A stretch of 64,000 nt of DNA from Cyanobacteria bacterium FACHB-502 (GTDB lineage: Bacteria; Cyanobacteriota; Cyanobacteriia; Elainellales; Elainellaceae), in NCBI GenBank assembly GCA_014695325.1, contig JACJNZ010000055.1:248001-312000 (forward strand), written 5' to 3'. The notes beneath the pieces were generated by a model. That model worked only from the letters and a program-made list of their open reading frames with translations, was not told where the DNA came from and ran no database searches. Made by a program: the position numbers and the translations under genes. Positions 1 to 64,000 of the stretch are shown here, one piece after another. Numbering within the stretch: the first letter of the stretch is position 1; each line of letters starts with the position of its first letter.

Positions 1-546
1 CTCCAGATGCTCATAGACTTTTAACCAGCGAATAAACAGCCCCGCCATAAAGCGAAGGGCAACAATTCCAATTAATCCACCCGTTAACACTAGCCAGAGA
101 TTCTGGGAAACGGCGATCGCTGTCGTGACGCTGTCCAGCGAAAATGCCAGGTCAGTGAGGGCAATCATGGGGATCGCCTGCCACAGGGACTCAAAACGGG
201 GACGGTGAACGGAATGCGTTTCACCAGAGGCCTCATCGTCTCCTGCCGAGAAGAAATGCTGATACACCAACCACAGCAAATAGCCTGCGCCCAGCAGCTC
301 AAATTGCCAGTAGCGAATCACCCAGGTTGCTGTCAGGATCAAAATCACCCTTAAGCCAAAGGCTGCGACTAAGCCAAAATTTAGAGCGCGTTGCTGAAGC
401 CGCTGTCCGTTTAACCCCTGAGCAATAGCTGCCAGGGCGATCGCATTATCGGCAGATAAAACTGCCTCCAGCGCGATCAAAACCGGAAGGAGAATAAGCG
501 TATCACTCCCAAAGTTGGGGGATTGATCAAGCAGTTGGTCTAGCAT
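1..546 (-). CDS. TerC-family integral membrane protein (3' end cut by window)
   Basis: Translating the complement from the ATG at 546 gives an open frame of 182 codons that runs off the left edge. It is a multi-spanning membrane protein with the two acidic signatures of the TerC family: EAVLSADNA near residue 27 and TDLAFSLDSV near residue 130, each in a hydrophobic helix. These acidic helices are thought to bind metal ions; plant and cyanobacterial relatives are linked to thylakoid or manganese handling, but the substrate here cannot be read from sequence. Between the halves is a short hydrophilic loop. The missing part is the C-terminal membrane segments. Family call is firm; transported ion is not known. 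Confidence 0.85.
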   Translation of the reverse strand, partial: MLDQLLDQSPNFGSDTLILLPVLIALEAVLSADNAIALAAIAQGLNGQRLQQRALNFGLVAAFGLRVILILTATWVIRYWQFELLGAGYLLWLVYQHFFSAGDDEASGETHSVHRPRFESLWQAIPMIALTDLAFSLDSVTTAIAVSQNLWLVLTGGLIGIVALRFMAGLFIRWLKVYEHLE

Positions 547-880
547 TAATTGGCAACAAGCAAGAGAAGAACAAGGCGATCGGCGAAGCGCAAAATCTGT
601 ATTGAAGACAATTGCCCTTCAAGCCTATCTTAAACTATCGTCTTTCCCCAGCTTAGCTTGCTTCCTCCTACTCAGGAGACGAACGCTTCGCCTCTACCGC
701 GATTGCCTCTATCGCGATTAGTTGTGGCAAAATGCAAATTTTGAAAGGTAAGCTATACTAGCTTTCCATCGATCGCAATTCTAATCCCCGCACTACTCAA
801 TTACTTCCAAAGCACTTGCTGCCTGCCACTGGGCATTCCTCACAATTTCCAGACTTTGCCGCGTCACCGCTATTACCGCT
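547..880. other. Intergenic gap between divergent terC and hypothetical gene
   Basis: 334 bp between two divergently transcribed genes. It must hold both promoters. I see CGATCG-type palindromes and AT-rich stretches near 730-770, but no promoter box, repeat or RNA that I would defend. Confidence 0.5.
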
Positions 881-1921
881 ATGTCTTTATCGCTGCCTGC
901 GCTGATTACCCAACTTCATACCACTTACCCGGCTGCTAGCCTAATATCCGAACTGCTAGCGGTCGAGTCAAATCGATTTGTGGTACGTGCCCTGATTCAA
1001 ATCGGTTCGGTGACGTTAGCGACGGGGCTAGCTGCCGCTGCCGAGGTAGAAGCCGCAGAAGATCGGGCGAAATGTCGGGCGATCGAAACCCTGCTGCCGT
1101 CTGCGGTCAACGCTTCAATCCCTTCCCCGGCCATCTCTGCGGTTGAGCCTACCGCCGCTCCCTCGCCCGGTCGAGCTGCCAATCTTTCTGAAAGAACTGG
1201 TTCTCCTGCAATTTCACCCCTGCCTTCGCTTACCAGCACTGTTTCCAGTCCGATCGCCCCGAAGCCAGAACTGCTCCGCACCGCCGCTTCCCCGATCGCA
1301 GACCTATCGCCTCAAACAAATTCGCCTCAAACAAACTCGTCAGGCAGCACCGATTCCTCAGATGCCCTGACGGATTGGGATGATCCTCTGCGATCTTCTC
1401 CCAGCTCAAATCTCGATCTCGATTTTGACCTGAACAACCTGTTGCAGGACAGCCCCCCGCCAGAGGCTCTCCCCGATGCTCCGATCGAGGAAACTTTCCA
1501 ACCTGCCGCAGCCGATCTTTTTGCAGCCGTCAATTCCGATCTGACGACTCCGCTCGATCCACCAGTCAGCCTGGCTGACTTAAATCTGACGAAATTAACG
1601 CTGCCCAACACCGATCCGTCTGAAGCCGCAGCCTCTGCTGGAGCAGCAAAATCAGCCCGACGCAAAGGCACAGCTTCCACAATCACTCCCCCCGAACCAG
1701 AGCCTCTTCCGATCGCTCCCCCTGTGGAAATCGATCGCTCTGGGGAAATTGCTCGCATCGGAGTCGAGATGAAACGGCTGGGCTGGGACACCAAAAAAGG
1801 ACGCGACCATTTGCAGAAAACTTACGGCAAACGATCGCGTCAGGAATTAAATGATGATGAGCTGATGGATTTCTTGCAATACCTGGAAACGCAGCCTTCC
1901 TCGGCGCAGATGCCTTTCTAG
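881..1921 (+). CDS. Hypothetical protein, conserved ends and Pro/Ser-rich linker
   Basis: A 346-residue protein of unknown function. The N-terminal about 70 residues form a compact segment (VVRALIQIGSVTLATGLAAA followed by an acidic helix with EAAEDRAKCRAIETL) that recalls the short alpha/beta end of Rad52/DdrA-type single-strand annealing proteins, but the likeness is weak. Residues 80 to about 285 are low-complexity Pro, Ser, Ala and Asp sequence, probably disordered. The C-terminal 50 residues are again conserved-looking and charged (RIGVEMKRLGWDTKKGRDHL, then KRSRQELNDDELMDFLQYLE), resembling a small helical domain found at the end of other cyanobacterial proteins. A DNA-repair or nucleic-acid role is a guess only. 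It converges on clpP downstream. Confidence 0.7.
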   Translation: MSLSLPALITQLHTTYPAASLISELLAVESNRFVVRALIQIGSVTLATGLAAAAEVEAAEDRAKCRAIETLLPSAVNASIPSPAISAVEPTAAPSPGRAANLSERTGSPAISPLPSLTSTVSSPIAPKPELLRTAASPIADLSPQTNSPQTNSSGSTDSSDALTDWDDPLRSSPSSNLDLDFDLNNLLQDSPPPEALPDAPIEETFQPAAADLFAAVNSDLTTPLDPPVSLADLNLTKLTLPNTDPSEAAASAGAAKSARRKGTASTITPPEPEPLPIAPPVEIDRSGEIARIGVEMKRLGWDTKKGRDHLQKTYGKRSRQELNDDELMDFLQYLETQPSSAQMPF

Positions 1922-1944
1922 CTGATTTGCCGAATCAGTGTGAG

Positions 1945-2559
1945 CTAGACCTGGCTTGCAACCGCTATCGGACGACCCCCGATCGCCTTTCGATCGATCA
2001 CCTGATCAATCAAGCCATAGTCAGCCGCTTCCTTCGCAGACATATAAAAGTCGCGCTCGGTGTCTTGCTCGATTCGCTCAAGCGGTTGTCCGGTGTGGTC
2101 AGATAGGCACTCATTCAAACGCCGCTTCAGGTAAAGGATCTCTTTTGCCTGAATCTCAATATCTGTTGCCTGACCCTGTGCGCCACCCAGCGGCTGGTGA
2201 ATCATAATCCGCGAATGGGGCAAGCTCATCCGTTTGCCTTTTGCACCCGCACTCAGCAGAAACGCACCCATGCTGGCAGCCAGACCGACGCAAATGGTAG
2301 ATACGTCAGGGCGGATGTGGTTCATTGTGTCATAAATGCCCAGTCCTGCCATCACCGAGCCACCGGGGGAATTAATGTAAAGATAGATATCCTTCTCGGG
2401 GTCTTCGGCTTCCAGAAACAGCATTTGCGCCACGATCAGGTTTGCCAGATCAGAGTCGATCGGCTGTCCCAGAAAGATAATGCGTTCGCGCAGCAGTCGG
2501 GAATAAATGTCAAAGGCGCGTTCGCCGCGACCAGACTGTTCGATAACGGTAGGAATCAT
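1945..2559 (-). CDS. clpP: ATP-dependent Clp protease proteolytic subunit ClpP
   Basis: 204 residues, the usual ClpP length. The catalytic triad is intact: Ser96 in GLAASMGA, His121 in IMIHQPLGG and Asp170 in DTERDFYMS, matching Ser97/His122/Asp171 of the E. coli enzyme. The subunit forms the tetradecameric barrel that degrades proteins fed by ClpC or ClpX. Cyanobacteria have several paralogues (ClpP1, P2, P3 and ClpR); this one stands alone, without clpX beside it, so ClpP1 is possible but I do not fix the number. It is separate from the three-gene Clp cluster at 32.6-34.6 kb. The stop lies 24 bp from the convergent gene at 881-1921. Confidence 0.95.
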
Positions 2560-2580
2560 GCTTGCTCTCTCTGATTTTTC

Positions 2581-3033
2581 CTACCATTCTAGCGATTTCG
2601 GTTCGGCTGGAGAACATGAGGAGTGCGGATTACCGCCAGAAAGGGAGTTTCCGAGAATGCGGTTAATCGTTTCCTGATCAGCCACAGGCAGTTTTTTCAG
2701 AAAAGCCTGGAGTTTCATACGGTGGATATAGGGCCAGCCGCCATTGGCTTCGATATCGCGCAGGAGGGCATAAAGGGCTTGACGGTTTTCTGGCAGAGCA
2801 GATTGAAATAAGCCATCTCGGATTTCCCGGTGTAGTGCCTCTAGCTGTCGCAGCAGGGCGAGCAGCTCAATTCCCTGTCCCTGATGTTGTTGGGCAACAG
2901 CACGAACCACCGCAGCCAGCATGTCAAGCTGATCAGCGATTCCTCCTTCGAAAGACTGCGAAGCAATTGATTCTGTTAATTCGACTCGCGCTTCCAATTC
3001 CAGCTCTGAGTGTCCATTTTGCCATTCTGCCAT
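2581..3033 (-). CDS. Conserved hypothetical protein, about 150 aa
   Basis: The start at 3033 is preferred over the longer frame opening at 3087 because an excellent Shine-Dalgarno (AGGAGGG) lies four bases before this ATG. The 150-residue product (begins MAEWQNGHSELELEARVELT) is soluble and largely helical, with a Leu-rich segment LLALLRQLEALHREIRDGLF and a later LQAFLKKLPVADQETINRIL. No catalytic motif is visible and I do not recognise the family. It lies 21 bp upstream of clpP on the same strand and could be co-transcribed with it. Confidence 0.7.
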   Translation of the reverse strand: MAEWQNGHSELELEARVELTESIASQSFEGGIADQLDMLAAVVRAVAQQHQGQGIELLALLRQLEALHREIRDGLFQSALPENRQALYALLRDIEANGGWPYIHRMKLQAFLKKLPVADQETINRILGNSLSGGNPHSSCSPAEPKSLEW

Positions 3034-3737
3034 GTGCCCTCCTGTTTTCCTTGCGATGTCCGAACGAATGCTTGAACAGATTACCAAGTTCGAGTTTCAG
3101 CCCAAAGCACCCAAACGGATTCAATAACCCTTTCGACCACCTTTTCGCTTTCCGACAGCCCTGTCTGTATCAGGAGATGCGATTTTTCTTTGCAGCCTAA
3201 GCTTGCGATGCGAAGCAGTTTCCCCAGTGAGACGATCGGCTCGATCGACTTCCATACAGACTCCAAAATCGTGAGACACTCTGGCAGCATTGAAGCATCA
3301 TCAAAAAAGCTCACTTTGCGATCGCAATCCCTGAGTTCCTCACATTCCCAAATAACTAGAGCTGCATGAGTAAGATTAACCCCCTGCCCCAGCCACAGTT
3401 ACCACACCTGTTTATGCCCAGCTTTCTTGCAAATGCCATAGCAACTAGATTGCCATCGCATCAGAACGGGAAGCAGATACCGCAACAATTAGCAATTCAT
3501 TTCTCATTTGCATCTCTCATCTGCGCTGTGTCACCCCATCATCACCGTCCGCGTCGCCACCCAATTCAAACGACTTTTACAGATCTTCTGTCCCTCGACA
3601 GGGAATTTATGAGATTCTGCAAAAGAAAGGTAACAAGGTCTTGTAGAATTCAGTATGAACGGGATTGACCCGCTTGTCATAGATACTCCTTAACAAAATA
3701 CTGTAAGGTTTTCACAATTAGAAGCTAGAGGTTGACC
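3034..3737. other. Intergenic region upstream of psbO
   Basis: About 700 bp between the divergent hypothetical gene and psbO. Short open frames here (for example 3081-3314 on the minus strand and 3366-3668 on the plus strand) have neither good ribosome sites nor recognisable products, so I leave the stretch non-coding. It must contain the psbO promoter; a TTGACC at 3665-3670 is present but no well-spaced -10 box follows. Confidence 0.5.
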
Positions 3738-4562
3738 ATGAGGTATCGCGCTTTCATCGCTGCATTCCTGGCTGTGTGCATAGGGCTGCTCACGGCTTGC
3801 AGCGATAGTTCTTCCAATGCGAACGTTGCACTCACTTACGAGCAAATTAGAGGCACGGGTCTAGCAAACACCTGTCCTCAGCTTTCCGAAACGAGCCGGG
3901 GTGCAATTCCGATCGATTCCAATCAAACCTATGTTATATCCGACCTGTGCTTGGAACCCACTAACTTCTTCGTCAAAGAAGAATCAACCAACAAGCGTCA
4001 GGCAGCACAATTCGTCACCGGAAAGCCCTTGACCCGGTACACCTCATCGCTAGACCAGGTGAAAGGCTCACTGAAGAGCAACAACGGTAAGCTAGTCTTC
4101 TCCGAAGAGGATGGCTTCGACTTCCAGGCAATCACCGTGAAGTTGCCGGGTGGCGAAATGTATCCGTTCCTGTTTACGGTGAAGGGATTGGTTGCAGCAG
4201 CACAAACACCAGACAGCATCAATACTTCCACTGACTTTGAAGGAGAGTTTCGCGTTCCGTCTTACCGCACGTCAAACTTCCTTGACCCTAAAGGGCGTGG
4301 CTTAACAGCAGGTTATGATACTGCGGTCGCGCTGCCTTCTCGCGGAGACAGCGAAGAGCTGCTACGGGAGAATATGAAGTCTTTCAAGACCGGACAGGGC
4401 AAAATCTCGCTGCAAATCGCAAAAGTGAACAGCGCGACAGGCGAGATCGCAGGAACCTTTGAGAGTGTTCAGCCCTCTGATACAGATATGGGCGGCAAAG
4501 AACCCGTTGACGTGAAAATTCGGGGACTGTTCTACGGCAGAGTTGAGCCTGCTCAAGCTTAA
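3738..4562 (+). CDS. psbO: Photosystem II manganese-stabilizing protein PsbO
   Basis: A 274-residue precursor starting at the ATG at 3738; a TTG six bases earlier is less likely. The first 21 residues are a signal peptide ending in a lipobox-like LLTAC, so the protein is exported to the thylakoid lumen and may be lipid-anchored. The mature part shows the PsbO hallmarks: LTYEQIRGTGLANTCPQL, the second disulfide cysteine in SDLCLEP, and the C-terminal EPVDVKIRGLFYGR. It stabilises the Mn4CaO5 cluster of the oxygen-evolving complex. The gene is monocistronic, with a strong terminator just downstream. Confidence 0.97.
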   Translation: MRYRAFIAAFLAVCIGLLTACSDSSSNANVALTYEQIRGTGLANTCPQLSETSRGAIPIDSNQTYVISDLCLEPTNFFVKEESTNKRQAAQFVTGKPLTRYTSSLDQVKGSLKSNNGKLVFSEEDGFDFQAITVKLPGGEMYPFLFTVKGLVAAAQTPDSINTSTDFEGEFRVPSYRTSNFLDPKGRGLTAGYDTAVALPSRGDSEELLRENMKSFKTGQGKISLQIAKVNSATGEIAGTFESVQPSDTDMGGKEPVDVKIRGLFYGRVEPAQA

Positions 4563-4594
4563 TTCAGCAAAGAGTTTGCTCAAAATAGACTGGC

Positions 4595-4629
4595 TCAGGG
4601 CGTATGTTAACGATATGCCCTGATTTTTT
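4595..4629 (+). terminator. Rho-independent terminator of psbO
   Basis: A hairpin with arms TCAGGGC (4595-4601) and GCCCTGA (4617-4623), extended by weaker inner pairs, is followed at once by six T residues (4624-4629). It lies 33 bp after the psbO stop on the same strand. Confidence 0.85.
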
Positions 4630-4928
4630 GTTTCAAGACACCTTGCTCTTAAAATTTTGCATAGCAAGAAATTGAAGGGTGATGTAGAACACTTGCTACT
4701 GGTCAAGCACCTCTAAAGCGAACCGATCAAACTGATGCAATCGATGAATTGATTAGAGAATTTGCACGCAATCCATAACACACATGTTTTTACTACCATG
4801 CTCGACTAATTAATTCTGCCAATCTTCAAGACCTTTTCACAAATAAGCAGAGATCTTCTATTTCTCCTTAAGTTTTTCCGGGTTGTTTATCTGTAGAATT
4901 CGCAATATTCATTTAAAAATGAGGTTTT
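4630..4928. other. AT-rich gap after psbO
   Basis: About 300 bp of AT-rich sequence after the psbO terminator. No gene, repeat or RNA structure was recognised. Confidence 0.5.
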
Positions 4929-5312
4929 CTACGTAACGCGAACTTCAAAATATTTCCGCTTAAAAATTGTGCCTGTGCAAGTGCTGCTGGTAAATTGACT
5001 TAGAGACTTGTGAAGGGAGACTGCAAATTCAGGCTTCCAGATGTTCCGTGAAATTGCCGTTGTGATTACTTTGTCCAACCGAATACCTTGTGGAATGCAG
5101 GTATGGAAGTCGGTCTCGGTTTGAACAATTGCCCCATCTAAAATGTGTGTTCCTGCTTTAATTGGCTGATGACTCGGGTTAAAAAGGGTGCGATGTCTAA
5201 CGTGATTATTTAAGAGACGGCTTCTATCTCTGTACTCCAAAGATCTGCTTGCTGCCGCTCCTGAGCGTGCATTTTGGCGGGTGTTGTGAGTTGATTCAGT
5301 TGTCTGCCTCAT
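4929..5312 (-). CDS. Possible hypothetical protein, divergent from sigF
   Basis: An open frame of 127 codons ending at 4929. The C-terminal about 90 residues (RHRTLFNPSHQPIKAGTHIL, then QTETDFHTCIPQGIRLDKVI and ISRNIWKPEFAVSLHKSLSQ) read like an ordinary folded protein, while the first 30 residues are low quality and have no ribosome site before them. I do not recognise a family, and the true start may lie internally. It is divergent from sigF with little room for two promoters. It could equally be a chance frame. Confidence 0.35.
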   Translation of the reverse strand: MRQTTESTHNTRQNARSGAAASRSLEYRDRSRLLNNHVRHRTLFNPSHQPIKAGTHILDGAIVQTETDFHTCIPQGIRLDKVITTAISRNIWKPEFAVSLHKSLSQFTSSTCTGTIFKRKYFEVRVT

Positions 5313-5329
5313 CTACCCTGAAACTCGTC

Positions 5330-6103
5330 ATGCAAACTCCTGTCGCTACCGAACTTAAAAGTGAGAGTCTGCAACTGCTGCGGGAATATCAAAAATCGCC
5401 CTCTGCTGCACTCCGCAATCGATTGGTTCAGTTAAACTTTGGCTTAGTCAGAAAAGAAGCTCACCACTGGGTTAATCAATGCACTGAGAGCTACGAAGAT
5501 CTGCTTCAGGTGGGAAGCCTGGGCTTAATTCGAGCGATTGAGCGGTTTGATATGTCAAAGGGTCACGCCTTTAGCTCATTCGCCATTCCCTACATTCGCG
5601 GTGAAATTCAGCACTACCTGCGTGATAAAGGCTCACCCGTGCGAATTCCGCGTCGCTGGCAGGCATTGCAGCACCAGGCTGCTAACATTACTCGCCAATT
5701 GCAAACCGAGCTGAACCGCCAACCAACCGATGCCGAACTCGCAGACGCACTGCAAATTCCCCTAACCGAATGGCAGGAAATCAAGCTGGCTTATCGCAAT
5801 CGTGCGCCGCTTAGCCTCGATGCCCCGATGCGCGACGAAGAGGAAGGTTCAACTTCTCTGGGCGATCTGGTTCCTGATGCACAATACCAGAGTTTTCAGC
5901 TCGCGCAGGAAGACCAGATTCGGCTTCAGCAAGCACTGCATCAGCTTGAGAACCGCACCCGCGAAGTCCTGGAATTTGTGTTTCTATACGACCTGACCCA
6001 GAAAGAAACGGCAGAACGGCTGGGGATTAGTGCAGTGACGGTATCTCGCCGGGTTAAGCGAGGGCTGAAGCTGCTCAAAAAGTTGATGGTAACTGCAAAC
6101 TAA
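5330..6103 (+). CDS. sigF: RNA polymerase sigma factor, SigF-like (group 3)
   Basis: Start chosen at the internal ATG at 5330, giving 257 residues (MQTPVATELKSESL). The protein has sigma70 region 2 (LQVGSLGLIRAIERFDMSKG, AFSSFAIPYIRGEI), a region 3 segment, and region 4 with a helix-turn-helix (LTQKETAERLGISAVTVSRR). Length and the HYLRDKGSPVRIPRRWQ segment match the SigF/SigB-like group of alternative sigma factors. In Synechocystis SigF controls pilus, motility and envelope genes; that function is inferred here by family. No anti-sigma gene is adjacent. Confidence 0.88.
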   Translation: MQTPVATELKSESLQLLREYQKSPSAALRNRLVQLNFGLVRKEAHHWVNQCTESYEDLLQVGSLGLIRAIERFDMSKGHAFSSFAIPYIRGEIQHYLRDKGSPVRIPRRWQALQHQAANITRQLQTELNRQPTDAELADALQIPLTEWQEIKLAYRNRAPLSLDAPMRDEEEGSTSLGDLVPDAQYQSFQLAQEDQIRLQQALHQLENRTREVLEFVFLYDLTQKETAERLGISAVTVSRRVKRGLKLLKKLMVTAN

Positions 6104-6311
6104 GGATTGCAGATCGAATTTTTGCTGGGTGTTCTCTACCAAACTAGACGAGCAAGATGTCCATCCCACAAGAAGGACTGTGGATTAACTCTCGTTCTAC
6201 GGAAAACTTGGCTGGAAGCTCAGCGGAAAAAGAGCAAGGAGAAAAATTATTATGATGAAGGCACGGCGATGCCTCTCGTCGCCTAATGAATCCTTCATTT
6301 GATAATCTCTT

Positions 6312-8162
6312 ATGTCCGATGTTTCCCTCAGCGATCGCTATACTGCTCTGATTGAGCAAATCGTGCAGATGACCCTCAAGGGCAACATTCGCTCGAAAGA
6401 GCAAGTTCTGCAAATGCTGGCCGAGGGCATCGAGGCAGGCACAGGCGAACTGTTTGAGCGATGCTTGAGCGATCGAATCACGGCAACCGAGCAGCAGGCA
6501 GCCTCCGGCAATGAGCTAAAGCAGGCAAAGGCGGGGCGAATTCTGCGGGCACTCCAGACGATTCGCAGCGAGTGGGAACGCTGGCAGGTGCAGAATCAGG
6601 TAAATGCTGCCCTGGAAAGTGCCGTTCAGCAAATCGTAATGGCAAGTGGCGCAGAAACTGAAGATGCGTTGCGGGAGCTAATTCGCGTCACTGATCCGAA
6701 CCGATCGCAGCCCTTAAGTCTCTCGCAGTGGCAGCAGCTTGGCAAACGGCTCCGGCAGTCACCTGACACCGAGGATTTGCAGCAGCTTGGGCAGGGCTTG
6801 ATTCAGGGGCTGGAATCTTGGCAGCGGTTAGAAGATCATCTGGTGAGCTGGATCTATGACCAGAGCCAGGGACAGATTGGGTTTGAGGGCGTTCCGGGGC
6901 AGCGCGGACCCTGGAGGGTGTGGGCAAAGCAGGTGAATCGATCGCATCCGGCGAGTTTGTTTAATGCGCTGGCAATGAGTCAAGCCCCGATCGAATGGGC
7001 AGAGTCCCAGCCGACAACGCTGGCGGATTTTGTAGAGCTGGTCGTGATTTTGCGCTGCCTTCAGCAAGGGCTAGTGAACTGGTTTGATAAGCTGGTCTAT
7101 AACTCAAAGGTGGGGGCAAAGCTCTCGATCGCCACATTCCTCGGATTTTCCCTGATTTGGTCACAGCTTGGGGATGGCTGGAGTCGCGCTTCATTTGCCG
7201 GACATCACCGCCTGATGCAGGCATCTTTTCAAATCACGCTGCAAATTTTGCGAACGTTTGCTCAGCAGTCTTACTTTCCGCTCTATGGCGGCATTTTTGC
7301 GTCCTTTACAGGTGAATATCTGCGGGATGCCCTCAGCTATCTGGATGAACCGCTGCGGCAGGCAGAAGGAACCCAGGAAAAAGCCCGAATTTTAACGCTG
7401 TTAGGATCTTCTGCAAGGGCAATGGGGCAGGTCGATCGGGCGATCGAGTTTCATCAGCAGGCGTTAGAGATTGCGCGAACTGCAAACGATACGATCTGCG
7501 AAATTGCCAATCTGAATCATCTCAGTCGCACCTATGTCGCGCAGGCAAACTTCAACGAGGCAATCAACTACAGCCAGCGTGCCGTAATCCTGAGCCGTCA
7601 GGCGGGCGATCGATCAGGAGAAGCAAATGCTCTGGCAAATTTGGGCTTTAGCGAAGTGTTTCAGGCAAGACAGCAGGAATACGTTGAGCCAGAGGTTTAC
7701 GAAATGGCGATCGAGCGGCTCCAGCAAGGACTTCAGCTTACAGAGCGGTTAGGCGATCGGCAGAGCCAGGCGTTGTGCTACAGCAGTTTAGGCATTGCTC
7801 AGGTATTGGCAGACCAGCCGCAGGCAGCCCTGGAAGACCTGGAAAAGGGAATTTCCGCCGCCCAGTTCACGGGCGATGTTTATTTGCAGGGCATTAATCT
7901 GGCGTACCTGGCAGAGGCACACTATCGCCTGCAAAACTTTAGCAAAGCGATTCTCACGGGTTCACTGGGGATGTATCTGCTCGAGCAAATTGGCTCGACA
8001 AGCTGGCGACAAACTGCCGGACTGCTGATTGTGATTCGCGGACAGCTTGGGAAAACCGAGTTTCACAACCTGCTGGAGCAAGAGCGGCGATCGATCGTGG
8101 GGGTGATTGGGGTGGATGGATTTGATTATGTGCCGGAGCTGTTAAAGCGTTATCAGGAATAG
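6312..8162 (+). CDS. Tetratricopeptide-repeat protein
   Basis: 616 residues, no signal peptide. The N-terminal half is helical and specific to this group (LKGNIRSKEQVLQMLAEGIE, SEWERWQVQNQVNAALESAV). From about residue 340 there are five or more TPR-like pairs, for example ILTLLGSSARAMGQVDRAIE, EIANLNHLSRTYVAQANFNE and ALCYSSLGIAQVLADQPQAA. TPR arrays act as protein-binding scaffolds. No catalytic domain is visible. It follows sigF by 208 bp on the same strand and converges on the large gene downstream. Function unknown beyond scaffold. Confidence 0.85.
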   Translation: MSDVSLSDRYTALIEQIVQMTLKGNIRSKEQVLQMLAEGIEAGTGELFERCLSDRITATEQQAASGNELKQAKAGRILRALQTIRSEWERWQVQNQVNAALESAVQQIVMASGAETEDALRELIRVTDPNRSQPLSLSQWQQLGKRLRQSPDTEDLQQLGQGLIQGLESWQRLEDHLVSWIYDQSQGQIGFEGVPGQRGPWRVWAKQVNRSHPASLFNALAMSQAPIEWAESQPTTLADFVELVVILRCLQQGLVNWFDKLVYNSKVGAKLSIATFLGFSLIWSQLGDGWSRASFAGHHRLMQASFQITLQILRTFAQQSYFPLYGGIFASFTGEYLRDALSYLDEPLRQAEGTQEKARILTLLGSSARAMGQVDRAIEFHQQALEIARTANDTICEIANLNHLSRTYVAQANFNEAINYSQRAVILSRQAGDRSGEANALANLGFSEVFQARQQEYVEPEVYEMAIERLQQGLQLTERLGDRQSQALCYSSLGIAQVLADQPQAALEDLEKGISAAQFTGDVYLQGINLAYLAEAHYRLQNFSKAILTGSLGMYLLEQIGSTSWRQTAGLLIVIRGQLGKTEFHNLLEQERRSIVGVIGVDGFDYVPELLKRYQE

Positions 8163-8235
8163 TGGTCGTGAGATTTGGGAGGTTATTTGAGGAGTGGCAG
8201 TTCTCCTACATTGCCCCCTAAATTCCTTAACTTTT

Positions 8236-8272
8236 AACTTGCCGCTCTAAAAGAGCGAGGGGGGACTTTGAA
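8236..8272. repeat. Short palindrome with GGGGGACTTTG signature
   Basis: Arms CGCTCT (8243-8248) and AGAGCG (8252-8257) are followed by a G-run and ACTTTGA. The G-run plus ACTTTG signature recurs near 13729, 34663 and (inverted) 44669, always outside genes. Here it lies between the convergent ends of the TPR gene and the large membrane gene, so it might also stop transcription. Confidence 0.5.
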
Positions 8273-8358
8273 ACTTAGAAGAAGCTAATTTTCTCCAGAG
8301 TTGAAGGGCTGTGAGCAGTTTGGGCAAACCTCAATATCTTTCAATTGTCTGTTTGAAG

Positions 8359-11300
8359 TTAAAGGGTCATGGGGGCGATCGGCTCAATGTCAGGATCGTT
8401 GCCGCCGATTTGATTGGTTCGCAGTACCCAGACCGAGGCTCCTTCGCGCAGGAAAACCCGGACGACTGCATCGTTTGCCAGCCGGGGCAGCAGGGTACGC
8501 CAGCTCGTTAAACCCATCCAGAGGTTACGGAGGGGGCTATCTTCCAGGGTGCAGCCGAGGTTGTATTCGCCGCGTTTCCAGTCCGATCGCGCATCGCCTA
8601 AGGGCTGCAATTGTCGCTGGAGTGCTTTGCCGAGTCGGATGAGCTGGTCGTAGCGATCGGCTTGTGCGGGGTGAGTCTCGATCCATGCCTTGATAATGTC
8701 TGGATTGGTCCGTACGACGTGCTGAATGGCGCGAATACTGGCAAACAACGCTTGATTAGAATCTTGGGAGCAGTTGTTGGCAGGGCCAACATAGGTTCCG
8801 CCTGTGCCGTCGCCGATGCGATAGCGAGCGGTCATCACCTGGAGTTGGCGCAGCATAGTATCGAGCGGGGAAGGCTTTGTGCCGTTGTAGTCAAAATAGC
8901 CCGTAAATGCCTCCAGCTTGATCAAAATATCGCAGACCGGACGCACCCCCACCCAGCCAAACTGACGATCGCCTAGATATCTTGACCAGTGCAGCGTTCC
9001 GGCAATCAGTCCGTCGGTGTTGTGGGTGTAGACCTGATGATAGCGAATGTCAAACCGCAGCTCGTCAGCTAAGGGATCACGAACCACTTCTGCGACGCCA
9101 TAGGCAAAGTGCCCGAAGAAGATCGGTGTTGCTGCCGCTGGCTCTCGCTTTTTGCCACCGATGCCGCCATAGCTGTGCAGCACGAGTGCTCGATCGCCTG
9201 CTTTCCAGGTATTCACCGCATCCTGAATTGTTCCGTCTTTAACTTCCTCGGACGCCTCAAGCAGCACAGAGCTAATTTTGCCTTTCTGTGCCTTGACATC
9301 TGCCCAGGCTTCGCGGTGGATATAGCGATAGGCGCGATTTCGTCCAAATAAAACGCGATCGGGCTGGAGCCGCAACAGCGATCGAGGGGCGATCGACTGC
9401 ACGACAAACATTCCGGTCTTGTTCTGTGCCCCGTAGATATACCAGCCGGTTTCGTTCAGGTAAGACTGTTCGATGCCTTGAGTCGTGGAAGGAAAGCAGC
9501 CGTTTTGATCAGCGATTACAGGCGGCATTCTGACAATTTCGGTTCCACCGTCAAATTGGCGTGAGGCGCGGTTAAAGTGAACAACCTGGAAGCAATCGGT
9601 TCCGGCAATGGGCTGGATAAATTGGACGAGTGCGTAGAAGCGACCTGTAATCTGGACGGGTTGGGTGCGGATATAGAGGGTGGAGGTGGATGTAGAGGGG
9701 AGGGGATGCGGGGATGCGGGGTTGGGAGGGCTAATTTGGACGGGGTCGATTTGGACGGGGTCGTTGAGGAGGACGATAACATCATCGGCTGGATGCGAGC
9801 CTGGGATCGATTCGAGGGGATCGACTTGCTGCCAGTGGTTGAGGCGTTCGGGGTGGACGAGTCCGCCATATTCGCTGCTGAACTCGGCGTTGGGACTGAA
9901 GTGAACGTCGCGGGTGACTCGTTTGACGAACTGCTGGACTTCGGGATCGGTTGACCAGCGCAGTTTTACCCGTTGTCCAATGAGCGATTCATACTCTGGG
10001 GGCGTGTGATAAACCTCGAACCAGACGCCGCGCACCTGCTGCCGTTCGGAATGCTGAGGGAGGATGAGCCGTCCCATCCAGTTGCCGATCGGCTGATAGC
10101 GATCGAGATCGAGGGATTGCTCAATCGGGTAATAGTCGGGCGAATTAAAGGGGGCGCGTTTGTATCGTTGATAATTGCTGAGCTGATGTGGAACTCGCTC
10201 GATCGCCGGAATGAATTCACCGCGCAGGATTTTGAGAATCGATGCGATCGTTTGCTGAAGGCAGGTTTGCCCATCGGGAAGTAAAGCCTCCGGGTCCATC
10301 ATTCCGCCCGGAATTTGATGCGCCATTGCCCCCATCGAGATCATGCTGATTTTGCCCTGCCGCTTTGCCCGATTCCAGTAGGACAAGAAAAATAGCTTCC
10401 AGCGACCGGGAAACATGACAGGACCAATTCGCTCGACAAAATCCTTATCCCCCACCAAATGGTAAAGGTGTTCAAGGACGAGGATATTATTGTTCGCGCT
10501 CATTACGCCGCCAAGGGAAATGACATCGATCGGTGCGCTCGTGGCTCTGGTCAGATACGGAGCGGCTGCAATCGACATTTCCCCGCCGCCGCTATAGCCG
10601 ATCAGCGTAATCGGAACCCCGCTTCCGACGACATAGCCTCGCTCCTGTAAGCCGTTAAACAGCACTTGAGCAATGCCCTGGTTGTAGATCGGTCCATAGC
10701 GTTTGTCGGCGGAAACCGCGACGATGAGTACATTGCGGAGGTTAAGCAAAATTCCCAGCAGCGCAGTCGGATTGCTGAACCGCACCTTATCCGCCAACTG
10801 CCAGAGAAACGCGAGGGGACGGTCTTCGTTCAGCGGCTTGTTCAATACCGAGTACATCATCAGCCCCCGCACTAGCATCACGTCCCTGGGCAGGGCAGAT
10901 TCCAGGGCATCTAGAAAGTCCATCACGTCCGGCGTGTATTCGTCGCCCGATTGCCCGATGCCATCCAGATAAACGATGTAGCGCGAAACGTTTGGGGCGG
11001 CTGAAGCCGTGTCCGCTGTTTCCGGTTCTCGCAGTGCGGTATTGCCAGAACTCGTGTCTAAATCATCGCCATACCAGCCAGCCCACCAGCCCAGCGTTTC
11101 CAGAGGAGCCAGGATTCCAGCAAAGACGATCGCCACTACGCCAATCCAGAGCAGGTCGACCAGAAAAATCAGCAAACTGGGCAGCGTGTTATACCAGCCA
11201 AACAGGGCTTCTTTGACCGGACGCAGCAGGATCGCAATGACGACAAACAAAATCGCCATTGCCAGCAGCGACAGCAGCTTAATTTGCTGAAATGAACTTT

Positions 11301-12246
11301 GTGCAGAAGATTGCGGCTCACTCGAGCCGATCGCATTTACCGCCATCGGTTCTTCGATCGAGAACGGTTCCCGTGCTGGCACATTCCCTTTAAGAGACTG
11401 GGAAGCCACGATTGCCGATGCTTGAGCCGCCTCTGCCAGCGATCGAACCCGATCGGGTTCTACTCGATTGCCACGTAGCCTGGTAACGCCCTGCTGAATT
11501 GGCTGCTCCTGATTTGCCTGTGGTGTTCGAGCTGCCGGGATTATCGGGGAGGCTGCCTGGGAAAAGCTCGACCGCACCAATTCTATTAGCTCTGCCTGCC
11601 TCAGTCGCAGCGGTACACCTGCCACCCGCTCGGCGAGCAGCTTTCCTAATCGGGCAATGGGCTGTCCGATCGTTCCTTCTAGGAGCTGAAGCACAATCCA
11701 CCCGATCGCAACATAGCCAAACCCGGTTCCTGCCGTCACGCCTGCCACTGCCGAGAAGCCTACCACCGCAGACAGCAATCGCCACACTGACAGCACCGTG
11801 AGAATTGGAACCCCTAGATAGGGCAGCGCGCCCAGGAAGCTAAATAGCAGCGGCGCGTAGCTGAGTCCCAGCACTTTAATCAGGGTCAGGAGCGGGAAGC
11901 TCACTGCCCAGGAGACCCAGCAAATCAGCCAGGTACTTGCCACCAGAAACAAAAAGCCAAACGTAAACAGAATGGCATTCAGCAGCAAACTAAACACAAA
12001 GCGGGCAGGCTGCACCCGATTCACAAACAGAACGATCGCCTGCCCCAGTGACAACGACAGACCCGCTAGGAGAACGGTGAGCAGGGCAATCCAGAATTCG
12101 CTGGACAAAGACAGCGGCAAAGCGAGTGCGTCTATAAACTGACTGACGCTACGGTATGTCTCAGAATTCAGGCTTAGAGCTCCGCTCAGTAATTTTCCTG
12201 CGGTTTGCAACCCTTGAATTTCAGCACTCGACATAACGCTCGACAT
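8359..12246 (-). CDS. Large membrane protein with alpha/beta-hydrolase-like domain
   Basis: 1295 residues; two in-phase ATGs sit four codons apart at the 5' end. The N-terminal 200 residues contain about four membrane spans (roughly 51-75, 82-110, 112-140, 142-170), with two more at about 323-342 and 355-382. Then comes a hydrolase-like domain: IVYLDGIGQSGDEY near 424-437 and the nucleophile elbow GYSGGG with Ser552, typical of lipase/esterase folds. The remaining about 650 residues are soluble and unrecognised, with a Ser/Thr/Pro-rich stretch. I read it as a membrane-anchored hydrolase with the enzyme domain on one side of the membrane; substrate unknown. It is divergent from the BrkB/YihY gene. 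Confidence 0.75.
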   Translation of the reverse strand: MSSVMSSAEIQGLQTAGKLLSGALSLNSETYRSVSQFIDALALPLSLSSEFWIALLTVLLAGLSLSLGQAIVLFVNRVQPARFVFSLLLNAILFTFGFLFLVASTWLICWVSWAVSFPLLTLIKVLGLSYAPLLFSFLGALPYLGVPILTVLSVWRLLSAVVGFSAVAGVTAGTGFGYVAIGWIVLQLLEGTIGQPIARLGKLLAERVAGVPLRLRQAELIELVRSSFSQAASPIIPAARTPQANQEQPIQQGVTRLRGNRVEPDRVRSLAEAAQASAIVASQSLKGNVPAREPFSIEEPMAVNAIGSSEPQSSAQSSFQQIKLLSLLAMAILFVVIAILLRPVKEALFGWYNTLPSLLIFLVDLLWIGVVAIVFAGILAPLETLGWWAGWYGDDLDTSSGNTALREPETADTASAAPNVSRYIVYLDGIGQSGDEYTPDVMDFLDALESALPRDVMLVRGLMMYSVLNKPLNEDRPLAFLWQLADKVRFSNPTALLGILLNLRNVLIVAVSADKRYGPIYNQGIAQVLFNGLQERGYVVGSGVPITLIGYSGGGEMSIAAAPYLTRATSAPIDVISLGGVMSANNNILVLEHLYHLVGDKDFVERIGPVMFPGRWKLFFLSYWNRAKRQGKISMISMGAMAHQIPGGMMDPEALLPDGQTCLQQTIASILKILRGEFIPAIERVPHQLSNYQRYKRAPFNSPDYYPIEQSLDLDRYQPIGNWMGRLILPQHSERQQVRGVWFEVYHTPPEYESLIGQRVKLRWSTDPEVQQFVKRVTRDVHFSPNAEFSSEYGGLVHPERLNHWQQVDPLESIPGSHPADDVIVLLNDPVQIDPVQISPPNPASPHPLPSTSTSTLYIRTQPVQITGRFYALVQFIQPIAGTDCFQVVHFNRASRQFDGGTEIVRMPPVIADQNGCFPSTTQGIEQSYLNETGWYIYGAQNKTGMFVVQSIAPRSLLRLQPDRVLFGRNRAYRYIHREAWADVKAQKGKISSVLLEASEEVKDGTIQDAVNTWKAGDRALVLHSYGGIGGKKREPAAATPIFFGHFAYGVAEVVRDPLADELRFDIRYHQVYTHNTDGLIAGTLHWSRYLGDRQFGWVGVRPVCDILIKLEAFTGYFDYNGTKPSPLDTMLRQLQVMTARYRIGDGTGGTYVGPANNCSQDSNQALFASIRAIQHVVRTNPDIIKAWIETHPAQADRYDQLIRLGKALQRQLQPLGDARSDWKRGEYNLGCTLEDSPLRNLWMGLTSWRTLLPRLANDAVVRVFLREGASVWVLRTNQIGGNDPDIEPIAPMTL

Positions 12247-12386
12247 AGCAGCGGATTCAATCAGAAGATTTTGAGGAAAGATTAATCTAAGTCAGTTTAG
12301 CGTACGGCATCCCTACCCACAGATCGCCTGCAATTGGGGATAATTTTGCTGGAGACTCCCATCCGCCACTCGTAATTTCACAACCC

Positions 12387-13292
12387 ATGCTCTCTTCGCG
12401 CTTTGTTCGATTCTTTCTGCATATTAATTTTCGCAATCTGCGTCAGGTGCTTCAAGAAGTTGGCGATCGACGGCTGTTTGGACTGTCGGCAGAGATGGCG
12501 TACAACAATCTGTTGGCACTGTTTCCCATGCTGCTCGGCATCTTGGCGGCGATCGGTTCGCTGAAAATTCCTCAAGATCGGGTCGATTTTGTGGCGCGTC
12601 AGCTCCTGCCCGTTGCGCCGCCCGAAGTCATCTTTCTGGTTCAGGGGTTTATTAACCAAACTCGGCTACCGCAGGGTCGAGTCGTCATTTCAATCAGTAT
12701 CATTATTGCCCTATGGATTGCATCAGGGGCGGTTAGCGCGGCAATGAACGCAATGGATCAAATTTATCAAACGCCGCCTGCCGTGAAGCGATCGTTTTGG
12801 CAAGCAAAGGTAGTCGCCCTCATCCTGACCGTCGTTATGCTTGCTTTTACAATGAGCGCGTCCTATCTGGTGATGATCAGCGATTGGCTGCTGCGGTTGG
12901 GACTGGAGCGATACAATACATCGGCGGTAGTGGAGGCGTTTAGCACACTGATTGGCAGCTGGATGCGCTGGCTGGTAGCGTTGGGAATTGTGACGATCGC
13001 CTTTAGCATTTTGTATCGTCAGGGACCGAGCCGCTGGCTACCCGGCACGCCGCTATTACCCGGAGCGATGATTGCTGCTTTCCTCTGGGCATTAATGTCG
13101 CAGACGTTTAATCTCTACGTTCGCCACTTTGCCAATTTCAACTTCACCTACGGAACCCTGAGCGCGGGGATTGTGCTGCTGCTCTGGCTGAACTGGAGTT
13201 CGCTCATTGTGCTGCTGGGGGCACAAATGAATGTGACGATCGGGAAGGCAATGAGCAATCGATCGCGCAAATCTTCGCGGCAGGTGGGGTAG
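12387..13292 (+). CDS. YihY/BrkB family inner-membrane protein
   Basis: 301 residues with six hydrophobic spans. The family marks are the N-terminal LSAEMAYNNLLALFPMLLGI, the central VVISISIIIALWIASGAVSA, and the C-terminal NFTYGTLSAGIVLLLWLNWS followed by LLGAQMN. The family was once called ribonuclease BN in error and its transport or structural role is still unsettled. The C-tail is basic (SNRSRKSSRQ). The gene ends right before a 49-bp tandem duplication. Confidence 0.92.
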   Translation: MLSSRFVRFFLHINFRNLRQVLQEVGDRRLFGLSAEMAYNNLLALFPMLLGILAAIGSLKIPQDRVDFVARQLLPVAPPEVIFLVQGFINQTRLPQGRVVISISIIIALWIASGAVSAAMNAMDQIYQTPPAVKRSFWQAKVVALILTVVMLAFTMSASYLVMISDWLLRLGLERYNTSAVVEAFSTLIGSWMRWLVALGIVTIAFSILYRQGPSRWLPGTPLLPGAMIAAFLWALMSQTFNLYVRHFANFNFTYGTLSAGIVLLLWLNWSSLIVLLGAQMNVTIGKAMSNRSRKSSRQVG

Positions 13293-14219
13293 ACCTGACT
13301 TGAGAAGTTGAGGCGATCGACTGAAGCGGGGTTCAAATGAGGGTTGACTTGAGAAGTTGAGGCGATCGACTGAAGCGGGGTTCAAATGAGGGTTTAGGAT
13401 AAGCGCGATCGTTTTGAAATGGTTATCCTCAATCCGTCTGCTGCCAATGAAAGCAGAATAACCAGAATATTATTTATTCATTACCTAACCCAGATTAGGA
13501 CTCTGTGCTAATAAATTTGCCAATCAATATTAGAAGCTTGCCGATTAGTTTTAAGTTTTTAGATTGGTTAAAGGATTGATTCCCGAATTTCCATTTTCAT
13601 CCGTGATTGTTTTCTTTCGTATTGTAGTTTCCTAATTTAATGATTAGTCAATTTTCTTCCGGGGAATATCTGAATTATCACTAATCTCCGACGCTGCCCC
13701 CGCTATTTCCCGTTATCCCCAACCGTGAGGGACTTTGGAACCCAGAGTGAGCAAGGTTTTTCCCCGGAACTTAGAGGCTAGAGCATTTGTTCGAGATCTT
13801 AATAGTTCCCCAAACTTTCGCCAGTTCAAGTCTCCAGACCCGTTTTCTTGATTGATGGACAATTTGGGAAGGGCGATCGATTCCGTAACTAATTCCTCAA
13901 TCAATTCCGCAACTAATTCCGTAGTTTAGTCAGGCGAGGAACCGTGCAAGAAACCATGAAAAAGACTGTGCAAAAGACTGTGTGAGGTTTCAAAAGACAT
14001 CCTTAGAAAGCAGTTTGCTTCTAAGAAACAATCATTTTGTATTGCTCATTTCATCCACTTTGCTAACGCTGCACAGAAGGAGCAGAAAAAGTACAGAGAA
14101 ACGAATTAGGGTCAAGTTGCTTAAAATTTCGCAAAAAGCCTGCCCCAGAATCGGGAATTCGGACGAAGATATTAGAAGGTAAAGCTACGGCTTGACAGCA
14201 CTGATCGAAGAGGCTTTGC
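13293..14219. other. Long intergenic gap with small repeats
   Basis: About 930 bp with no convincing gene. It begins with the 49-bp duplication, passes through AT-rich sequence, and includes a G-run plus ACTTTGG motif near 13729, two near-identical 17-bp copies of ATTCCGTAACTAATTCC at 13880-13896 and 13904-13920 (one mismatch), and a short AAAGACTGTG direct repeat near 13960-13981. The kinase promoter should lie in its right part. Confidence 0.5.
13296..13393. repeat. Perfect 49-bp tandem duplication
   Basis: The 49-bp unit at 13296-13344 (starting TGACTTGAGAAGTTGAGG) is repeated without change at 13345-13393. It begins four bases after the stop of the BrkB/YihY gene, so coding sequence is untouched. 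Confidence 0.95.
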
Positions 14220-15803
14220 ATGGACATCTACTGTACTCGTCCCAGTTGTCCAGATCCGGTCAACTCCTTCTCTGCGCTCGACAACAGTGTCACATTCAAG
14301 GCGGTGCAGCAGCGGTATTGTGCAGCCTGTACGATGCCCTTGATTCTGGACAATCGCTATCTGCCCCTGAAGCGACTGGGACGGGGAGCCTTTGGCCTGA
14401 CTTTTCTGGCACTTGATCTGCGATCGGCAAAGCGGCGGCAGTGCATTGTCAAGCAGCTTCAACCCACAGGCGAACTAACTCCCAGCCAACTCGAAGCCGT
14501 CAAACGCGCCTTTCGCCGAGAAGCCGAAACCCTGGAAACCCTGGGCGATGAGCATCATCAAATTCCGTCGCTGTATGCCTACTTTGAGCTGACGACCCCT
14601 GAATTTATGGGGATGAAGTTTCACCAAACAGCGTCCAGCTATTCAGAAGAGTATTTTTATCTAGTTCAGGAGCGCATCGATGGGCAAGACTTGACTAAAG
14701 AAATTAACCAGAAGGGCCCATTGTCCGAGGCAGAAGTGCTGGAAGTCTTACGGCAAATTTTGCCCGTGCTTCAGTTTATCCATGAGCATGATGTGATTCA
14801 TCGAGATATTAAGCCAAGCAACATCATGCGCGACCAAAATAACCGCATCTTTCTGATTGATTTTGGGGCAGTCAAGCAAGTTACCACTGGGATGCCGATG
14901 CAAAACTCGATCGTCTTCGGTACGCTGGGATTTGCTCCACCCGAACAGGTTGCAGGGCGACAGGTCTTTCCTGCCTCAGATTTGTATTCGCTGGCAGTGA
15001 CGCTGCTCTGTTTGCTCACAGCCCGCGATCCCCAGGAACTCTTTCAGCCCTATGGCAATCCGCTAAGCTGGCGATCGGCACTTAGCGCAACCTCCAAGGA
15101 ATTGCACGTTCAGGTGAGCGATCGGCTGGGAGAAGTCCTCGATCGAATGCTTCAGCCCATGCCCAAGCAACGGTATCAAACTGCGATTGAAGTCATGGGG
15201 GTGCTGTTTCCAGAGCTGTTGCCCTGTCACGGTCAGTCAATGGTTCAGGCTAAAAATCCAGCAGCTTTGCTCAATGCTGGGGATACAACTTTGCCCTTTC
15301 AAGACGACAATGCCACAATCGTGGCTCAGTCTACGAATGGTGCTGCCCATCCCTTGCCTAGCCCGGTGGCGAATCAGGCAGTTAATCAGGCAACCAATCA
15401 AAAAGCCAATCAGGCAACCAATCAAAAAGCAGAAGCCCCTGTCGATCCAAATGCCACGATCGTCAAACCTCCTGCAACCTCATTCCAGAAACCAAAACCG
15501 GAGATCATTCCCCCGAAAGCCCCACCGCCCGTGTTGCCAACAACAGTTCAACCGCAGGGTAATCCTCTGCCACCTGAGGCTCCTCTGACTCGGATTGCTG
15601 CTCCCCAATCAGGACTGACCGCAGATTTTCTGGTGCGCTGCCGGGAAGCTCTGGCCTATTACATTGGACCGATCGCCGGATTTGTCGTTGAGGAGGCACT
15701 GGAGCAGGGCAGCTACAGCTCTCAGCATCAATTTGTGGAAACACTGGCACAAGAAATTCCCGACCCTCAGGAAGCCCAGGAATTTAAGCGTCGCTTATTC
15801 TAG
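14220..15803 (+). CDS. Ser/Thr protein kinase with N-terminal zinc ribbon
   Basis: 527 residues. Four cysteines (5, 10, 34, 37) form a likely zinc ribbon before the kinase domain. The kinase has its glycine loop at 54-59 (GRGAFG), ATP lysine in IVKQ near 78, catalytic HRDIKPSN at 194-201 and DFG at 214-216, followed by GTLGFAPPEQ; all key residues are present, so it should be active. The linker at about 380-415 is a Asn/Gln repeat (NQAVNQATNQKANQATNQK), then Pro-rich sequence, and the last 60 residues form a small helical domain (LVRCREALAYYIGPIAGFVV, LEQGSYSSQHQFVETLAQEI). Cyanobacterial kinases of this SpkB-like type are common; targets are unknown. FHA proteins lie about 6 kb away. Confidence 0.93.
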   Translation: MDIYCTRPSCPDPVNSFSALDNSVTFKAVQQRYCAACTMPLILDNRYLPLKRLGRGAFGLTFLALDLRSAKRRQCIVKQLQPTGELTPSQLEAVKRAFRREAETLETLGDEHHQIPSLYAYFELTTPEFMGMKFHQTASSYSEEYFYLVQERIDGQDLTKEINQKGPLSEAEVLEVLRQILPVLQFIHEHDVIHRDIKPSNIMRDQNNRIFLIDFGAVKQVTTGMPMQNSIVFGTLGFAPPEQVAGRQVFPASDLYSLAVTLLCLLTARDPQELFQPYGNPLSWRSALSATSKELHVQVSDRLGEVLDRMLQPMPKQRYQTAIEVMGVLFPELLPCHGQSMVQAKNPAALLNAGDTTLPFQDDNATIVAQSTNGAAHPLPSPVANQAVNQATNQKANQATNQKAEAPVDPNATIVKPPATSFQKPKPEIIPPKAPPPVLPTTVQPQGNPLPPEAPLTRIAAPQSGLTADFLVRCREALAYYIGPIAGFVVEEALEQGSYSSQHQFVETLAQEIPDPQEAQEFKRRLF

Positions 15804-15806
15804 ATG

Positions 15807-16718
15807 CTAGGGGTTTGGGTTAAAAGCAGGGTAGTTGATCAGAGAAGACGGTCGCATTCTAGCGAATAGCTGAACGCGAGTGCGGTGATATAAAAATGCA
15901 GATTGCATTGCAACTCGCTTTGCTGAACGTTGAAGAAGATTGTGATTTCCTTGTTCAATGCTGCTTTGCTGATGAAAATATTGTGCTTTTGCTTCTGGGG
16001 TCGATTGACCTTCTCTAATTCTCACTTTTTCGATTCTGTCATCAAAGAAATCTAAGCCTTTCATCTCGCTATGATGAATTGGAAATCCGCTTTTAATTGC
16101 TGCTAAAGCCATCGCGTAAGTTGGATGCTGATGCATTCCTAAAGTATCAGCGTAGATTGCTAGTTCGCCCCAAATCTTCAAAAATTCAAGTTCACGCTCC
16201 TCGCAGGCATTCACGGTAAACAAGAATTCATTAATGAACTTCAAATCCGGGCGATCGATATCAACACCGACTCGACGCGCCATTCTTTCAATTACAGATT
16301 TTTTATAGTGAAGCTTAGACGAGTTAGGATATTTATTAAACTGTTCCTGAATGTGTTTCTGAAAACTTCCACAGCTGCGTGCGGTTAAGCCGGGAAGAAA
16401 ACTCAGGGTTTTAGGCACGGGGGCACAAATTCTTACGTCTGCATCTAAATATATGACTGTGGAAGCGATCGAGAGCGCGTGCCAGATCGCAAATCTTCTT
16501 TCGTGATAAGGCAGTACGCCCCGGCATGAATGTTTCACTGCACAAACATTAGAATTGCCTTCAAACCAATGAGGTCTATCTGTATAAATCACAAAGGAAG
16601 CATCTGGAGTAAACTGCTTCAAATCCTGTGCCAAAAGTTTTGCCATCAGATTATATTTCTCACCGAAGGCAGACGTACAAAAACAGAGAGAATCGATCGC
16701 CTTGCTGCTTTCAGCCAT
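15807..16718 (-). CDS. Glycosyltransferase-like protein (GT-A fold)
   Basis: 303 residues, no signal peptide. The segment SFVIYTDRPHWF followed by VIYLDADVRICAP carries a DxD-type motif at Asp92-Asp94, as used by GT-A glycosyltransferases to hold the metal and nucleotide sugar. The middle (KFINEFLFTVNACEERELEF, LGMHQHPTYAMALAAIKSGF) fits the acceptor side of such folds. I cannot assign donor or acceptor. It converges on the kinase with a 3-bp gap between stops. AT-richer codon use than its neighbours hints at horizontal gain, though this was not measured. Confidence 0.65.
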   Translation of the reverse strand: MAESSKAIDSLCFCTSAFGEKYNLMAKLLAQDLKQFTPDASFVIYTDRPHWFEGNSNVCAVKHSCRGVLPYHERRFAIWHALSIASTVIYLDADVRICAPVPKTLSFLPGLTARSCGSFQKHIQEQFNKYPNSSKLHYKKSVIERMARRVGVDIDRPDLKFINEFLFTVNACEERELEFLKIWGELAIYADTLGMHQHPTYAMALAAIKSGFPIHHSEMKGLDFFDDRIEKVRIREGQSTPEAKAQYFHQQSSIEQGNHNLLQRSAKRVAMQSAFLYHRTRVQLFARMRPSSLINYPAFNPNP

Positions 16719-16991
16719 CGCTAAACTACACTCATTCGGTTTACAAAATTAACATCCAAGTATTCCGAAGAGGTTTCGGGGCAATGACAGCTCAAAACTC
16801 ATCAACCCCAAAACTCATCATCGATACGGGTCAAGTATTCCCGAAACCAGGATGTAAGTATCTGGCATTCCGCAGGTAGACGAGAGGATCAGTGAAAAAT
16901 CGATGCAAAGCAGAATCTAGGCGCAAATGAATCGTGCGGTCAGGATAAACCCAGGTTTGATCGCGATCGCCGCTTCGATTCGTCCCCCAGA

Positions 16992-17942
16992 TCAGGAATT
17001 GGAATTAGAACTGATTTCCTGACTCATATCCTTGCCAATTTCTCTGCCCTTATCAGCCCGATTGAGCCGTCGCAGTGCCATTTCCAGACTCAGCTGCATC
17101 CGACGAAATGCGCGAGTTAAGCTGCCGATCTCGTCGTCAGACAGTTGCTTGAACTCAACGCCTGTCTGTCCGGTGCTCACTTCTTCGGCAAGTCGGGTAA
17201 TGTGTTTGAGCGGACGAATGACATAGCGATTGAGCAATAGGTTGATCAAAAGAATAATGCCAATGAACGTAGCAAACACGATCGCAAGAATCAGCAGTGA
17301 AGATTGATTGGCTTTATGAATTACCGTATCTGCAGGAACCGAAATCATTTTCGCGCCTACAATTTCGTTGAGATGCCAGCCAAAGCCATTGCCCGAGCCA
17401 TAGCGTTCGATCACTGTTGGGGGAGCAGCTTCAGGGGTGCTATGGCACTGAAGACAGCTTGCCTTACCAATCACGAGGGGACGCGCAATATAAAATGTTT
17501 CTCCACTTGCAGTCGCTCGAAAGCCGCTCAGCTCTTTTAGCTTGTCGTTAGCTCTAAACTGTTCGACCAGCTTGGCTTCAAAAGTATCTGCCTTGTCGCG
17601 CAGATTAGTGGGATTTAGCGTCGCTTCTTTGTAAAAGAAATCGCGGTATTCCGGATTTTTTCGCAGCAGTTCAAACACTTCTCGCGCCGAGTAGGCCGGT
17701 ATGGTTTGCGGCAGGAATTTTTCGTCTAGCTGTTGAATCAGCTCTGGGTTGATTTGATTGGTAGTGTAGTCCCGAACGGAGGACATCGTTTCCAGCAAAA
17801 TCAGCGCAGTTGAAGTGATATCGCGACGGGCGTTTTGTCGCAGCACTGCCGAGAGTGCCATGCCGCTGAGCACCAGTCCGCCCAGGAGGATGACGAGGAG
17901 GAGGGCAGTAAATTTTTGGCGGAGTTTGAGTTTTTTGAGCAT
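16992..17942 (-). CDS. Tll0287-like (DUF3365) haem sensor with HAMP domain
   Basis: 316 residues. Membrane span at about 12-34, an extracytoplasmic domain of about 175 residues, a second span at about 213-236, then a HAMP linker (YVIRPLKHITRLAEEVSTGQ) and a short coiled-coil-like tail. The outer domain carries a c-type haem motif CLQCH (Cys163, Cys166, His167), as in the Tll0287-like family. No kinase, cyclase or methyl-acceptor domain follows HAMP, so the output must be a partner protein or was lost. It starts 19 bp after the PhnD-like gene and is surely in one operon with it, which suggests that the pair senses a ligand together. Confidence 0.85.
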   Translation of the reverse strand: MLKKLKLRQKFTALLLVILLGGLVLSGMALSAVLRQNARRDITSTALILLETMSSVRDYTTNQINPELIQQLDEKFLPQTIPAYSAREVFELLRKNPEYRDFFYKEATLNPTNLRDKADTFEAKLVEQFRANDKLKELSGFRATASGETFYIARPLVIGKASCLQCHSTPEAAPPTVIERYGSGNGFGWHLNEIVGAKMISVPADTVIHKANQSSLLILAIVFATFIGIILLINLLLNRYVIRPLKHITRLAEEVSTGQTGVEFKQLSDDEIGSLTRAFRRMQLSLEMALRRLNRADKGREIGKDMSQEISSNSNS

Positions 17943-17961
17943 GGGAGGGGTAGGGGCTGGG

Positions 17962-18825
17962 TTAAAGGCGGTTGATTAGGGTGATGGGGGTTTGTTTGAT
18001 GTCGTCTTCGAGGGGGCGAATTTTGGCAACGAGCTGAATGAACTGGTCATAGTTAGGAAGTTTGCCGATCGATAAGTAGCCCGCATCAGAAACAATATCG
18101 GAAGGAGCTTCGAGCATTGCCTGCTGAATCTGCTGCTGAAGGGCAGGATCAAGGCTGGGGTTAATCAGCACGACTCCGGGAGGAATCCAGCGGCTTTTGT
18201 GCAGGACGCGGAAGGGGGTGGTGGGGAATTCTCGGTGATATTGCTCGAAGTCTTTTTCAGAGAGGGCAACGACATCAACGGATTGATCGTTGAGCCAGGT
18301 TAGGGCATCTTTGGGCGTTGGGGCAAACTTAACTCCGGCAAGGGTCAGCCCATATAGATCATACAGGGGCAGATAGTAGCCTGCGGCAGAGCCAGGTTGT
18401 CCAAGGGCGACGGTTTTTTGGGAGATGTCAGCGATCGCTTGCATCGGGCTATCTGCGCGCACAATCAAAAACGAGCGCTGCGTGTTGCTCAAGCCTTCGA
18501 GCGGAAACAGGGGTTTATACTGCTGTTCTCGAATCGCGATCGCTGCCAGACCGGGTGGGGCAAAAACCACATCCCATCGTTGACCTGTTACCTGATCGAT
18601 CGCCTGGAGTTCGTTATAGGCAGGTTCAAGCTGGATAACTGCTTTGGTACGTTCTGCCAGATATTCCTGAAACCGCTCGTACTTTGCGGTCGAAGTTGCG
18701 ATTTCGCCATAGCTGACCATGCCGATCGTAATTTCTTCAGACAGCACCGACTGATTGCCGCTACAGCTTGCGACGATTAGCCCCAGCAGGAAGCACAGAA
18801 CCAGACGAACCAGACGTGATCTCAT
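17962..18825 (-). CDS. PhnD-like periplasmic binding lipoprotein
   Basis: 287 residues. The signal peptide ends in a lipobox (LIVASC, Cys21). The body has the phosphate/phosphite/phosphonate binding-protein fold: ITIGMVSYGEIATSTAKYER, YNELQAIDQVTGQRWDVVFA, VALGQPGSAAGYYLPLYDLY and VVALSEKDFEQYHREFP. No ABC permease or ATPase gene is adjacent; the neighbour is the Tll0287/HAMP sensor 19 bp downstream. So it is better read as the ligand-binding half of a sensory system than as a transporter part. Real ligand unknown. Confidence 0.88.
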   Translation of the reverse strand: MRSRLVRLVLCFLLGLIVASCSGNQSVLSEEITIGMVSYGEIATSTAKYERFQEYLAERTKAVIQLEPAYNELQAIDQVTGQRWDVVFAPPGLAAIAIREQQYKPLFPLEGLSNTQRSFLIVRADSPMQAIADISQKTVALGQPGSAAGYYLPLYDLYGLTLAGVKFAPTPKDALTWLNDQSVDVVALSEKDFEQYHREFPTTPFRVLHKSRWIPPGVVLINPSLDPALQQQIQQAMLEAPSDIVSDAGYLSIGKLPNYDQFIQLVAKIRPLEDDIKQTPITLINRL

Positions 18826-18855
18826 ACTCCAAACTCCAGGTAGAGCGCAGATGAA

Positions 18856-20472
18856 CTAGGATGAAACACCAAAATCAGAGCGAGACAGAGCCGCATCGGG
18901 CGATGAGAAATTGCTGAGCGTGGCAAATAAACCGCCTGTCCCAAAGCCTGCTGCCGATCGATTTTCGTTGTAGTAGAGATTACCGGACGAGCGAACGTAG
19001 GTGATCAGGGCGTTGCTGTTCTGTGCCCTGGTTTCGTTTCTGACGGTAGCAAAAGAAATTCTTCTGTCCAGTTGAGTAAAGGTCGTGCGATCGAGAACAA
19101 TTTTATCTTTACCGCGCCTAAAATCTGTAATCACATCAACACCCATTGTCACTGCATTAAACGGACTGTTGATATCAAATATGAATCGGTCTTTACCGCT
19201 CCCACCCGTGAGTTGATCATTGCCTCCGCCACCTGTGAGCCGATCGCGCCCTCTTTTTCCGAAGATGTAGTCATTTTCTAATCCTCCAACAAGAATGTCA
19301 GGGGCATCTGTACCCATAAGGATTTTTTCATTATCAACAACGGTCAGGGTGGTTTGGGTTGTTGCACCTAAAGTCGCTCCTCCGGTTGGGTTGGTTAGCG
19401 TGAAGAGAGCAGTTTCGTTGCCTTCCACCAGGATGTCATTAACAATGGGCACGCTGACAACTTGTTGAGTTTCTCCGTTAGCAAAATTAACCGTTAGCGG
19501 AGCTGCAAGATTATAGTCAAGCAAGTTTTGGGCAGTGCCACCAGTTGAGTTGAGCTGAACACTCACTGCGCCACTGCTGCCGCCTGTGCGAGTCAGAGTA
19601 ATGCTAGCCGTTCCGTCTGCTTCATTCACTTGAATCGTATTTGAACCAAACTGAATTTGACCAGAGTTTGGAGGGGCAATGTCATTATCAACAATGGTCA
19701 ATGTGGTTTGGGTTGTTGCGCCTAGAGTCGCTCCTCCGGTTGGGTTAGCGAGTGCAAAAAGAGCAGTTTCATTTCCTTCCACCAATGCATCATTAACAAT
19801 GGGAACACTGATAACTCGCTGGGTTTCTCCATTAGCAAAGTTAACGGTCAGTGGAGCTGCAAGATTATAGTCAAGCGAGTTTTGGGCAGTGCCACCGGTT
19901 GAATTGAGCTGAACACTCACTGCACCACTGCTGCCACCTGTACGAGTCAGAGTAATGCTAGCTGTTCCGGCTGCTTCATTCACTTGAATCGCATTTGAAC
20001 CAAACTGAATTTGACCCGGAGGAGGAGTATCCAGCACGACGTTGAACGCATAGGCTGTGTTTGCTCCAGTTTCCTGATACCACACTGAGTAAGTGCCCGG
20101 ACCAAGCTGACCTGTTCCAGCAGGACCAGCCGCCACTCCTACCGATGGCTCAAGCAAGTCTTGCCCTATCTCATCGGTATCAATTAACTTGCTCACCGAA
20201 AAAGTACTCGCGTCTGTGAGTGAAGGGAACGCGCTACCCGGAGTTAGAGCAAAGTAGGAGTTGCTTGCTCCGCTATAGCTCTGTAAACCAATCGCAGTGA
20301 CCGTAGAGCCAGCAGGAACCACAAACGTAAAGAAATCTCGATCGCCTGGCGGATTGCCCCCGCCTATTGTGGTTCCGGTAATCACGTTAGAGCCGGGAGA
20401 CAGAGCGATATTCGTTGGTACTGCCGAATTACTAGACAAATCCCCATTAATAGCTTCGTTATAGTCTGTCAT
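18856..20472 (-). CDS. Calx-beta and RTX calcium-binding surface protein
   Basis: 538 residues without a classical signal peptide, as expected for type I secretion. Residues 1-150 form a pre-peptidase-like beta domain (DRDFFTFVVPAGSTVTAIGL, GTYSVWYQETGAN). Two nearly identical Calx-beta domains follow at 153-264 and 271-382. Residues about 386-435 hold hemolysin-type nonapeptide repeats (GGLENDYIFGKRGRDRLTGG, GGNDQLTGGSGKDRF), and the C-terminal 100 residues are the usual export-associated tail. Likely role is a secreted or surface adhesin that folds on binding Ca2+. No secretion gene is adjacent. Confidence 0.9.
   Translation of the reverse strand: MTDYNEAINGDLSSNSAVPTNIALSPGSNVITGTTIGGGNPPGDRDFFTFVVPAGSTVTAIGLQSYSGASNSYFALTPGSAFPSLTDASTFSVSKLIDTDEIGQDLLEPSVGVAAGPAGTGQLGPGTYSVWYQETGANTAYAFNVVLDTPPPGQIQFGSNAIQVNEAAGTASITLTRTGGSSGAVSVQLNSTGGTAQNSLDYNLAAPLTVNFANGETQRVISVPIVNDALVEGNETALFALANPTGGATLGATTQTTLTIVDNDIAPPNSGQIQFGSNTIQVNEADGTASITLTRTGGSSGAVSVQLNSTGGTAQNLLDYNLAAPLTVNFANGETQQVVSVPIVNDILVEGNETALFTLTNPTGGATLGATTQTTLTVVDNEKILMGTDAPDILVGGLENDYIFGKRGRDRLTGGGGNDQLTGGSGKDRFIFDINSPFNAVTMGVDVITDFRRGKDKIVLDRTTFTQLDRRISFATVRNETRAQNSNALITYVRSSGNLYYNENRSAAGFGTGGLFATLSNFSSPDAALSRSDFGVSS
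19327..20016 (-). repeat. Two near-identical Calx-beta coding repeats
   Basis: Copies at 19681-20016 and 19327-19662, offset by 354 bp, encode 112-residue domains differing at only a handful of positions (for example QNSLDY versus QNLLDY). The DNA copies are also closely similar, which points to a recent internal duplication. Confidence 0.85.
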
Positions 20473-20834
20473 TTTCTTTCACCTGTTTAGATCATTTTGC
20501 CAATGAAGCGATGTACAGGAAATTAAGCAAGAATCTGTTAAGAGAAAATACATTAAGCGAAATAGACTGCACGAAAGAGTAAAAACGATCGGCTTAATGG
20601 GTAGATGAACAGCTAATTGACAAGCCGTAAATGACTGAAGCACAAAACAATGAACTTATATTGGTTGAATCAAGGAATGCGATCGCAAACCAGGAGGAAA
20701 AGATTTTTCAGAGACGATCGCAAACCACTAGCAAGCACATTAAGCAGTGAAACAATCTGAAGCCGAGAACACCAGAGGGAAAACGATTTCAATCAAACAC
20801 ACGACTGCCGAACCCATCTAAAAGCAACATCAAA
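20473..20834. other. Intergenic gap upstream of the RTX gene
   Basis: 362 bp between the RTX gene start and the end of the FHA operon. It contains two copies of GCGATCGCAAACCA-like sequence (near 20680 and 20716) and AT-rich sequence; no gene or RNA seen. Confidence 0.5.
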
Positions 20835-21281
20835 CTAAGCTCTCCGCCATTTGCCCATCCATTCACCACCGCGAAATCGCCAGCGCGGAAACAGCAGGCG
20901 CATCACCATCCAGGAGGTGAGATAGACCGCCAGCCAAACTGCGCCATAGTGCAGCACAAATGGTCTGAAGTGAAAAGCAGCGCGATCGAGATGGGGCAAA
21001 ATATCAACTTGAAACAGAATTGCAATCAAAATTCCTTCGGCAATGCCCGCGAAAAACTGAAGCAGTCCGGGCCAGTCGTGATCCCAAAGATATTGCTGCA
21101 AAAAGTTATACAGCACGTCCCAGGCTAAGCCAATGATGCCGACGTAGAGCAGCACCCAGTAATAGATTGAGCCTGCCGGAGTGCCCGCCCAGCCTGAAGC
21201 AAAAATCCAGGTGACGAGTAAGCCGATCGTGCAAAGGAGGAAGATTCGAGTTTGCCAGCGTCCGTAAAGGGTGGGGGTCAT
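20835..21281 (-). CDS. Hypothetical membrane protein, last gene of FHA operon
   Basis: 148 residues with four predicted membrane spans (about 12-30, 39-60, 72-92, 108-130) and a basic C-tail (PRWRFRGGEWMGKWRRA). No recognised family. It lies 132 bp downstream of the FHA-oxidoreductase gene on the same strand, so it may be its membrane partner; that link rests on position only. Confidence 0.7.
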   Translation of the reverse strand: MTPTLYGRWQTRIFLLCTIGLLVTWIFASGWAGTPAGSIYYWVLLYVGIIGLAWDVLYNFLQQYLWDHDWPGLLQFFAGIAEGILIAILFQVDILPHLDRAAFHFRPFVLHYGAVWLAVYLTSWMVMRLLFPRWRFRGGEWMGKWRRA

Positions 21282-21413
21282 AGGAGGAGGGAGGTAGAAG
21301 ATAGCAGGGGAGTAGGGATGGGGGCAAGCTTTGCTGTTTGTTCTGGAAATTTTGGGAGAACTGGGTTGCTGAACCTGCCCGTTTAAGCCTGAGGGAGGAG
21401 GAATTTAGAGAAA

Positions 21414-23477
21414 TTAAGGGGATTGGTTGCCGAGCCATCGGAGCCATTGCACGATCGAGTTAAGGCCTTCGATGTAGTGAACTCCGGGAGCGCGGTGGCG
21501 AGCAAGGGATTCGATCGAGCGATGAGCAGCGTACTGCAAGCCTAGAAACGTATCGACGGGGGCGTAGGGTCCACCAAGGGTAATCACGCCTGCCGCGTAC
21601 ATTTTGGCGCGATCGTTCCGCATTTGCTGAATCTCGAAATCGTTGGCAACGTTCAGCCGTTTTTGCGGATTGAGATCCAAGTTGTAATGGGTGATCAAAT
21701 CATTCAGCAGGGGGTGTTCTTTGGGATCGGAGATCAGTCCGGTACAGTCAATCACAAAGTCTGCTTCGATTTTGTCGATGCCGTCGTAGTCGCGGCTGCG
21801 GATGTAGGTCATCACTTTGCCGTCGGGACTGCGATCGACCTTATCCACTTGACCAAACTTGATCGTGTACCAGCCTTCCTGTAAGCCTTGCTTGATCGTG
21901 CGTCGCCAGGGTCCACGACTGGCAGTGGTGGTTCCGCCCCAGGCCGTTAGCAGTTCGCGTCGACGAAGGGGGTCGGCAGCTTCCAGCATCGATCGCATAT
22001 CGCCACCCCAGGTTCCTTTGGGCCAGTTAAAGGGCTGAAACTCCCAGTGGTTTTCGACTTTGCGCTTTGCCCGTTCAAATTTGTTGCCCGAACGCGGCGA
22101 TCGGCTCAGATGAACCACCGCAATGCGCGGATTCACTTTACGGGCTTTGGCAATGCGATCCATGATTTGCGACCCCACAATACCAAATCCGCGAATTACT
22201 AGCGTCCCGCCTTTACGTTCGAGCTGCTCAAACACATGATCGTGTGGCTCGTAGCCATGTACCACTGATTTTGTATCGCCTGTGCGTTCGCGGTATTCTT
22301 GCAGATCGTCTAGCAGTTTGATTGCCGGATAACCCGTGCAAAGATGCACATACTTTGCCAACAAAAAGCGATAGTCGGGTGCGCCGGGAGGTCGGGTAGC
22401 CGAGTAAGCGATCGCATAGCGTCCGTCTTCGGTTTTGCGAATGCTGCGAATACTGCCATAGCGCACCATCCGATCCCAGCCAATCCGCTCAGCTTCTCGA
22501 TCCATTGATTTGAACACATTATCCGCGATCGGCGTATAGGTATCTGCCGCGACGGGTTCTGCAAACACCTGCCATAGATAGCCCAGTGCTGCACCTACTC
22601 GACCGGAGAAGGTATCGCGCCATGCCTCACGCAATGCGTATCCAGGGAAACCCCAGATATTATCTGGGCAAGAATCTGAACCCGATCGAATTCGCTTATA
22701 GCGGGGAATTTGGCAGTTATTCAGCAGGGTTGCGTAGCGTCCGTAGGGTTTTTTCTGAATGCTGAGAACGGCAATGCGATCGGGCTTCACGCCTGAAACT
22801 CGCAGCGTATCCACCCAAACAAACGATCCCATTCCACCACCGAGAGCTGCATAATCAATTTCCTCAACTGGATAACCCGTGGCGTGCAGCGCAGAAATCG
22901 AAACCCGATCGGCGGCAAACACGTCGGCGGGAGGAAACACATTGCGCGTCGTCACCGTAGGACGAGACGGAGTCACGTTCGATTCAACGCGAGATTCAAT
23001 GCGATCGGTTTCTGGATTAAAGATAATGGTCGAGAGTCGCGCTGGGGCTGGGGGAACCGGAATGGAAGCTTCCTGCGGATTAATAATAATCGTAGACTGG
23101 GGGGCAGCAAGCGGTGGATTAATGACTTGAGTCGGAGCAGCAAGGCGAGCAAACGCGATGGTGATCAGATAAGCACCAATTTGCAGCCTGTCGCCCGGAT
23201 AGAGCCGGAGCCGATCACGGGAGATAGACTGTCCATTCACGCTGGAGCCGTTGGTGCTGCGATCTTCATAGATGACCTGTCCTTCGACTTCGAACAGCAA
23301 GCCGTGATACCGCGAAACTTCGTGATCTGCGTTGAGCAGCAGTAGCGGAAAAACGGGCTGGTCGTCCAGCATTGCGGGCAAAAAGGGCTGGTCTCGTCCG
23401 ATCGCGATCGGCAAGCGTGCAATTTGCTGCTGAGGCTCTGAAGTAACAGGATCATTCCAGGTTAGTTGGATTTCCAT
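21414..23477 (-). CDS. FHA domain fused to FAD/NAD(P)-binding oxidoreductase-like protein
   Basis: 687 residues. Residues about 20-110 are an FHA phosphothreonine-binding domain with the expected GR (27-28), SRYH (55-58) and STNGSSVNG (74-82). A Pro/Thr linker follows. From about 200 there is a large flavoprotein-like region: GGGMGSF at 213-219, TGYPA near 381-385, a second dinucleotide-binding turn RGFGIVGS at 429-436, and DFVIDCTGL further on. These features fit FAD/NAD(P)-dependent oxidoreductases of the lysine/ornithine monooxygenase type, but the first glycine motif is not a textbook GxGxxG. The fusion suggests a redox enzyme recruited or switched by Thr phosphorylation. The second FHA gene is 36 bp upstream. 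Confidence 0.8.
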   Translation of the reverse strand: MEIQLTWNDPVTSEPQQQIARLPIAIGRDQPFLPAMLDDQPVFPLLLLNADHEVSRYHGLLFEVEGQVIYEDRSTNGSSVNGQSISRDRLRLYPGDRLQIGAYLITIAFARLAAPTQVINPPLAAPQSTIIINPQEASIPVPPAPARLSTIIFNPETDRIESRVESNVTPSRPTVTTRNVFPPADVFAADRVSISALHATGYPVEEIDYAALGGGMGSFVWVDTLRVSGVKPDRIAVLSIQKKPYGRYATLLNNCQIPRYKRIRSGSDSCPDNIWGFPGYALREAWRDTFSGRVGAALGYLWQVFAEPVAADTYTPIADNVFKSMDREAERIGWDRMVRYGSIRSIRKTEDGRYAIAYSATRPPGAPDYRFLLAKYVHLCTGYPAIKLLDDLQEYRERTGDTKSVVHGYEPHDHVFEQLERKGGTLVIRGFGIVGSQIMDRIAKARKVNPRIAVVHLSRSPRSGNKFERAKRKVENHWEFQPFNWPKGTWGGDMRSMLEAADPLRRRELLTAWGGTTTASRGPWRRTIKQGLQEGWYTIKFGQVDKVDRSPDGKVMTYIRSRDYDGIDKIEADFVIDCTGLISDPKEHPLLNDLITHYNLDLNPQKRLNVANDFEIQQMRNDRAKMYAAGVITLGGPYAPVDTFLGLQYAAHRSIESLARHRAPGVHYIEGLNSIVQWLRWLGNQSP

Positions 23478-23513
23478 TGCGGTTCACCAAAAAAGGGGGC
23501 GATGAAACGGGGA

Positions 23514-24053
23514 CTATTCTTGTTCAAAAATGAGCGTTGCACCGAGGATGGCACGTCCGCAGACTTCGCAAGTCAGCTTTTTGTAGTCCATCGGGAAAAA
23601 GTGGGACTCTCGGACATTGCTGCATCGCAGGGCATATCGTGATTGAGGCGGACGCGAGGGAGATGCGCTGACTTGAGCAAGCTCTACTTCGATCGTTTTG
23701 ACATGCAGCAGCATCTTGCCCAGCTGAATATGACTGCCCGAATGAATCGGCAACTCCTGACCAATCACAGTCTGTCCGTCTACCAAAACCGGATTGGCGG
23801 CACTGGGGGGCTGACGATCGCGTGTTAAATTTCTTACGCAAAACTGATTGGAACGAGGATCAAAAAAGATTTCTGCATGAAGTCCAGAAACTGTTCTTTC
23901 GATCGCCGTATCAGGATGTTTCAAAACAACATCACATTTTGTTTCATCCCGACCAATCCGAATTGATCCCGGCTCCTTTGTGTTTTCAGTTGGCGACAGC
24001 GTTTGAGAAAGGTTCTGGCTTAAAACGCGCCACTCTAGGGTGAGGTGAGACAT
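23514..24053 (-). CDS. FHA-domain protein with C-terminal Cys motif
   Basis: 179 residues. FHA domain at about 30-118 with SIRIGRDETKCDV, a TVSGLHAEIFF core and a later LVDGQTVIG loop. After a linker, the tail carries LRCSN and LTCEVCG, three cysteines that could hold zinc. No enzymatic domain. First gene of the three-gene FHA operon; its stop is 36 bp from the FHA-oxidoreductase start. It would bind phosphothreonine on a kinase or substrate. The Ser/Thr kinase at 14.2 kb is a possible source of the mark. Confidence 0.85.
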   Translation of the reverse strand: MSHLTLEWRVLSQNLSQTLSPTENTKEPGSIRIGRDETKCDVVLKHPDTAIERTVSGLHAEIFFDPRSNQFCVRNLTRDRQPPSAANPVLVDGQTVIGQELPIHSGSHIQLGKMLLHVKTIEVELAQVSASPSRPPQSRYALRCSNVRESHFFPMDYKKLTCEVCGRAILGATLIFEQE

Positions 24054-25152
24054 AAAACTAAAACCAGTGGAGGCTAAAGAGAATGGACGAACGACGACTC
24101 GAAAAAACGCTCAGAGTTTGCTGTTTTGTACCCGCCCGCTCAATTTCCCACCGTTGGAAAAGTTAAATCTAAATTTGTAGGACAAACTTTCCTCCAAACT
24201 GGAAGCTGAGATGAGAAATGTACTTTTTGATCAAGCAAAGAACCTGATCAAATCAAAACAACAAAATCGATCGTTTTAATCTTTTTGTTTCAAGACATTT
24301 ACACTGCTCGGAAAAATATCTTGCCTGGAAAACATTGAGCTAGAATCGATCGAGTGCCAAAAAACAATTCAGGCAAATGCTTTCGATACAGTGCTTCAAG
24401 CAGAATGTTCCAAGCAAAGCATTTCAAACCAGGGCAGCAAGAAGTTTGCGGACAAGCAATTACTGAACTGCCTTGTTTCGATTAGGAAAATAGACTAATA
24501 ATTGATAGTAAATATACCAATTACTAGACGAATTGATCTAAACGAAAAATGAAACTTTACTCTGGATCTGCTGTTTTTGCGAGGACGATCTATAACATTT
24601 TGTAAACCTTGCAAATCATCATAATCGCAGGAGCCCGGTAAGCCATTCCCCTAAAAGGAAATCTGCTTTACAGAAAACGGTAAGGGGGCTGACGGCTTTT
24701 CGAGCGAGAGAACGGGAGTGAATGTGCTTGATATCCTAAGTAACAATCCCCCCTGCTCCAATTCCGTAAGAAAGGCAGTCGATTTTATAATTTGAACAAT
24801 TTTTTAAGCGATAGATAGAGCCAGAATCCGAACTGGCACTTGGATTAAAAGAAACAATTAAGAAAAACGATCGCCCTCAATTCTCCCTGATTTGGAAGCT
24901 ACTGTTCTGTTGCGGGCAAGCTAAACAAGTTCAGAGAAAATGTTCATGATTGCTGTTACAAAACGCAAACTTCTAGGGATGAGTTGGGGGCGATCGATGA
25001 TTAACGTGCAGTAGAGACATTTACTGTCCTTCGCCCTTTGCAATATCTAGAGTGAGCAATGCCTGTACTCATTGACTGACCACTAGACTACAAAACCCGG
25101 TGGGCAATGCCTTGGGTTATACAGCAAAGCTTAAAGAAGCTGCGATTGAATT
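24054..25152. other. 1.1-kb non-coding region downstream of the rep gene
   Basis: No convincing gene in any frame. The left 150 bp must carry the FHA operon promoter. Around 24631-24700 two CGGTAAG copies and complementary blocks (AGCC with GGCT, CCCCT with AGGGG) end in TTTT, which might fold as a stem-loop RNA or terminator. Near 25050-25115 the words GAGCAATGCCT and GGGCAATGCCT recur. The rest is AT-rich. It could be part of the replicon described to its right. Confidence 0.45.
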
Positions 25153-28100
25153 TCACCTAATGAGCGTTAGTAATTTAATTGCAAGGACTTCATGATGCTG
25201 ATGACTTGCGAGGGAATCGGGCAATAAGGAATCAAGGGCTACATCAACGTTGATTCTATGACGATAAGAATTCAACGAGGATTGCTTTTGGGTTTTTCCT
25301 TGTAACTGGTTTGATCCAGCTTTTGATCGATCGAATTGATCTATATCAGAGGGTGGATCAGGGTCGGCGATCGGAATCATTGAAATCAATGCTGATGTTG
25401 CAGCATGCTGGCTTGCTTCTTTGGTTTCAGTAGTTTCAGTTGCCTGAGCGATCGTCTCTTGCTGCTGCCACTGGGCAAAAATTATGTCTCGTCCGTCTTC
25501 AGGTTGGCGATACTGATAAACTCTCAACCCTCCTCGTCGCCCATCTTGCGCCACATCGCGCCCTACACAGGTTAATTTCAATCCCAGTTTGCCTAACAGC
25601 GCCTGGATAACCTCGATCGGTTTCATTTTGTTTGAAATCGTCAGGTTGAGAATGGTTTTGATGTCGTGACGGTATTGGTTAGCGCGTTCGTAAAGCTGCT
25701 GCACATCGGTATCGGTTGCGCGAACTCGGCGATCGGAATCAAGGAAATTTAGAATGCCTAAAACTCGCAGGGTTTCAACCTGGGCTGTGAGCAGTTTTAC
25801 GTCCTGGAGTGCTACCTTGCCATTGCCGTGATCGAGGTGTTCCTGCAATTCCTTCAGGTCGCGCAACTGCACAAAGCTCAAATCGTGACTCAAGTAATAA
25901 TGCAGTCGAAGCTGAGCGTACCATCCCTCGTCGTCTTTAATTTTTAGCTCTGGCGTTACTGGAATGGGATAGCGTCGCTGCAATTCATGTTTAGTTTGGG
26001 CATAGCGTTCGGCGATCGTCTTCGATCGCTGGTCTTTGAGGCGATTGTATTCTGTAAAAGTCAAATCGGCTGCCCTGGAGATTGCCTGTGCTTCTCTGAG
26101 CCGGCTCTGCTGCTGAATTGCTTTGATTTGTGCAAGGATTTCTGCAATGGTCTGTTTTGCGATCGCCTCATCATTTTGTTCTTGTAACGGTTCGCCTCCA
26201 GACAGTTTCAACACATTGCCTTGGGGGTCTTCCTGAATAATTTGTTCGATCGATTGGGTTTTAGATTTTTCAGTTTGTTGGGAATTAAACTGTTTGGAAT
26301 CGAGTTGCTCGATGTCAGGCTGTTCGGTATCAAATTGCTCAGCATCAAGCGATCGAATGTCAGGTGGCAGGTTCAGGGAATCGTCACTGATTGTGGTAAC
26401 TTTGTGTCCTTCCATGACCAAGCCATTGTGAAACTCGTTGCGATAGCTCCACAGTGATAAGTTGACCCGCGCTGCCATTTTTGCCCAGCTTCGCAATGTA
26501 ATTGGATCAGTCTGGACATCAATATCAAAATCAACTTCTTTCAGTAGCGCAATGTTGTACTTTACCGCTTTCGTTGTGGAATGAATGACATCCTGATAGC
26601 TGCAACTGCCGTTACCGACTTTTCGAGGACCAAAGCGGGCTGCCCAAACCAATCGGGGAACTGGCTCCCGCACCCGTGCTAATGCTTGCCGTGATTCTGT
26701 GTCGGATGTAACGCCCTGAAAGATGCCGAAAACGGCTTGAAAGTGCCCTTTAATATCGATCGAAATTCCCGTTCCGATCGTTGGTGTTGCCAGCACAATA
26801 TCGTAGGTGGAAATCACCTGATTCAGCCGCTTCAAAATTTCATAGGCAGGATGTAAAGGGTCGGCAACGCTCTCGGAGTCAATGCGAAGAATGCGCTTGT
26901 GTGGGTAGCAGGATTGCAAATAGGTTTCGAGGTTTTTAGAACTCCATTTGCCGCTGACCTTTTGGGAATCTACTGCAATATAAACTGCGCCCTTCTGGAT
27001 AAACTCGCTCACCTGAGACAGCAGCGGAGCTGGATTTTTGGTGTCGTAAAACGAGACTGCCCATCCGGTTTCTGGCTTCCAGTCATTGACAACAATCCAG
27101 GGATCGATCGATTCATCAACCAATCCTTTCAAATAGTCAATGCTGACATCCGATAAATCGGCATCCTGAGCAATGATCAATCCTCCGCTGCTTAGCACAA
27201 CCTGCACCAGCTCTCGCAGCGTCTCCAGGATTTTGATTCGATGTTGATAGCAAGTGCTGGAGTTGAGAACGTGCCATAACACCTGCTCCACCTCATCTAG
27301 AATGACGATCGCGCCTTTCCAACTCTGTGGGTTAAAGCGTGCCTGAGACGTTGGATGGAGTGAATCAATACAAAGTCCATATCCTGATAAATTTTGTAGA
27401 TTTTGGATCTCCAATCCTTTGATTTCTTCGATCCAATCAATCCCAATATCTTTGCAAATCGCACGTCCGAGCTGAATTCGGTGGCTGATCACCAGCACTT
27501 TGCGTCCGGTGCTTGCTGCTTTTTGAATGAGCGGCTGGAGTGCAGTGGTCTTGCCTGTTCCCTTAGCACTTTTGATGCAGGCTAACCCCGAATCAGGATA
27601 GGGCAGATCGCTCACATAAGGAGTGTTCAGCGCGATCGCCGCAGGATAAGTCAGTGCCCAAAGTCTTGATGCCAGCCAGAACTGAAGCGGCAGCGCAACC
27701 TTATAGAGATCCTCAAAGGATTGCTGCCCGTGCGCGACGATAAAATCATCCACGCCTTTTTGTGAACCGGGCAGCGTGATCACCTGAACCGAGCATCCAG
27801 CAGCATCAAGCAGTGTGCCAAGCTTCGTGATTGCCAGGTTGATATTTTTAATGATCTTGGGCTTGGTTTCGTAGTCAAAGCAAATATAAATCGATCGATC
27901 GACCGTCGCAAAATAAGCCAGTTCGGGAATAAGCTGCTGAGTTTCTTTGCGATAGCCGCTGAAAATTCCTGGCAGGGCGATCGCTGCATATCCCTGCGTC
28001 AACAAGCAACCTGCCTTCTTTTCCCCTTCGGTGACGATAACGGGAATATTCCACTTCCAGACCCAGCACCAGAATCCGCAGGGGCGATCCGCAGGGGTGA

Positions 28101-28605
28101 TCGGAGTGTTGTAGCGTTGAGCAACCTTATCCCAGATCGACTGCGGTACATCCAGCAGAACAAGGCGACTAGACCCAGCACCGAGCCGGGGACTGAGGTA
28201 TTTTGCGGGTTTGCCTTTGGTGCGATCGAGCACAGGCGTTGCAGCATCGGGTTTGAAGCGTCCCCATGCCATGCGCTGCCAGGCGTTGAAAGGGTCAACT
28301 CCGCTCACCCACCAGCCGCGCAGATGCGATCGGGTTTTCTGTCCAAATCGGGTAATGTTCCAGTTCAGTCGCTCGGCGATCGGAAACAGGCTCTCTGCGT
28401 AGCCATTGACGGCAGTATCAATCAGCGTTTCGACATTAAGCGCAATAATGCCGGGGTCAACTCCGCTATCCAACCACTCTTGAACATGGTCTGCTGCGGT
28501 CTTGTGACTCCAACAACTTGTCTCAATCGATCGTAAATTTTGCAGGCTTTTAATGTTTGCCTGATTGCTTGCCTGATCGTTTACCTGATCATTTAACCCG
28601 ATCAC
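25153..28605 (-). CDS. CyRepA1-type plasmid replication initiator (DUF3854 plus helicase-like)
   Basis: 1150 residues from a GTG at 28605, with AGGA seven bases upstream. An ATG at 28613 runs straight into a stop, which supports the GTG. Motifs in order: TOPRIM-like DUF3854 region (VIVTEGEKKA 189-198, ICFDYET 241-247, KGVDDF 283-288); Walker A AKGTGKTT at 347-354; Walker B IVILDEVE at 433-440; ATPTIGTGISID near 606-617; and a QALARVRE arginine motif near 640-647. The C-terminal half is helical with an acidic Gln/Asp-rich linker. This layout is that of cyanobacterial plasmid initiators annotated as CyRepA1, combining primase-like and helicase-like parts. Iterons and an inverted operator lie just upstream. 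No partition gene is present. Confidence 0.85.
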   Translation of the reverse strand: MIGLNDQVNDQASNQANIKSLQNLRSIETSCWSHKTAADHVQEWLDSGVDPGIIALNVETLIDTAVNGYAESLFPIAERLNWNITRFGQKTRSHLRGWWVSGVDPFNAWQRMAWGRFKPDAATPVLDRTKGKPAKYLSPRLGAGSSRLVLLDVPQSIWDKVAQRYNTPITPADRPCGFWCWVWKWNIPVIVTEGEKKAGCLLTQGYAAIALPGIFSGYRKETQQLIPELAYFATVDRSIYICFDYETKPKIIKNINLAITKLGTLLDAAGCSVQVITLPGSQKGVDDFIVAHGQQSFEDLYKVALPLQFWLASRLWALTYPAAIALNTPYVSDLPYPDSGLACIKSAKGTGKTTALQPLIQKAASTGRKVLVISHRIQLGRAICKDIGIDWIEEIKGLEIQNLQNLSGYGLCIDSLHPTSQARFNPQSWKGAIVILDEVEQVLWHVLNSSTCYQHRIKILETLRELVQVVLSSGGLIIAQDADLSDVSIDYLKGLVDESIDPWIVVNDWKPETGWAVSFYDTKNPAPLLSQVSEFIQKGAVYIAVDSQKVSGKWSSKNLETYLQSCYPHKRILRIDSESVADPLHPAYEILKRLNQVISTYDIVLATPTIGTGISIDIKGHFQAVFGIFQGVTSDTESRQALARVREPVPRLVWAARFGPRKVGNGSCSYQDVIHSTTKAVKYNIALLKEVDFDIDVQTDPITLRSWAKMAARVNLSLWSYRNEFHNGLVMEGHKVTTISDDSLNLPPDIRSLDAEQFDTEQPDIEQLDSKQFNSQQTEKSKTQSIEQIIQEDPQGNVLKLSGGEPLQEQNDEAIAKQTIAEILAQIKAIQQQSRLREAQAISRAADLTFTEYNRLKDQRSKTIAERYAQTKHELQRRYPIPVTPELKIKDDEGWYAQLRLHYYLSHDLSFVQLRDLKELQEHLDHGNGKVALQDVKLLTAQVETLRVLGILNFLDSDRRVRATDTDVQQLYERANQYRHDIKTILNLTISNKMKPIEVIQALLGKLGLKLTCVGRDVAQDGRRGGLRVYQYRQPEDGRDIIFAQWQQQETIAQATETTETKEASQHAATSALISMIPIADPDPPSDIDQFDRSKAGSNQLQGKTQKQSSLNSYRHRINVDVALDSLLPDSLASHQHHEVLAIKLLTLIR

Positions 28606-28677
28606 AGAATCATCCTAATTGCGATCGGATCGGTTATATCAGACTCAAAAATTATAGTTCGCCTTGAGATCGCCGCA

Positions 28678-28700
28678 TTTGTAATCAACCTGATTACAAA
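28678..28700. promoter_or_regulatory. Inverted iteron half-sites, likely rep operator
   Basis: Perfect inverted repeat: TTTGTAATCA (28678-28687), spacer ACC, TGATTACAAA (28691-28700). Each arm contains the iteron right box TGTAATCA. It lies 73 bp before the rep start codon, where an autoregulatory operator is expected. In other iteron plasmids, Rep dimers bind such inverted half-sites to repress rep while monomers bind iterons. Confidence 0.7.
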
Positions 28701-28764
28701 ACTATCTTCTTAAAAGGACTCAACGCCTTATTCTGTCGATCGTGTCCGCTGAGATCAGAGGGGG

Positions 28765-28796
28765 GGATCTAGAAAGTTGAGGGGCAGGGATCTAGA
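28765..28796 (+). repeat. Two left-box half-iterons
   Basis: GGATCTAGA at 28765-28773 and 28788-28796, each followed by AAGTT-like sequence but not by the right box TGTAATCA. They are 23 bp apart, the exact length of a full iteron, so they look like decayed or half-sites at the left edge of the array. Confidence 0.7.
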
Positions 28797-28809
28797 AAGT
28801 TTGGGTCAG

Positions 28810-29142
28810 GGATCTAGAAATTCTTGTAATCATTTTGGGGGTGTAGTTCTAGAGCCTTTTGTAATCACAGGCTTGGGGGCAAGGTTCTAGACGGCTTTGT
28901 AATCATACCGGGTTGGTGCAACCTGAAACCCTTGCAACATCAGGAAGAGCGGCTCAGGAACCGTTGTAATCAGCTTAGAGATAGAGTGGATTTTGCGGGA
29001 AATGGGAAAGGGTTCTGGGAAGTGTTGTAATCAGTTTGAGCTGGAATCGTGAAGAAGGGATGGGGATAGGCTCCTAGAAAAACTGTAATCACAAATTAGG
29101 AATCACAAATTAGGGTTAGGGTTCTAGAGCCGCATGTAATCA
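28810..29142 (+). repeat. Array of seven 23-bp iterons
   Basis: Each unit has a left box GGTTCTAGA (or close), six variable bases, and a right box TGTAATCA, all on the plus strand. Units: 28810-28832, 28845-28867, 28883-28905, 28950-28972, 29011-29033, 29069-29091 and 29120-29142. The right box is identical in all seven. The left box is exact or one base off in units 1, 2, 3 and 7 and degenerate in 4, 5 and 6. Start-to-start distances are 35, 38, 67, 61, 58 and 51 bp. Confidence 0.9.
29087..29114. repeat. 14-bp tandem repeat inside iteron array
   Basis: AATCACAAATTAGG occurs at 29087-29100 and again directly at 29101-29114. The first copy starts within the right box of iteron six. The second copy duplicates only the AATCA end of the box. 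Confidence 0.9.
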
Positions 29143-29253
29143 GGAAGCCGGGTAGACAACCTGACTATCTTTCTTCAAGTCTCAAAGATGGGCTTAAATT
29201 CTCAAAGACAGAACCATGACGAATCGCTCCCGCTCTAACCCCTTCTGATGATG

Positions 29254-30153
29254 TTAATTGCGATCGAACGACTGCTGATGAGACTGCTGAATTTGCAGGG
29301 AAGTGACTGCCGCCAGAATCAATCCGCTACCTAGAATTTGCAGAACGGTGAGCGTTTGACCCAGCAGGAGCCAGGCGAGAATTGCTGCTATTACGGGTTC
29401 CAGCGTTGCGGCGATCGTGCCCCGTTCCACCGAGACTTGCTGAATGCCCCAGCAAAGCAAACAAAACGGAATCAGCGTGCCCCCAATGCCCGTGAACACA
29501 ATGCCGGGAAGATTGCTGGGCTGAAAGACTGCCTCTGGAACGCCCTGGCTGAACTGAACGCCTAGCCAGAACAAGCTGGAGATCAAAAAGCCGCGAAACA
29601 TCACCCCGATCGCCCCGTAATCATGCACCATCGCTTCGCTAAACAGGGTGTATCCGGCAAAGAAAATCGCGCTGAGAACTGCCGCAATCAGCCCCAGTGT
29701 ATCGAGCTTGAGTTCACCCGCACCTACACCCGACACCAGCGCAACCCCCAGCAGCGCAATCCCCGCCGCGATCAACATGGTGAGGTCGGGCAGTTTTTGC
29801 TTCCGAAGGGCACTGGTTAAAACCACGATCGCCGGAGCCGTGTACTGAATCACCAGCGCGATCGCCACCGAGAGCCGATCGATCGCCACATAATAGGTAA
29901 ACGTCACCATTGCCAGTGAGATTCCTAAACCGATCGATCTCGTATCCCACTTCAGTTTTTGCCCTCTCCAGGTGAGGACTGCTAAACCAATCACCGCGAT
30001 CGTTGCCCGCGCAGTCGCAAGCTGAACCGGAGTCACCCCCGATCGAAACAGATTGCTTGCCACAATTGCCGCCACTGACCAAAGAAAAGCTGCCAGTGCG
30101 ATCGCCGCCAAGCCTAACCCACCCGATCGAGGGGTGGTAAGAGAGTTTGACAA
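29254..30153 (-). CDS. DMT-superfamily EamA transporter
   Basis: 299 residues with ten hydrophobic helices in two EamA halves. The first half starts GLAAIALAAFLWSVAAIVAS with RATIAVIGLAVLTWRG; the second has TLFSEAMVHDYGAIGVMFRG and ends VSVERGTIAATLEPVIAAIL, the typical closing motif of the family. Members export amino acids or other metabolites from the cytoplasm; the substrate cannot be told. It is the first gene beyond the putative origin and reads towards it. Confidence 0.92.
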   Translation of the reverse strand: MSNSLTTPRSGGLGLAAIALAAFLWSVAAIVASNLFRSGVTPVQLATARATIAVIGLAVLTWRGQKLKWDTRSIGLGISLAMVTFTYYVAIDRLSVAIALVIQYTAPAIVVLTSALRKQKLPDLTMLIAAGIALLGVALVSGVGAGELKLDTLGLIAAVLSAIFFAGYTLFSEAMVHDYGAIGVMFRGFLISSLFWLGVQFSQGVPEAVFQPSNLPGIVFTGIGGTLIPFCLLCWGIQQVSVERGTIAATLEPVIAAILAWLLLGQTLTVLQILGSGLILAAVTSLQIQQSHQQSFDRN

Positions 30154-30238
30154 AATCGTTGCCTCGTATCAGGAGAAGTTACTCTTCACCATAGAAGAAA
30201 TCCGAGGCGAATACCTGCCGAAACCTGAGCGACTTAAC

Positions 30239-30889
30239 CTAAGTGAGTTTACGAAATGCCAGCGCGATAAATGTATAGTCCCGGTTGTACCAGCTTACGG
30301 GTGGCTCTTGACAGGCAGGGAAGGCAGTTTCTTGAATCAGGCTGAGTCCGTGTGGTTGGGCGAGATCGATCGCCTCCTGAATCTCCTCTTTTGAAAAAAT
30401 CTGCCAGGACAGCCCAAAGGGCTTGATCGCGGAATCAATCGGAATTTTAGTTTCCCAGTAGTCTGTGGTAACAAACAAGATGCCGTTGGGTTTGAGCAGC
30501 CGATCGGCTTCTGCAAAGAAAGCGTCTAAATTTACACCATGTTCAATCACGGAAATACTGGTCAGAACATCATAGGCGGCATCTGCAAAAGGTGTGTGCA
30601 TCAGATCGCCCTCAAAAAGCTGATAGCGATCGGAGACTTGTGGCTCCTTGATGTGCAGATCAATTCCGTGCAAATTTGTGAACCCCAGTGCTGCTAAAAA
30701 GTTCAATGTGCAGCAGTCACCGCAGCCCATATCGAGAATGCTGATCTGGCGATCGAAGGGTTCAATAAGCTGAGCTAGCAAACCCTGATCCCAGTTTTTT
30801 TGCGGTGTCAGGTGGGTTGGTAAGCCTCGTTGCTGAAGCTTTTCCGTTACCGCTTGCACCGTTTGCCAATCAGATAAAACTTGAATCAC
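30239..30889 (-). CDS. SAM-dependent methyltransferase, class I
   Basis: 216 residues with the Rossmann methyltransferase core: motif I ILDMGCGDCCTLNFLAALGF near 51-70, the acidic strand end HGIDLHI, YDVLTSISVIEHG (motif IV region) and LKPNGILFVTTDYWE. This is the Methyltransf_11-type arrangement used on small molecules or lipids. Substrate is unknown. It lies 85 bp upstream of the DMT transporter on the same strand and 18 bp after the next small gene, so the three may be one transcript. Confidence 0.88.
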   Translation of the reverse strand: MIQVLSDWQTVQAVTEKLQQRGLPTHLTPQKNWDQGLLAQLIEPFDRQISILDMGCGDCCTLNFLAALGFTNLHGIDLHIKEPQVSDRYQLFEGDLMHTPFADAAYDVLTSISVIEHGVNLDAFFAEADRLLKPNGILFVTTDYWETKIPIDSAIKPFGLSWQIFSKEEIQEAIDLAQPHGLSLIQETAFPACQEPPVSWYNRDYTFIALAFRKLT

Positions 30890-30906
30890 TGCCGGTTTCC
30901 CTCACC

Positions 30907-31131
30907 CTACGACTGACCTAACTGATCCTGGTAATAGGATTGCAGCATCATCTCCAGCTCATCCTCTGAACAAATCTCGACCAAATCCCCAAATACTTCC
31001 AGCAGTTTCGCTGCCGTATCGCCCAGCGTCGGACTCATGCCCCACACATCCTGCACCCACTCGTCAGGCGGATCATCAGCAAAAATCAGACGCTCAAGGA
31101 GCTGTCGGGCTTCAGATTTAGAGATCGGCAT
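30907..31131 (-). CDS. Small acidic hypothetical protein
   Basis: About 74 residues from the ATG at 31131 (a TTG at 31143 is possible but weaker). Acidic and helical: SEARQLLERLIFADDPPDEW, DTAAKLLEVFGDLVEICSED, ELEMMLQSYYQDQL. No motif that I recognise. It ends 18 bp before the methyltransferase start on the same strand. Confidence 0.55.
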   Translation of the reverse strand: MPISKSEARQLLERLIFADDPPDEWVQDVWGMSPTLGDTAAKLLEVFGDLVEICSEDELEMMLQSYYQDQLGQS

Positions 31132-31396
31132 AGGATTTGTCAATAAAACTTGCTAGCAGTAGAAAAATTGGTTTGTATGGATTCTACCGACTTCTCGATC
31201 GCCTCAATTACCCCCAAAGAGAGAACTCAGAGGGATGGATTGCTAGGTCGATCGCTAGCCTGCTTTTACAGGAAGTTATGTGAGAATTTTCTAACAAATG
31301 GGCAAGCAACGGCAGAAACTAGCCGATTTTCCAGGATCAACATTTTGAGAGATTCGCTAAGGTTGCACTAGTCTCTACTAGGAGGAAAGCAGGCTC

Positions 31397-32482
31397 ATGA
31401 GCAACAGCGGACTAAACAATAAAGCTGGATTAATTACAGGCGCAAACAAGATAGGCGCAAATAGGGCAGGTTCAAACAAGACAGGCGCAAACAAGAGATT
31501 TAGTTCTGTTCTGGCTTCTTGCTGGGCTTCAGTCGTTTTGTCTGGCGTAACGCTCATTGCTTCAACCCCACTCTTGCTCCGACCTGGTTTCGCCCAGTCC
31601 GCCCAATCCTCAGTGCAGCTTGTTCCTGCCCAAACGCTGGCAAGCTACCCGGAGGGATCGTTTCTAGAGAGCATTGTGATCAATTCGTCTGGAACAATGT
31701 ATATCTCTCGGCATGAAACGGGGGAAATCATTCAACGATCGCCCAACGGAACGCTTTCAACTTTGGCAGCCATTTCTAACGGAATGATTGTTGGATTAGC
31801 CCTGGATAGGGACGAAACGCTGTACGCCGTGGGAGGGCAAAAAGAACAGCCCCTGAAAACGGTTTATCGCATCGGTGCAGCCGGTTCAATGGAGCCGCTG
31901 ATGACCATTCCTGACGCAAAATTTCTCAATGGTATGACGCTACTTCAGCCCGGAGTATTTCTGGTGGCAGATAGCACGGTTGGAGTCGTGTGGCGTGTGG
32001 ATGTTGGAAGTCGGACTGCAACGGTTTGGTTGCAAGATGAATCGCTCAGCCCACAAACTCCCGATAGCCGCTTTCCCGGCGCGAATGGGATCAAGATTTT
32101 TGACGGTGCGGCTTACGTTTCTAACTCCGATCGCAGACATATTATGCGTGTGCCAATTCAGGCAGATGGAGCCGCCGGACAGCCCGAATTATTTGCATCA
32201 GATACGTTCGCTGATGATTTTGCCTTTGCCCCAGATGGCACCCTTTATCTTGCAACCCATCCGACAAACACAGTGGTTGCATTTTGCCGTGATGGAAGCC
32301 GTCGTGTGATTGCAGAGGCAGCACAGGGAGTCGTGGGCAGTACAGCCGTTGCGTTTGGTGTAGGAAGCGATCGTAACCACCTCTATGTCGTGAGCAATGG
32401 GGGTGTTTTCGCTCCCCTTAATGGAGAATTGCAGCCTGCAAAGCTGGTTCAGCTCACCCTAAGTGAATCGGTCTGTCGCTAG
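31397..32482 (+). CDS. Exported SMP-30/NHL-type beta-propeller protein
   Basis: 361 residues. GGAGG lies 12 bases before the ATG. The first 33 residues are an unusual hydrophilic extension made of five-residue repeats (TGANK, IGANR, AGSNK, TGANK); a hydrophobic signal sequence follows (VVLSGVTLIASTPLLLRPGF), with a likely cut near FAQSAQ. The mature part has the blades of a gluconolactonase/NHL six-bladed propeller: SFLESIVINSSGTMYISRHE, MIVGLALDRDETLYAVGG, FADDFAFAPDGTLYLATHPT. It may be a periplasmic lactonase-like or carbohydrate-binding protein; the active metal site was not confirmed. Confidence 0.8.
   Translation: MSNSGLNNKAGLITGANKIGANRAGSNKTGANKRFSSVLASCWASVVLSGVTLIASTPLLLRPGFAQSAQSSVQLVPAQTLASYPEGSFLESIVINSSGTMYISRHETGEIIQRSPNGTLSTLAAISNGMIVGLALDRDETLYAVGGQKEQPLKTVYRIGAAGSMEPLMTIPDAKFLNGMTLLQPGVFLVADSTVGVVWRVDVGSRTATVWLQDESLSPQTPDSRFPGANGIKIFDGAAYVSNSDRRHIMRVPIQADGAAGQPELFASDTFADDFAFAPDGTLYLATHPTNTVVAFCRDGSRRVIAEAAQGVVGSTAVAFGVGSDRNHLYVVSNGGVFAPLNGELQPAKLVQLTLSESVCR
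31436..31495 (+). repeat. Four 15-bp tandem units in coding sequence
   Basis: Units start at 31436, 31451, 31466 and 31481; the first and last share ACAGGCGCAAACAAGA. Because the unit is 15 bp the reading frame is kept and the protein gains five residues per copy. Confidence 0.9.
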
Positions 32483-32584
32483 GGACGATCGGTTATCCCT
32501 AATTCGCCACAACCCCAGGACTGAACCGATCCCCAGAGGTTCACGATACTATGGTAGAAATAAAGCCGCGCTCAACTGCACGCT

Positions 32585-33271
32585 ATGTCACCGATTAAAG
32601 CTGTTCAATCGACTTATTACGGAGGAGATTCCTTTTACCGGACTCCGCCGCCAGACCTCCCTTCCCTGCTGCTGAAGGAGCGGATTATCTATCTCGGCTT
32701 GCCGCTGGTGTCGTCTGATGATTTTAAGCGACAGATGGGCGTCGACGTGACCAAGCTGATCATTGCTCAGTTGCTCTATCTGCAATTTGACGATCCCGAT
32801 AAGCCGATCTATTTCTACATTAACTCTACCGGAACTTCCTGGTACACCGGAGACGCGATCGGCTACGAAACCGAAGCATTTGCCATCTGCGACACGATGA
32901 GCTACATCAAGCCTCCGGTTCACACCATCTGCATTGGTCAGGCGATGGGAACTGCCGCCATGATTCTCTCTGCCGGAACAAAGGGCTTCCGCGCTAGCTT
33001 GCCTCACGCCACGATCGTCCTCAACCAGCCGCGTACAGGCGCACAGGGTCAGGCAACGGATATTCAAATTCGGGCAAAAGAAGTGCTGGTGAACAAAGCC
33101 GCGATGCTTGACATCCTGGCTCACAACACAGGTCAGACTTCAGAAAAGATCGCCAAAGACACCGATCGGATGTTCTATATGACTCCAGCAGAAGCGAAGG
33201 AATATGGACTGCTCGATCGAGTTCTGGAAAGCGTTAAAGACCTGCCGAAACCGATCCCTGCTCTGACCTAA
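32585..33271 (+). CDS. Catalytically dead Clp protease subunit paralogue (ClpR-like)
   Basis: 228 residues with the ClpP fold: [40 protein letters not shown] and [20 protein letters not shown]. All three catalytic positions are changed: the Ser of GLAASM is Gly in IGQAMGTA, the His of MIHQ is Asn in VLNQP, and the catalytic Asp is Met in DTDRMFY. It must therefore be a structural or regulatory ring subunit. It has an insertion before the FAICDTM helix ([20 protein letters not shown]). It leads a three-gene cluster with ClpR and ClpP3-like genes. Most cyanobacteria are known for a two-gene clpR-clpP3 operon, so this is an extra member. Confidence 0.85.
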
Positions 33272-33297
33272 CTGGCAAACTTTATTGGCAAAGCTCT

Positions 33298-33963
33298 ATG
33301 TCCGTTGATCCTATTTTGCGCGTTCCCTATAACATTCCGGGCAGTCCGAACTGGCAGTGGGTTAACATCTACACGCGCATGAGCCAGGAGCGGATCATTT
33401 TTCTGAATCAGCCGATTACGGACGGTTTAGCAAATTCGATCGTCTCGGCACTGCTCTACCTGGACTCCGACGACCAGAACAAGCCCATCTACCTCTATAT
33501 CAACTCGCTGGGCGACCCGCTTGCCGCAGGCATGGCTTCGATCACGGCAGGCATGATTTCGGTGACGGCGGGGCTGGCAATCTACGACACGATGCAGCAC
33601 ATCAAATCGGAGATTATCACGATCTGTATGGGTCAGGCAGTCGGAATGTCTGCGCTCTTGCTGTCTTCGGGAACCAAGGGTAAACGCGCAAGCCTTCCCC
33701 ACGCCTCGATCGCCCTGATGCCCACTCGCACCGGAACTCAAGGACAGGCAACCGATATTGAGGTCACTGCCAGAGAAGTGCTGGGCAAGCAGTCCCTGAT
33801 TCTAGACATTCTCTCGAAGAACACCGGACAGCCCGTTGAGAAACTTGCTAAAGACACCGATCGCATCTTCTATATGACGCCTCATGAGGCAAAAGAATAC
33901 GGACTGATCGATCGCGTTGCCGAAAGCAATAAAATTGCTCAACCCCAAGCTGCCCTGGTGTAA
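33298..33963 (+). CDS. clpR: ClpR, inactive Clp protease subunit
   Basis: 221 residues. ClpP fold ([38 protein letters not shown]) with a 13-residue insertion [12 protein letters not shown] before [10 protein letters not shown], a known mark of cyanobacterial ClpR. The Ser position is Gly ([12 protein letters not shown]), the His position is Met (IALMPTRTG) and the Asp position is Ile (DTDRIFYMT), so it cannot cut peptides. In Synechococcus, ClpR forms a mixed core with ClpP3 that works with ClpC and is essential. Starts 26 bp after the upstream paralogue and is followed 37 bp later by the active subunit. Confidence 0.9.
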
Positions 33964-34000
33964 CCCACTCACCCATCCACACCCCTACCACACATCCCCT

Positions 34001-34606
34001 ATGCCCATTGGAATTCCCAGCGTCCCCTATCGCCTCCCCGGAAGCTCCTACGAGCAGTGGATCAGCATTTACGAACGGCTGTTCCGGGAGCGGATTATCT
34101 TCCTAGCTGAAGAAGTCGATGATGCCATTGCGAATGCGATCGTCGCCTATATGCTCTATCTCGACTCCGAAGACCAGAGTAAGCCAATTTATCTCTATAT
34201 CAACTCGCCCGGTGGTTCTGTCACCGCAGGCATGGCAATCTACGACACGATGCAGCACATCAAGTCGGAAGTCGTTACTATCTGCGTTGGTCTGGCTGCT
34301 TCGATGGGGGCATTTCTCTTGACTGCAGGCAACAAAGGCAAACGGCTCGCCCTGCCCCACGCTCGCATCATGATTCACCAGCCTCTCGGCGGCACGGGGC
34401 GCAGGCAGGCAACTGATATCGACATCGAAGCTAGAGAAATCCTGCGAACCCGGACTCGTCTGAATGCGCTGATGGCGTATCACACAGGCAAACCCGTTGA
34501 GCAAATTGAGCGGGATACCGATCGCGATAATTTTATGTCGGCTCAAGAAGCGAAAGAGTACGGGCTGATCGATCAGGTGATTGAAAGCCAGGCACTTGTT
34601 CGATAA
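34001..34606 (+). CDS. clpP3: Active Clp protease subunit, ClpP3-like
   Basis: 201 residues from the ATG at 34001; a longer frame overlapping clpR is rejected. Catalytic Ser101 (GLAASMGA), His126 (IMIHQPLGG) and Asp176 (DTDRDNFMS) are all present. N-terminal [20 protein letters not shown], with the PYRLPG segment, matches ClpP3 and ClpR of cyanobacteria. As last gene of the cluster, it supplies the only proteolytic site for a ring with the two inactive paralogues. Confidence 0.9.
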
Positions 34607-34987
34607 GGGATTGTTGGATTCGTCTCAGAAGTCTTACATTGTCCCCTGAATCCCCCAATTTTGGGGGACTTTGAGTTTTTAAAGAGAATTACGTTCTGCT
34701 TAGTTCTACTTTGAGGGGGGCTTTTGTAACCACAGGTCATTGGCATTATCCAATTGCCTGGTGAACTGCCTTCTAATTTGCGATTTTGGTACCTGCGATT
34801 TTGGGAAAACCGATCGTTCAAAGCTTCCTGGGGCGGTAGGTTTAGGGGTTAAGATCAACCTTCTTTAGCGATTCGATCGATTTTTTGAAAGAAATAAAAA
34901 GCGGGATTTCACTATCAAGGTCTATCTATTTCCCGCAGTCAGTGGCAGAATCGAAGTAACTCTGCCTTTTTTGTATCGTTGTTCCCA
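34607..34987. other. Intergenic gap with palindromic repeat
   Basis: 381 bp between clpP3 and the DnaJ-like gene. It includes the palindrome CCCCCAA/TTGGGGG (34652-34667) followed by ACTTTGAGTTTTT, which may terminate the Clp transcript, and a second G-run (GAGGGGGGCTTTTG near 34712). The right half is AT-rich and should hold the next promoter. Confidence 0.5.
34652..34680 (+). repeat. CCCCCAA/TTGGGGG palindrome with ACTTTGAG tail
   Basis: Arms 34652-34658 and 34661-34667 pair perfectly. The tail ACTTTGAGTTTTT gives it terminator character 46 bp after clpP3. Same signature as the elements near 8259 and 44673. Confidence 0.6.
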
Positions 34988-35722
34988 ATGGAATTGGCTG
35001 ATTGCTATCGCGTACTGGGCTTGAGGAAGGGTGCTTCTCACGACGAAATTAAATCGTCTTATCGTCGTTTGGCAAGACAGTATCACCCAGATGCTAATCC
35101 GAGCGATCTAATCTTTGCGAAAGAAAAATTTATTCAGCTGACCAATGCCTACCGATTGCTGATTAATGCCGTTCCCCCAGGTCAGTCTGATACGCCCACC
35201 GTTGACTTGAAGCGAGGGCGCGAGCATGCCCAGAGTGGAACGGCTTTCAGGCGGCAAACTCGATCTGGGGCTCAATCATCCACTGCCAAACCATCGGGTC
35301 GAACCTCTGCTAAACCCACTGCCCACCCCGATCGCCCTACAGCAAACAATCTTTCTGAGCCTGCCGCCGAAAACTCTGCCCCACCTTCACCGCTGCAGAA
35401 TGACCCCAATTTATCCGTTGTCGATCGCAAGCTGAAGGAACGAATCTACGAGCAGCTTCAGCAGCTTTTGCGCGATCAGCGGTTTGCAATGGCAGTGACG
35501 GTGATCGAAGGTTTGGCGCAGCGATTGCCTAACGACGTGGAAGTTCGGCAGTGGCAGGCAATTACCTATCAGCGGTTTGGACGATACCTGATCAATGACA
35601 AGCAGCCCGACAAAGCCCGGATTTACCTGCAAAAGGCACTCCGCACCGATCCTCAGAATCGATCGCTCTGGTATGAGGTCGATCGGGAAATGCGCCGAAT
35701 AGACCAGATTGAAGTGCTTTGA
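34988..35722 (+). CDS. DnaJ-domain protein with TPR-like C-terminus
   Basis: 244 residues from the ATG at 34988 (a TTG nine bases earlier is less likely). The J domain fills residues 1-60: ADCYRVLGLRKGASHDEIKS, YRRLARQYHPDANPSD with the conserved HPD. A Ser/Thr/Pro linker follows to about 145. The C-terminal 90 residues are helical and TPR-like (RDQRFAMAVTVIEGLAQRLP, QAITYQRFGRYLINDKQPDK, ARIYLQKALRTDPQNRSLWY). No Cys-rich or substrate-binding DnaJ domain, so it is a type III J-protein stimulating a DnaK on specific clients. Confidence 0.88.
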   Translation: MELADCYRVLGLRKGASHDEIKSSYRRLARQYHPDANPSDLIFAKEKFIQLTNAYRLLINAVPPGQSDTPTVDLKRGREHAQSGTAFRRQTRSGAQSSTAKPSGRTSAKPTAHPDRPTANNLSEPAAENSAPPSPLQNDPNLSVVDRKLKERIYEQLQQLLRDQRFAMAVTVIEGLAQRLPNDVEVRQWQAITYQRFGRYLINDKQPDKARIYLQKALRTDPQNRSLWYEVDREMRRIDQIEVL

Positions 35723-35748
35723 TCCCCCGAATTCTATCGCCCGAATTC

Positions 35749-36846
35749 TTAAGCCGATCGCTTCGACTTTTGCTCAAACACCAATCCGCTATAAAGCTGA
35801 AAGGCAGTATCCCAGGCAGTCGGGGCTTGGCGAAATAGATCGATGTGGGAAGGCAGTCGCACCATTGCCAGAGACTCGATCGCACTTTCACCAAAGGCAG
35901 GAAAGTCAGACCAGACCGGGACATTCCCCAGAGCAGCCTCGATCGATCGCACAAGCTGATTCCACTTCAGGCGATTGCTCGTCAGGGGGGTCGATCGAAC
36001 TGCGTCAAACGGGGCAGCTTCTTGACCCTGCTCAAATTGATAGCTCCAGTCGCCAAAGCGCAAAATGCTATTTCGGTGCGGCAGATGCAGATCAAGCACC
36101 TGAGCGTAGTCCTGCGTTTGTTCTTTTCGGACGAGCTGATTGTGGATGTTTTTATCCACGACCTGTTCAAAAATCGGCAGTCTACCCTCGACTCGACCCG
36201 CAACTTCTGACCAGTTAAACCGCAAAGCCCCTTTCTGGTTCGTCTCACTCTGGCAAATTACCGTTGCCTGCTGCGAAGTAGATTGAAGCGACTCGACTCG
36301 AAATACGCGAATTCTTTGAATGGCAGTCAGCGGAAGCCAAAATACGGGAATTTCGGCGGCAACGAGCTGTTGACCCCATTCTTCTAACTGGTCGATCACC
36401 CCCAGCCGATAAAGCCGCCAGCCGCGACTGGGCAACAGTAAACGTGCCGCATAAGTATCCAGCCGCATAATGCGGGCAAAGTTTTGGGCAGCGGTTTGTC
36501 GTGCCTCTGGGGAAATGGCTTCTAGCACCAGTGCTCCGTTCACTGGATTCGCTAAATCAGCTTTTGCTTCTGCGATCGTCGGATGAGACGGAGTCTGATG
36601 AGCCTCGGCTTCTAAACGGTGTAAGCCCTGCCGCGCCTGAAGCGCAATTTTGGGATGGGTAGTGTCTCGCAGCAGTGTACGATAAATCTGCTCTGCCGAG
36701 GCAAACTGACCGCTCACTTCCTGAAGCCGCGCTACATAAAGCTTCACCCAGGGGTGATCGGGAGACTGCTGTTGCAGTTGCTTCACCAAACGGGCAGCCG
36801 TTTCATAATCCTGACGGGCAAAGGCAGCAGCCACCTGATCGAGCAT
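35749..36846 (-). CDS. TPR-start conserved cyanobacterial protein
   Basis: 365 residues from the ATG at 36846 (a TTG six bases upstream is possible). The N-terminus holds two TPR-like helical pairs (LDQVAAAFARQDYETAARLV, YVARLQEVSGQFASAEQIYR). The remaining 250 residues form a mixed domain with DTYAARLLLPSRGWRLYRLG and IPVFWLPLTAIQRIRVFRVE that I do not recognise. Converges on the DnaJ-TPR gene with 26 bp between the stops. Function unknown. Confidence 0.8.
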   Translation of the reverse strand: MLDQVAAAFARQDYETAARLVKQLQQQSPDHPWVKLYVARLQEVSGQFASAEQIYRTLLRDTTHPKIALQARQGLHRLEAEAHQTPSHPTIAEAKADLANPVNGALVLEAISPEARQTAAQNFARIMRLDTYAARLLLPSRGWRLYRLGVIDQLEEWGQQLVAAEIPVFWLPLTAIQRIRVFRVESLQSTSQQATVICQSETNQKGALRFNWSEVAGRVEGRLPIFEQVVDKNIHNQLVRKEQTQDYAQVLDLHLPHRNSILRFGDWSYQFEQGQEAAPFDAVRSTPLTSNRLKWNQLVRSIEAALGNVPVWSDFPAFGESAIESLAMVRLPSHIDLFRQAPTAWDTAFQLYSGLVFEQKSKRSA

Positions 36847-37002
36847 GAGCAATAATCCCTTTAGATCTAATGGGAAAATCCCTTCTTTAGCAGTGTAGCG
36901 GACGTATTAGGGCTACGGGGCATTCACAAGTCGATCGTGCTAACGTTCCAGGTTTTGCAGTCAATCCCTCATTCATAATGAGCTTTAAAGCCTAAAAGAG
37001 AG

Positions 37003-37839
37003 CTAGATTCCGTCCAGAATTGACTCGTCAAGGGAGCGGTTTGGGTGATCATCCTTCTCTAAATCTCTTACAACCAACTCGTTTGCTTCTATCACAGCCC
37101 CCACCAGCGATAAAGCCACGATCGGCGCGGTGACTGCCCGCAGAATTCGTGCCCCCAGCGACACGGGCTGATACCCTGCCCCGACCGCCTCCTGCACTTC
37201 AGCTTCAGTCCATCCGCCTTCGGGACCGATCGCCAGCGTCACAGCCGGGAGCGGATTGAGTTGATTGATTAGTTGAGATTCCAGGTAGGAGAGCAAATGA
37301 GGACGGTTGCTTTGCAGTTCCCCAGAGGGGGAATCGCCTCGCGGTTCGCAGAGGTAGCAGCCTGCCTTCTGCCACTGTTGTAAAGCTTCTTGCCAGCGAT
37401 GGGGCGGCAAAATGGCGGGAACGATCTGTCGTTCAGACTGTTCGGCGGCTTCCTGGGCAATGCGCTGCCAGCGATCGAGCTTTTGCGGACTGGGATTGAG
37501 CAGGCTACGAGCACTCAGGATCGGAACAATCTGGCTTACGCCCAGTTCAGTCGTTTGGCGAACAATGTCATCCATTCCAGTTTTGGGCAAGGCAATCAGC
37601 AGCGTTACAGCGATCGGCAGCTCGGTTTGTACTGAAATTGGCTCCAGCAAATCGGCTTCTGAACCCGCTCCTCGTAGAGCCGCAAGCCACCCATGACCTG
37701 CCCCATCCATTGCAATAAAACGATCGCCAGCCTGCAAGCGGAGCACCCGCCCCAAATAATGCTGCTGACGATCGGTTAATAGAATTCGATTGGCTTCAAT
37801 CTGACTTGGAGAAACAGCAAGACGCTGAAGCTGAGTCAT
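37003..37839 (-). CDS. rsmE: 16S rRNA m3U1498 methyltransferase RsmE
   Basis: 278 residues. PUA-like N-terminus (RILLTDRQQHYLGRVLRLQA) and a SPOUT knot C-terminus with the RsmE signatures LLIALPKTGMDDIVRQTTEL, LAIGPEGGWTEAEV and LGARILRAVTAPI. The enzyme methylates N3 of U1498 in 16S rRNA. The C-terminal 25 residues are an acidic extension (LEKDDHPNRSLDESILDGI). Single gene with no operon partner visible. Confidence 0.95.
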   Translation of the reverse strand: MTQLQRLAVSPSQIEANRILLTDRQQHYLGRVLRLQAGDRFIAMDGAGHGWLAALRGAGSEADLLEPISVQTELPIAVTLLIALPKTGMDDIVRQTTELGVSQIVPILSARSLLNPSPQKLDRWQRIAQEAAEQSERQIVPAILPPHRWQEALQQWQKAGCYLCEPRGDSPSGELQSNRPHLLSYLESQLINQLNPLPAVTLAIGPEGGWTEAEVQEAVGAGYQPVSLGARILRAVTAPIVALSLVGAVIEANELVVRDLEKDDHPNRSLDESILDGI

Positions 37840-38057
37840 GTAGGGAATACAAATAGACGCGATGAGTTAGGGTGGCAGAAATGGAATTTGGCTTGGTTAT
37901 TGGTCATGAGCCGTTTGAACAGGCGGTAACTCGTGGCGAGTAACCGATAATAATTCTATCTGCCGTCTAATCTTATCGAATTGACTGGAAAATGGACGTT
38001 CTTTCCCAGTAATCAACGACCATTCCCACGTTACTAAACACAGTTTTTCCTGGCAAT
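37840..38057. other. Intergenic gap before rsmE
   Basis: 218 bp holding the rsmE promoter; no feature recognised. Confidence 0.4.
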
Positions 38058-38249
38058 TTAGTAACTATCGTCTCCGGCAATGCGATCGCCAGATTGAGAT
38101 TCAGTGCTTTGAGCAAGAGCCGCGATTCGGATTGCTTGCCACTGTTGAAACAAGTCCTGATTCCATTCGCTGTTACGGTAGCGATCGATCGCCTGTTCGA
38201 GTTCCTGAAGGGTTTGTGGAATGGAAACCGAACGAATTGAATCAAGCAT
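38058..38249 (-). CDS. Small hypothetical protein, 63 aa
   Basis: Accepted as a gene because AGGAGGT lies eight bases before the ATG. The product (MLDSIRSVSIPQTLQELEQA, then IDRYRNSEWNQDLFQQWQAI) is helical and charged and ends with a polar tail. An overlapping frame (37973-38245) lacks that ribosome site. Family unknown; a small regulator or antitoxin-like protein is conceivable but unsupported. Confidence 0.55.
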   Translation of the reverse strand: MLDSIRSVSIPQTLQELEQAIDRYRNSEWNQDLFQQWQAIRIAALAQSTESQSGDRIAGDDSY

Positions 38250-38682
38250 CGGTCAACCTCCTGAATTGGATTGCTTACTGTTCTAAGGCAGAACGGTTTG
38301 GATGCCCCTATTATGACTCCGATTTTATGAAAGGTATTTGATGATACAAAACTATTTTCGGTTATTTGTATGAAATTTTAATCAAGGTTGGGCGATCGTC
38401 CGTAGATTCAATGAGGGATAAAGGCGGAATTCTCAGTGAAAATACGAATAGAGAGACTGAACCTGCACTTTACTTGCCCTGGTTCTTGTTCTGATCAGAG
38501 CCTGTTTTGTTGGAGCCTGTTAGAGAAGCGATAAATCTCCTACGGTGCCTCCTAAAGCATTGCCCCCTAAAGCCCCCATCAGAAACCGTGGATACGCCAG
38601 CCTGGAGAGCAGGGAGACAGGTTGGGCAACGATCGCTACTCCTCAAACCTTTTCTGAGGATTAACTTCTTGGGATGAACTGC
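38250..38682. other. Intergenic gap before histidine kinase end
   Basis: About 430 bp without a gene. Around 38540-38580 are CCTCCTAAAG and CCCCCTAAAG words related to the dispersed G-run repeat family. Nothing else recognised. Confidence 0.45.
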
Positions 38683-41088
38683 CTAGAGCGAACTGCCTTG
38701 AATTGGCAGAGTAAACCAAAACTGTGATCCGGTTCCCGGACAGCTGGTTACGCCCATTTTTCCTTGATGTGCCTGGATGATTTGCTGACAAAAGGGTAGT
38801 CCCAAACTTAGCCCGATCCGCTTGCGCTCGTCGCAGCGACCCAGCCGCAGGTCAAACAGTCGATTGCCCTGGTCTAAGGGAATTCCCTTGCCGTTGTCGG
38901 TCACGGTGCAGAGCAGGTGTCCGGCTTCGATGCCCGCCTGAATGACCACTTTGATTCCGGGCGGATTGTGTTTTGCAGCGTTGGTGACAAGCTGATGCAG
39001 GACGCGCCGCATCTTATCGCGATCGATTTTCACAGCAGGCAGATCGGAGGGAATGTGTTGGCACAGCGTTACCTGATTTTGCAGCAGGATGGGTTCGCTT
39101 TCTTCGATAACCGATCGCACCAGATCCGCTAGATCGACCTGCTCCCAGTGCAGCACCACGTCCTGCGTCTGGTTCTGGTAGACCTCCAGCAGCATATTCA
39201 GCTTGCTTAACTGCACCTCACCCGACTGAATCATGCGCTCTAACAGCGATCGGCTCACTGAAATGGCATCTCCGGGCTGTTTTTGCAGCGTTTGCAGCAC
39301 CATCAGTGTTCCCATCACGGTGGTTCGCAGGTCGTGCGATACAGCGTGAATCAGCACATCGCGTAACTGGTTGAGCTGCTCCAGTTCTGCCATGTTGTCC
39401 TGAAGCTGAAGCGTTCTTTCCGTGACTTGCTGCTCCAGGGTGGCGTTGAGCGACTGCACCTGTTCATAAAGCTGGGACTGCTGAATCGCGATCGTGACCT
39501 GCGTTCCAAGCTGTTCGATCAAATCAATTTCGGTCTGCTCCCAGTGGCGCGGAAAACTGCACTGATTCACAATCAAAATGCCAAACAGACAGGGTTGATT
39601 TTGAGCCACAGACTTATTCGGGGGAATCTGCCCTGGAGAAGACTGAGGGCAAACGCTAGACTGTGCATCTACAAACAGCGGCACGGCAATTCCAGCTTTC
39701 ACCCGATAGCGATCGTGATAGCTCTGAATAAACGGAGAGGCGTTAATCGATCGGGTATCATCTATCACGCTGATCGGGCATCGTTCAAACAGGTCTTGCA
39801 GTTCGGCATAAGTGCTTGGTGCAGTCGTCCATTGCTCTGCGGATGCCCAGCCAGGGATAACTGATTCGGCAACTACTCGTCCGCCGCCATCGGAGTCAAA
39901 CCGACAAATAAAGACGCGATCGGCTTGAAGAAACTGCCGCACTTCCTGCACGGTGGTATTGAGAATGGTGCTTAAATCCAGCGATCGACGAATTCGGAGG
40001 GCCATTTCGCCAATCAATCGATTTCGTTCTGCGGTGAGCTGCAACTGTGCCTCTGTCTGTCGCCGCTCTGCCATTGCTGCCGCCAGAATCAGGGCAGTAA
40101 TTGTGACGACGCCCATAAACGCCTGAAGCAGCAATACCACCTGACTCGAATCCTGTGCCTTGGTCACAAACGGACCCAACCCGGACACCGTGCCCCCGAT
40201 TGCAATCGCAGACAGCAGCAAACTGGCAATGATAGTGTAGGTCTGCCCCAGCCGCAATGCTGCCCAGACCACGAGCGGAAACGGCGCGTATTCCAGAGGA
40301 TATTGAGCAATCGCCTCGGTCGGACGGGAATAAAACACAAAGGCACTGATCAAAATCAGCAGCCCTGCCCAGATACTTTGCTCTAGCGCAGACTCCGCCG
40401 CAAAAAACTTCTGAATTCGATCGGTTGCTCTGCGAAGGTCATTCCTCTGAAGCGGCTCTGCGGAAAGACTGTGAAGCGGCGGTCTTGCGGTAAGGCAGTG
40501 CGCGACGTTTAGCAATAGCGGTGTAAAGACCAAAATGCCCATTCCATCCCCCAGCCAAACCGTCCACCAGTTGCGGCTAACCTGGCTCCAGTCAAGATAA
40601 CCCACACTGTAAGCCATCAAGGAGCCGATCGTCGCATTAACCAGCGGTGGAATCAGAACGCCCTGCGCCACAAAATGGAGTGCATCTCGCGATCGATCAA
40701 GGGTTAAGCTCACCCTAAAGCGACGCAGCAGGTAAACGCCGACCAGAGCTTCCAGGGTGCTTCCAGCAATCGACCCCAGCGACAGCAGCCAGGGAGCCGA
40801 CAGCGAGTAATTCAGCAGCAAAGCACCTAGCGCAACCCCAAGCCAAACTCGTTCGCCAAACCACAGCAGTGCGGCTAGGGCAATTCCAGCTGGAATCCAA
40901 AGCGGTGAGGCATCGACTTGCAGATTTAAAAGTCCAAGGCAGAGTTGAGCCGTCCAGCAATAAAGCAGGGCGATCGACCCAATCACTAGCCAAAAATTCC
41001 ATCTCAACAAGTGATAAAAACGATGGGAAGAGCTTGCCGTAATATCTACCACCTCAAACGCATCCATTGCTGATGGGCAGGTTTGCAT
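38683..41088 (-). CDS. MASE1-GAF sensor histidine kinase
   Basis: 801 residues. The N-terminal about 340 residues are a MASE1 membrane sensor with eight or so spans (LWIPAGIALAALLWFGERVW, WWTVWLGDGMGILVFTPLLL). A GAF domain follows at about 370-560 (LRIRRSLDLSTILNTTVQEV, DRVFICRFDSDGGGRVVAES, VKAGIAVPLF), of the phytochrome-like type; a bilin cysteine was not identified. A coiled coil leads to the HisKA box with phospho-His585 (HAVSHDLRT), then HATPase_c with NAAKHN and VTDNGKGIP. The second G box is degenerate (RIGLSLGLPFC). No response regulator is adjacent, so the partner is elsewhere. Signal unknown. Confidence 0.9.
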   Translation of the reverse strand: MQTCPSAMDAFEVVDITASSSHRFYHLLRWNFWLVIGSIALLYCWTAQLCLGLLNLQVDASPLWIPAGIALAALLWFGERVWLGVALGALLLNYSLSAPWLLSLGSIAGSTLEALVGVYLLRRFRVSLTLDRSRDALHFVAQGVLIPPLVNATIGSLMAYSVGYLDWSQVSRNWWTVWLGDGMGILVFTPLLLNVAHCLTARPPLHSLSAEPLQRNDLRRATDRIQKFFAAESALEQSIWAGLLILISAFVFYSRPTEAIAQYPLEYAPFPLVVWAALRLGQTYTIIASLLLSAIAIGGTVSGLGPFVTKAQDSSQVVLLLQAFMGVVTITALILAAAMAERRQTEAQLQLTAERNRLIGEMALRIRRSLDLSTILNTTVQEVRQFLQADRVFICRFDSDGGGRVVAESVIPGWASAEQWTTAPSTYAELQDLFERCPISVIDDTRSINASPFIQSYHDRYRVKAGIAVPLFVDAQSSVCPQSSPGQIPPNKSVAQNQPCLFGILIVNQCSFPRHWEQTEIDLIEQLGTQVTIAIQQSQLYEQVQSLNATLEQQVTERTLQLQDNMAELEQLNQLRDVLIHAVSHDLRTTVMGTLMVLQTLQKQPGDAISVSRSLLERMIQSGEVQLSKLNMLLEVYQNQTQDVVLHWEQVDLADLVRSVIEESEPILLQNQVTLCQHIPSDLPAVKIDRDKMRRVLHQLVTNAAKHNPPGIKVVIQAGIEAGHLLCTVTDNGKGIPLDQGNRLFDLRLGRCDERKRIGLSLGLPFCQQIIQAHQGKMGVTSCPGTGSQFWFTLPIQGSSL

Positions 41089-41315
41089 CTGTTTCTGCTA
41101 ACGCTGATCGTGCCGCTGGAATGATGCTAATGATGCTTCAGTGAGTGCTCAAATTTCTGAAGTTCTGCATCTTTGCCTAGCGTGGCTCACCTGCCCTGAT
41201 TCCTACTTCCCCCAGGCGGATGAACTGATTGGATTTGCCTTCTGTATAAAGACCAGGTGAAGATTAGTGTCGAATTCTGTCACCAAGAATGGTAGATTTA
41301 GCGGAGTATCCGTAA

Positions 41316-42482
<1,167 letters not shown>

Positions 42483-42486
42483 CCGC

Positions 42487-42783
42487 ATGGGTTTGCGAGT
42501 TTGGGTACTGCTGCTGTTTGCGGTACTGCCCGGTGTATTCTTTGCTGGTATAAGTGCCTATTGGCTGTTTCCCGACTGGGCACAGCTTCAGGTAAGCCAA
42601 AAACGCTATGCCGAACTTGCAAATCGCCCTGCTGTGACTGCAACAGATCTCATGATTGCCGAGGCCGCCGAAAACCGACACCGCATCAACTGCTTTGCTG
42701 AGGGCGTTGGAGTGTTGTTAGGCAGTACAATTTTGGCGATCGGCATTCACGGAATTTGTACCTTGCCCGATCGATCGCGATAA
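42487..42783 (+). CDS. Small membrane protein between sqdB and sqdX
   Basis: 98 residues beginning four bases after the sqdB stop. Two hydrophobic segments (VWVLLLFAVLPGVFFAGISA and GVGVLLGSTILAIGIHGICT) flank a charged middle (QLQVSQKRYAELANRP). No family recognised. Its position makes co-transcription with the sulfolipid genes nearly certain, so a membrane role in SQDG synthesis is a fair guess, not shown. Confidence 0.75.
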   Translation: MGLRVWVLLLFAVLPGVFFAGISAYWLFPDWAQLQVSQKRYAELANRPAVTATDLMIAEAAENRHRINCFAEGVGVLLGSTILAIGIHGICTLPDRSR

Positions 42784-42822
42784 ATTTCTGTTCCCTGAGT
42801 CCTGTCTTCACATCATCACCCT

Positions 42823-43956
42823 ATGAAGATCGCCCTCTTCACCGAAACGTTTCTACCCAAAGTTGACGGCATTGTGACGCGCCTCAGCCACACGGTTGAC
42901 CACCTGCAACGGATGGGCGATCGGGTGCTGGTGTTTTCCCCCGAAGGCGGGCTCTCTGAATATCGGGGCGCCAGGATCTGCGGTGTTCCGGGCTTCCCTC
43001 TCCCCCTTTACCCCGAATTGAAGCTGGCTCTGCCCCGTCCCTCGATTCGGCAGGCGTTAGAAGACTTTCAGCCTGATCTGATTCACATTGTTAATCCCGC
43101 AGTGCTGGGACTGGGTGGCTTGTACTATGCCAAATCGCTGGAAGTACCGCTTGTTGCTTCCTACCACACCCACCTACCAAAATATCTGGAGCATTACGGG
43201 CTGGGAATGCTGGAAGGGTTAATGTGGGAGCTGCTGAAAATGGTGCACAACCAGGCACAAATCAACCTCTGCACCTCGACTGCAATGGAAGAAGCCCTCA
43301 CCAGTCATGACATTGAGCGGGTGGAAGTCTGGCAGCGCGGCGTCGATACTGAACTCTTTCGCCCAGATCTTGCTAGCCAGGAAATGCGATCGCACCTCTC
43401 ACAAGGAAACCCGGACGCGCCTTTGCTGCTCTATGTGGGGCGACTGTCGGCGGAGAAAGAAATCGATCGCATTAAACCCATTCTGGAAGCAATTCCCAAC
43501 GCAAGACTGGCTCTGGTGGGCGACGGCCCTTATCGGCAGGATTTAGAGCGAATTTTTGCCGACACGCCAACTCATTTTGTGGGATATCTCACGGGCGAAT
43601 CTCTGGGAGCAGCGTTCGCTTCATCGGATGCGTTTATCTTCCCTTCCCGCACTGAGACATTAGGACTGGTTTTACTGGAAGCAATGGCGGCAGGCTGTCC
43701 CGTGATTGCAGCAAACGCAGGCGGCATCCCCGATATCGTTACTGACGGGGTAAATGGCTATCTATTTGACCCAACCGATGATCAGGGGGCGATCGTCGCC
43801 ACGCAACGCCTTCTCGCCAACCGGGAAGAACGGGAACTGCTGCGCCAAAATGCCCGCCAGGAGGCAGAACGCTGGGGTTGGGCGGCCGCGACTAGACAAC
43901 TTCAGGGCTTTTATCGATCAGTGTTAGCCGCGCATTCGCTTCCCTCAGCAGCGTAG
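42823..43956 (+). CDS. sqdX: Sulfoquinovosyl diacylglycerol synthase SqdX
   Basis: 377 residues, GT4 glycosyltransferase with a GT-B fold. N-terminal IALFTETFLPKVDGIVTRL and the C-terminal donor site FIFPSRTETLGLVLLEAMAA (EX7E) followed by GCPVIAANAGGIPDIV are the family marks. It moves sulfoquinovose from UDP-sulfoquinovose to diacylglycerol. Located 39 bp after the small membrane gene, completing the sqdB-sqdX route. Confidence 0.95.
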   Translation: MKIALFTETFLPKVDGIVTRLSHTVDHLQRMGDRVLVFSPEGGLSEYRGARICGVPGFPLPLYPELKLALPRPSIRQALEDFQPDLIHIVNPAVLGLGGLYYAKSLEVPLVASYHTHLPKYLEHYGLGMLEGLMWELLKMVHNQAQINLCTSTAMEEALTSHDIERVEVWQRGVDTELFRPDLASQEMRSHLSQGNPDAPLLLYVGRLSAEKEIDRIKPILEAIPNARLALVGDGPYRQDLERIFADTPTHFVGYLTGESLGAAFASSDAFIFPSRTETLGLVLLEAMAAGCPVIAANAGGIPDIVTDGVNGYLFDPTDDQGAIVATQRLLANREERELLRQNARQEAERWGWAAATRQLQGFYRSVLAAHSLPSAA

Positions 43957-43957
43957 C

Positions 43958-44494
43958 ATGGTATTTTTGGCCGCAGAATTATTTAGCGCAGGCAATCTGG
44001 AAACGCTGAAGCTGTTACTGCCTCTTGCCGGATCGCTGCTAGGAGTTTTGCTGACAGGGGCGATCGGTCTAGCAACCTACTCTTGGCAGGAAAATACCAA
44101 ACGCAAGTCGGAACTGGTAGAGCGGCGACAGAAGCTGTATGAGGATCTGAACAGTGCGCTGTTTGGGCTGATCCTGGCAAAGGCGATCGAGGACCGGCGA
44201 CGCATTCTGGCAGAAATCGAAAAGGGCTGGCTGTTTGCTTCTGATGAAGTGCTGGCAGCCCTATTTAAGTATATGGAGACCTACGATCGCCACTGGACAA
44301 CAGCATCAGGAGACATCCAGAAGCTGATTCGCGAAGACGAAACTGTGCGGCGCGATATCGAACAGGGCATGGCAGAGATTTTCCTGGCAATGCGGCGTGA
44401 TTTGCGCGATACTCGCCTTTCTGATGCGATGGCAAAGAACTATATGCACTTTTATAACTGCGGGATGCTAAGCCAGGAATCTGATGCACTTTGA
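43958..44494 (+). CDS. Membrane-anchored hypothetical protein downstream of sqdX
   Basis: 178 residues starting one base after the sqdX stop, so it is translationally close-coupled. One N-terminal membrane span (LKLLLPLAGSLLGVLLTGAI) is followed by a basic, helical cytoplasmic part (NTKRKSELVERRQKLYEDLN, LIREDETVRRDIEQGMAEIF). No known domain. Fourth gene of the sulfolipid run, but it could be unrelated in function. Confidence 0.75.
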   Translation: MVFLAAELFSAGNLETLKLLLPLAGSLLGVLLTGAIGLATYSWQENTKRKSELVERRQKLYEDLNSALFGLILAKAIEDRRRILAEIEKGWLFASDEVLAALFKYMETYDRHWTTASGDIQKLIREDETVRRDIEQGMAEIFLAMRRDLRDTRLSDAMAKNYMHFYNCGMLSQESDAL

Positions 44495-44666
44495 ATCACG
44501 ACTATCCACCAAACTCTGATTTGCCCAGCGAAGAAGCAAGAGGACATTGATAGCGCGTCACAATCATTGTTGTAGACAACTGCTCATTAAGCGCCCCAGA
44601 AATTTTCATCGCTGAATCACGATCTAAATCTATATCAAACTCCAGACTTTGAAGGCTTGCAGAACT

Positions 44667-44700
44667 CAAAGTCCCCCATAATTGGGGGATTTGGGGGGCT
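44667..44700. repeat. CCCCCA/TGGGGG palindrome between convergent genes
   Basis: Arms at 44673-44678 and 44683-44688 around TAAT, preceded by CAAAGT (the reverse of ACTTTG) and followed by GATTTGGGGGG. Placed between convergent genes ending at 44494 and 44717, it could stop transcription from both sides. Member of the dispersed family noted near 8259 and 34652. Confidence 0.6.
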
Positions 44701-44716
44701 AAAACACCTGAAATCT

Positions 44717-45499
44717 TCAAGAAACAGTTTGCATCTGATCCTGGCGCATCCTCTGCAGGAAGGTCTTGAGTCGATCGCTTTGGGGGTTGGTCAGCACGGC
44801 TCTGGCATCGCCTTCTTCGGCAACTCGTCCCTTATCCAGGAACATGACGCGATGAGCGACTTCGCGGGCGAATTGAATTTCGTGCGTCACGACCACCATT
44901 GTCATGCCATTTTCGGCAAGCTGCTGCATTACGGCAAGCACTTCGCCGACCAGTTCTGGGTCGAGAGCAGAAGTTGGTTCGTCAAATAGCATAACGCTGG
45001 GTTCCATACAAAGCGATCGGGCGATGGCAACGCGCTGCTTCTGTCCGCCAGAAAGTTCGTCGGGATAGGCGTCTGCTTTCTCCGACAGTCCGACTTCTTC
45101 CAGGTAATAGTGCGCCCGCTCCACGCACTCGCGCTTGGGTCGTCCTAAAACTTGCTGCGGAGCCAGCGTCAGGTTGTGAACCACCGACAGGTGCGGAAAC
45201 AGGTTGAACTGCTGAAACACCATGCCGACCTGCGAGCGAAGCTGCCGAAGCTGGCTACTGCTCAGGTTGGGATGGGAAAGATCCATGCCGTTGATCTCAA
45301 TTCGTCCGCCGTTAATGGTTTCTAAACGGTTGAGACAGCGTAGCAGTGTACTTTTGCCGCAGCCCGAAGACCCGATCACAGCAAGGACTTCGCCTCGGTT
45401 GACATATCCACTAATGCTTTTGAGAACTTGAAGAGCACCAAAGTTTTTTTCAACTTGGTCGAATTGAATTGCGCGGGTAGCTGTCAGGCTATTTGTCAT
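44717..45499 (-). CDS. glnQ: Polar amino acid ABC transporter ATPase (GlnQ-type)
   Basis: 260 residues with Walker [10 protein letters not shown], signature LSGGQKQR, Walker [14 protein letters not shown] and switch [16 protein letters not shown]. The closest group is the polar amino acid ATPases (GlnQ/HisP). It is divergent from the fused binding-protein/permease gene at 45769, with 269 bp between them, and should form one transporter with it. Confidence 0.92.
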
Positions 45500-45768
45500 A
45501 ACAATTACTCAAATGGGTTCACTCAAACCTACGGCAGAAGCAATTTGGACTTTAGACGGAGTAAAGTTTTTTGCTATTAGACCATTTATAGAAGAAGTAA
45601 CTGATGATTTCGATCTTCTGGAAGGAGGATTTTGAGAGGATTTTGATCAGTTTTTCAGGTAATGATGACGATTTTGTCGTTGCCTGTTTTGGTCTAAAGG
45701 GCGATTGAGGATCGGTTGAAACCGTTGCTGTACCTCTACTCTGTATCAAATTAAACAAAACGAATTCT

Positions 45769-47358
45769 ATGAAAATTAAAGGATTGAATCGCTGGCGATC
45801 GCTTCTCTCAGGGTTGTGCTGTTTCCTGCTCATTTTAGTTGTAGGAACGGCTCATGCAACTGCGCCACGCTCCTTAACCGTTGCCATTGAACCTGTTTAT
45901 GCTCCGTTTGAATTCACATCACAATCCGGTGAACTTCAGGGATTTGATGTTGATGTGATTCGGGAAATTGGAAAGGCATCAGGATTTGATGTCGAGTTTC
46001 AAAATATTGCCTTTGACGGCATGATTCCGGCTCTACAAGCTAAATCAGTTGATGCCGCGATTGGGGCAATGACGATTACGCAAAAACGGGCGGAATCCGT
46101 TGATTTTTCTCGCCCTTACTTTAAGGCAGGTTTGGCAATTGCCGTCAAAGAAGGCACGCAGGATATCACCCGTCTTGAAGATTTAGACGGCAAAAAAGTA
46201 GCCGTGCAAATTGGCACAACCGGAGCCGAGGAAATCAAGAAAGTGCCAGGGGCACGGGTCAGCACGTTTAATGGCTCTGCTCTGGCTCTACAAGAGTTGA
46301 GTAATGGCAACGTGGATGCGGTGGTAGCGGATGCGCCGATTATGCTCTTTGCTCTGAATACAGGGAATATCAATGGACTAAAACTGACGGGCGATTTGCT
46401 CAGTGAGGAGTTTTACGGTATTCCCACACCGAAAGGATCAGAAAACCTTCAGCTCATTAACCAGGGATTAGGCAAAATTCTTCAGAACGGAGCCTATGAG
46501 CGAGTCTATCGCAAATGGTTTAACACCGCGCCGCCCCAATTGCCGCAAGTAGCTCCTGTTCTTGCCGCCGCGCAGCAGGCAGGTTCCCAGCAGCAGGGTG
46601 GGTCACAGCAGCAGACCACCCGATCGATCGGTTGGCTCGGGACAATCCTGAATGCGATGCCGACGCTGCTGGCAGGTGCGGTGGTGACGGTTGCGCTGGC
46701 TGCTATTTCAGTGGTTGTAGGGCTAGGGTTGGGGTCGCTGATTGCGATCGCTCGTCTCTCGAAGGTGAAGCCGATTCGCTGGCTCGCCAGAGCATATATC
46801 GATTTCTTCCGGGGCACACCGTTGCTGGTGCAGCTTTTTATGGTGTATTTTGGCATCCCGGCAGTGCTTCAGGGCTTGGGCCTTCAGTTTTCGTTCGATC
46901 GATTCCTGGCGGCGGTCGTAGCCCTAAGTCTCAACGCGGCAGCTTATATGGCTGAAATTGTGCGCGGTGGCATTCAGTCGATCGAGGTGGGTCAAACCGA
47001 GGCGGCTCAATCGCTGGGGCTAAACTCAACTCAAACCATGCGCCACATTATCTTCCCGCAGGCGCTGCGGCGGATGCTGCCTCCACTGGGCAACGAATTT
47101 ATTACCTTGCTCAAGGACACCAGCTTAGTCGCCGTAATTGGTTTCGAGGAACTGTTCCGGGAAGGACAGCTCATCGTAGCGACCACCTATCGTCCGTTTG
47201 AGATTTATGCTGCAGTTGCGCTGATTTATCTGCTGCTGACGCTGCTGTCGTCGCAAGCGTTCAGCTATATCGAGCGAGCAATGAATCCCGTTGCCCGTAG
47301 ACGTGCCCAGCGCGAGAGAACCGATCGAGTTCCGGCTGGGGCGGTGCGTCAGCGTTAG
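45769..47358 (+). CDS. Fused amino-acid binding protein and ABC permease
   Basis: 529 residues. Signal peptide (LSGLCCFLLILVVGTAHATA), then a solute-binding domain at about 30-250 (LTVAIEPVYAPFEF, GMIPALQAKSVDAAIGAMTI, VAVQIGTTGAEEIKKV). A Gln-rich linker follows, and from about 285 to 510 comes a GlnP/HisM permease with the EAA loop EAAQSLGLNSTQTMRHIIFP. The fusion delivers ligand straight to the channel and is known in cyanobacteria and Gram-positive bacteria. Predicted glutamine/glutamate or similar polar amino acid uptake with the ATPase at 44717. NtcA-type GTA-N8-TAC was not seen upstream. Confidence 0.93.
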   Translation: MKIKGLNRWRSLLSGLCCFLLILVVGTAHATAPRSLTVAIEPVYAPFEFTSQSGELQGFDVDVIREIGKASGFDVEFQNIAFDGMIPALQAKSVDAAIGAMTITQKRAESVDFSRPYFKAGLAIAVKEGTQDITRLEDLDGKKVAVQIGTTGAEEIKKVPGARVSTFNGSALALQELSNGNVDAVVADAPIMLFALNTGNINGLKLTGDLLSEEFYGIPTPKGSENLQLINQGLGKILQNGAYERVYRKWFNTAPPQLPQVAPVLAAAQQAGSQQQGGSQQQTTRSIGWLGTILNAMPTLLAGAVVTVALAAISVVVGLGLGSLIAIARLSKVKPIRWLARAYIDFFRGTPLLVQLFMVYFGIPAVLQGLGLQFSFDRFLAAVVALSLNAAAYMAEIVRGGIQSIEVGQTEAAQSLGLNSTQTMRHIIFPQALRRMLPPLGNEFITLLKDTSLVAVIGFEELFREGQLIVATTYRPFEIYAAVALIYLLLTLLSSQAFSYIERAMNPVARRRAQRERTDRVPAGAVRQR

Positions 47359-47662
47359 GGGTGGTTTAAGAAAGGGTGGGGAAGGAGTGGATGAGCGTGA
47401 GAAGTGCTGGGAACTCCCCCTACCCTCCCTTAAAAAAGGAAACCGAATTGATGCAGGCATTCCCGTGGCAACAGAACGTTCTAACGTCTCAAAGTTCCCT
47501 GGTGGAAGGGGGGATTTAGGGGGAGCTCAAGCCTTTAAACTCCAACTGAAAGCCTGCTTAAACAGCCTTCTAGATACACGGCTTTCAAAGTCACCTTGTC
47601 ACCTTATCCTGCTTTTTATCTCCATGATCTAAGGTGAAGATAATTTTCTATCAGGCATTGCC
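47359..47662. other. Intergenic gap with G-run repeats
   Basis: 304 bp after the permease gene. CTCCCCCTACCCTCCC near 47415 and CAAAGTTCCCTGG...GGGGGGATTTAGGGGGAGC at 47489-47525 form inverted blocks that could fold and end the transcript; they are related to the dispersed repeat family. No gene seen. Confidence 0.5.
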
Positions 47663-48367
47663 ATGATCGATTTGTATTACTGGCCCACTCCCAACGGTCA
47701 CAAAATCACTATCTTTTTAGAAGAAGCAGGATTGGAGTATCGCATTATTCCAATTAATATTGGTGCGGGCGATCAGTTTCAGCCAGACTTTCTCAAAATT
47801 GCGCCCAATAACCGAATGCCTGCGATCGTGGATCACGCTCCTGTAGACGGCGGTGAACCGATTTCTTTATTTGAGTCCGGGGCAATTTTGCTGTATCTCG
47901 CAGAGAAAACCGGACAGTTTATTCCGGCAGAGCTGCGCGGACGAAAGGCAGTTTTAGAATGGCTATTCTGGCAAATGGGCGGATTGGGCCCAATGGCAGG
48001 TCAAAACCATCACTTTGTACAGTATGCCCCGGAAAAGTTGCCCTACGCGATCGATCGTTATGTGAAAGAAACGCATCGGCTGTATGGGGTTCTCGATCGT
48101 CAGTTGGCGCAGCACGAATTTGTGGCGGGGGCTTACTCGATCGCCGATATGGCTTGCTATCCGTGGATTGTGCCCCACGAGCGACAGCAGCAAAACCTGG
48201 AAGAGTTCCCCAACGTGCAGCGATGGTTTAACGCAATTCGCGATCGAGCGGCGGTGGTGCGTGCCTACGAAAAAGGGCAACCCTTCAGCAATCCGAGCGC
48301 AATGACCGAAGAAAGCAAAAAGATTTTGTTTGGTCAGACCGCAAAATCTGGGCAATCGGAGCAGTAA
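47663..48367 (+). CDS. Glutathione S-transferase family protein (YfcG/YghU-like)
   Basis: 234 residues. Thioredoxin-like N-domain (MIDLYYWPTPNGHKITIFLE, FESGAILLYLAEKTGQFIP) and helical C-domain with ADMACYPWIV. The TPNG start and GQNHHFVQYAPEK segment are those of the Nu-class YfcG/YghU group, which bind two glutathiones and act as disulfide-bond oxidoreductases. Likely in oxidative-stress defence. It converges on the aldo/keto reductase with 12 bp between the stops. Confidence 0.9.
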   Translation: MIDLYYWPTPNGHKITIFLEEAGLEYRIIPINIGAGDQFQPDFLKIAPNNRMPAIVDHAPVDGGEPISLFESGAILLYLAEKTGQFIPAELRGRKAVLEWLFWQMGGLGPMAGQNHHFVQYAPEKLPYAIDRYVKETHRLYGVLDRQLAQHEFVAGAYSIADMACYPWIVPHERQQQNLEEFPNVQRWFNAIRDRAAVVRAYEKGQPFSNPSAMTEESKKILFGQTAKSGQSEQ

Positions 48368-48379
48368 TGCTTCCAAAGA

Positions 48380-49234
48380 TCACAGCATTTCCAGAGCCAC
48401 TGGACGAGACGGCGGCGGAAAGAGGGCATCGAGTTCGTGCAAATCTGCGGCAGATAGCCTCAGGTCAAGTGCGGCTCGATTTTGCTCAACGTGGGCGAGA
48501 TCGCTGGCTTTGGGAATGACGATCACATTATCCTGGTGCAGTAGCCACGCGATTGCCACTTGAGCAGACGTAACGCCTAACCGTTCCGCAATTGCCGCAA
48601 GCTGTCGGTTTTTCAGCAAGCGACCCTGCTCAACAGGCGAATATGCCATGATCGGAACGCCGTGCTGCTGACACCAGGGCAACAGATCCCATTCAATGCC
48701 GCGTCGCATCAGGTTGTACAGCACTTGATTGGTGGCAATCGATTCTCCACCCGGCAGCGATCGAGCTTCTTGCATATCAGACAGATCAAAATTGCTCACG
48801 CCGTAATCTCGGATTTTTCCGGCTTGCTGAAGCGTCTGCAATGCGGCCAGGGTTTCAAACAAGGGAACTGAACCGCGCCAGTGGAGTAAGTAAAGGTCTA
48901 AATAATCAGTTTTGAGACGGCGCAAACTGCGTTCACAGGCAGCGATCGTTCCTTGACGGCTGGCGTTGTGCGGGTAGACTTTGCTCACTAGAAAAACCTG
49001 CTCCCGACGACCCGCGTTAGCTTTGCTCCACGACGTGAACGCTTCTGCAATCACTTCCTCTGCGCTACCTTCGCCATACATTTCAGCCGTATCAATCAGC
49101 GTAATTCCCAGCTCTATGCCGTGCTTCAGGGCATTTATTTCGGTTTGGCGATCGCGCGATCGCTCTCCCATCTGCCAGGTTCCCATGCCTAAAACGGGAA
49201 TCGATTGACCTGAAGGCAAAGCAATAGCTTTCAT
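48380..49234 (-). CDS. Aldo/keto reductase
   Basis: 284 residues, (beta/alpha)8 NADPH enzyme. The tetrad is visible: Asp and Tyr in IDTAEMYGEG, Lys in FLVSKVYPHN, His in YLLHWRGSVP; the NADPH site VIPKASDLAHVEQN is present. It resembles the YeaE/2,5-diketogluconate reductase-like branch of the AKR family. Probably a carbonyl-detoxifying reductase; the substrate is not defined. Confidence 0.92.
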   Translation of the reverse strand: MKAIALPSGQSIPVLGMGTWQMGERSRDRQTEINALKHGIELGITLIDTAEMYGEGSAEEVIAEAFTSWSKANAGRREQVFLVSKVYPHNASRQGTIAACERSLRRLKTDYLDLYLLHWRGSVPLFETLAALQTLQQAGKIRDYGVSNFDLSDMQEARSLPGGESIATNQVLYNLMRRGIEWDLLPWCQQHGVPIMAYSPVEQGRLLKNRQLAAIAERLGVTSAQVAIAWLLHQDNVIVIPKASDLAHVEQNRAALDLRLSAADLHELDALFPPPSRPVALEML

Positions 49235-49954
49235 GATTTCTCTCCGATTGGTGGATTGCTTGCTGAATCGCTGAACTTTTAGAAGAAAGGTAGAACAAAG
49301 GAAAGGGTTAAGACGTATCGATCGGTCTTGAGTGATTCTAGGAACGATAAATGTTTGGATAAATCATTTGATCGCACTTGAGACAGTAAAATCGCGATCG
49401 AAATTCTGAGTCCTTCTAGAGAAGTTTTTTTCTGCCTATTCCCTAACTATGGATAGAGGTATTGTTTTACTACTAGCCTTTAGTTTATAGGAACACCGAA
49501 TAAACCAAGCCAGGTTATATTCATGTTTTAGCCTCTGCCTGTAGGTGGGGGCTAAATTTTTATGGAAAAAGCAATTGTTATAAAAACAATCATTATAAAA
49601 AATCAACCACAATATTAATTGTTTCTAAGTTATTGAGCTCGCGACATTGCATACATTGGCATTGTGTTGAGCCTATGGTATTGTGTTAAGCCTAAAAAAT
49701 TATCTACTTTTATCTGGAGCACAAAAATATAAACAAAATAAAGGAACAATTCAAAGCAAAAGCCCCTGCAGTTGCAGAGGCTCCAGTTATATTATTGCTG
49801 AACTATTATTTATCTAAGCTGTTACTGAATGTGGCTGAAGTAGACTGCTAACCCTTGACATCTGCAGGATATGCTGCGTAATTGTTACGCATGATGTTCT
49901 GGTTCGTTTTTATTCAGTCCGATTCAGCATTTGAGTGGTAAAGCTCAATTTCGC
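49235..49954. other. 720-bp AT-rich intergenic region
   Basis: No gene found. The left side must contain the aldo/keto reductase promoter. Two near-copies of TGTGTTGAGCCTA / TGTGTTAAGCCTA lie at about 49662-49694. The hairpin at 49761-49782 may end the GlsB transcript from the right. The rest is strongly AT-rich and gives no clear RNA. Confidence 0.45.
49755..49782 (-). terminator. Possible terminator of the GlsB-type gene
   Basis: Arms AGCCCCTGCA (49761-49770) and TGCAGAGGCT (49773-49782) pair with one wobble; read on the minus strand the stem is followed by TTTTGCTTT. It lies about 170 bp after the stop at 49955, so the mRNA would have a long 3' tail. Confidence 0.45.
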
Positions 49955-50227
49955 TTAGTAAGCACCACGACGAGCGATCGAGTAGTAGATGAACAGAGCA
50001 ATAATCGCGCCGATGATTGCAACAATGACACCAGGGATGCTCAAACCTGCTGCGGTAAGGGAAAGCGATCCAGTCGTGAGCAGATTGTAGACGCTGCCGC
50101 CAACAAAAGCACCAATAATTCCCAAAATCATGGTTCCCAGAATGCCGCCGCCCTGATGACCGGGATAAATTGCTTTAGCCAGTGCGCCAGCGATCAAACC
50201 TAATACGATCCAAGCCAGAATATTCAT
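49955..50227 (-). CDS. GlsB/YeaQ/YmgE family stress-response membrane protein
   Basis: 90 residues from the ATG at 50227 with AAGGAG upstream; the longer frame to 50287 is rejected. Three membrane segments rich in Gly and Ile: ILAWIVLGLIAGALAKAIYP, GTMILGIIGAFVGGSVYNLL and VIVAIIGAIIALFIYYSIAR, with the family GxIxGxLA start. Members are induced by general stress; the molecular role is unclear. Confidence 0.9.
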   Translation of the reverse strand: MNILAWIVLGLIAGALAKAIYPGHQGGGILGTMILGIIGAFVGGSVYNLLTTGSLSLTAAGLSIPGVIVAIIGAIIALFIYYSIARRGAY

Positions 50228-50573
50228 CTTGATTCTCCTTGTGAAAACGAGTAATGAAAGATTGAACTTTTGCGTTTCATTACACATAAATTTAACAGCT
50301 ACCGAGTGCTGTCTGAACTATCGGAAGAAATAAAACCCTTCCCACAAGAGGGATAGTTGCAGTGAGTCCGTTCTCTATCAAAACACTGAGTAATAACGGG
50401 GTGGGAAAGGCTGCTCTATTCACAAAGAAGGATGGAAATCCAGACGAGACACAAAATTCGGTTTGTGCAGGGGAAAAGACGAATTCAGGGGAATGGCAGT
50501 TTACCGAATCAGCATCGCATGATCATTCTGCTTAGCATGACCATTTTGCCTGGCATCATAATTTTGCCTGGCG

Positions 50574-51377
50574 TTACAATCCTGCCCATTGAATCAGCAA
50601 CGCCAGACCGATCGCCACAACTGCGCCAATGAGCGTATTGAGAATGTTCACCAGTTCATTGGTGAGCCAGTCAAATTTAGTTTGCAGCGTTGCGCCGATC
50701 ACGCTTTCTAGATTAGTTGCAATCAGGGCAGCAACCAAGCAGATCGGGATGCCAATCAGCGGAATCAGCGATAAGCCCCAACCGACTGTTGCGATCGCAG
50801 CAGCACCCAGAATTCCGGCGATCGTTCCTTCCAAGCTGACGGCTCCTTCGGTTCCACGAGCAACGGGCTGAAAGGTGGTAATGAGAAAGGTGCGCTTCCC
50901 ATAAGCCTTACCGACTTCACTGGCGCAGGTGTCTGACAGTTTGGTACTCATGCTGGCAACGTAGCCCAAATACAGCAGCAGCACGGTATTTCTAACCCAC
51001 AAATCGCTGTGATCGGCATAAAAGGTTGTCATCGCGTAAGTTCCTAGTGCGCAGAGGGTTGCCACCAGAGCCGATCCCCAAACGTTTTCGGGTCCTCTTG
51101 CGCCCGATCGCTTTTCGGCAATTCCGGCGGCTTCTTTTTCTGCCATGCCAATACGTGTGACGGCTGACCCCACCAGGAAGTAAAACAGCATTAGCCCATA
51201 GCCGCGCCAGCCTAGCGTGCCCCATAGCGCAACCCCCAGCACCCAAGCATGAACGTATCCCGCAGGCGTGAGCAATTTTTTGGGCAGCAGCCATGCCACA
51301 CCGAGCAGCAGCGTGTTGATCAGGATTGCGACCAGCCAGGGCATTAGCGTATTGAGCAGAACAGGGGAAATTGCCAT
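50574..51377 (-). CDS. DUF92 / VTE6-like phytyl-phosphate kinase
   Basis: 267 residues with about six membrane spans. Typical DUF92 (TIGR00297) features: LTPAGYVHAWVLGVALWGTL, FYFLVGSAVTRIGMAEKEAA, and SDTCASEVGKAYGKRTFLIT followed by GTEGAVSLEGTIAGILGA. The plant member VTE6 and its cyanobacterial relative phosphorylate phytyl phosphate to phytyl diphosphate for tocopherol, phylloquinone and chlorophyll salvage. The function is by family; membrane location is certain. Confidence 0.88.
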   Translation of the reverse strand: MAISPVLLNTLMPWLVAILINTLLLGVAWLLPKKLLTPAGYVHAWVLGVALWGTLGWRGYGLMLFYFLVGSAVTRIGMAEKEAAGIAEKRSGARGPENVWGSALVATLCALGTYAMTTFYADHSDLWVRNTVLLLYLGYVASMSTKLSDTCASEVGKAYGKRTFLITTFQPVARGTEGAVSLEGTIAGILGAAAIATVGWGLSLIPLIGIPICLVAALIATNLESVIGATLQTKFDWLTNELVNILNTLIGAVVAIGLALLIQWAGL

Positions 51378-51605
51378 GAGTTGTTTCCTTGAGTGCTTCT
51401 TTTGGTCGATCGCCTAACGGGTTATCAAACTCATTTTGGCTACAGAATGACCTGATGAATAAGCTTAGAATAATTTTTTGAGTGAGTTTTCTGTTCTAAA
51501 GAAATGTAAGACAGCGTGTGCTCTTTAGAACAGCAGAGTCAAGAACAGCAGAGTAAGCAATCTGATTGCCTGAATTCCCCACCCTTTTAATCAGGAGTTA
51601 ACCCG

Positions 51606-52034
51606 ATGGATTCTGTCTTATTTCACTTGGCATTCCCTGTCGGTAATCTTGCCCAAACGAAAGCGTTTTATGTCAGGGGTCTGGGCTGCACTGCCGGACG
51701 CGAGAATGCTCAATCGATCATTTTGAACCTTTATGGACATCAGCTTGTTGCTCATCTCACTGAAGAACCACTGACTCCGCAGAAGGGTATTTATCCACGA
51801 CACTTTGGCTTGGTCTTCATGCAGGAGTCTGACTGGGAAGCCTTGCTAGAGCGGTCACAGCAGCAGGGGCTAATGTTTTATCAGCAGCCAAAGCACCGTT
51901 TTCGAGATTCGCTCCTAGAGCATCGCACTTTCTTTTTGCAAGATCCCTTTCATAATCTGATGGAATTTAAGTATTATGTTCATCCTTCTGCGATTTTTGG
52001 TGAGGCGCAGTTGGCTCGAATCGGCGATCGATGA
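51606..52034 (+). CDS. VOC-superfamily protein
   Basis: 142 residues with the paired beta-alpha-beta-beta-beta modules of glyoxalase/dioxygenase folds: LFHLAFPVGNLAQTKAFYVR, LNLYGHQLVAHL, FGLVFMQESDWEALLERSQQ and FFLQDPFHNLMEFKYYVHPS. Potential metal residues are His in HLAFPV and Glu in MEFKYY. The exact reaction is unknown. Single gene. Confidence 0.85.
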   Translation: MDSVLFHLAFPVGNLAQTKAFYVRGLGCTAGRENAQSIILNLYGHQLVAHLTEEPLTPQKGIYPRHFGLVFMQESDWEALLERSQQQGLMFYQQPKHRFRDSLLEHRTFFLQDPFHNLMEFKYYVHPSAIFGEAQLARIGDR

Positions 52035-52297
52035 TGACGCGCTCTTTGAACAGCAGCCTAGAGCAGGTTGCCTGGTAAACTACTTGGCAAGCTACTTGGC
52101 GATCTGCGGATAAGTAAAAAGACATCATTTAATCAAAAACAATGAAATTGCCATCTGCAAGGGCGATCGTCTTGATCGTCATCAGAACTGGTATTATCAG
52201 TCTGCATTCATTCGCTGTATTGATTTGGGGTGATGCTGGACTGCAAATCTGCAAGAGATCCTGAAACGCCAGCTTCTGCCAGTGATGCCTCTGTTCC

Positions 52298-53113
52298 ATG
52301 AAACTGCAAATAACGGAACTGCGAAAAACGGTTCGCTTTTATTTAGAAGACATTGAAACTGCGATCGGTAAAGCAATTAATTTGACGATCGTGGGGCTAG
52401 TGCTGTTGTCTTCCGCCTGCTTTGTGGCAGAAACCTATCCAATTCCCCAACCGGTGCGGCTAAAGCTGAATTTCCTTAACACGGCGATCCTGATTCTGTT
52501 TACGATCGAGTATCTGTTGCGCCTCTGGAGTGCCGAGCATCGCGTTCGCTTTTTCTTCAGTCTTGCGTCTTTGATTGATTTAGTCGCGATTCTACCGTTT
52601 TTGTTTACGGCGATCGATATTCGATTCATCCGCATTTCTCGCTGGTTTCGGATTTTACGCCTCCTGCGGTTTGTTGAGGGGAAGACAATTTTTGGTTATG
52701 TGAGCCGCGAAGACAGCGTGATTTTTGCTCGAATTTTGCTCACGCTATTCACAATTATTTTTATCTTTTCTGGCTTGATTTACCAGGTTGAACATCCGCT
52801 CAATCCCGATCGCTTTACGACCTTTTTAGATGCAGTGTATTTTTCGGTAGCAACGATGACAACCGTGGGATTTGGTGACATCACGCCGATTTCTCAGACG
52901 GGAAGATTGCTGACGGTGCTGATGATCCTGACCGGCATCGCGCTGATTCCCTGGCAGTTAGGCGATTTGATCAAACAGTTGATTAAAACGTCTAATCAGG
53001 TTGAAACAATTTGTGCAGCGTGTGGTTTAGAGAGCCACGATCGCGATGCGAAATTCTGCAAAAATTGCGGTCATTCGCTAATGCAGGTGAAATCTTCTCA
53101 AGCTCACTTTTAA
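52298..53113 (+). CDS. Voltage-sensor K+ channel with C-terminal zinc ribbon
   Basis: 271 residues. Six membrane segments; S4 (109-124) has Arg at 109, 112, 115, 118, 121 and 124, the every-third pattern of a voltage sensor. The pore has the filter TVGFGD at 189-194, selective for K+. After S6 is a zinc ribbon with Cys239, Cys242, Cys254 and Cys257 (CAAC and CKNC). So the channel is probably opened by voltage, and the cytoplasmic zinc domain could tune it or help it assemble. Stand-alone gene. Confidence 0.88.
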   Translation: MKLQITELRKTVRFYLEDIETAIGKAINLTIVGLVLLSSACFVAETYPIPQPVRLKLNFLNTAILILFTIEYLLRLWSAEHRVRFFFSLASLIDLVAILPFLFTAIDIRFIRISRWFRILRLLRFVEGKTIFGYVSREDSVIFARILLTLFTIIFIFSGLIYQVEHPLNPDRFTTFLDAVYFSVATMTTVGFGDITPISQTGRLLTVLMILTGIALIPWQLGDLIKQLIKTSNQVETICAACGLESHDRDAKFCKNCGHSLMQVKSSQAHF

Positions 53114-53469
53114 CGAGATGCCATTCCTTAAACGCTAGCTAGGCGATCGTCTCCTATGGGATTTGCTCTCCTTCTCAGCCTGCTCCTGCTGCTCTCCTGT
53201 TGGGGGCGAGGAACCCTGGACCTGGATCCCGACTCTTGCTTCTAAGGGGAGAAGGAGTCGGGTTCTGCGAATAAAGGACAAACTGCAAATTGATGTCCGT
53301 CTATTGAATCATTTCTAAATCAATTAAGGAAGGTTTCCTGCAAAGACGATCTCTGCCCAGGGTGCGGTTATCCCTTGAATCTCTATTTGTTAACTTCAGC
53401 ACAGATTGACAGGGCGTTTTTATTTCCGTCTTTCTGTAATTTTTTTGTAAATGAATCAGGAGATGATTT
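53114..53469. other. Intergenic gap before carotenoid protein gene
   Basis: 356 bp with no coding frame of note. The last 80 bp are AT-rich and end in CAGGAGATGATTT, giving the next gene an AGGAG ribosome site. Confidence 0.5.
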
Positions 53470-53937
53470 ATGACTTTTACCGCCGACCAGCAAACGAATG
53501 AAGCATTACAAATGTTCCAGGGTTTTGATGCTGATACTCAACTCGCGCTGTTGTGGTATGGCTACCTTGACCTGAAAGATCAGCTCACCCCGACAAACGA
53601 CCCGGCTCAGCACGCGATTTCTCGATCGCTGGTGGATCAAATTCAGGCTCTCTCTCCCGAAGAGCAGCTCGAAGCCCAGCGCAATATTATTGCTTGCGCC
53701 GATACGGATGTCAGCCATGCTTACAGTGCGCTCAGCTCCAGCGCAAAACTTAGCTTCTGGCTCCAGCTTGCTCAGGCAATGGATGAGGGTTCTGTGATTC
53801 AAGTTCCTTCGGATTATCAGCTTCCTTCTGAAACCGATCGCTTTAGTGAATCGATCAAGAGCCTCGACTTTGAGCAGCGCATTAACTTTTCCCGCAGTGC
53901 AGTGGTGGCAATGGGCGCGCAGCCGATCGATAGATAA
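53470..53937 (+). CDS. Helical carotenoid protein (OCP N-terminal domain paralogue)
   Basis: 155 residues, alpha-helical throughout. The sequence follows the N-terminal domain of the orange carotenoid protein: ALQMFQGFDADTQLALLWYG, EEQLEAQRNIIACADTDVSH, LSFWLQLAQAMDEGSVIQVP. Trp29, Tyr30 and Trp97 lie where OCP lines the carotenoid channel. No C-terminal NTF2-like domain, so it is a stand-alone HCP binding a ketocarotenoid for quenching of singlet oxygen or phycobilisomes. No OCP, FRP or C-terminal-domain homologue is adjacent. Confidence 0.92.
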   Translation: MTFTADQQTNEALQMFQGFDADTQLALLWYGYLDLKDQLTPTNDPAQHAISRSLVDQIQALSPEEQLEAQRNIIACADTDVSHAYSALSSSAKLSFWLQLAQAMDEGSVIQVPSDYQLPSETDRFSESIKSLDFEQRINFSRSAVVAMGAQPIDR

Positions 53938-53984
53938 TGTAGAAAGAATATAGTGCGAGAGGATGTAGCGCGTTTTTGATTAAA

Positions 53985-54037
53985 GGGGGAAATTCCTGAT
54001 ACCGACGAAAGCCGGAATTGGGTTTCCCCCGATTTTT
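53985..54037 (+). terminator. Terminator after the carotenoid protein gene
   Basis: Arms GGGGGAAATTCC (53985-53996) and GGAATT plus TTTCCCCC (54014-54030, three unpaired G between) form a long hairpin, followed by GATTTTT. It sits between convergent genes and may act for both. Confidence 0.6.
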
Positions 54038-54046
54038 AGTTCAGAT

Positions 54047-54367
54047 TTACTCTTCAAATACATCCCTATCCTGCGGCTGATGCACCTTTCCTGCCCGCTT
54101 CAGTAGCTCATCAGCGCGATCGGGATGCTCAAAAATTAAGTCCAGCAGGTCATATTCATGCAGTCCGGCTTTGTGGGCGTAGTAGCGCACCTGAGACATA
54201 ATGCGCGGCTCGGACTGGCGTAGATACATACTAAGGCAAGCCAACGCCTGTGCAGAAAGACTGCGTCCTAAAAAATAGGCGAGAGCAGTCAGGAGCTTGA
54301 GTTCGTATTCCGGTGGCGGGTTTAGCGTGAGAGGCTGGGAGTTGGGCTGAGAGTTGGGCTGAGTCAT
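54047..54367 (-). CDS. Hypothetical protein with NSQP repeat start
   Basis: 106 residues. The N-terminus has a short repeat (QPNSQPNSQPLTL), then a compact helical domain: ELKLLTALAYFLGRSLSAQA, LACLSMYLRQSEPRIMSQVR and HEYDLLDLIFEHPDRADELL. Appears widely conserved in style but I cannot name a family. Converges on the carotenoid protein gene. Confidence 0.7.
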   Translation of the reverse strand: MTQPNSQPNSQPLTLNPPPEYELKLLTALAYFLGRSLSAQALACLSMYLRQSEPRIMSQVRYYAHKAGLHEYDLLDLIFEHPDRADELLKRAGKVHQPQDRDVFEE

Positions 54368-54837
54368 AGGTGAATTGCGTCAATTTGAATCAATCTTGCT
54401 TTTAATCATCCTGCGATAAGTTTGGCTTTGAGCAAAGCGATCGAATTTCTTCTTGCAGTGCCTAAATTTATTCATGCAAAGATTCATGCAAAGATTCGAT
54501 CGATGTTGACCTAGCAATCTCGCCGCTATTGCTTTCGGCATTTTTACACTCTGTTCTGTGCGCTCAGCAGGACGTTGATAACAGAACGTTGATCGATCGC
54601 TTGATGCATATGATGAGTGGAAGAAATGGCATTTTGTGGGTTTACAGGATGCTGGCTCATGTTAATTCAATAAATTACCCTCGCAATTCACCCTTGTAAT
54701 TTAAAGTAATCGACGTTGATGAGTCTGGCTTCCTTTGATGAATTAAGCTGTAACCGTTCGATTGTTACAATTTCTCAACCACGGGCAGAGGCTTTTGCGG
54801 ATTTGAAGCGACACACTAACCCATAGTTACTCTGTGA
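54368..54837. other. Intergenic gap of 470 bp
   Basis: Divergent promoters for the flanking genes should lie here. A short AAAGATTCATGC-type direct repeat is at about 54477-54496. No gene or RNA recognised. Confidence 0.45.
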
Positions 54838-55581
54838 ATGTGTAAGTTGAGTAAAGCAATGCAGACCTTTCACAATTTCATGGACTTGATGCCGCAACAC
54901 GCGGAAATTGGAGAGCAACAGTCCGATGGCTACCGTCCGGTTCAGCTTACGCTCAACAATACAATCATTCACTGTCAATACTATGCTGCAAAAACAGATG
55001 CCGCAAAAACAGACAGTGCCGACGAAGCGGTAGAAAAAACAACTCAGGGAGTAATTTGGGTTGGTGGTGTAGGTGGCGGTTGGGACAGTCCGGCACAGCA
55101 GCTTTATCCGCGACTGGCGCAGATTTTATTGCGATCGGGCATTGATTCTTTGCGGGTGCGCTACCGTCAGCCAACTCAACTCGACCTCTCGGTAATGGAT
55201 GTGCTGGTGGGAATCCGATTTTTGCAGGATCAGGGCATTGAGGCGATCGCCCTCGTTGGACATTCATTTGGCGGAGCGGTAGTCATTCAGGCGGCGGCGG
55301 CGACATTGGCGGTAAAAACGGTTATTGCCCTTGCGCCCCAGTCCTACGGCACGGAAGCGGTTCCCGAACTGGCATCGCGCTGCTCGCTGCTGCTGCTACA
55401 CGGCACGGCTGATCCAGTGCTGTCTCCTACCTGCTCAAAGCAGATTTATCAGCACGCCCTTGAGCCAAAGCAGCTCATTCTCTACCCGGACGCTGGCCAT
55501 GGTTTGGATGAGGTTGCGGATGAAGTTGAATCAGTCGTTCAACATTGGCTGATCGAACAGCTTAATCAAAATATCGAGTAG
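54838..55581 (+). CDS. Alpha/beta hydrolase (dienelactone hydrolase-like)
   Basis: Up to 247 residues; ATGs at 54838, 54859, 54880 and 54889 are all in frame and none has a strong ribosome site, so the start is uncertain. The catalytic triad is Ser143 (GHSFGG), Asp192 (GTADPVLSP) and His221 (DAGHGLDE), numbered from the first ATG. A small repeat AAKTDAAKTDS lies near 51-61. Ester or amide hydrolysis is expected; the substrate is unknown. Confidence 0.85.
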   Translation: MCKLSKAMQTFHNFMDLMPQHAEIGEQQSDGYRPVQLTLNNTIIHCQYYAAKTDAAKTDSADEAVEKTTQGVIWVGGVGGGWDSPAQQLYPRLAQILLRSGIDSLRVRYRQPTQLDLSVMDVLVGIRFLQDQGIEAIALVGHSFGGAVVIQAAAATLAVKTVIALAPQSYGTEAVPELASRCSLLLLHGTADPVLSPTCSKQIYQHALEPKQLILYPDAGHGLDEVADEVESVVQHWLIEQLNQNIE

Positions 55582-55649
55582 CCACCCTAAACTGCGAACA
55601 GCAGCACGAATGAAAATCTATTTTTGAGTCAGACGATGATGGAACTAAG

Positions 55650-56171
55650 ATGGGGCAGCAGCGATCGAGCCAAAGACCTTTTAAAGGGGCAAACCGCTCC
55701 TTACGCCAGCGGCTTAATTGGCGCGGAGAGCCTGCGCTTGCTTTTGCGCCGACGGCAGTAGTTTCAGGTGTGCTTGCTTTTGTCGAAGTGCTGTCCCAGT
55801 AGCGGCTACTGTTTGCATCTCTGGCATTCAGCGCGTTTTTGATTTATCTCGATCCACAGCACGGAACGAATACTGTTCGCACCCTGACCATTTCTCACTT
55901 AATGGCAGCCATGATCGGCTGGGTATTGTTGCTCTGCTTTGGTAGCGGATATCTTGCGGCAGGAATTTCTCTGGTGATGACCATCGTGCTGATGATTGTT
56001 CTTGATGTTGTTCATCCGCCTGCCGTTTCGGCTTCCCTCAGCTTTGCTCTTCGTGCCCACAACGAAACGCACCTGATTCTATTTTTTCTGGCGATTGCGG
56101 TGACGGCGACACTCGTTTTACTGGAACGAATTACGCTTTGGATTCTGCCAGCATACGATCGTTCTTCCTGA
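55650..56171 (+). pseudogene. HPP-family membrane protein gene with in-frame amber stop
   Basis: The frame opening at the ATG at 55650 (MGQQRSSQRPFKGANRSLRQ) runs 50 codons into a TAG at 55800-55802, then continues without any shift to 56171: LFASLAFSAFLIYLDPQHGT, SHLMAAMIGWVLLLCFGSGY, MIVLDVVHPPAVSASLSFAL. The HPP motif (VHPPA) and four spans are intact. The reading CAG-TAG-CGG suggests one C-to-T change in a Gln codon. Thus it is either a young pseudogene, a readthrough case, or a sequencing error; a TTG at 55839 could also start a shortened protein. HPP proteins in cyanobacteria include a nitrite transporter group. Confidence 0.8.
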
Positions 56172-56359
56172 ACCCTCAAGATACAACTTCCATTTTGTCC
56201 CGGCTTCTAAGCAGAGATGGCAAGTCTATCTTCCTTTTTATCATCGGCGATTCAAATTTATCTTGTTGCCGATGAAACTTTTGTGTTGAAAATGTTTCAC
56301 ACTTTTGCTGTTTCACCATAGAATGATTGACATATCACTTCATTTCTGGTTAATCCAAT

Positions 56360-56887
56360 ATGACAGCAGCAACCCGTGGACGATCGAAAGCCGTGAATGT
56401 GAATAAACAGTCTGTTGAACAAGCAGGGTCGTATCTTCAAGAATTGCCGGAAAAACCGAAAGAGAATTTGTCGTTGCGTGAGGCAGTCGGTCAATTGCGT
56501 GACCAAATTCAGGCGGCTCTGGCAAAAGGCTACAGCTACGATGATTTAGCAAAAATGCTGACTGAGAAAGGAATCGAAATTAGCGCGACCACGCTCAAGA
56601 GCTATGTACCCGCAGGTAGGCGGCAGTCCAACAAAGACAAAACTGCTGCTCCCAAAACCCGCACACGCCGCACTCGCAAAACTGATGATGCAGAGATAGA
56701 TACTTCAGAGGCAGCCGAAGCGGAAACAGAAACTGCTGCACCTGAAGAGACTGAGGAAGCTGAGCGGAAACCGATTCGTCGCCGCACTCGCACTGCAGCT
56801 GCCAGTGCAAAAGAAGGTCAGAGCAGCCGTGCAACTGCCAGTAAGCCAGCGACTCGTTCTACGCGGGGTCGGCAAAAGCGCAGCTAA
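56360..56887 (+). CDS. Helix-turn-helix-like protein with basic repetitive tail
   Basis: 175 residues. Residues 38-85 look like a small DNA-binding helical unit (LREAVGQLRDQIQAALAKGY, SYDDLAKMLTEKGIEISATT, LKSYVP), reminiscent of the helix-turn-helix seen in cyanobacterial plasmid and mobilization-associated proteins. The C-terminal half is disordered: Arg/Lys blocks (TRTRRTRK, RRRTR, RGRQKR) separated by an acidic Glu/Thr stretch. It may coat or bend DNA. Family unknown. Followed 33 bp later by the fibrillin-like gene on the same strand. Confidence 0.75.
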   Translation: MTAATRGRSKAVNVNKQSVEQAGSYLQELPEKPKENLSLREAVGQLRDQIQAALAKGYSYDDLAKMLTEKGIEISATTLKSYVPAGRRQSNKDKTAAPKTRTRRTRKTDDAEIDTSEAAEAETETAAPEETEEAERKPIRRRTRTAAASAKEGQSSRATASKPATRSTRGRQKRS

Positions 56888-56920
56888 GCCTCACTTTATT
56901 TCTTCAATCAGGCCTGAATC

Positions 56921-57640
56921 ATGGCAACGGATCTCTCCCCTGCTGCGATTCCCGACTTTGTTCATGTGCTATCGCAGGCAGCAAAATCCTATCGTGTGTC
57001 CGCTCAACCGACTGCAAATCAGCAAGCGGAGCCTTCTGGAGAAACTGCGATCGATCGTCCCCCAGCCGAGGCAGTGGTTCAAGCATTGCTTCAGGCAGAA
57101 CTTGCTGCAAAACAGCAGCGACTTCAGTATCCGTTCGCGGATTTGGTGGGGGAATGGCGGCTCTGTTTCACCACTGGCGTAAAAAAACGCTCGCCCTCCA
57201 AGGGACAAACGAAAGGACAAACACGAGGCGGCACTCGCTTAAAAAAAGGAGTTTACCTGCCGCAGTGGACTCCTGCTCAGATTGGCTTTTTTGCTGCTCC
57301 AGAAGCAGTGGCAGCGGGATTTGGGCAGGGCATCATCACGAATCAAATCAGCCTGGGTGCAGTGCGGCTCCGGTTTACAGGTCCAGCAAAGTATCTGGGC
57401 AAGAAAAACTTGCTTGCCTTCGATTTCACGCAAGTTGCCATCGATTGTTTTGGAAAAACAGTCTTCCAAATCGGATTTCGCGGCGGGCAAACCAAAGCCG
57501 CAGAGTTTGAACAGAGGCCTATTGCCAAGCTGCCGTTCTTTGCCTTTTTCAGCGTAACGCCAGACTGGATCGCAGCGCGAGGACGAGGCGGCGGTTTAGC
57601 CCTATGGATTCGCGAAGATTCGAGCAGTAGCCATGATTGA
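56921..57640 (+). CDS. Fibrillin/PAP-like conserved cyanobacterial protein
   Basis: 239 residues, soluble, no signal peptide. ADLVGEWRLCFTTGVKK resembles the GxWxLxYTT start of plastid-lipid-associated (fibrillin) lipocalin-like proteins, and the end GGGLALWIRED resembles their closing LxLWxR. The middle has KNLLAFDFTQVAIDCFGKTV. A lysine-rich insertion (KRSPSKGQTKGQT) sits near residues 90-105. Such proteins bind lipids or quinones at thylakoid membranes; the assignment is tentative. The stop overlaps the next start by eight bases. Confidence 0.65.
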   Translation: MATDLSPAAIPDFVHVLSQAAKSYRVSAQPTANQQAEPSGETAIDRPPAEAVVQALLQAELAAKQQRLQYPFADLVGEWRLCFTTGVKKRSPSKGQTKGQTRGGTRLKKGVYLPQWTPAQIGFFAAPEAVAAGFGQGIITNQISLGAVRLRFTGPAKYLGKKNLLAFDFTQVAIDCFGKTVFQIGFRGGQTKAAEFEQRPIAKLPFFAFFSVTPDWIAARGRGGGLALWIREDSSSSHD

Positions 57641-58058
57641 TTCAACTGATAATCATCTGCGGCAAATCCTCACGCAGACGCAAACGATCGCCGTTGTAGG
57701 GCATTCCGATCGCCCTGATCGTCCCAGCTATCAGATCGCCCATTTTTTACGTCAGGCGGGCTATCGCGTCTACCCGGTGAACCCGGCACTTAATGTGATT
57801 GAGAATCAGCCCTGCTATCCCACGCTCAAAGCAGTTCCAGAGGCAATCGATCTGGTGAATGTGTTTCGGCGATCGGAATTTCTGCCAGAGGTGGTGCAGG
57901 AGGCAATCGAGATTGGCGCGAAAACAGTTTGGGCACAGTCGGGAATTTCTAACCCTGTCGCGGCTCAGATGGCAGCCGACCACGGACTAACCTGCCTGAT
58001 GAATGCCTGTATCAAAATTGAATATTTGCGTTTGGGGCTGAGTGGGCGATCGCGTTAG
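57633..58058 (+). CDS. CoA-binding domain protein (YccU-like)
   Basis: 141 residues with the Rossmann CoA_binding fold: IAVVGHSDRPDRPSYQIAHF, GYRVYPVNPALNVIENQPCY, AIDLVNVFRRSEFLPEVVQE and AKTVWAQSGISNPVAAQMAA, then GLTCLMNACIKIEY. Family members bind acyl-CoA or CoA; function is unknown. Overlaps the previous gene by eight bases, so translation is coupled. Confidence 0.92.
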   Translation: MIDSTDNHLRQILTQTQTIAVVGHSDRPDRPSYQIAHFLRQAGYRVYPVNPALNVIENQPCYPTLKAVPEAIDLVNVFRRSEFLPEVVQEAIEIGAKTVWAQSGISNPVAAQMAADHGLTCLMNACIKIEYLRLGLSGRSR

Positions 58059-58081
58059 TGTTCCGCTTGATGTTGTAGCCG

Positions 58082-58489
58082 CTATCGCTCTAGCGCTGAA
58101 CCGTTGGGCAATACAGTTTTGTCTAAAATGGCATGACTTAAATTAAGGTCAGCGGGAGTGACATGGCTGAGCGATGCCCATTTCAAAATCGTTTTTGTGA
58201 ATATTGTATCTGTCAAATTGGCACGAATCAGTAAGGCAGCACTGAAATCTGCCTCGGTTAAATCTGCTCTGCTCAAGTTTGCATTCGTTAGGCCTGCACG
58301 ATCCATCAGGACGTGGCTAAAGTTGACCCGTTCTAAGTGCAATCAATTCAACTTTGTGCTGCTCAGGTTTGCTTAATCAAAATTTGCGTCGTTGAGTACA
58401 AGGTCTGCAAGATTAGCACCTGCTAAATCTACTCCGGTAAAATCCCGTTCACCTGCCTGATATCTTTTTTGTAATTCAACAGCGTCCAT
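58082..58489 (-). pseudogene. Pentapeptide-repeat protein gene with two in-frame stops
   Basis: Reading the minus strand from the ATG at 58489 gives MDAVELQKRYQAGERDFTGV and pentapeptide repeats, hits TAA at codon 39 (58373-58375) and TGA at codon 49 (58343-58345), then continues in the same frame with ANLSRADLTEADFSAALLIR-type repeats to the TAG at 58082. Total would be 135 residues. The MDAxELxxRYxAGERDF start is the normal start of cyanobacterial pentapeptide proteins, so the gene was once whole. The repeats form a right-handed beta helix. Confidence 0.8.
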
Positions 58490-58844
58490 AGTGAATGCGT
58501 TACGACTTCTGGCTCATCCTAATATTTATACTGACTAATGTTTATACTGAACCCCTCCTATCCACTGGTTCAGCTAAAAAACTGATACAGTCAGGAAGAT
58601 GTTCTTGCAGCTTTGCACGGCTCTGATAGTTTTCTGATTATCGGGCAAGTCAGCGGCGAAGCGCTGTCTATCGGGGCAGGGTATCTATTGGGAGCAGGAT
58701 GTTGAGCAATGCGAAACAGTTTCCACTTCAGGATAATTAGCTTATGTTTCGTCTGTTCTATTTTCCTTTGCTCATCCTACTGTGCCCCGCCCTTGATCAG
58801 CGTTCACTGACACTTCTTTTGTTTCTCCCCAATGATTCCAGCCA
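58490..58844. other. Gap upstream of gamma-glutamyltransferase gene
   Basis: 355 bp. Contains a small repeat of TTTATACTGA near 58527 and 58542 and ends in a 13-bp tandem duplication (58829-58854) that overlaps the next start codon. No gene recognised. Confidence 0.5.
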
Positions 58845-58854
58845 ATGATTCCAG
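58829..58854 (+). repeat. 13-bp tandem duplication at a start codon
   Basis: CCAATGATTCCAG at 58829-58841 is repeated at 58842-58854. Each copy contains ATGATTCCAG, so two start codons lie 13 bases apart in different frames. Confidence 0.95.
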
Positions 58855-60443
58855 CAATCAATCTAACTGAATATCCCTATGCTTCGGGTCGGCGAGTCGT
58901 GATGGGCTGCAACTATGCGGCAGCAACTAGTCAACCGCTTGCGGCTTTAGCAGGCATGGAAATGTTTTGGGCAGGCGGTAATGCGATCGATGCGGCAATT
59001 GCAATGGCGATTGCTCTCACCGTTGTAGAGCCGACTTCTAACGGCATTGGTTCAGATGCGTTTGCGCTGGTGTGGGATGGACAGCTTCACGGGCTGAATG
59101 CGTCGGGCAGAAGTTCGCAAAATCTGACGATCGATCGCTTTGAGGGCATGACGCAAGTGCCGGATTTGGGGTGGTTGTCTGTCACCGTGCCGGGAGCGGT
59201 TTCTGCCTGGAGAACGCTGTGGGAAAAGTGGGGCAAACTGCCGTTTGAGCAGTTATTCGCGCCTGCAATTCGCTACGCCGAATCGGGTTTTCCTGTGTCC
59301 CCGGAAACTGCCCGTGCCTGGAAATGGACCGAGTCGCTGTTTGCCCACGCAACCGAACCGGAATTTCAGTGGTTTAAGCAGATGTTTTTACCCCAAGGAC
59401 GATCGCCCCGTGCCGGAGAAATTTGGGGCAGTGCGGCACATGCAGAAACGCTGCGCGACATTGCAGCCACCGGGGGCGAAAGCTTTTATCGCGGGAAGCT
59501 GGCTGAGCGAATTGCGGCATTTGCTTCCGATACGGGCGGCTTGCTTACGCAGGAGGATTTGTCGCAGCATCGCGCAGATTGGGTGCAGCCTATTTCCACA
59601 GATTACCGGGGAATAACGCTGTGGGAAATTCCGCCCAACGGACAGGGAATCGCCGCGCTGATGGCGTTGAATATTCTGGAAGGATTTGATTTATCAAAAC
59701 AGCCCCGCGACTCGGTAGACAGTTTCCACTGGCAAATCGAATCGATGAAGCTAGCCTTTGCCGATGTGCATCAGCACGTCAGCGACATTGAAACTATGCA
59801 GGTGCAGCCGCAGGACTTGCTGGATAAAACCTATGCGGCGCGGCGACGTCAGTTGATCGGCGATCGTGCCCTATTTGCCAGCGCTGATCTGCCTAAGGGT
59901 GGCACGGTGTATCTGGCAGCTGCCGATCAGGATTTCATGGTGTCGTTTATTCAGTCGAACTACATGGGCTTTGGCAGCGGCATTCTAGTTCCCGAAACGG
60001 GCATCGCGCTGCACAATCGCGGCAGAGGCTTTACCCTTCAGCCCGGACACGCAAATCAGGCTGCCCCCGGGAAGCGTCCGTTTCACACGATCATTCCCGG
60101 TTTTCTAACGCAGGGCAATCAGCCGATCGGTCCGATGGGCGTGATGGGGGCGCACATGCAGCCACAGGGACATCTGCAAATGATGGTCAACCTGAGAGAC
60201 TATGGCATGAATCCGCAGGCTGCCCTCGATGCCCCGCGCTGGCAGTTCACAAACGGCAAAACGGTGTGGCTAGAACAGACCGTAGCCCGATCGATTGCTC
60301 TGGGATTAACCGATCGAGGGCATGACATTCGCCTGACCGCAGAAGGCCGAAGTTTCGGCAAAGGACAAATGATTGTGCAGCAAAATGGTGTGCTAATTGC
60401 TGCTTCTGAACCCAGAGCAGACGGATTGGCACTAGCGGGATGA
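58845..60443 (+). CDS. Gamma-glutamyltransferase family protein
   Basis: 532 residues, no signal peptide. N-terminal MAAGGNAIDAAIA-type segment (FWAGGNAIDAAIAMAIALTV) and SNGIGSDAFALVWDG mark the GGT family. The processing Thr is probably Thr354 in PKGGTVYLAA, followed by the FGSGILVPETGIALHNRGRG pocket; the usual TTH is replaced by TVY. Family members act on gamma-glutamyl bonds (glutathione) or on acyl groups. The precise substrate is unsure. The ATG at 58845 is chosen because the earlier ATG runs to a stop after 12 codons. Confidence 0.88.
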   Translation: MIPAINLTEYPYASGRRVVMGCNYAAATSQPLAALAGMEMFWAGGNAIDAAIAMAIALTVVEPTSNGIGSDAFALVWDGQLHGLNASGRSSQNLTIDRFEGMTQVPDLGWLSVTVPGAVSAWRTLWEKWGKLPFEQLFAPAIRYAESGFPVSPETARAWKWTESLFAHATEPEFQWFKQMFLPQGRSPRAGEIWGSAAHAETLRDIAATGGESFYRGKLAERIAAFASDTGGLLTQEDLSQHRADWVQPISTDYRGITLWEIPPNGQGIAALMALNILEGFDLSKQPRDSVDSFHWQIESMKLAFADVHQHVSDIETMQVQPQDLLDKTYAARRRQLIGDRALFASADLPKGGTVYLAAADQDFMVSFIQSNYMGFGSGILVPETGIALHNRGRGFTLQPGHANQAAPGKRPFHTIIPGFLTQGNQPIGPMGVMGAHMQPQGHLQMMVNLRDYGMNPQAALDAPRWQFTNGKTVWLEQTVARSIALGLTDRGHDIRLTAEGRSFGKGQMIVQQNGVLIAASEPRADGLALAG

Positions 60444-60470
60444 AGCGGGCGGGACGGATTGCGGTGATGC

Positions 60471-60857
60471 CTAGGGAACGGGTTGCGGTGATGCCTGGGG
60501 GAATCTTGCTTCGACTGCTTTGAGGCGATCGTCGATGGCTTTTACCTGCTCACCTAGCTCGATCACCAGTGTGGCAAGGCGATCGAACTGGGCAGAATTC
60601 GTCTGGGCTTGGGAAGGAGGAGCAATGCGAGGAGCCGATGTCACCGGGGCACGGCTGACGCTCCCGCCTATCTGAGCCTGAAGCTGACTCACCTGAAGCC
60701 GCAGGGCAGCCACCTCTGAGGAAAGCTGATTCAGCCGAAAATCCGACAGTCCAAATTGTGCCGGGGCGGGCGATTGCCACAGCAGGGTCAACAGTGCTGC
60801 AAGGATACTGATCACCCCAACAAAAGTCCACTTCTTTTGCGGTAATTTCTTTTTCAT
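60471..60857 (-). CDS. Membrane-anchored coiled-coil hypothetical protein
   Basis: 128 residues from the ATG at 60857, which has AGGA five bases upstream; the longer frame to 60911 is rejected. A basic start (MKKKLPQKKW) leads into one membrane span (FVGVISILAALLTLLW), then a coiled coil (FRLNQLSSEVAALRLQVSQL, QAQIGG) and a second helix (FDRLATLVIELGEQVKAIDD, RLKAVEARF). The body probably lies outside the cytoplasm. No known family. Converges on the gamma-glutamyltransferase gene with 27 bp between stops. Confidence 0.75.
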   Translation of the reverse strand: MKKKLPQKKWTFVGVISILAALLTLLWQSPAPAQFGLSDFRLNQLSSEVAALRLQVSQLQAQIGGSVSRAPVTSAPRIAPPSQAQTNSAQFDRLATLVIELGEQVKAIDDRLKAVEARFPQASPQPVP

Positions 60858-61129
60858 TGTCCTGGTTCTAAGTCTTGTTCTGTAGAGCAGGCATTGCCCA
60901 ATAAGAGCCACAGGTGAAAAACTAGAAATTAGAAAAACTAGAGATTAAAAAAACTGAAGATTAGAGTGCAACTATAGCAAGCCTGCACAACCCAGGACAT
61001 CTCTCTGTTGTAAGGTACTGTTGCAAAGCACTGTTGTAAGGCAATCGAATAAAACACAGCGTTAAATAAAAACACAGCGTTACGGGTAAATTCAGAATTA
61101 AGTAACCTGTGCCCAACTGCAAAAAATCT

Positions 61130-61513
61130 TCAATCGATCGACTGACCATCCCGCCTGCCCAGCTCATACACGCCGCAGCCAATACAGGCCAGAATGCCCA
61201 CACTGATCGCCCAACTGCGACCTAAGCTCAGCTCCATCAGCCAGTTACAAATTCCGCCTGCGCCCAAAAACGGCACAATACTCAGCAGTGATGCATAAAA
61301 GGCATTCTGGGATTCGCGTCCTTTACGGGTGCGCTCGTATTCAGCCGAGGTGTAGAGCGATCGATCGGCAAAGTTCATCCATCGGGTCAACTGCTCCATT
61401 ACCCATTCGCCCACCGGAAAGAAGCCTAGATAAAGAGCCAGCGACCAGAGCGCAATTCCAGTTAAAAGGACAGTATCGAGACGAATCGGAAATGGCAGCA
61501 GATCTGACAGCAT
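61130..61513 (-). CDS. Hypothetical integral membrane protein
   Basis: 127 residues from the ATG at 61513 (a TTG at 61540 is possible). Four hydrophobic segments: LDTVLLTGIALWSLALYLGF, VGEWVMEQLTRW, NAFYASLLSIVPFLGAGGIC and SWAISVGILACIGCGVYELG. A charged loop (YERTRKGRESQ) lies between the second and third. I do not recognise a family. Between it and the coiled-coil gene are about 270 bp with a repeated AAAAACTAGA-type word. Confidence 0.65.
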   Translation of the reverse strand: MLSDLLPFPIRLDTVLLTGIALWSLALYLGFFPVGEWVMEQLTRWMNFADRSLYTSAEYERTRKGRESQNAFYASLLSIVPFLGAGGICNWLMELSLGRSWAISVGILACIGCGVYELGRRDGQSID

Positions 61514-61614
61514 GGCTAAATCAATCTTGATAAACAGCAATCAATCCGGCAAATTTCTTTATGAGTTGTAATTATCTTAGCTCGATCGCTGCGATCCCCC
61601 GCTCAAAATCTGCT

Positions 61615-62598
61615 TTAATTTCGCAGTTCGATCTGCGCGACCACCTGACCATGATCCGACTTCCAGACCTCTACAGGATGATCCATTAAACTTTTATCCA
61701 TCAAATGATCATTCAGCACCGAGACATATTTGACGTGCCCGATGTGCCTGGGATTTTGCAGCATAAACTCCTGACTCACCAAAATATGGTCCAAACTTTC
61801 ATAGTGGGCATCGTGTATATGCGTGTAATAAAAGTCGCCGCGAGTCTGTCTTGCCTGAATCTCTTTTGCAGAATAAAGCAGCACATCCCACACGGCCTCT
61901 TTATACTCATGCTGCCAGTCAGGGTCGGGGGGGTCTCCTGAGATCAGGCGCGATGTCACTGCTCGATCGCCATCATTAATGTCGCCCATCAAAATGACCG
62001 GATGCCGAGTTTTTTGCAGGACTTCAACCAGCAGCACCCGCAATGCAATCGCCTCAGCTGCTCGCTGAATTAGGGCACGGGTTTGTCCTTTCACAATTTC
62101 GATCGGATCATGCCGATCTTTTCCTTCTGAAATCACAGGACGCTTCGACTTGAGATGCACCACGATGACGGTACAAACCAGGGAATTGGTAATTGCAACC
62201 TCAGCCTGAATTACCGGACGCGCGAAGCGATCGAGCGGAATCAGTATGTCTTCTAAATCAAATCTTGCAGCCGCCGGAAAGCGATCGATGACTTCGTATC
62301 GAAGGACGGGAAACCGAGAAACCAGTGCAACTCTTGGCTTTTCTCCGTTAGGATCGCCTGTGATCAGCGCTGCACCTTCGTAAGTTGGTATTCCTGTCAG
62401 GACTTCTTCTAAGGCCTCCTGATGAAACACCTCTTGAAATCCTACGATGTCTGCCTGCATCCGGTTGAGCTGTGCCGCAATCCATTGCTTTTTCCGCTCA
62501 TATTCGGCGATGCTATAGCGACGGTTTTCGTAATAAGGAATGTTGGGCAGTAGCAGATTATAGAGATTAAAGGTTCCAACGCGAAAAGAATGACGCAT
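61615..62598 (-). CDS. Endonuclease/exonuclease/phosphatase-fold protein
   Basis: 327 residues, no signal peptide. EEP motifs in order: FRVGTFNLYNLLLPN (Asn), DIVGFQEVFHQEALEE (catalytic Glu), VIVVHLKS, VILMGDINDGDRAVT (Asp/Asn pair), ESLDHILVS and SDHGQVVAQI (last His). All core residues for metal-dependent phosphodiester cleavage are present. The substrate could be nucleic acid, phosphoinositide-like or other phosphoester; the sequence does not decide. Confidence 0.88.
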   Translation of the reverse strand: MRHSFRVGTFNLYNLLLPNIPYYENRRYSIAEYERKKQWIAAQLNRMQADIVGFQEVFHQEALEEVLTGIPTYEGAALITGDPNGEKPRVALVSRFPVLRYEVIDRFPAAARFDLEDILIPLDRFARPVIQAEVAITNSLVCTVIVVHLKSKRPVISEGKDRHDPIEIVKGQTRALIQRAAEAIALRVLLVEVLQKTRHPVILMGDINDGDRAVTSRLISGDPPDPDWQHEYKEAVWDVLLYSAKEIQARQTRGDFYYTHIHDAHYESLDHILVSQEFMLQNPRHIGHVKYVSVLNDHLMDKSLMDHPVEVWKSDHGQVVAQIELRN

Positions 62599-63185
62599 GG
62601 GGTGGCTTCAGGCAGGTTCACTAGAGATTACTATAGCGAACAAATAAAGCTCATACCGAATCCACGCACCGGGTCTTATTCGATTTATCTGATTGAGCTT
62701 CAGTTCTAATAGGACGACCCCCAGCTACTCGCTAACCGGGGGCACTTCGTTTTTACAATCACTTGTTGTGCGTGAATTATGGCAATTCGATCGCCAGAAG
62801 ACAATCTCACCAAAGAGAGAAAGATTGTTCAACCTACAGCGAATTAGCATGAAAAAACCATATATCGGTATACGTTCCAAAAGCATTCCAACATTATTTC
62901 AAAATCATTGGATAACGATCATTCCTGCTTCTACTTCATCAAACGTAATCTGCCCCTTTGGATAGTTGGTACTTCTTTCAGCATTCTTTAGCATCAAAAC
63001 GCAGCCAAATTCCCCTCAGCGTGGTTTATTGCATGATTGTGGTTTTGAAAGTGCGTTTCACAAACCCGTTCATTTGCTCATTCGCTGACCAATCCATTGA
63101 CTAATTCGCTCACTGATTCAAAGGCTGATTCACGGCTGTTTCGCAAACCCTTACTTAAGTAAAGACCTCTATCTAAGGAGCTGGC
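62599..63185. other. Intergenic gap of 590 bp
   Basis: Divergent promoters for the EEP and protease genes. A 90-codon frame at 62693-62965 looks non-coding. The words CGTTCATTTGCTCATTCGCTGA and ATTCGCTCACTGATTC near 63070-63120 are loosely repetitive. The last 20 bases before 63186 include AAGGAGC, a good ribosome site. Confidence 0.5.
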
Positions 63186-64000
63186 ATGGGCTTTTCCGCT
63201 TTATTCTGGATTTTCATTGTTATTTCAACCCTTCAACCCATCATTCAACGCAGAGTTGTGGAGTCCCGTCGGCTAGGCTCGATCCAAACCTTTCAACAGA
63301 AGCGGCAGAGCCGTACGATTCTGCTCATTCATCGGCAGGAATCCATCAGTCTGTTGGGAATTCCTCTTTCGCGCTACATCACGATCGAAGACTCTGAGCA
63401 AATTTTGCGGGCGATTCGCCTGACCCCGCCTGATGTGCCGATCGATCTGATTCTGCATACGCCTGGAGGACTGGTGCTTGCCACCGAACAGATCGCTAGA
63501 GCCTTGATTCGCCACCGGGCAAAAGTCACCGTCTTTATTCCCCACTATGCAATGAGCGGCGGCACGATGCTGGCTCTGGCAGCCGATGAAATTGTGATGG
63601 ACGAAAACGCAGTGCTGGGTCCGGTCGATCCGCAGCTTGGCAGCATTCCCGCAGCCAGTGTAATCAAGGTCGTTGAAGAAAAGCCGATCAGCGAAATTGA
63701 TGATCAAACCCTGATCACGGCAGATATTGCGCGTAAAGCGATCACCCAGGTTCAGCGATTTGTTCGCACCCTTCTGGCAGACGAATTTCCTCAGAGAAAG
63801 ATCGCCCCGGAACAAGTCGAACGAATTATTGATGCCATTACGACGGGCAAAGTTACCCACGATTATCCCATTACGGTCGAAGAAGCAAAAGACATGGGAT
63901 TACCGATTACCGTTGGGCTGCCCAAAGAAATCTATCAGCTCATGGATCTTTATCCACAGCCGATGACAGGTCGCCCCTCAGTGCAGTATGTTCCTCTGCC
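63186..64000 (+). CDS. Membrane-anchored Clp-fold serine protease (SDH family, 3' end cut)
   Basis: An open frame from the ATG at 63186 (AAGGAG upstream) runs through the right edge, at least 271 codons. A single N-terminal membrane span (MGFSALFWIFIVISTLQPII) leads into a ClpP/SppA-like fold: IDLILHTPGGLVLATEQIAR near 86-105 and the nucleophile Ser124 in YAMSGGTMLALAADEIVMDE, then VLGPVDPQLG. This is the pattern of the SDH-family Clp-fold serine proteinases, where Ser, Asp and His act together. A role in membrane-protein turnover is probable; the substrate is unknown. Confidence 0.85.
   Translation, partial: MGFSALFWIFIVISTLQPIIQRRVVESRRLGSIQTFQQKRQSRTILLIHRQESISLLGIPLSRYITIEDSEQILRAIRLTPPDVPIDLILHTPGGLVLATEQIARALIRHRAKVTVFIPHYAMSGGTMLALAADEIVMDENAVLGPVDPQLGSIPAASVIKVVEEKPISEIDDQTLITADIARKAITQVQRFVRTLLADEFPQRKIAPEQVERIIDAITTGKVTHDYPITVEEAKDMGLPITVGLPKEIYQLMDLYPQPMTGRPSVQYVPL

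Follow-up and report, generated by a model that had tools for sequence, protein, structure and literature searches.

A CyRepA1-family initiator gene with an iteron-like repeat array and a putative operator on a cyanobacterial chromosome

Results

Chromosomal setting of the locus

We analysed a 64-kb stretch of DNA, hereafter the window (C52:248001-312000), from a host genome of 6.6 Mb in 100 contigs. The locus of interest and its immediate flanks comprise the following features.

23514..24053, minus strand: FHA gene, left flank, belonging to a conserved chromosomal cluster (20835-24053)
24054..25152: AT-rich (60%) stretch of 1.1 kb with no long ORF, on the downstream side of the initiator gene, at the edge of a synteny break
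25153..28605, minus strand: CyRepA1-family initiator gene, 1150 aa, GTG start
about residues 178-295 of the initiator: DUF3854/TOPRIM primase-like domain
about residues 339-740 of the initiator: SF2 helicase core
about residues 810-1060 of the initiator: helical C-terminal region
28678..28700, no strand assigned: inverted repeat TTTGTAATCA-ACC-TGATTACAAA, putative autoregulatory operator
28764..28798, plus strand: a pair of half units consisting of the left box alone, GGGATCTAGAAA, spaced 23 bp apart
28802..29142, plus strand: iteron array of seven co-directional units, GGG...GGnTCTAGA-N6-TGTAATCA
28825, 28860, 28898, 28965, 29026, 29084 and 29135, plus strand: TGTAATCA right boxes
29254..30153, minus strand: EamA transporter gene, right flank, adjoining a methyltransferase gene; G001, of the same genus, has this arrangement too

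Ordinary genes share the window with this locus, namely psbO (PF01716), three ClpP genes (PF00574), an RsmE-type gene (PF04452) and a sqdB/sqdX-like pair encoding an epimerase and a glycosyltransferase. A full-length dnaA is located at 37.6 kb on the same 325-kb contig (C52). These genes confirmed the initial annotation, which had taken psbO, clpP, sqdB and rsmE as signs that the DNA is not a free plasmid: the CyRepA1-array locus is chromosomal.

Besides CyRepA1 and its array, the gap between the FHA and EamA genes (24054-29253) holds only the AT-rich stretch of 1.1 kb. Genes for partition, mobilisation, an integrase or a transposase were not seen beside the locus, and the 64-kb window contains no tRNA as an integration site. 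A search for an empty site showed rearrangement: in relatives, the left and right flanks do not adjoin each other. Same-genus G001 carries the EamA/methyltransferase pair without CyRepA1 nearby, its nearest CyRepA1 lying on another contig, and no neighbours common to the window copy and any relative were found.

The initiator is intact and conserved

The 1150-residue initiator had been credited with TOPRIM-like, Walker A/B and arginine motifs, and this description was borne out by profile matches and invariant residues. A profile search matched DUF3854 (PF12965) with E=3.7e-44, and the protein scored 443 bits against NCBIfam NF042913, the CyRepA1 equivalog domain (curated cut-off, 200 bits), covering profile positions 2-594 of 595. 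Alignment of 21 relatives identified as invariant the TOPRIM-like residues (E193, D244, K283-G284-D286), Walker A (G349-T-G-K352), Walker B (D437-E438-x-E440-Q441) and SF2 motif VI (Q640...R644-x-R646). The 25153-28605 ORF is a full-length CyRepA1-family initiator with DUF3854 and helicase motifs intact and, since these motifs are invariant, the protein looks functional. Purifying selection acts on the window gene (pN 0.17 versus a saturated pS of 0.75), and dN/dS was 0.07-0.19 in other close CyRepA1 pairs. GC3 of the gene is 0.51, the host range being 0.55 +- 0.06.

An AlphaFold2 model of the initiator (mean pLDDT 76.6) gave a predicted fold that most resembles UL9, the origin-binding helicase of herpesviruses. 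The best solved-structure match was the HSV-1 origin-binding protein UL9 on OriS (PDB 9hgj; E 1.7e-13), and the matches among viral models were marseillevirus and mimivirus-like origin-binding helicases. These herpesvirus and giant-virus proteins are origin-binding SF2 helicases, to which the helicase region bears the closest structural resemblance; since whole-chain TM-scores are low (0.3, with about 13% sequence identity), the predicted likeness is limited to the helicase core. Unlike these proteins, CyRepA1 has an extra DUF3854/TOPRIM domain.

A repeat array and an inverted pair adjoin the gene

Nine copies of TGTAATCA were counted in a 463-bp region near the initiator gene, where 0.013 would be expected from the genome total of 183 copies in 6.6 Mb (Poisson P about 3e-23). 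The initial annotation had reported seven co-directional 23-bp repeats. Seven TGTAATCA boxes were indeed found, in seven units that all share one register, but the unit is longer than claimed, at about 32 bp. The TCTAGA left box is exact in 4/7 units, and the full units are preceded by GGGATCTAGA half-units at 28768 and 28791, each lacking TGTAATCA. The putative operator is an inverted TGTAATCA pair at 28680/28691, 73-95 bp upstream of the initiator start codon; no sigma-70-like promoter was called at 28678-28700. Only two other TCTAGA-N-TGTAATCA places exist in the host genome, both single.

Spacing within the array is irregular (35, 38, 67, 61, 58 and 51 bp), and there is therefore no helical phasing; the ∼20-22-bp spacing of helically phased iterons is not seen in the window array (35-67 bp). 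No DnaA box within 1 mismatch was detected near the array, nor any strongly AT-rich unwinding element at it, AT reaching at most 0.62 per 100 bp.

Iteron plasmid replicons, such as those of RepE/F, pi/R6K and RepA/P1, carry direct repeats beside rep and, at the rep promoter, two half-sites in inverted orientation, and initiators of this type are winged-helix Rep_3 proteins. The window locus likewise has several direct repeats, above chance, and inverted half-sites, both adjoining the rep gene. It differs in that its initiator is a UL9-like helicase-primase and its units are longer, irregularly spaced and without DnaA boxes. The claim of a plasmid-type initiator with iteron-like array and operator on a chromosome is supported.

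Array and operator are kept with the gene in relatives

Upstream regions of 1150 bp were scanned for the repeat and compared with 200 dinucleotide shuffles. Counts of TGTAATCA were 9 for the window, 10 for G005, 10 for G044, 12 for G045 and 10 for G088, with a shuffle maximum of 1; G026 had 3 in the 290 bp available upstream, again with a shuffle maximum of 1. G005, G044, G045, G026 and G088 likewise have GGG-TCTAGA half-units and the inverted TGTAATCA pair, so that a repeat array near homologous genes, sought in the initial annotation, is indeed kept there together with the operator. An unbiased pattern search in 36 genomes of the order placed 9/16 TCTAGA-N-TGTAATCA occurrences directly upstream of a CyRepA1 gene.

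In the three congeners G005, G044 and G045, gene and array occupy a single syntenic position, among ordinary genes that include a photolyase-like one, and the CyRepA1 proteins have diverged to 58-65% identity despite the common locus. Among the evidence for joint inheritance of gene and array, this synteny is the strongest. Judging from it, the three loci are vertically inherited, keeping gene, array and operator together.

Other repeats were found in place of this one in sister lineages. G020 carries 7 and FACHB-63 carries 4 AGTACT-N-TCCAC repeats (shuffles 0), and f16 genomes have 2-7 T[GA]TAAC-N-GCG repeats (shuffle maximum 1), both patterns having been written post hoc, which makes their shuffle tests descriptive and not independent. 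By these patterns, sister lineages use different 'dialects' of repeat. No array of such kinds was seen upstream of f31, f32, f23 and f37 copies. The f31 copies have a common palindrome-like element, for instance AACGCTATATATAGCGTC in G271. We rejected the array as a universal CyRepA1 feature, most plasmid copies, including that of pSYSA, being without one at this sensitivity.

Other CyRepA1 copies and their relationships

The host has further CyRepA1 copies on small contigs C81, C87, C94 and C97, of which C94 carries a 113-bp end overlap, as expected for a circular plasmid. All four are distant from the window copy in a tree, and no repeat array above shuffles was found upstream of these plasmid-type paralogues.

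A class-wide search recovered relatives of the initiator at E<=1e-120 in 86/390 genomes. Within a 62-genome set, chosen to be rich in complete genomes, 22, some of them single-contig genomes, had a CyRepA1 profile match lying >400 kb from the start of its contig; chromosomal copies are therefore common. In many cyanobacteria the contigs that bear relatives span several megabases. This agrees with a published count of CyRepA homologues on the chromosomes of 80/145 cyanobacteria, whose function was said to need validation (PMC10899382, 2024). No relatives of the initiator were found in viral contigs, and a viral pattern scan gave single scattered matches, taken as chance; a phage origin was rejected on these grounds.

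The CyRepA1 tree (63 rows, quick method, SH-aLRT support only) grouped chromosomal copies in three well-supported clades made up of families f32, f31+f37+f23 and f1+f16, with the window copy in f1+f16. The rows closest to this copy are those of G020, SM1_3_5 and FACHB-63 (identical to G270:C96). Since G270 has a second CyRepA1 copy, of f16 type, the window subclade has probably moved between families. A close relative of the window copy, G020:C31, has a ParA-like gene nearby. Because the window copy has no common neighbours and its closest sequences are in another family and on a contig with a ParA-like gene, it may have reached its site more recently than the G005-type loci reached theirs.

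Skew and DnaA

A GC-skew shift at 28.6-29.2 kb, suggested beforehand as a sign of an origin, did not materialise: there is no skew switch at the array, where the V statistic (0.44) equals the contig median. Cyanobacterial GC skew is often irregular (PMC7198777), and the absent switch is therefore weak evidence against firing. As origin evidence, GC skew was rejected, having been negative in both C52 and G355. Coarse sampling of G355 had hinted at a skew minimum near CyRepA1, to which contiguous sequence lent no support.

The search for dnaA and DnaA boxes, also suggested beforehand, had a divided outcome, with the gene present on C52 and no DnaA-box cluster on that contig. Replacement of DnaA is not needed here, since the host genome has dnaA. 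Across 390 genomes, dnaA was missing in 20, 13 of them near-complete. Among these 13, five lack CyRepA1 at E<=1e-15 (G166, G178, G323, G361 and G388), two (G300 and G352) have it only on contigs with plasmid-like numbers at low coordinates, and six have it on a chromosome or on a contig of unassigned status (G355, G385, G172, G343, G358 and G367). CyRepA1 as a general DnaA substitute was rejected, being absent from at least 5/13 near-complete dnaA-less genomes.

Discussion

What is observed is an intact, conserved protein, a genuine array and operator that other genomes keep alongside the gene, and a chromosomal location. Our preferred reading, to which we assign a probability of about one half, is that the locus is a retained, autoregulated CyRepA1-iteron unit, a chromosomal resident that would act as an auxiliary DnaA-independent origin. 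The layout, in which the inverted pair lies close to the start codon and the direct array farther out, is most simply modelled as autorepression at the former and initiation at the latter. We infer that the TGTAATCA boxes are most likely the binding sites of CyRepA1, an origin-binding SF2 helicase joined with a TOPRIM primase-like domain. By occupying the inverted pair beside its own gene, CyRepA1 would repress its own synthesis, and at the direct array it would promote local DNA opening and replication loading. The array would then fire as an auxiliary origin alongside the DnaA system, which is also present. In published work, autonomous replication requires no more than CyRepA1 and the region upstream of it (PMC9978351), and deleting dnaA in S. 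elongatus shifts initiation to the origin of an integrated plasmid (PMC7198777).

The locus could instead be the remnant of a fairly recent plasmid integration, with rep looking intact, the origin silent and the rest of the plasmid lost, which we regard as somewhat unlikely. The site lies at a synteny break whose two flanks lie apart in relatives, the EamA/methyltransferase pair of G001 has no CyRepA1 near it, and the closest relatives, G020:C31 with its ParA-like gene and FACHB-63/G270 with its second copy from another subclade, imply transfer between families. However, neither an integrase nor any further plasmid gene was seen there, the rep gene and its operator are intact, a GC3 of 0.51 is within the host range, and the equivalent loci of three congeners are vertical, with gene, array and operator kept together. 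The 'integrated plasmid' of the initial annotation finds no support in the form given, no plasmid genes having been seen beside a locus of a type that is widespread and, in other chromosomes, kept vertically.

We consider it unlikely that the unit has been domesticated for a role other than that of an origin, either as a repressor of its own or other genes or with the array serving as a decoy that keeps out incoming plasmids of like specificity through incompatibility. In many cases (lineages f31, f32, f23 and f37) a chromosomal CyRepA1 gene shows no such array upstream, so the gene can be retained alone, the plasmid-type paralogues of the same genome show none either, and the repeat dialects among close relatives resemble incompatibility groups. 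Such a role would by itself leave unexplained why a full helicase and primase-like domain are retained and why there is an array instead of a single site; moreover, no regulon is apparent, with just two other single TCTAGA-N-TGTAATCA places in the genome. Misjoining of a plasmid contig to the chromosome is highly improbable, for although the assembly is still a draft in 100 contigs, the site is inside a 325-kb contig that also carries dnaA, and similar chromosomal copies are found in single-contig genomes and at relatives' syntenic loci.

A retained CyRepA1-iteron unit of the kind that we favour can be set beside two described systems. CyRepA1 (Slr7037) of pSYSA in Synechocystis PCC 6803 belongs to the same family, with the same domain order and an upstream control region (PMC9978351), and its control has been described as sense/antisense RNA, ssr7036/asRNA1 (PMC9978351). 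It differs from the window locus in being plasmid-borne and in that no repeat array was found upstream of its rep gene. The chromosomal CyRepA homologues of PMC10899382, which are already known, are the same kind of gene in the same chromosomal placement; new relative to that study are the array, the operator, the dialects and the syntenic retention. The word iteron is absent from its main text and from the main texts of the other open-licence CyRepA papers examined. The initial annotation had considered the combination of initiator, iterons and operator not well described, and the array and operator are indeed undescribed in that literature.

The chromosomal CyRepA homologues counted previously had no defined binding sites. 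The conserved array and operator provide specific sequences for testing DnaA-independent chromosome initiation in cyanobacteria, and the locus would define an iteron-type origin for an initiator family used in cyanobacterial vectors. A broader proposal, which we consider unlikely, is that chromosomal CyRepA1 loci are working origins which would help to explain DnaA-independent replication in cyanobacteria, with rep-iteron pairs diversifying towards distinct specificities and the retained chromosomal CyRepA1 being the initiator in G355 and G385. Both are single contigs without dnaA, and their chromosomal CyRepA1 is kept under purifying selection (dN/dS 0.17).

Chromosomal and probable plasmid copies of CyRepA1

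Intact chromosomal copies of CyRepA1 were retained in two single-contig genomes lacking dnaA (G355 and G385), with a dN/dS of 0.17 between them.

C1:1396591-1399600, CyRepA1 of G355 (locus L300)
C1:1419198, CyRepA1 of G385 (locus L299)

The genome that holds the window also contains a contig (C94; loci L126-L128) whose ends are identical over 113 bp. This contig, which carries a separate CyRepA1, probably represents an entire circular plasmid, about 53.8 kb in length.

Upstream of CyRepA1 at the loci of the window protein's closest relatives (L017, L046 and L047), we observed a bipartite repeat, AAGTACTTGAAA-N-TTTCCACTGnnTGATACG, unlike that of the window. A gene of ~511 aa upstream of CyRepA1 was common to two near relatives, G020 and FACHB-63. 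Loci of family f16 (L132, L138, L142 and others) carried CTGTAACTCTAGCGTC-form repeats upstream of CyRepA1, CTACCAC repeats lying closer to the gene, and a conserved divergent neighbour of ~367 aa.

Other genes in the window

20835-24053, conserved cluster encoding an unknown 148-aa protein, a 687-aa FHA-bearing protein and an FHA protein

Synteny of this cluster was kept in G003, G007, G011 and G014; by eye, its 687-aa product appeared oxidoreductase-like. The ORF at 8359-12246 (1295 aa) had no Pfam match at 1e-5. Three consecutive ClpP-family genes occupy 32585-34606.
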